Assembly: GCA_022578605.1 (NCBI GenBank)
Contig: MU394182.1
Coordinates: 1-21,744, forward strand
Direction of reading: 5' to 3'
DNA length: 21,744 bases
Source: Camillea tinctor
Lineage: Eukaryota > Ascomycota > Sordariomycetes > Xylariales > Xylariaceae
The position numbers and the translations under genes were made by a program. Of this stretch, positions 1-21,744 are shown piece after piece. The notes below the pieces were generated by a model, which saw nothing but the letters and a program-made list of their open reading frames with translations, had not been told where the DNA came from and did not search any database. Each line of letters starts with the position of its first letter. Positions within the stretch are counted from its first letter, which is position 1.

Positions 1-94
1 CTAACCCTAACCCTAACCCTAACCCTAACCCTAACCCTAACCCTAACCCTAACCCTAACCCTAACCCTAACCCTAACCCTAACCCTAACCCTAA
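1..94. repeat. Telomere repeat array (CCCTAA)n
   Basis: About 15.7 uninterrupted copies of CCCTAA, the C-rich strand of the TTAGGG telomere used by most filamentous fungi. It begins at base 1 and passes directly into AT-rich DNA, so the left edge is a physical chromosome end and the window reads toward the centromere. No telomere-linked helicase gene follows within the window. Confidence 0.98.
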
Positions 95-1316
95 AACTTT
101 AATATTTGTTGTAATTTATATATTAAATAAAGCATATTAAAAATGTTTTATAAAGCATATAAATAACTTATTATAAAAAAAAACTAAATTTGCAAAACTT
201 TACTAATAAATTAAATTTATTATAAAAAAAAATTTTAAAATGCAAAAAGCTAAAAAGTTTTTAATTATAATTTTAATTATTAATTTTTAAAAAGTTAATA
301 TTTATTTGCTTAATTTTATTATTATAAATAATATAAAAATTATTAATAATAAACCTTTACTTATTATTATTATTTTAATTATTAACATAATGCATTAAAA
401 AGTAACAATTATTTTTATTTTTTTTTTAATTATATTTTTTTTTGTTGTTTTTTTTTTATTATTTTCTTTTTAATCGTTTTCTTTTTAATCGTTTTTTTCT
501 TAATCGTTTTCTTTTTTATTATCTTCCTTTTTATTATTTTTTTCCTTATTATTATTTAAATAGTTCTTATTATCTTTCTTTTTCTTTTTAAGCTTATTAT
601 TAAAATAAAAAAATTAAAAAAAAATGTTAAAAAAAGCAGTAATACCGTTTTTTATAATATTTTTAACTTAAATATTAAATTTTTTTAACTTATTAAGCTA
701 ATTTTTTAAAGTAATGCGTTAATAATAATATAAAGCATTAATAAAATAAAGGTTATAATAAAGTTTAACTATAATAATTATAATAAGTTTAAAATAAATA
801 TTAATAAAAACTTAACTTAAAAAATTTTGCTTTTTAAAAAAATAAAAAGTATATAAAGCTTAAACTTTTATTATAACAATAATTAATTTAGTTTTTTAAA
901 TAAAATTATATAAAGCTATTTTATAAATAAAAAAGCTTTAAATAGCAATTAATTTATAATAAAATTAAGCAATATTTAAACTATTAAATTTAAATATATT
1001 ATTTTATTAAATAACTTAAATTTTTTAAGCATTTTATACTAATTAAATAAAACTTTTAACTTAACAACTATATTTACGCGCAATATTAAAATTTTTATTT
1101 AACATAATTTTAATTATTATTTTATAATTATTAAATATTATTATTTTATAATAATATATAAAGTATTTTATAGTAAAAAATATAATATTTTAAAGTAATT
1201 TGCACATAAAAAACTTATAATAATATTAATTAAAATAAGCATATTTTAAATTTTAAACAAAGTAAAATATAATAGGTTTTTTTTTATTAAAAACATTTTT
1301 AAAGCTAAAAAAAAAA

Positions 1317-1379
1317 CTTTTAAAGCTTAATAAAAAACTTTTAAAGCTTAATAAAAAATTTTTAAAACTTAACAAAAAA
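1317..1379. repeat. 21-bp tandem repeat, three units
   Basis: Three consecutive units of about 21 bp (CTTTTAAAGCTTAATAAAAAA type) at 1317-1337, 1338-1358 and 1359-1379. The third is slightly diverged by A/T changes. It lies inside the AT-rich block. Confidence 0.7.
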
Positions 1380-1405
1380 ACTATTATATTAAAAACGCAA
1401 TTTGC

Positions 1406-1485
1406 TTTAATTAAATTAAATATAATAATAACTTAATAAGCAATATTTATTTATTTTAATTAAATTAAATATAATAATAACTTAA
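1406..1485. repeat. 31-bp direct repeat pair
   Basis: A 31-bp sequence (TTTAATTAAATTAAATATAA and onward) at 1406-1436 recurs identically at 1455-1485, a 49-bp period. It is low-complexity AT DNA, but the identity over 31 bases is clear. Confidence 0.6.
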
Positions 1486-1700
1486 AAAACAATATATATT
1501 TGCTTTAACCGAATTTAAATAAATAAAATATAAAAGTAAAAAAAAAAAAAATGTATAAAAATAAACAGTAAAAAAAAAATTAAAAAAAAAAAGTTAAAAC
1601 AAAAATTAAAATTAAAATTTTAAATTAATTACGTAACTATATAAAAACTATTTTAATTAAAGCAAATATAAACTTTAAATTTATAACTAATAATTTAATA

Positions 1701-2255
1701 TTAAGTTTAAAGTTTAATTTACTTTAATTAAAGTAGTTTTTATATAAAAAATATGCTTTTATAACTAAAAAGTATACTTTTACTTTTATATTTTTTAAAT
1801 AATATAAAAAATAACTAACTTTTATGCTGTTTTTTTATATAATGGTATAAAAGCTGGTTAAGCTTTATAACTCCTAAATACTATTAAGTTTAAAGTTTAA
1901 TTCGCTTTAATCAAAGTAGTTTTTATACAAAAAATATGCCTTTACACCAAAAAATGTGCCTTTATAACTAAAAAGTGTGCTTTTACTTTCATATTTTTTA
2001 AATAGTATAAAAGCTAACTAACCTTCATGCTATTTTTTTATATAATGGTATAAAGGCTAATTAAGCTTTATAACTCTTAAATACTATTACAAAAAATGTG
2101 CCTTTACACTAAAAAATATGCCTTTATAACTAGAAAGTGTGCCTTTACTTCCATATTTTTCAAATGGTATAGAGGCTAACTAGCTTCTATGCTGTTTTTT
2201 TATATAATGGTATAGAGGCTGGTTAGGCTTTATAACTCCCAAATACTGTTAAGGC
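1701..2255. repeat. Subtelomeric tandem repeat, about 180-205 bp units
   Basis: Three head-to-tail units start at about 1701, 1884 and 2088. The third lacks roughly the first 40 bp. Shared landmarks are the TATATAATGGTATA segment, CTTTATAACTC and repeated AAAAAATRTGCCTTTA sub-units of about 20 bp. Unit 2 is longer because it has an extra sub-unit. Differences are mostly C/T and G/A transitions. The unit nearest the telomere is the most AT-rich and the one nearest the ankyrin gene the least. Confidence 0.8.
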
Positions 2256-2399
2256 AATTGATTAAGTTAAATATTTAATATAATATATAAAGTAATTCGA
2301 AAGTAATTCGAACATTAAGCTTTAAAGCTGGAACAGTATAAAACTATAATTTCTTTTTAACTTTGCTAGCTTTTCTTCGTGATGAGATCTAAGCTTCAA

Positions 2400-4217
2400 T
2401 TATAAATCATCGTGACGTGAAAGGTACGGCTCGAAGAGACGAGCAACATCGTTGTGACCGTTTGCTTTTGCATGACTATACGGTGCCGAATAACCACCAT
2501 TCTCGTTGTAATTGCCTTGGTTAAGCAACATCTTGACTATGTTTTCATGTCCCTCCCAGGCAGCACACATCAAAGCACTCCACATGTGGTCGGTCTTTTC
2601 TTCATTTGATTCGGCATCTTGACTCAGGAATAATTCTACCATCTCCCCCAAGCCACGCTCTGCGGCGAGACAGAGGACACCGTCGTTGCTGAGATAGTTG
2701 TAAGCATCTGCACCATGTCCAATCAGCAGCCTCGCCATCTCGTTGTCGGTGTTCTCCAACGCGATCATCAAAGGCGTACAATGGCACGCGTTGAGCTTGG
2801 CGTCTTTGGCTAGAAGCAATCGGGCCACGGTTTTATGGCTGCCCTCCACCGCCCAGCAAATGGGAAACCTCCCGTCTTCGTCTGTTTCTCCGGAGTTGGG
2901 ATCAGCACCCTTCTCTAACAGAAGAGATACGATTTCCTCCTGGCCAATCTCAGATGCATAAGATAGAGGTGTTCGTCCATCCTCATCCTTAGAATTTGGA
3001 TTGGCACCTTTTTTCATGAGAAGTTGAACTACTCCAATATGTCCGTTCTCTGAGGCCCAGGATAGAGGTGTTCGTCCCCACTCGTCTTCAAGGTCTGGAT
3101 TTACGTTCTTTTCCATTAGGAGTCTAGCCACGACACTGTGTCCTCCCTCTGCAGCCCACGATAGAGGTGATCGACCTCTCTCGTCAATTGCATCCGCGTT
3201 GGCGTCTCTCTCTAGTAATGAACGCACGGTTCCTAGCAGGCCCTGCTCTGAGGCAAATGATAGTGCTGTCCTCCCGTCCTCATCCCGCATGTCGACATCA
3301 GCTCCTCGCTGTAGGAGCAAATCGACTTGCTCTTCACAGTTGTGGTATGCAGCCTCCATCAAGGGTGTACGGCCCTTATCAAGTCTGACGTTCAGACTGG
3401 TCCCCGACCTTTTCAACAATGTCTGCAACTTAACCAAGGCCCCCTTGGTCATTGTAGCTGAATGGATCGCTGGGTCTTGTACACACTCCGAGGTGGAATG
3501 TTCCATCAGCAAGTTGACAATAGAATCGTGACCTTGTTCAATGGCCCATGCCAATGGCGTTCTACCATCTTTGTCCACCAAACAAACTTCAGCATTGCTA
3601 CCCAGCAATAATCTCACCGTATCCTCGTCCCCTCTCTTGGCTGCTAATGACAACGGTGTTTGACCACAATACCAATCCTTTACATCTGGATCGGCTCCTG
3701 CATTCAGCAAAAGCTCCACTAAATGACTATGGCCCCCTCTAGCAGCAGATAACAACGGCCTTTCGCCAGATGCATCATGTGTTTCAACGCACGCGTTTGC
3801 ATGTAGCAAATATCTTGTTACTGTTTTATGGCCGTGGGCAACAGCCTGTAGTAAGGGTGTCCGACCACAGTTGGACTCCCCAGCATTGACATTAGCGCCC
3901 CGCCTAATGAGAAGCTGCACAGCTTCATCGTGTCCCCCCTCGGCGGCCCAGAATAAGAGAGACCGTCCATATTCAAAATCGCAAGAATTCACATCCTCTC
4001 CTTTGTCCAACTCCTCTTGTATCTTTAAAGTCTCTCCATTTGCTGCGGCAATGAAAAGAGTTGCTTCCCAAGGGCATAACTGGGCCATACTTCCGTTGGA
4101 GGTTCTCTTCGTGGATGGAAATGCTACCGAAAGATTCAAGAAACTGTATGTTGCGAAAAATGAAATGAGAGGGAAAAAAACCCCCCCCCCCAAAAAAACA
4201 CGTTGAGTGGATGCCAT
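2400..4217 (-). CDS. Ankyrin-repeat protein
   Basis: A single-exon 605-residue frame built almost entirely of about 16 ankyrin repeats of 33-35 residues from about residue 45 to the end. Each carries the G-R-T-P-L-x-x-A-A-x-x-G-H consensus with LLL and G-A-(D/N) (for example GRTPLSWASENGH). One repeat near residues 245-280 is degenerate. Ankyrin arrays bind other proteins. No other domain is seen, so the partner is unknown. The start is uncertain. The ATG at 4217 adds 43 residues with a hydrophobic, signal-like stretch encoded across an 11-G tract. The internal ATG at 4086-4088 (residue 44) begins right before the repeats. Both have the same AAGTATGGC context. The frame is intact and of normal GC although it abuts the RIP block. 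Repeats of about 100 bp are probably too short to trigger RIP. Confidence 0.85.
   Translation of the reverse strand: MASTQRVFLGGGVFFPLISFFATYSFLNLSVAFPSTKRTSNGSMAQLCPWEATLFIAAANGETLKIQEELDKGEDVNSCDFEYGRSLLFWAAEGGHDEAVQLLIRRGANVNAGESNCGRTPLLQAVAHGHKTVTRYLLHANACVETHDASGERPLLSAARGGHSHLVELLLNAGADPDVKDWYCGQTPLSLAAKRGDEDTVRLLLGSNAEVCLVDKDGRTPLAWAIEQGHDSIVNLLMEHSTSECVQDPAIHSATMTKGALVKLQTLLKRSGTSLNVRLDKGRTPLMEAAYHNCEEQVDLLLQRGADVDMRDEDGRTALSFASEQGLLGTVRSLLERDANADAIDERGRSPLSWAAEGGHSVVARLLMEKNVNPDLEDEWGRTPLSWASENGHIGVVQLLMKKGANPNSKDEDGRTPLSYASEIGQEEIVSLLLEKGADPNSGETDEDGRFPICWAVEGSHKTVARLLLAKDAKLNACHCTPLMIALENTDNEMARLLIGHGADAYNYLSNDGVLCLAAERGLGEMVELFLSQDAESNEEKTDHMWSALMCAAWEGHENIVKMLLNQGNYNENGGYSAPYSHAKANGHNDVARLFEPYLSRHDDL
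4181..4191 (-). repeat. G11 homopolymer in the ankyrin gene N-terminus
   Basis: Eleven consecutive C on the plus strand (G on the coding strand), flanked on each side by seven A (T on the coding strand). It encodes the three glycines at residues 10-12 of the longest ankyrin frame. A one-base change in length would disconnect the ATG at 4217 from the repeats but leave the ATG at 4088 usable. Confidence 0.8.
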
Positions 4218-5825
4218 ACTTGACTAGTGCAATATACCCCCCCAGGAATACCTACACATTGCCAGGATAGCAATAGCCTATGGGTAGCGCCGTGCCAGGC
4301 AGCAACCTTAACCATATGTGGGAAGTCGCCCTTATCTATTTTGCACCCAACTGGTACATTTCTAATCACTGTTTTGAGTATGTATTGATTGGGCACAGAA
4401 AGGGAGATGTAATGGGAAGTGTCGGCGCTGGGTGTATGTGATCGTCGACCTGTCTAATATATAGACTATCTAGCACGTGACTAAACGTTGTCCACTAATT
4501 TCCAAATAAAATGTTGCGCCTTATCTAACTTTCCTACGTAGACTTATCCCATTCTTATCCTCTATTTCATCATCCCATCAGTATCTCTATGGACCATGAT
4601 AGTGTTTCCCTCTCCTATACCAGGTGACCCAGCCGCTAGTCTATGCTATTGTGGCACGTGCGGCTTCTGATTACACGAGTTTTTCGGAGAAACGTTCTTA
4701 CTACGTCGATTACACTTATCCCGGGCTAAGTCCGTGACAAGCTCCACTAAATAATATATCTTAAGTTGGTTGATCACTTCCGGACAACGTTAAGCGGGTG
4801 GGCAACCGCGGGCCGCACGGAGCACCCTAGGCAACAGCCGGGTTTAACTTGTTGCGAAGCGTCCATTGGGACCTAAAGTAACTCTCAATAGTCCGTGAAA
4901 ATGAGTTTATAATTATCCTCTATTCCGATATACACTAACTTGAAGTGACAAGGCCGGGGACGCTTTAAACGAATAGAAAAAGGGAGATGGGATTTTACCT
5001 TAAAGCACGATAAATTAACAGTTACAAAGTTGGGAAACAAGAGTAGGTATACTTCCTTCTTAAGACAAAAATAGGCATTAAGTAATAAACATGCAAGCAT
5101 ACGACGGGTATATAGCCACTCTCATCATCACTGCTTAATGCTTTAAGTAAATTGGATAAAAGTAGAAATATAAGGCGAGTGTATTTTAGGTAATAGGTAC
5201 TCGGACATGCTTCGTCCATTTATTTTCGTAGCTTCACCAGAGAAGACTTATTTCTTTCGCCCAAGCAGTCCTATAAACTATATCCTATACCTATCAGCAA
5301 CCGAAAATGATAGGGAGCAGCGATAGGTCCGCAAATCCGTAACCAGCTCCGCTTTATGCAACAATTATGACAAGTTGGAGTGTACGGAGTAAGACACATT
5401 GTAAATTATATATTAATACACGGGTTAAAATTCGGGTTAGCAGTCGAATCATATATGGATATATGGAGCTGCCACCAATATAATAGTGGTCAGTGCGCGC
5501 GCTCTTAGAAACTATGGGGCGAAGCTCCATAATAAGAGATATAAGGAGCTTCTTTTCCCCATTTCTAGGAGCGTTACTAGGCACACCATCTATCTACTTT
5601 TCCCCCTACTTTATATTATTGTTTGTTATCGTGATAAGATACAACTTTATCGAATGAGCTGGCGACTTAAATTATAGGATATGGAATAACTTTGCAACTA
5701 AAGGAGTGTGATGGAACAATATCATTCCCTATGCTCGGATGTTCCCAGAGCCGAGAAATGAACATAATCAGCAACGAAGCTTAGTGGGAAGGTCGTGACT
5801 GGTTCATTATGGTATTCACAAGCGC
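4218..5825. other. Gene-poor interval between ankyrin gene and P450
   Basis: About 1.6 kb of normal-GC to moderately AT-rich sequence with only short open frames that look like chance. It contains the presumed promoter of the leftward ankyrin gene. The part at about 5405-5690 looks LTR-like: an imperfect CCACC...AGTGG hairpin near 5472-5490 and a TATA-like AGATATAAGGAGC near 5538. I could not find TG/CA ends with a target duplication there. No RNA gene recognised. Confidence 0.5.
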
Positions 5826-5833
5826 TATATAAA
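5826..5833 (+). promoter_or_regulatory. TATA-like box upstream of P450
   Basis: TATATAAA about 110 bp before the first P450 ATG, followed by a pyrimidine-rich stretch (about 5848-5873) typical of fungal transcription start regions. The promoter looks preserved although the gene is broken. Confidence 0.5.
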
Positions 5834-5942
5834 TATGTAATCTGCACACCCCTTCTCTCTTATCTTTCTCTAAACATTTAAATTGCACAGGATAAAACCT
5901 TGAGTGATATTGGATTGTCTAGAAAGTACCAACAAAGTTCAA

Positions 5943-8056
5943 ATGCCTTTTCTACCAGCAAAACCTACCAGCCTAACCAATGGCGACTTTGTCTTCTTAG
6001 CACTGGTCTGGTGAGAAACCTGCATCTCCAATTATGTTGTCTCCAGAAAGACATTATCTAAACGGCAACCGAGAAACAGGGCCTCTTATATTATGCTTTC
6101 AGTGCTATCTACTGCCTTTACTTCCATCCACTTAGTCGGTTTCCTGGACCAACCACCAGCGCTATATCAAGGATCCCCCTTGCTCTACGTCAATACCGAG
6201 GTCGGCCTCATGTTGAAATAGCCGAGCTACATCACAAGTACTGCAATATTGTTCGCATTGCCCCTGATCAGCTCTCGTTTCAAAATCTTGATGCATGGAA
6301 AGACATTTATGGTCATCGCAAGGGTGGTGCTGGAGAGAATAGCAAGGATCCACGGCGGTGAGTTTATTTTAGAATACATTTCCACGTATTATTGGTCTCG
6401 GGTGCGGAAGTGGCCTATTTCGGGCTTGATTCTCAGGTAGATTGAGTCGGTTGAAACTGAATATTTAGAGTTGACAATTACTGACTGCCATTCACAGTCA
6501 GGTCTTAAGCAAGAACAATCTCTTAGGTGCTGATCGTGAGAATCATTCTTTGTTCCGCCGTTCACTAGCCCATGGCTTCTCGGCCCAAGCCATAGCTGAA
6601 CAGCAGCCGCTCATCAACAAATACATAGACCTTCTTATAAAGCGGCTGCATGAGAATGCCGGAAACCCCGTTAACATGGTCTCGTGGTATAACTGGACTA
6701 CCCTCGACATTATCGGCGACTTGTCCGTGGGGGAGCCCTTTGGTTGCCTCAAAAAACCCCAATCTCATTTCTGGGTCACTACCATCTTTGGCTCGCTCAA
6801 GTATTTGTCTTATGTTAGACATATTGAATATTTCCCTCTCTTCAAGTTCCTATCACCATTCCTAATACCTAAAGAATTACAACGGCAGCAGAACGCTCGT
6901 ATGGACCTCACAATCAAAGCTGTACAAAAATGCCAAGCTAAGTGGGATCCGACCAGACTATATCGACGCTCTGATGAGTCGCAAGCCAGGAACTAGACCA
7001 ATCACACAACTAGATATCATCGATCATGCTGCAGTTCTCGTTATAGCTGGTTCCCAAACTACTGCTACGACACTCTCTGGTACAACATATCTATTGTGCA
7101 AGCACCCACATGTCCTCTCTAAACTACAAGCCGAGGTGCAATCCAATTTCTCATCTGAAGATGAGATAGATTTCAACAGTGTTAGTCGATTGCCGTGTAC
7201 GATGGCCGTTCTTAACGAAAGCTTGCGCATATACCCACCTGTAGCGGTCTCTTCTACGCATGTTACTCCACCCGAGGGAGGTGTGATTTGTAGCGAGCCA
7301 ATACCCGGTAATGTAAATATCCCTGCCCGAAGCATATTCTCTTCTTAAATCATTCCACATGATATAGACTCACTTCAGAGACAGACCTATATAGATATAT
7401 TCCATTGGCCAACATATCGCAACTCTCAATACTTTGTTGAGCCCAATTCATTCATCCCCGAACGCTTCTTAGGCATCGACCCACGCCTTGCTAATGACAA
7501 GCTAGATCTGTTACTGTGACAAGGGGTAATAGCTTGGAACAATAGAGTCATATTCAACTAATAATTCTCTTATAGTCTTAAGGAGTCTTAAGGTTCTAAG
7601 TTCTCTTAGGTTCCATGTCGAGAATAACGCTCCTATTTATACACATATATTCTGGCTTAAGGCATCTATTTATGTTGGTTTATCCATTCATAAGCATTAC
7701 CCACATAGGTAATCCGAAACATGATCCCATTTTAGTGACATCCAACATATCTTGGCAGTGTCCACGTATGACAGTTACAGCCATTTTCAGTCGGTCCGAG
7801 GAACTGCATTGGCAAGAAGTAAGTTAATCACCAACAACTTTCCTAAATAAAGTAGACATTATCATCCAGATTACTAATGACCCGACGCATATCTAGTCTT
7901 GCATACCTTGAGTCGCGATTAGTCCTCGCTCGCATCGTGTACAACTTTGATATGGAGCTCTCTCGACAAAGCTAAGGGTGGATGGAGAACCAGAAGATAT
8001 ACAGCTTGTAGGACAAGCCCCCGCTGTATGTTACACTAACAACTCGCAAGAGTTAA
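5943..8056 (+). pseudogene. Cytochrome P450 monooxygenase pseudogene, split by a solo LTR
   Basis: Remains of a fungal microsomal P450 (heme-thiolate monooxygenase). In order: a hydrophobic N-terminus and an HPLSRFPGP hinge (about 6130-6155); RIAPDQLSF and WKDIYGHR (about 6255-6320); I-helix AGSQTTAT near 7045; K-helix E-S-L-R near 7217-7228; PERF near 7458; heme loop FSVGPRNCIG at 7784-7813 with the Cys codon at 7805-7807. Introns fit at 6358-6497, 7313-7384 and 7819-7896 (CTAAT branch site near 7874). Lesions: a frameshift near 6930-6960; an LTR at 7515-7773 just before the heme loop; in-frame TAA at 7973-7975 and TAG at 8009-8011, the latter where a Trp is expected; a first intron (about 6011-6079) whose phase does not fit. 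The natural stop is probably TAA 8054-8056. It resembles fungal CYP65-like enzymes of secondary metabolism; the substrate is unknown. Confidence 0.9.
7515..7773 (-). mobile_element. Solo LTR, family A copy 1 (259 bp)
   Basis: Begins TGTGACAAGGGG and ends CACGTATGACA, flanked by an exact 5-bp duplication GTTAC (7510-7514 and 7774-7778). Read on the minus strand it starts TGTCATACGTGG and has a TATAAATAGGAG box. It matches the copy at 9443-9697 in opposite orientation almost end to end. No internal retrotransposon sequence is attached, so it is a solo LTR. It sits inside the P450 coding sequence. Confidence 0.9.
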
Positions 8057-8424
8057 TATTAACATGAGAATCTACATGTGGAGCTTGTCGGTGTATGAAT
8101 GGAAATTGGTTTGCTACACCCCTACGTGCGATCTTTTCGAATCCGATCTGCTTTGGGTTGAAGGATTTGGGGAGCCATTCTTACTGAGCTCGAAATCGGA
8201 TAAGAGTTACCTTGCGATATTTGTATCCACGTTCATTATGGGGTCATGAAGTCGAGTTTGTTGGCGGTGATATAATTTATGTCGGCCAAATACTGTTGCT
8301 GGTGACTGGAAGCCTTGAAGGAGAGCCATTGGTCACTATTCATTTATATAAAACAATTGGCCCTGAGAGAAACAAGTCCAGGAACGCGTAGTCCGGATGA
8401 TGGAGTTGAGCAAGTTGTATTATT
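8057..8424 (+). other. P450 3' flank, no gene
   Basis: Sequence downstream of the P450 relic with one short open frame (8064-8249) that shows no recognisable motif. I see nothing else supportable. Confidence 0.4.
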
Positions 8425-8688
8425 TGTTACGGACCACCTCAACACGTGACCTTGAGATCACGTGTCAAGGTGGATAGACCCACAAGTCGATGATATAGAT
8501 GGTCGACTCAATCGAGCGACGAAGTCGGCGATCGACTTCGTCGACCCCATAACTATATATACACTTATTTATTTCCTATGTAACTAGAATAGCCAGTGAT
8601 CAATTTAAGCATACTTTGTATGGGAACTATCCTTGCGACTATACTATTCTACTACTAATACATAAACCCTCGACTCTTAGTCGTAACA
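8425..8688 (+). mobile_element. Solo LTR, family C (264 bp) with two hairpins
   Basis: Terminal TGTTACG and CGTAACA are perfect 7-bp inverted ends. The flanks carry an exact 5-bp duplication TTATT (8420-8424 and 8689-8693). The element contains two stem-loops: 8434-8450 with 8457-8473 (CACGTG-containing arms, about 15 of 17 paired), and 8517-8527 with 8533-8543 (perfect 11-bp arms CGACGAAGTCG). A TATA-like CTATATATAC follows near 8553, which suggests plus orientation. No coding sequence. Confidence 0.85.
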
Positions 8689-8766
8689 TTATTCGTGTTA
8701 ATTGTACTCTCACGAACGAGATCATATGTGTTATAATAGGTGTTGGGCAGCATATTATGCTGAATT

Positions 8767-8829
8767 TGTCACGGACCATATATGAGCTAATAGTCAAAAA
8801 GCTATTAGCATTTGCTTTTTAGCTTTACA
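8767..8829 (-). mobile_element. 63-bp mini solo LTR-like element, family B
   Basis: Starts TGTCACGGACC and ends CTTTACA, with an exact 5-bp duplication GAATT (8762-8766 and 8830-8834). Its reverse complement aligns over the full length with the 62-bp element at 11225-11286: shared TGT start, central hairpin, and TATATRGTCCGTRACA end. The hairpin arms here are CTAATAG/CTATTAG. Strand is assigned relative to the 11225 copy. Confidence 0.75.
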
Positions 8830-8940
8830 GAATTGGCAGAAGCTTCTTAGAATGGTCGAGTTGCCATTGTGTCCAAATTCTATATTATATATATTAGTTC
8901 CCTAGCTAGGACTAAATACCATGTTATTTAAGCACCAATA

Positions 8941-9000
8941 TGTGGAGCAAAATACATATGCCAATTGCTTTTAGCAATTAGCTCTTATATAGCCGTCACA
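8941..9000 (+). mobile_element. 60-bp mini solo LTR-like element, family B
   Basis: Starts TGTGGAGC and ends ATAGCCGTCACA, flanked by CAATA (8936-8940) and CAATG (9001-9005), a 4-of-5 duplication whose mismatch is a transition. The central hairpin is AATTGC...GCAATT. It aligns with the copies at 8767 and 11225. Confidence 0.65.
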
Positions 9001-9442
9001 CAATGCACATATAATCTTTCATGATGCTGGCGGAAAGTATGGATACGTTCGTTGTGCGTGTTGGAATATAAGGTTACTATCTTACTAAACGCTATTTTCC
9101 TATTACCATACGTATATATATAGTGGTCTTACGACCTCCAGACTCTCTTTGAACTAATACAATTCATCATTTCCCCTCACCCATCGTTTCACTCCAATAC
9201 ATTCGAAGAGGCACCCAAGCCCAGTGGCATGCTGCGTTCACCTTTCCATGGTCTCTACCAATCTCTCCCTGTCAAACAGCATCGACAGTTCGCAGGTCTC
9301 CTGGCAAGAATTTATTGGACGACCGGCATCTTCCGTTCATCAATGCTGTCAATGTGAATTTCGCCTGAATTTAGTGCTTCGCTCGTCTATTAGCTATTGA
9401 TTAGGGCTATTTTATTATGCTCTCGAGTTATTAAGGGAATTA
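9001..9442. other. Unassigned interval before LTR A2
   Basis: Contains a TATATATATAG run near 9114-9122 and a CT-rich, promoter-like stretch (about 9125-9200). No reading frame longer than chance follows. It may be the 5' remnant of a lost gene. Confidence 0.3.
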
Positions 9443-9697
9443 TTGTCATACGTGGACACTGCCAAGACTGGTTGGTAAATATGATACCCTGTTTCGGACC
9501 ACCTGTATTGGTCATGCTTAGGGATAACCAACTTGCATAAGGAATAGATGCCTCAGGCCAGAATGTATGTGTATAAATAGGAGCATTATTCTCGACTTGG
9601 GACCCAGGAGAACTTAGAACCTTAAGACTCCTTGAGACCATAAGAGAATTATTAGTTGAATATGACTCTTTGTTCCAAGCTATGACCCCTTGTCACA
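9443..9697 (+). mobile_element. Solo LTR, family A copy 2 (255 bp)
   Basis: Starts TGTCATACGTGG and ends CCCCTTGTCACA, with an exact 5-bp duplication ATTAT (9438-9442 and 9698-9702). TATAAATAGGAG lies near 9572. It is a near full-length inverted match of 7515-7773, so the two copies form an inverted pair about 1.7 kb apart. Confidence 0.9.
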
Positions 9698-9702
9698 ATT
9701 AT

Positions 9703-11224
9703 AAGCGAAACCGGATCATACAGGCCCTTCATCGTAATCTGGCTAGAGACCTTTCACTCGGGTGTGTTGCTAATGTGAATCTATAGGTGTTTGTGTTACT
9801 GGTAGGGGATTGTGGGCATAAAAGGGTTTCTGACCGCCAAAATCTCGTCTTTGGTCCCAATGGCGACAATGATACATACTATCATATTCTAGCACTCGAA
9901 AAGGGAGGAAGTCGGCTTTCATCACTAGAACTTTTCCCAACAGATAGGGCTTCAATTGAGGCTCCGTTCGTGCATACAGACATACACATTTGTTCGCCGT
10001 TACCGCACCTACTCCACAAATGGACTGGGTAGAATATTTGAGGTTAAACAACTTCCCTTGGCCCATTGAATCCCATATACCCTACCAGTCCAATTCGCCA
10101 GTTAATGCAATACTACACTTATTAAGGGGCTATTAATACCTCAAAGGCACTAAGAATTTAACTCTTAATAGATGATTTACCTCCATCCGGCGCTGTATTT
10201 GATGGTGTTGCAATTATTCTGAAAAGCTGTGTTAGGAGATGGCAGCCTTCTTTTGATGTTAACTTTCCTCCCCTATAGAAATACGATGCAGCTATAGACA
10301 AATGTACAGCGCTCAGCAACGAAGACTCAAAATAGTGAACCGGATCGCCCTATTATCATAAGATTCTGATTTATCAGACAACGAAGTGATAGTACACATG
10401 GAGGAAGAAGCTGACTTTAAGTAACCATCTGATTTATATCGATTCAAGTGCTGATGATTCCCCGATCTGGATCTACGGCAGCAGTTGGACGCGCTCTGGC
10501 ACTAGTCAGAGTTCCGCTGGACATTGATATTCGAGCCGTTAATCCATTGTATTTGGGCCACCACGTAGTGTTTTGTTTAGTAATCTTGATAGGTATTGTG
10601 TGGAATCGTTATCGAAGCGTGTGTCTAACTCATAGGATCAGAGTTTTGAGCGATATAGCCAAACATCTCATTTTTATGCCTCGTAACAAACGATTTATGG
10701 CCATTTACATAACAGCTATTGACAGATGCTGCATAGCATACCGTCATCAGCGGCAAGCATTGAGACAGCTCTGATTTCGAATATCAACGGGACCACCTTG
10801 TAGATCAACAAATAACCCTCAATCATTTGCTTGCAGTAGGGCTCGTCCTCCTTGACTTTAGCCGTACCGTGCTTTCTTAGTCAAATTACCTTGGAGGGCT
10901 GGGAACTAGAAGTTGCCTATGTGTCTACTACGTAATATAGATAACTCAGCAGGCTTTAGGTTTATTAGGTAGTTCTCCTTTCCGGCTCCAGCATCCATTT
11001 TTTCCTTAACTCATCACATACACCATACAATAGCTTGATAGCATACGGCAATATACCCCACTGTGCCCTTAGGCCCTAAAAAATTATTAGTTATATATTA
11101 CTTTTATACAGTAACAGAGACGATTCAGTAGTAACCTTACGACTCCGTAGTGGGGTCAAGGATGAGGCCTTGACGGCTGATGTGGCTAAAGCAGGTGATT
11201 ACCAACCTAAGTGTGTATTAGGTA
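9703..11224. other. Unassigned interval, no supportable gene
   Basis: About 1.5 kb of normal-GC DNA with open frames of at most 108 codons (10448-10774) and no motif I recognise. It could hold decayed coding sequence, because composition is gene-like, but I cannot name a family. Confidence 0.35.
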
Positions 11225-11286
11225 TGTGTGATAAAAGATGATCATTAATTGCCCTTCCGCAATTAGCGTTTATATAGTCCGTAACA
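11225..11286 (+). mobile_element. 62-bp mini solo LTR-like element, family B
   Basis: Starts TGTGTGATAAAAG and ends TATATAGTCCGTAACA, flanked by an exact 5-bp duplication AGGTA (11220-11224 and 11287-11291). The central hairpin is AATTGC-CCTTCC-GCAATT. It is the reference copy for the family found also at 8767-8829 and 8941-9000. Confidence 0.8.
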
Positions 11287-11664
11287 AGGTATGAACTTGT
11301 GAATCACGACCCTATGTTGCCTCAAGGCAGGTTTGGCAGTGTTTAGGATTATGAGATATGAAGGTAAAGTGGCATAGGATTGTGCATCGGACGCTTCCTA
11401 CTGGGGAGGATATGGTGAGGGAATAGCTAACTACGTGGCTTGAGTCACATCGAAATTATCAACATGGTAATCACTTATAATTTGAACATACACTGAAGTT
11501 TAGATTCTATTAGATACGATAGTCACATATGTACACAATTACTAGGTACCCTGATAAAGCTACTCTAGGCTTTTAACTAGTCGAACCGCCAAAAAAGAGG
11601 TGAGTATGGTAGCTAAACTGTTCGCAAGCCGGCTCTAGCAACTAGAGGTCGCAACAACTAGTGC
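11287..11664. other. Unassigned interval
   Basis: No open frame, repeat or RNA gene that I can support. Confidence 0.35.
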
Positions 11665-12130
11665 TTGTATGGGCTGTGCTGCCTTGTTAACACTAAGACT
11701 CGTATCATCTGTGTGTATATTGCTCGTGATGAAGTGGGTAACTTGCCTCCGACTCCTGGCGAGGATAGTGCCTACTACATATATAGAAACATGTTGAGAC
11801 TGACTGTTATTGTTGAAATAGGTGGTCTGTGCGTCCCACACCTATGCTGTATATAAGACATCCAGTAGGCCCTTAAGGCCTACGGTATCTCTCCTCCTTA
11901 CACAACTAATGATACACCTTATGGCAACCTACCTAAAATCAACAGTTATCACGGCTAATGTCATTCAACTTAAAAATGGCCAGCCAGCCAATAGTTGTCT
12001 CGCCATCAACGTCGACCTTGACAGGAATGTCTTGCTGGAAAGAAATAATGAAGTTATTAGGCTTATCAGGTTCACCAAAAAGGTCTATACATGCCTGTTA
12101 ACCCCATTTCGTCAATTGAGGAAGCGGTAA
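11665..12130 (+). pseudogene. Possible unknown reading frame split by a 134-bp LTR-like element
   Basis: Two plus-strand open frames (11665 onward, and one ending at 12130) lie in different frames on either side of the insertion at 11811-11944. The insertion plus one GTTAT duplicate is 139 bp, one more than a multiple of three, and without it the two frames are continuous for about 108 codons. I recognise no domain. The length is only modestly above chance, so this may not be a real gene. Confidence 0.3.
11811..11944 (+). mobile_element. 134-bp LTR-like element, family T copy 1
   Basis: Starts TGTTGAAATAGGTGG and ends CTAAAATCAACA, flanked by an exact 5-bp duplication GTTAT (11806-11810 and 11945-11949). 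It has a CTGTATATAAGA TATA-like box and a GGCCCTTAAGGCC palindrome. It aligns end to end with 16690-16822 (reverse complement). Length, TG...CA ends and duplication fit a solo LTR of a small (TRIM-like) retroelement. Confidence 0.85.
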
Positions 12131-14221
12131 TATGTTCTCAGAGTTCCTAAGGAGGGTCCTACTCAACCCGCTAAAATACCCCTACCTCATAAGATGTATA
12201 TCTAAGGTTCTTGTTACCAAGTTCTTCAACAAGTCTGTGGCTCTGATGTACTGTTCGTAGACAACGAAGTCCTACGAATGGATGACACTGAAATATTACT
12301 CTCCTCCTTAGCGAAATCCAGGAAGTTCCTGAGTCCCATATAAGCAGTTAATAATTACCCTGAGTTAGGCGTGTAACAGAAAATCCCTGTTTCGACTCTA
12401 AAAGACACTAACTAGAATTAGTTGAGAACCTTGAGGTCATACTTCTTTACCACGCGTACTTAAGCTTTGGTTACCTGATGAATAGCTATAGAAGTTCCCA
12501 AAACATACCGATATTCATAAACAGCATCACCTGTGTTGATGCTAGTAGGTCAAAAGGAAGCCAATAAACCGAGTCTCGCACATTGAATCGCACGGAAGAT
12601 GAACTCATTAACAGACTGTCATTGAAGGTTATTAAACTATGTTCCTAGCACAAAGTACTGAAACTTTCTTCTAGACGACCTCAAAGTCCTCTTCCAGGAC
12701 AATATCTGCAGGAAGTACCGCGAGGATCAAGAGTTAGAATACGACGAGGTGGCGTGGTGGGGCGGACGGACAATTATGGGGCAACCCTAGACGATAGTGA
12801 GCATAATGATAGACTACCTAGGTATACACCTAAGTGTTAAGTAACCTCAAGAAGAAACCACCTAAGGACAGTCAACGTCTCAAGACTTGTAGAGTATAAT
12901 TGTTAACATTGGACCCAAGACTTCCAAGATGCTATGACCTGCGTCTAGCTCCGATCACCAACGAGAGAGAGCGAGCAAATGAATGATGAACATAGTTAAA
13001 GAGGCGCAATAGCCAATGATGAGCTCTGTGATACTTTCCTAGCTCTCGGCACATGACGTGGCGAGTGCCTCCACTTTCACCGGATCCTGAGCGACGACTT
13101 AACGCCTCAAGAATGCCGCGGGCATCACTGGTAGCGGCGGCACTTATCTAAAGATGAGGGCAGCTCCACCAACGATGAGATATCAAAAGAAAAGAACCGA
13201 TATTTCACACCACAGCGACGATGGCTACCCTACCCTACCCCGTGGGAGAAGACCCGGAAACATTAAGAGACGTAAGGATGGTGGAATGGTGGACATTGTA
13301 ATGGCTCTTCGAGCGGCTATTATTGTGACCCACAAACCAGGTTCCATATTGCAGGAATCCAGGTTCATAAGGGAACTTAGATCATATGATATTTAAATAA
13401 GTTTAAGGCGGAGATCATGGTCTTTGCGCAACTATAGCTTAGCTACCAATCTTTCTTATTACGAGGCAGTTTTCTTAATCGCCATTTAGCTCCCTGCAAG
13501 AGCTAGCTATCAGCTGAGCTTAACATTGAAATCTAATGATTAATAAGCACAGACCATATAAGTTGGACTATTTAGTGATATAGGTAGTGTAGATAATGAG
13601 AGGATATAGTGTAAGTGAAATCCTTTACCGTGTTTCATGATGAGACTTTCATTATCTTGCTGTGCGGCTCCCTTGCCGAGGACATTCGAGAGGTGCCGCC
13701 GAATATACATTCATATACGTATAAATTTGGCTTAATCGCTACCTATAAATCGTTGCAGGCTTCAATAAAACCTGGTTTCCTCCGCCCTTCATACTGTTTT
13801 CCCTTGTATCTCATGATCACGCACTTTCTGCGCGCATAACCCCATTCCGATTGGTCTGCTATTAAAGGATGTCTGTGCACATACATATATGGCCCACGCT
13901 CCTCTCCATTACAGCCTTGCCCCGCATAACCATACGACCCTTTGTTCCTGATTTCCCACCCTTCTTGCCCTCTCAGATTTGTCACCCGTCCTTAACGTCT
14001 TATTCTATAATGCCCGGGATATGTTCATTTGTAAATGTAGTGCAAGCGGTGTGCTAGACCATGGTGTACATGGCACTGCAGACCTAATAAGTGAACAAAG
14101 TGAGTATTAGGTGTATAAGTAACGGTATTACAAGCAGTTGTAATTTTAATCTTCCACACAATAACATCTCGATCACCTAAAATCTTGCCGTGGCCCTCAA
14201 AACACCTATATATCAGCTAAC
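12131..14221. other. Unassigned interval upstream of the 14222 gene
   Basis: About 2.1 kb with no open frame beyond 80 codons. Composition around 12600-13400 is coding-like, with short charged frames, but every frame is broken and I recognise no family. The 5' flank of the next gene includes CTATATAT at about 14207-14214, very close to its ATG. Confidence 0.35.
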
Positions 14222-16269
14222 ATGCGACTGATCTGCGAATTCGACAACGGAACTACTGCCGATATACAGACGGCCATTGCTCTGAGTCCTTACGATGTAC
14301 GCGGGCTTATCAACGAGGCATTTTTCCATTGTTTACGTGTCTTGCCTGATTCTTACGGCTTTCTCCAGGCCGAGGGTTCGGTTCGACATGTTCTTGAGAC
14401 TTTCCAGGCCGATCAAGATCGTTACATTGAAAATTATATAACAGCACGTTCATTCTCATTAGGTGACCAGTCCCAACTGACACCTCGTGCCGAGTTGGTT
14501 CACGCGTCCTTGCGGGCGGGCGGCCCGCTTGCCCTCATCGGTGTCTTTCACGCAACATTCAATGCCAGTCGTAATGCACAAAACTTGGAAACGCTGAACT
14601 TCTTCCTAAACGAATCTACAGAAGCGTCAAAACAAAATCTTTATAAGAGAGCTGCGATGTTCCCTTGTAATCCATCCATATGCACTTGGTTCAGTCGATT
14701 AATCGGCCGACTTAGCCCTAGCTCTCGGGCCCTTGCCTACCTTCTTTCTTGCCTGGGGACCTCTGAAGTGTCCAGACGTCTCTTTTCTCGCGCTCTGAAG
14801 CCATCTGAGACATGGGGCACTGATGGGGAGATCACGGCGGTTGATCCGCAGCCTCATAAGTTTTTGGATCATGTCTCATCAACCACTGCCATGCGCGAGC
14901 TGGAGACAATTGGGTTCCTCAGGATTACCCCAACTCTTGTACGAGCCGATCAGCGTCTTGTCCAATTCTTACAACAAACTTGTGATCTAAGTTGTTGGAG
15001 GATACAGGCAGTTGAAATGGTCTGCCACGCCTTTCCAAAGCATCGATCTATTGACCCTGAGTGGTAGGTAGCTTTACGGATTCATTTGAGTACCCATGGG
15101 CTAACACATATCATAGCTATGAGGCCCAATGCGAATTGATCCTACCATGTCTTCGACATGTCCTTTCCTATTTTGCAGACCCGAAGATCGTGTTGCATTT
15201 TTCAAATATGCCCATTCTATCCGTAGTTGTAGAAGCATGCCTGTCAGCATCCGATTTTGGTGACCAAGTCCAGAAGGATCTGGCGCTTTCCACTGCTGAA
15301 AAGCTGTTGGAAGCATCTAAGAAGAAGTACTTCAACGAACACGATCACGTCATCTTACAAGCCAGAGTCAGCCTGAAAAAGGCTATGGCGATACGATCCT
15401 ACACTCATATCCCTTTCCTGGGAGCTAGGTGTATTTCATCCAACCAGAGAGATCCCCGATCGAATGCCTTATCAGCTGAGATAGCCATATTTAAAGCTGA
15501 GAAAGAAATGAGTTCTAATCGCTTTGATCTAGCTCTTCGGAAGCTTGATGCGTTCATCACTACTACGGGAAGTAACTTATCAACTCTCGAAAAGATTAAG
15601 ACCATGGAGGTTGCTACAGTATACGGCAACATGTTAAGATGCATAGGCCACTTTTCAGAGGCGTACCAGCTTCTCGAGCCATTACCTCGGACACACTACG
15701 TAACGTTATATCTCAGCTCAGTGTTGTGTGAACTGGGAGACTGTGATCGGGCTATTACAATGTTGGAGGGACAATTACAACTTAGGACGAATAGTCCTTG
15801 CTTGCAAGAGGAAACTAGGATTGCATTAGCTCATGTCTATTGCTTCAAATCTATGCAGGCAGTGAAAAATGGTCAGCAAGACAAGAAATCGCTGAAAGTG
15901 GCAACTGAAATGTATCTCGATCTGCGTCAACTTATACGAGCACACACGCAGAAGGCCAACTTAGATCGCTTTTCAATTTCCGCAGGAATAGCAGTTATCA
16001 GTTGTATTAAAGGCGAGCTGGAGAATTCTTGGATTGCGTGGAATGAAGCCTTTCTTGCGCTGAAGTCTAGTGGGCTCTCCTTTGGATATACAGATGCGCT
16101 TGTTCTATATATCATGAGCGAGATAGAATTCGAGCGTCATACAACAAAAGACAGCCAGTTACACAGGGACAAAGCTCGAGCGGTTTTCATGGAATATAAC
16201 CGTCAGCATCGTTTCCTTGGTCTAGGCTCGCTCTGTCCAGATATCATTGGAATTCTTTTCATGACATGA
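14222..16269 (+). CDS. Hypothetical protein, possible NLR-type winged-helix plus TPR-like repeats
   Basis: Two exons, 14222-15063 and 15117-16269, give about 664 residues. The 53-bp intron has donor GTAGGT, branch GCTAAC and acceptor CATAG and joins the frames exactly. Residues about 164-251 (LSPSSRALAYLLSCLG ... ELETIGFLRI ... DQRLVQFL) resemble the winged-helix region after NB-ARC domains in fungal NLRs, where a hydrophobic L-S-P-x-A-x-x-L-L-x-x-L-S helix and an H/Q-R-L-V-Q-x-x motif recur. The C-terminal 380 residues are helical with TPR-like pairs (for example LSSVLCELGDCDRAITMLEGQL). No P-loop or Walker B is seen, so it is either a truncated NLR relative or another helical protein. The frame is clean. 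A decayed LTR begins about 80 bp past the stop and the C-terminus may be atypical. Confidence 0.7.
15064..15116 (+). other. Intron of the 14222-16269 gene
   Basis: 53-bp intron with 5' GTAGGT, a GCTAAC branch site at about 15100-15105 and 3' ATCATAG. It splits a Cys codon (TG|C). Reading through it would stop at TAG 15065-15067. Confidence 0.85.
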
Positions 16270-16349
16270 AGGCACGATTAATGCAGATGAAGAATCGTAA
16301 ATATGGGCGAAAGAGCTGGAACATGATCTGAGTTCAGAATTGAAACTTT

Positions 16350-16480
16350 CTACATATAAACAGGTAGGAATCAAGCTTTTATATTGGGAACAGTTTATAT
16401 TCAATGTTCAAGTCCCTTTACGACCACAAGAGACTTATTAATTGAATAAAAATTTTAGTTCCAAGCAAATATCTTGTCAC
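16350..16480 (+). mobile_element. Decayed family A LTR fragment
   Basis: Matches the 3' half of the LTR at 9443-9697: ATATAAACAGG for the TATA region, GACTTATTAATTGAATAA, GTTCCAAGC and the terminal CTTGTCAC. Many changes are toward A/T. The 5' half is not recognisable and no target duplication is found, so it is a truncated or eroded copy. Confidence 0.6.
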
Positions 16481-16689
16481 GATATAGACAATCCACCCCT
16501 GATAGCCTAATCGAGTACCATTGTCCCCCACCGCATAGCTAATGCTCCCCAGCTCGTAACAAAAGGTAAAGCATTGAAGAATATAATCGCAGTGTGGAAA
16601 TCACCAAGCTCCTTCGACAGGACACCCTCACGGCCTCCTCACACTGTCTGTTGATGTAAGAATGGCAGCTTTTTTTCTTTTGCTTAAGC
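16481..16689. other. Short spacer before the nuclease pseudogene region
   Basis: Normal-GC spacer. The right part (about 16640-16684) may be the distal end of the minus-strand nuclease pseudogene separated from it by the family T element. Confidence 0.3.
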
Positions 16690-16822
16690 TGTTGATTTTA
16701 AGTAGGTTGCCATAAAGTATATTAAATGTTATAAAAAAAAAGAAATATCGTAGGCTTTAAGGGCTTATTAAATGTTTTATATATAGCATAAGTGTGGGAC
16801 GCATAAGCCACCTATTTCAACA
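16690..16822 (-). mobile_element. 133-bp LTR-like element, family T copy 2, mutated
   Basis: Read on the minus strand it starts TGTTGAAATAGGTGG and ends TTAAAATCAACA, with an exact 5-bp duplication TAAGC (16685-16689 and 16823-16827). Compared with 11811-11944, nearly all differences in the central part are C-to-T or G-to-A, as expected for RIP. It lies at the C-terminal end of the nuclease pseudogene. Confidence 0.85.
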
Positions 16823-17059
16823 TAAGCGGTTGTCCTATCCGTATTCTTATGGAATCTTCGTCTGTAAGTGTTATTTCAATGCCAATACTCAGCTTCGACG
16901 CTCTATCCTTGTACGGCATCTGATTTGCTACTTGTACGCGACGACGACCTAAGCTTCTTGCCGGTAATGACGGAAGAACCATAAGTGGGTGGCGGGCGAG
17001 TCTTTGCCTTTTAAGAGGCTCTCTTGTGACTTTCTTCTAATAAAATATGTAAAGAACTT

Positions 17060-17634
17060 CGAATTATGCGCAGTTGTTTATCCTTGCTTTAATTTATAAT
17101 GTTTTAAACATGTAAAACTTATAATAATATAAAGGTTTTTAAAGTTAAAAACTTTTAACATTTATTATATGATGGTTGCATAATAAGGACAGGAAGTAAC
17201 TATGTACCCCACACATAAATAGGTTGCACTTTCCTGCATAACCTTAGTTAAATAGTTCCTTTTTTAAACATAAATAACACAACCGTTTTTCACCACTTGT
17301 TTTTACTTTATTTTTATTTTTTTTAAGTACGTACATTTATTAACATTATATAAATAATAATTTATTTTTTTATTTTTTTATTATTAATAATAATATTAAG
17401 TATAGCGTTATTAATTAATTAAACATTTTTAATTTAATAATTTTTTAATAATTTTAATATATAATATTAATAAATATTAATTTTATTATAACAGTTATTA
17501 TTTTATTAAAAAACTAACTTTAAATACGGCTTATATTTAATATATATAAAAGTTTACGCTTTTTTATAGCTTTAATAAACAAGCATTTATTTTTATTTTT
17601 CATAACCTTTATAATATACATTAGTTATACCTAG
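17060..17634. other. AT-rich mutated stretch inside the nuclease pseudogene
   Basis: Very AT-rich, with stops in all frames. On the minus strand, weak traces of the expected coding sequence remain (an F-Y-I-x-stop...F-K pattern near 17545-17575). This fits a RIP-mutated nuclease core rather than non-coding spacer. Confidence 0.5.
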
Positions 17635-17900
17635 TGATGTAGGGACTAGGGGAACTAGGGACCACAATTGTATATAGTTCGCAATGCATTACAGGTTTGC
17701 GATAGTTTCTCCCTTTTACAACATGGCATGTCGGCGTTACTATACAGTTTAGATCAATACATTCCTTTCGCTTTGAATCTTTTATCTCTATTTCAAATAA
17801 ATAGTATGAAGGTTAGGTGTCGTAGACTAAGGACTTCAGTCCCTAGTCCCCCACAGCCTCATACAACTGTTGGTAGGGGGTCTCCTCTATCTCCAGTTCA
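17635..17900 (+). mobile_element. Probable solo LTR, family F (266 bp)
   Basis: Starts TGATGTAGGGACTAGGGG and ends CTCCAGTTCA, with TG...CA ends and a 4-bp duplication CTAG (17631-17634 and 17901-17904). It is normal-GC while both flanks are AT-rich, so it looks like an insertion made after the flanks were mutated. Near-inverted TAGGGACTAGGG and CCCTAGTCCCC motifs lie at about 17640-17660 and 17840-17852. The boundaries are less secure than for the other elements because the duplication is only 4 bp and CTAG is palindromic. Confidence 0.55.
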
Positions 17901-18081
17901 CTAGCTTAATCCCCCATGTAATAAATTTATTGCTACTTACATACTTTTAACTATTACCTTTAAATTCGATAACGAAAAATAAATATATCAAGCTTTAATA
18001 TTAATTGTTAGCTACCATTTCTGCCCCCATGAAAATTAGTTGGGACTATTGTTTAAAAAAGCGTGGTGGCGGTTATATCCG

Positions 18082-18291
18082 TGTTGGTTGTATCATAGGT
18101 GATGACTAAGGGCCCCAAGGCCTTAGTCATCTCAAAGGACTATAAAAGGGTTGCCAACGCTTGAAACCCTCGACTAGATAGTTCCCTCTTGAGAGACACT
18201 TGAATACACCAGTCTCCAACCCTTTTGTTTGTTATTATGATTTTTCCTTTTATTTCATACGTACGTACACATGCCTAGAGGCATACCAACA
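18082..18291 (+). mobile_element. Solo LTR, family D (210 bp)
   Basis: Terminal TGTTGG and CCAACA, with an exact 5-bp duplication ATCCG (18077-18081 and 18292-18296). It contains a perfect 11-bp hairpin (GATGACTAAGG 18101-18111 with CCTTAGTCATC 18121-18131) followed by an ACTATAAAAGGG TATA box near 18138, which fixes plus orientation. It interrupts the nuclease pseudogene between the LDMLYGY motif and the next coding block. Confidence 0.9.
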
Positions 18292-18798
18292 ATCCGTAAA
18301 GCATGTCAAGCACTATCGTGCTAACTTTCAAGTTAAACCCTATATTTAGAACAGTGTGCTAAGCTATCGGCTGTCTATTTGCGCGTTTCAAGCGATCTCC
18401 TAAATCGTAATCAAGGAAAATCCTGTTCCGGAAGTATTTTTCCACGTCTAATTCTGCCGCCCCCGTGCCAAGTGCTTCCAAAGCTGTATCTTGCTATATC
18501 TCATCAATTAATGGACCAAGAAAGTCATGTTCCCTGCGTACATGATCGAAGAGGCCAGCAATATATTCTGAGAACGGTTCGCGGGAAGAGCGCATATAGA
18601 GGCGGTTCGCAGCGAAGTTCATGTCCTAGTAGAGTGGATCCTCGACGAGGCTCTTCTCAGACGACTGGCCAGAGGCAGACGGTGAGTTCGATGGCGCGAC
18701 TGATCCGGCGTACGATGTTCCCCCGTCCCCTGCATACGCTCGATAGGAGGGGGATCCAGTCGAGGCTGGCGCCGGCGGCACTGCAAAGTCAGAGGCAT

Positions 18799-18939
18799 TG
18801 TCAGGGGTTAGGAAGGAACAAAGAAGAGATACTTGTATATAGGTAACAGTGACATCCATAGTTGTAGTCAGTTCCTCGCACAACAACGTATTGATTACCT
18901 AAGCACTTGTACCTAGCACTTGCTTGGTCCTTCGTGACA
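18799..18939 (-). mobile_element. Solo LTR, family E (141 bp)
   Basis: Plus-strand ends TGTCAGGGG and TTCGTGACA, with an exact 5-bp duplication GGCAT (18794-18798 and 18940-18944). Without the element and one duplicate (146 bp) the nuclease frame continues from DMGRTQDA into SDFAVPPAPAS. A CTATATACAAG box on the minus strand suggests minus orientation. The right end (about 18830) could be misread as an intron acceptor, but the exact duplication argues for insertion. Confidence 0.85.
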
Positions 18940-19305
18940 GGCATCCTGTGTGCGGCCCATATCCGGGGCCGACTTGGAGAGATTCCTCGAGATCGGGCTG
19001 TCTGTACGATGAAGGTAGGTATCCCACCGGCAGCGTTTCTCTCGGTACGACCCAACAGATCCTAGCCACTCGGAGACCAAGGTCTTAACAGACTCGGATC
19101 GGGGACCAGGGTGAGCGGGTTCGACGAAGTCCTTAAGAAAAGAGGCTTTTAGGGGCTTGGGCTTCAGATGTAAAATCGTCGTCTGCTCGTCCTCAGCCTC
19201 CGGCCGTTGAGCAGCATCCAACCGCATCAACCGGGTTCTCTTTGCGGGGGATTGATCGATCCCAACCGCCGCGTCGAGTCGCCTTTTTGCCGACAGTGAA
19301 GGCAT

Positions 19306-19690
19306 TGCAGCCCGAGCGAGATCCCCACGGGAGGAAGATTGCTTTTGGTGGCCAAGCCTAAGCTCCGGCCCTGACGGATTAGCATGATTCCCAGACACGC
19401 AGACACCGACGAGCATGCCTGTGGTATCGGTACTCAGAAAATAGTTCAGCAGCTTATCTTGCAACTTCTTGGACAGTCGCGCTCGAGGGGCCTTGTGGAG
19501 TGGTGTGGAATGGGATGGAGATGGAGATGAAGATGATGGGATAAAAACAAGGTTGTTTTGGTCGGTGTTGATCAAGAGGAATGTCGATAGCAATGTAGGT
19601 TATTCGGTCGTTGTAGGAGAGATAGAGAGCTAGGTCTCTGGTACTATGTACATCGCTAACATTTAGGTTATAGGGCACCCCACCATTGTA
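19306..19690 (-). other. 5' flank of the nuclease pseudogene
   Basis: Normal-GC DNA. On the minus strand an ATG at 19591-19593 is in frame with the nuclease and would add 96 residues, including a low-complexity Ser/Pro/His stretch (SSSSPSPSHSTP) that corresponds to a GGAGATGGAGATGAAGATGA repeat at about 19515-19540. I treat this as upstream sequence because known members, as I recall them, start near 19305. Confidence 0.4.
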
Positions 19691-20070
19691 AGCAAATCGC
19701 GAATTGCGAGCTTAAAATCTACAAAAAAATAATTCAGTCTATAAAAAACGTCAGCCTTTGAGCGGCTTAACCAATCAATGTTTATCAGCCGAGACAGAAA
19801 AACAATGGTCTGCTTTAAAGGTTTACTTAAGTGTATATTATACTATGAACTTATACTTACTTAACTAGGTACCTAGGTATATAATACATTAACTTAGTAT
19901 AATAAAGCTACACATTAAATGCTTGCCTTTCTCATTTTTTTCATATTATTCTCATGTATTAAAACTATTAAAAAAGCTTTAGCTTTTTTTAAGTTAAAGT
20001 TAAGTATATGTAATAAATAAGGAAAAATACCGGTTTAAATAGTTTAACAGTGCTTTTTAAATAATTTAAC

Positions 20071-20149
20071 GGTATGGCGTACATTTGCTACACATTAAGC
20101 TTAAAAATATTTAGTTAACTTTAATACACGGCTATAAGTACATACGCCC
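20071..20149 (-). repeat. 79-bp inverted repeat, left arm (mutated)
   Basis: Reverse complement matches 21207-21285 over 79 bp. Essentially every difference is C-to-T or G-to-A, with this copy the AT-rich one (GGTATGGCGTACAT... versus the partner ending in ...ATGTACGCCACACC). The pair may be terminal inverted repeats of a DNA transposon relic about 1.2 kb long. Confidence 0.75.
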
Positions 20150-20176
20150 TTTAAATATAAATATCTTTATTATCTT

Positions 20177-20207
20177 GCGGTTGCAGCCGCCATTGCATTT
20201 GCAATGG
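20177..20207. repeat. Two adjacent palindromes
   Basis: GCGG-TTGCAG-CCGC at 20177-20190, followed by CCATTGCA-TT-TGCAATGG at 20190-20207 (perfect 8-bp arms). They form a GC-richer island in otherwise AT-rich DNA. Confidence 0.6.
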
Positions 20208-20302
20208 GTTGAAATAAATTGAAATTTTTAAATTTATTTACATTTAAAAAAAAAGCTTTTAAAATGCAAATGCATTTAAATTAAAATCGCAAATATATTG
20301 CA

Positions 20303-20354
20303 GTTATAAAAGTGAATTTAATTGGTTTGTAACATTTACATTTACTTTTATAAC
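20303..20354. repeat. Inverted repeat, 11-bp arms
   Basis: GTTATAAAAGT (20303-20313) and ACTTTTATAAC (20344-20354) are perfect inverted copies with a 30-bp loop, inside the AT-rich block. Confidence 0.55.
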
Positions 20355-20390
20355 CGTAAAACAATAAAGGTACTTTCATTTAAAAGGCTG

Positions 20391-20510
20391 TAAAGCAATA
20401 GCCCTTATATAAAAATTTAATTGGTTTATTTTATAGTTAATAAAACTAGTATTTTTATAACTTACATCATTTTTTATACCATTATTATCCACATTATTAT
20501 TTATATTAAT
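20391..20510 (+). repeat. 120-bp direct repeat, copy 1 (more mutated)
   Basis: Matches 21084-21203 over about 120 bp (TAAAGCAATAGCCC ... TACCATTATTATCCACATTA). Differences are transitions, with this copy carrying T or A where the other has C or G. Confidence 0.8.
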
Positions 20511-21083
20511 TTATATAATAAAAGCTATACGTTATTTTAATTGTTAATTTTTTATTACGGTATATATATTTATAATAACTTAATAAAATGAAATTTAACT
20601 TTAATCCACACACATGCCGTGCTAATTTAATACTATAACATTTACTATACTATTAAAAAATATTAAAAAATATTAATTAACATAACACATTTACCTATTA
20701 TTTATAAGTACTTTATAAATATATAAAAATATTAAAAATTATTAATTTGTTATTAAGTTAATTAAAAGATTTTACGAATTAAATATTGCTAAAAATATTA
20801 AAGCATTATATAATATCGAAAAACTTAAATATTAATGCTGTTTTTAATAAATAAAAAGTTTAAAATTAATTAAAGTTAAAAAGCTAATAATAAATATAAA
20901 AAATTAAAAATATAATAAATAAAATTTAAAGTTTTAAAAGTTATAAAATAAAATACAATAAATAAAAGCAAATATGCCGTTTATTACAATAAAAAAAACA
21001 ACTTTACTATAAAATTTTTATACCATTATTAATTATTATGCTTAATGCTTTAAAAAAACACGCTTAAAAAATTTAGCCGTATA

Positions 21084-21203
21084 TAAAGCAATAGCCCCTA
21101 TATAAAGATCTAATCAGTTTATTTTATAATTAACAAAACCATCATTCTTACAACCCACATCATTTCCCATACCATTATTATCCACATTATTATCCACATC
21201 AAT
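21084..21203 (+). repeat. 120-bp direct repeat, copy 2 (less mutated)
   Basis: Partner of 20391-20510. It retains more C and G (for example CATCATTTCCCATACC, TCCACATCAATT). It immediately precedes the right arm of the inverted repeat. Confidence 0.8.
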
Positions 21204-21206
21204 TCA

Positions 21207-21285
21207 GGGCGTATGTACCTGTGGCCGTGTACCAAGGTTGACTAGATGTCTTTAGGCTTAGTGTGTGGCGGATGTACGCCACACC
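21207..21285 (+). repeat. 79-bp inverted repeat, right arm (unmutated)
   Basis: Starts GGGCGTATGTACC and ends GATGTACGCCACACC. It is the GC-rich partner of 20071-20149. It contains a perfect hairpin, GTGTGGCG-GATGTA-CGCCACAC (21263-21284). Confidence 0.75.
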
Positions 21286-21319
21286 GTCAGACTATCCAAA
21301 AAGCACCGTCAGACTATCC
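21282..21319 (+). repeat. 16-bp direct repeat, 22-bp period
   Basis: CACCGTCAGACTATCC occurs at 21282-21297 and again at 21304-21319, starting at the outer edge of the right inverted-repeat arm. Confidence 0.65.
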
Positions 21320-21688
21320 GTTCCGAGAATACAGGTCTTACTCGAACTTTAATGCACGCTAAAAGTGTTTGCAAGCTCGTTATTAGCTACTGAAGAGTGG
21401 TCCAAATGATCCCAGAGAAAGATGATATGGATTAAAGAGAGAGAGACTAGACTAAAGCTATGGTAAATAAGTAATTTATGGTAGTTCTCCCGAAGTTTAC
21501 CCACAGCCCCACACTACATAACTTATTAGGGAGACGCGAAAGATGTTTGGAACAAGACTTCTTCTATGGTCGGGTGCGCTGTGTGTCGATATCCTGCTCA
21601 GGGCTCTCCGAGCGGCTCCGAGCACCAACGGAAGTTTCAGAACGCGATGCTGACGGAAACTCCTATCACCGGCGCCTTCAATCACAAG

Positions 21689-21689
<1 letters not shown>
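21320..21689. other. Normal-GC end segment, no gene identified
   Basis: About 370 bp with a single short minus-strand frame (21497-21685) lacking recognisable motifs. It could be the edge of a gene beyond the window. Confidence 0.35.
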
Positions 21690-21738
<49 letters not shown>

Positions 21739-21744
21739 CGGGGG
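21690..21744. other. G homopolymer at the window end
   Basis: A run of 49 G (21690-21738), one C, then five G to the last base. This is either a true G tract at which assembly stopped or a sequencing/assembly artefact. It should not be read as biology without raw-read support. Confidence 0.8.

What the first reader, a model, noticed from the sequence alone, without database searches (positions are those of the whole stretch)
8767..11286. Family of 60-63 bp mini LTR-like elements with a covarying hairpin
Three elements (8767-8829, 8941-9000, 11225-11286) share TGT...ACA ends, a TATATAG-type subterminal block, 5-bp target duplications (two exact, one 4/5) and a central hairpin. The arms are AATTGC/GCAATT in two copies and CTAATAG/CTATTAG in the third: the sequence changed but pairing is kept. 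At about 60 bp this is shorter than typical LTRs and may be a minimal, non-autonomous retroelement unit not yet described.
Basis: partly seen in the sequence, partly recalled or inferred. Interest (0 to 1): 0.8.

Follow-up and report, generated by a model that had tools for sequence, protein, structure and literature searches.

The report
Solo ends of a tiny retrotransposon
The three 60-63 base repeats are most likely leftover single ends (solo LTRs) of a very small retrotransposon that cannot move on its own, scattered through the genome of a fungus that matches Camillea tinctor; it is a miniature version of a known type, unusual mainly because nearly all copies seen lack a middle part.

Summary
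All three units have TGT...ACA ends, 5-bp target duplications (two exact, one 4/5), a TATA-like block and a central palindrome whose two forms keep pairing. They belong to a large family in a genome that matches Camillea tinctor: 245 core-pattern hits against 33 for a reversed control, and 159 distinct places listed. Of 142 units with both ends called, 120 carry a 4/5 or 5/5 duplication.

The decisive find is one complete element (contig C14, L041:3516-3896). Two identical 63-bp units flank 255 bp and share an outer GGAGA duplication. A primer-binding site complementary to the 5' half of tRNA-iMet abuts the first unit and a G-rich tract abuts the second. The units are therefore best read as solo LTRs of a 381-bp TRIM-type, Copia-like LTR retrotransposon.

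LTRs this short are known (52 bp in a plant TRIM, PMC4717578). Less usual are the solo excess (one complete element among 159 listed places; grass SMARTs show the reverse), a tRNA-like stretch in the internal region, and subfamilies ending TG...TA and TG...GA. Palindrome covariation is supported, but an RNA role is not shown. No intact Copia partner was found.

The parts
8767..8829 (+). Solo LTR, subfamily A (63 bp, TGTCACGG...AGCTTTACA)
   Evidence: 98% identical to the LTRs of the complete C14 element and to 11 solo copies that are identical to each other; profile hit E 5.5e-18
8762..8766 (.). Target duplication GAATT, left copy
8830..8834 (.). Target duplication GAATT, right copy (5/5)
8778..8783 (+). 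TATA-like block
   Evidence: direct reading; near-invariant in alignment A1
8786..8794 (+). Palindrome left arm (GCTAATAG..)
   Evidence: fold of L001; pair counts
8801..8809 (+). Palindrome right arm (..CTATTAGC)
   Evidence: fold of L001; pair counts
8941..9000 (-). Solo LTR, subfamily B (60 bp; sense strand is minus)
   Evidence: 40 matches listed, itself included; profile hit E 6.6e-14
8936..8940 (.). Target duplication CAATA, left copy
9001..9005 (.). Target duplication CAATG, right copy (4/5)
8986..8991 (-). TATA-like block
   Evidence: direct reading
8974..8982 (-). Palindrome arm, 5' on sense strand
8960..8968 (-). Palindrome arm, 3' on sense strand
11225..11286 (-). Solo LTR, diverged copy (62 bp; sense strand is minus)
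   Evidence: profile hit E 3.8e-10; only one other partial direct match
11220..11224 (.). Target duplication AGGTA, left copy
11287..11291 (.). Target duplication AGGTA, right copy (5/5)
11271..11276 (-). TATA-like block
   Evidence: direct reading
11259..11265 (-). Palindrome arm, 5' on sense strand
   Evidence: fold of L039 (this copy's own z-score only -0.48)
11246..11252 (-). Palindrome arm, 3' on sense strand
   Evidence: fold of L039

Best explanation
The units are solo LTRs, 59-67 bp long, of a family of non-autonomous miniature LTR retrotransposons (TRIM type). One complete 381-bp copy was found, on contig C14.

Inferred cycle: (1) RNA polymerase II transcribes the element from the TATA block in the LTR. 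(2) The 5' half of initiator tRNA-Met anneals at the PBS that abuts the 5' LTR and primes minus-strand DNA. (3) The G-rich tract abutting the 3' LTR primes plus-strand DNA. (4) Reverse transcriptase and integrase are supplied in trans, most likely by a Copia (Pseudoviridae, hemivirus-like) element. (5) Integrase inserts the DNA with a 5-bp duplication. (6) Recombination between the two LTRs removes the 255-bp middle and leaves a solo LTR with its target duplication.

Shown here: the anatomy, the duplications, the PBS match and the unpaired state of the listed copies. Inferred: transcription, trans-mobilisation, the identity of the partner, and LTR-LTR recombination as the route to the solo state.
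For: Complete element: two identical 63-bp units in direct orientation, 255 bp between them, outer duplication shared, no duplication at the inner edges. Eleven solo copies are identical to these LTRs, each with its own 5/5 duplication (one of the 11 is TTTTT in a T-run). PBS: 21 of 22 nt match the complement of four tRNA-Met(CAT) genes; alignment over the whole 38-nt 5' half, with gaps of 5 and 1 nt, scores 46 against a maximum of 24.5 in 2000 shuffles. G-rich tract GGGGGGTG abuts the 3' LTR. Duplications: 120 of 142 at 4/5 or 5/5. Bases at two of five mirrored flank positions are symmetric about the 88 exact duplications: T at -3 in 44 with A opposite in 49, A at -5 in 45 with T opposite in 41 (not tested against base composition); a symmetric target is what I recall for LTR integrases. 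TATATA is near-invariant, a feature reported for plant Pseudoviridae LTRs (PMC3601003, passages). Most fungal Helenus TRIMs are reported to pair with tRNA anticodon loops, tRNA-iMet being the commonest, and to depend on Copia (PMC10886601, results and discussion read).
Against: Only one complete element is known, and its internal region has no second match, so the link from most subfamilies to an LTR element rests on shared sequence. Two subfamilies include ends TG...TA and TG...GA rather than TG...CA. All 13 Copia RVT_2 matches carry 9-15 stop codons, so no living partner was seen. LTRs this short should recombine rarely: in grass SMARTs (85-bp LTRs) complete copies outnumber solos 3.4-50 to 1 (PMC3281118, passages).
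Confidence: 0.85

Rival explanations
1. LTR-only transposition: the 60-bp unit itself is made as a one-LTR linear DNA (aberrant reverse transcription or a processed one-LTR product) and integrated directly, so most copies never had an internal region.
For: One complete element among 159 listed places. In the youngest class 11 solos are identical to each other and to the single complete copy, so the middle would have to be lost faster than 63 bp gather one change. No LTR-internal-LTR-internal-LTR arrays were seen in the loci in hand.
Against: No intermediate was observed. Solo formation by LTR recombination is an established route, and a burst seen only as solo or fragment copies is reported in Podospora (PMC10787394, passages). 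Selection against or loss of complete copies gives the same picture.
Confidence: 0.13
2. Solo LTRs of a kilobase-sized autonomous Copia with 60-bp LTRs whose complete copies were hypermutated by RIP, so that only the short, RIP-proof solos remain recognisable.
For: 13 of 13 RVT_2 matches are full of stops. Two of two Copia stretches checked have 10-15% GC and a (CpA+TpG)/(ApC+GpT) ratio of 0.41-0.50, whereas the 381-bp element has 1.21. RIP typically acts on repeats above about 400 bp (PMC10787394, passage).
Against: The other ratio, TpA/ApT, does not separate them (1.27-1.49 against 1.25). The 400-bp limit is not strict: the same passage says repeats of 150 bp have been hit in Neurospora. A RIP-tolerant search for the LTR-PBS junction found only the C14 element and two AT-rich matches with one mismatch each. 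No unit lies as a pair around a Copia fragment in L044 or L178, although both stretches are incomplete.
Confidence: 0.25
3. Miniature inverted-repeat DNA transposon (MITE-like) with TGT...ACA ends and a 5-bp duplication.
For: Short, non-coding, palindromic, with target duplications; one subgroup folds TGTGGC with GCCACA across its full length (L162).
Against: A complete two-LTR copy with PBS and PPT exists. Most subfamilies share little more than TGT/ACA at their ends. The 5-bp duplication fits an LTR integrase.
Confidence: 0.03

Closest known systems
TRIM (terminal-repeat retrotransposon in miniature), incl. SMART/FRetro129 and CcaRetroS9
   Same: Short LTRs, short non-coding internal region, PBS and PPT, 5-bp duplications; SMART has 85-bp LTRs in 292 bp, CcaRetroS9 52-bp LTRs in 233 bp (PMC3281118, PMC4717578, passages).
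   Different: Here solos dominate (one complete element among 159 listed places), whereas SMART complete:solo is 3.4-50:1; the host is an ascomycete (ascomycete TRIMs are reported elsewhere, e.g. nine in Cochliobolus heterostrophus, PMC4112212, passages); the LTR carries a covarying palindrome beside the TATA block; the internal region holds a tRNA-like stretch.
Helenus (fungal TRIMp3)
   Same: Fungal miniature LTR element, 5-bp duplications, PBS complementary to the tRNA-iMet anticodon loop, tRNA-derived sequence present (PMC10886601).
   Different: In Helenus the tRNA-derived sequence is in the LTR. Here the LTR has neither box and the tRNA-like stretch is internal, where a Pol III start would miss the 5' LTR (inference). 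The fungal Helenus reported there are from Pucciniales and Agaricomycetes.
Copia/Ty5-type hemivirus
   Same: Half-tRNA-iMet priming site, TATATA in the LTR, 5-bp duplication.
   Different: No gag-pol; 381 bp only; no intact Copia reverse transcriptase seen in this assembly.
Solo-LTR bursts of crapaud in Podospora
   Same: RIP-competent ascomycete with a large solo excess and little RIP in solos (PMC10787394, passages: 150 full copies in a set of 1305 terminal repeats from seven species).
   Different: The variable U3 half alone of a crapaud LTR is given as under 200 bp; here whole LTRs are about 62 bp and the solo excess is greater.

Membership tests
TRIM | Identical direct terminal repeats with shared outer target duplication | tested here: met
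   L041:3516-3896, one element
TRIM | One complete element plus at least one solo LTR with different target duplications (criterion in PMC4717578, passage) | tested here: met
   One complete element and 11 identical solos with their own duplications
TRIM | Under 1500 bp, no retrotransposon proteins | tested here: met
   381 bp with a 255-bp internal region, too short for a reverse transcriptase or integrase (by length; no domain search run on it)
TRIM | PBS next to 5' LTR | tested here: met
   21/22 to tRNA-iMet complement, 0 nt from the LTR
TRIM | PPT next to 3' LTR | tested here: met
   GGGGGGTG abuts the 3' LTR by reading; function not tested
TRIM | Autonomous partner | tested here: inconclusive
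   13 Copia RVT_2 matches, all with stops; two open chromovirus pol frames without detected LTRs
Helenus | tRNA-derived sequence in the LTR | tested here: not met
   No A or B box in the 63-bp LTR; both are in the internal region
Helenus | Box A and box B of Pol III present in the element | tested here: met
   Indices 48 and 124 of the internal region; 0 of 20000 mononucleotide shuffles have both in order. Rfam tRNA score is below threshold, E 1.4
Copia-mobilised element | Half-tRNA-iMet primer site | tested here: met
   Alignment to the whole 38-nt 5' half
Copia-mobilised element | Mobilised by Copia enzymes | not testable with these tools
   Needs a transposition assay or a living partner
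MITE | Terminal inverted repeats and no LTR pair | tested here: not met
   Direct LTR pair in C14

The most novel reading that the evidence does not exclude
The 60-bp LTR is itself the transposing unit: a one-LTR DNA, shaped by the palindrome beside its TATA block, is integrated directly, and the 381-bp two-LTR element is a rare by-product. That would be the smallest integrase-mobilised eukaryotic element known to me, and well below the usual RIP length.
Probability: 0.13. Interest if true: 0.8.

Novelty: new variant of a known kind. Interest (0 to 1): 0.42.

Why it matters
It gives a compact case of an LTR element reduced to about 381 bp with 59-67 bp LTRs in a fungus whose Copia fragments look hypermutated, which suggests that being below the usual RIP length lets a family spread. 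The near-absence of complete copies despite very short LTRs sits badly with the view that solo formation goes with long LTRs, and makes the question of how solos arise testable by comparing strains. It is also a caution for annotation: units this short are easily missed.

Tried and rejected
MITE: rejected on the C14 two-LTR copy. SINE/retro-pseudogene: rejected, as most units have fixed TGT...A ends and 5-bp duplications.

RNA-level hairpin: not supported over a DNA palindrome. G-U cells on the sense strand (61) equal A-C cells (62), the latter being G-U on the antisense strand; leaving out the innermost pair gives 55 to 23. RNAalifold gave no structure. The commonest copy's minimum-energy RNA fold does not use the palindrome (L002).

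tRNA-gene targeting: not seen; 1 of 40 loci with up to 1.5-kb flanks has tRNA genes (a few of these loci overlap). A full tRNA gene in the element: ARAGORN found none, Rfam below threshold. More copies of the internal region: none at E 0.001. More LTR-PBS junctions: one exact hit (C14) and four one-mismatch hits; 0 of those 4 has a unit before it (by reading). RIP-mutated junctions: none convincing. The two open chromovirus frames as partner: no mini-LTR and no direct repeat of 30 bp in the stretches held; the outer flanks could not be fetched, so this is open.

Literature: searches (open-licence PMC only) listed no description of this family; subscription papers and Repbase were not searched.

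Units dropped before counts: 12 of 154 without both ends called (listed), L031 without a core match. Of units in L041-L060 eight were added by hand; most others there are the same places as L001-L040. Four further units (in L056, L058, L059 and L041:3021-3095) were left out of the 154; read they have 5/5, 4/5, 5/5 and 5/5 duplications and are not in the counts. In one search, 111 of the 113 distinct units were aligned (L116 and L172 left out as miscalled or degenerate). At least one of the 159 places, L081, looks like a chance pattern match without the palindrome.

Full report
What was checked. The three units are at the stated coordinates, with TGT...ACA ends and flanks GAATT/GAATT, CAATA/CAATG and AGGTA/AGGTA. 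They are relatives in opposite orientations: 8767-8829 reads TGTCACGG...TTTACA on +, the other two read TGTGACGG... and TGTTACGG... on -. A profile of the family, these copies included, finds these three and no other copy in the window.

Host. The window lies in a 44.7-Mb assembly of 154 contigs. A window protein (15061-16266) matches a Camillea tinctor protein at 100% over 95% of the query; this species is in Xylariales. AT-rich blocks (12-14% GC at 1-2000) and Copia fragments with 10-15% GC and low (CpA+TpG)/(ApC+GpT) ratios (two of two stretches tested) point to a RIP-competent ascomycete.

Genome-wide family. The core pattern has 245 hits with up to two mismatches, against 33 for the reversed control (only 100 rows shown). 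Rows plus 11225 collapse to 159 distinct places, at least one of them (L081) looking like a chance match. Subfamilies by 3' end: A (AGCTTTACA, with a GCTTGACA branch), B (TCTCCACA), C (TGTCGCG...GCCATA or GCCACA, mostly 59-61 bp) and D (TGTTGCAG...GTRAGA, 66-67 bp). C and D thus include copies with TG...TA and TG...GA ends that still carry 5-bp duplications. That such non-TGCA ends occur in other LTR families is recalled and comes from no call here.

Target duplications. Of 154 units, 142 had both ends called: 88 with 5/5, 32 with 4/5, 22 with 3/5 or fewer. Some of the 22 are miscalled: L039, L138 and L139 have exact duplications with the ends used. Two of the 22 are the LTRs of the complete element, which should fail. 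Re-paired flanks give 0.65% and 3.0%. Bases around the 88 exact sites are symmetric at two of five flank positions.

The complete element. On C14 two identical 63-bp A units lie 255 bp apart in the same orientation. On the sense strand: GGAGA, LTR, GTTATGAGCCCGGC..., internal region...GGGGGGTG, LTR, GGAGA. The PBS matches the complement of four tRNA-Met(CAT) genes at 21 of 22 positions and aligns along the whole 38-nt 5' half with gaps of 5 and 1 nt (score 46, null maximum 24.5 in 2000). Priming at the anticodon loop is reported for Copia, Ty5 and the majority of fungal Helenus elements (PMC10886601, results and discussion read). The internal region also has a perfect A box and B box in sense order (0 of 20000 shuffles have both), but Rfam's tRNA model scores below its threshold (16.7 against 29 bits, E 1.4) and ARAGORN finds no gene. 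It is tRNA-like and has no second match in the genome. A Pol III start upstream of that A box would miss the 5' LTR, so it is more likely a passenger than the promoter (inference).

Solo excess. Among the 159 places there are 11 same-strand pairs within 12 kb, one being the complete element. In each of the other 10 at least one member has its own 4/5 or 5/5 duplication. Complete to unpaired is thus about 1:157 in this list, which is partial. The 11 solos identical to the complete copy's LTRs all have exact duplications. In grass SMARTs the ratio runs the other way (PMC3281118, passages). Podospora crapaud also has many solos, and one burst there holds only solo or fragment copies (PMC10787394, passages). 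So either loss of the middle is fast here, complete copies are removed or hypermutated, or bare LTRs insert directly. The data do not choose; ordinary recombination is taken as most likely because it needs no new step.

Palindrome. Ten pairs were tested on 111 distinct units: 91.5% of cells paired against 85.5% shuffled; 76 double changes against 36; slid registers pair 19-42%. Pair 31-43 is U-A 58, A-U 50, other 3; pair 33-41 is C-G 75, U-A 16, U-G 16, other 4. Against: pairs with a double change and further pair types are no more than in shuffles (424 and 434 of 500 reach them), the changes may reflect few ancestral events, RNAalifold finds nothing, and wobble counts show no strand preference over all ten pairs. 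Folds of seven single units are 1.9 to 3.8 SD below shuffles for six and not for the 11225 copy; in one of the six (L002, the commonest sequence) the best fold is a different one. A palindromic DNA site is as likely as an RNA hairpin.

Partner. RVT_2 gives 13 matches, all with 9-15 stops. rve gives two matches, both within open chromovirus pol frames with RT, RNase H, integrase and chromodomain; no mini-LTR or direct repeat of 30 bp was found in the stretches held, but their outer flanks were not available. The partner is unknown.

Placement. Units sit mostly in ordinary-GC sequence (mean 42%, range 25-49%, over 39 loci) and are not near tRNA genes (1 of 40 loci).

Verdict. A TRIM-type element by the structural criteria tested, with the autonomous partner unresolved; not a Helenus by its defining feature; working like a half-tRNA-primed Copia derivative. 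It appears to be a new family, and a variant in its solo excess, its internal tRNA-like stretch and its non-standard ends.

Noticed in passing
L179:1310-4903 and L180:2505-6146 (contigs C14 and C26): Two open chromovirus pol frames of about 1200 aa (RT, RNase H, integrase, chromodomain) in normal-GC sequence with no direct repeat of 30 bp or more in the stretches held; possibly low-copy intact elements or domesticated genes.
   Followed up: partly
window 1-2000, 17001-18000, 20001-21000: AT-rich blocks (12-26% GC in 1-kb steps), of the RIP-mutated kind.
   Followed up: partly
window 2400-4217 (-): 605-aa open frame with many ankyrin repeats.
   Followed up: partly
window 6550-7348 (+): Cytochrome P450 pieces in two frames, an intron-bearing or broken gene.
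   Followed up: partly
window 14222-16269 (+): Two overlapping frames of 281 and 402 aa; the second matches a Camillea tinctor hypothetical protein at 100%; no Pfam family at E 0.001.
   Followed up: partly
L049:2192-3758 (contig C8): Three units within 1.6 kb. Over all listed places, 29 pairs lie within 12 kb, more than even spacing would give by my rough estimate (no call).
   Followed up: no
L011:1262-1356 and 2451-2547: Two tRNA-Ile(AAT) genes about 1.1 kb apart beside a subfamily B unit.
   Followed up: no
L162, L167, L168, L171: A TGTGGC...CCACA subgroup with near-perfect 6-bp inverted ends, perhaps nearer the ancestral LTR than the TG...TA copies.
   Followed up: no
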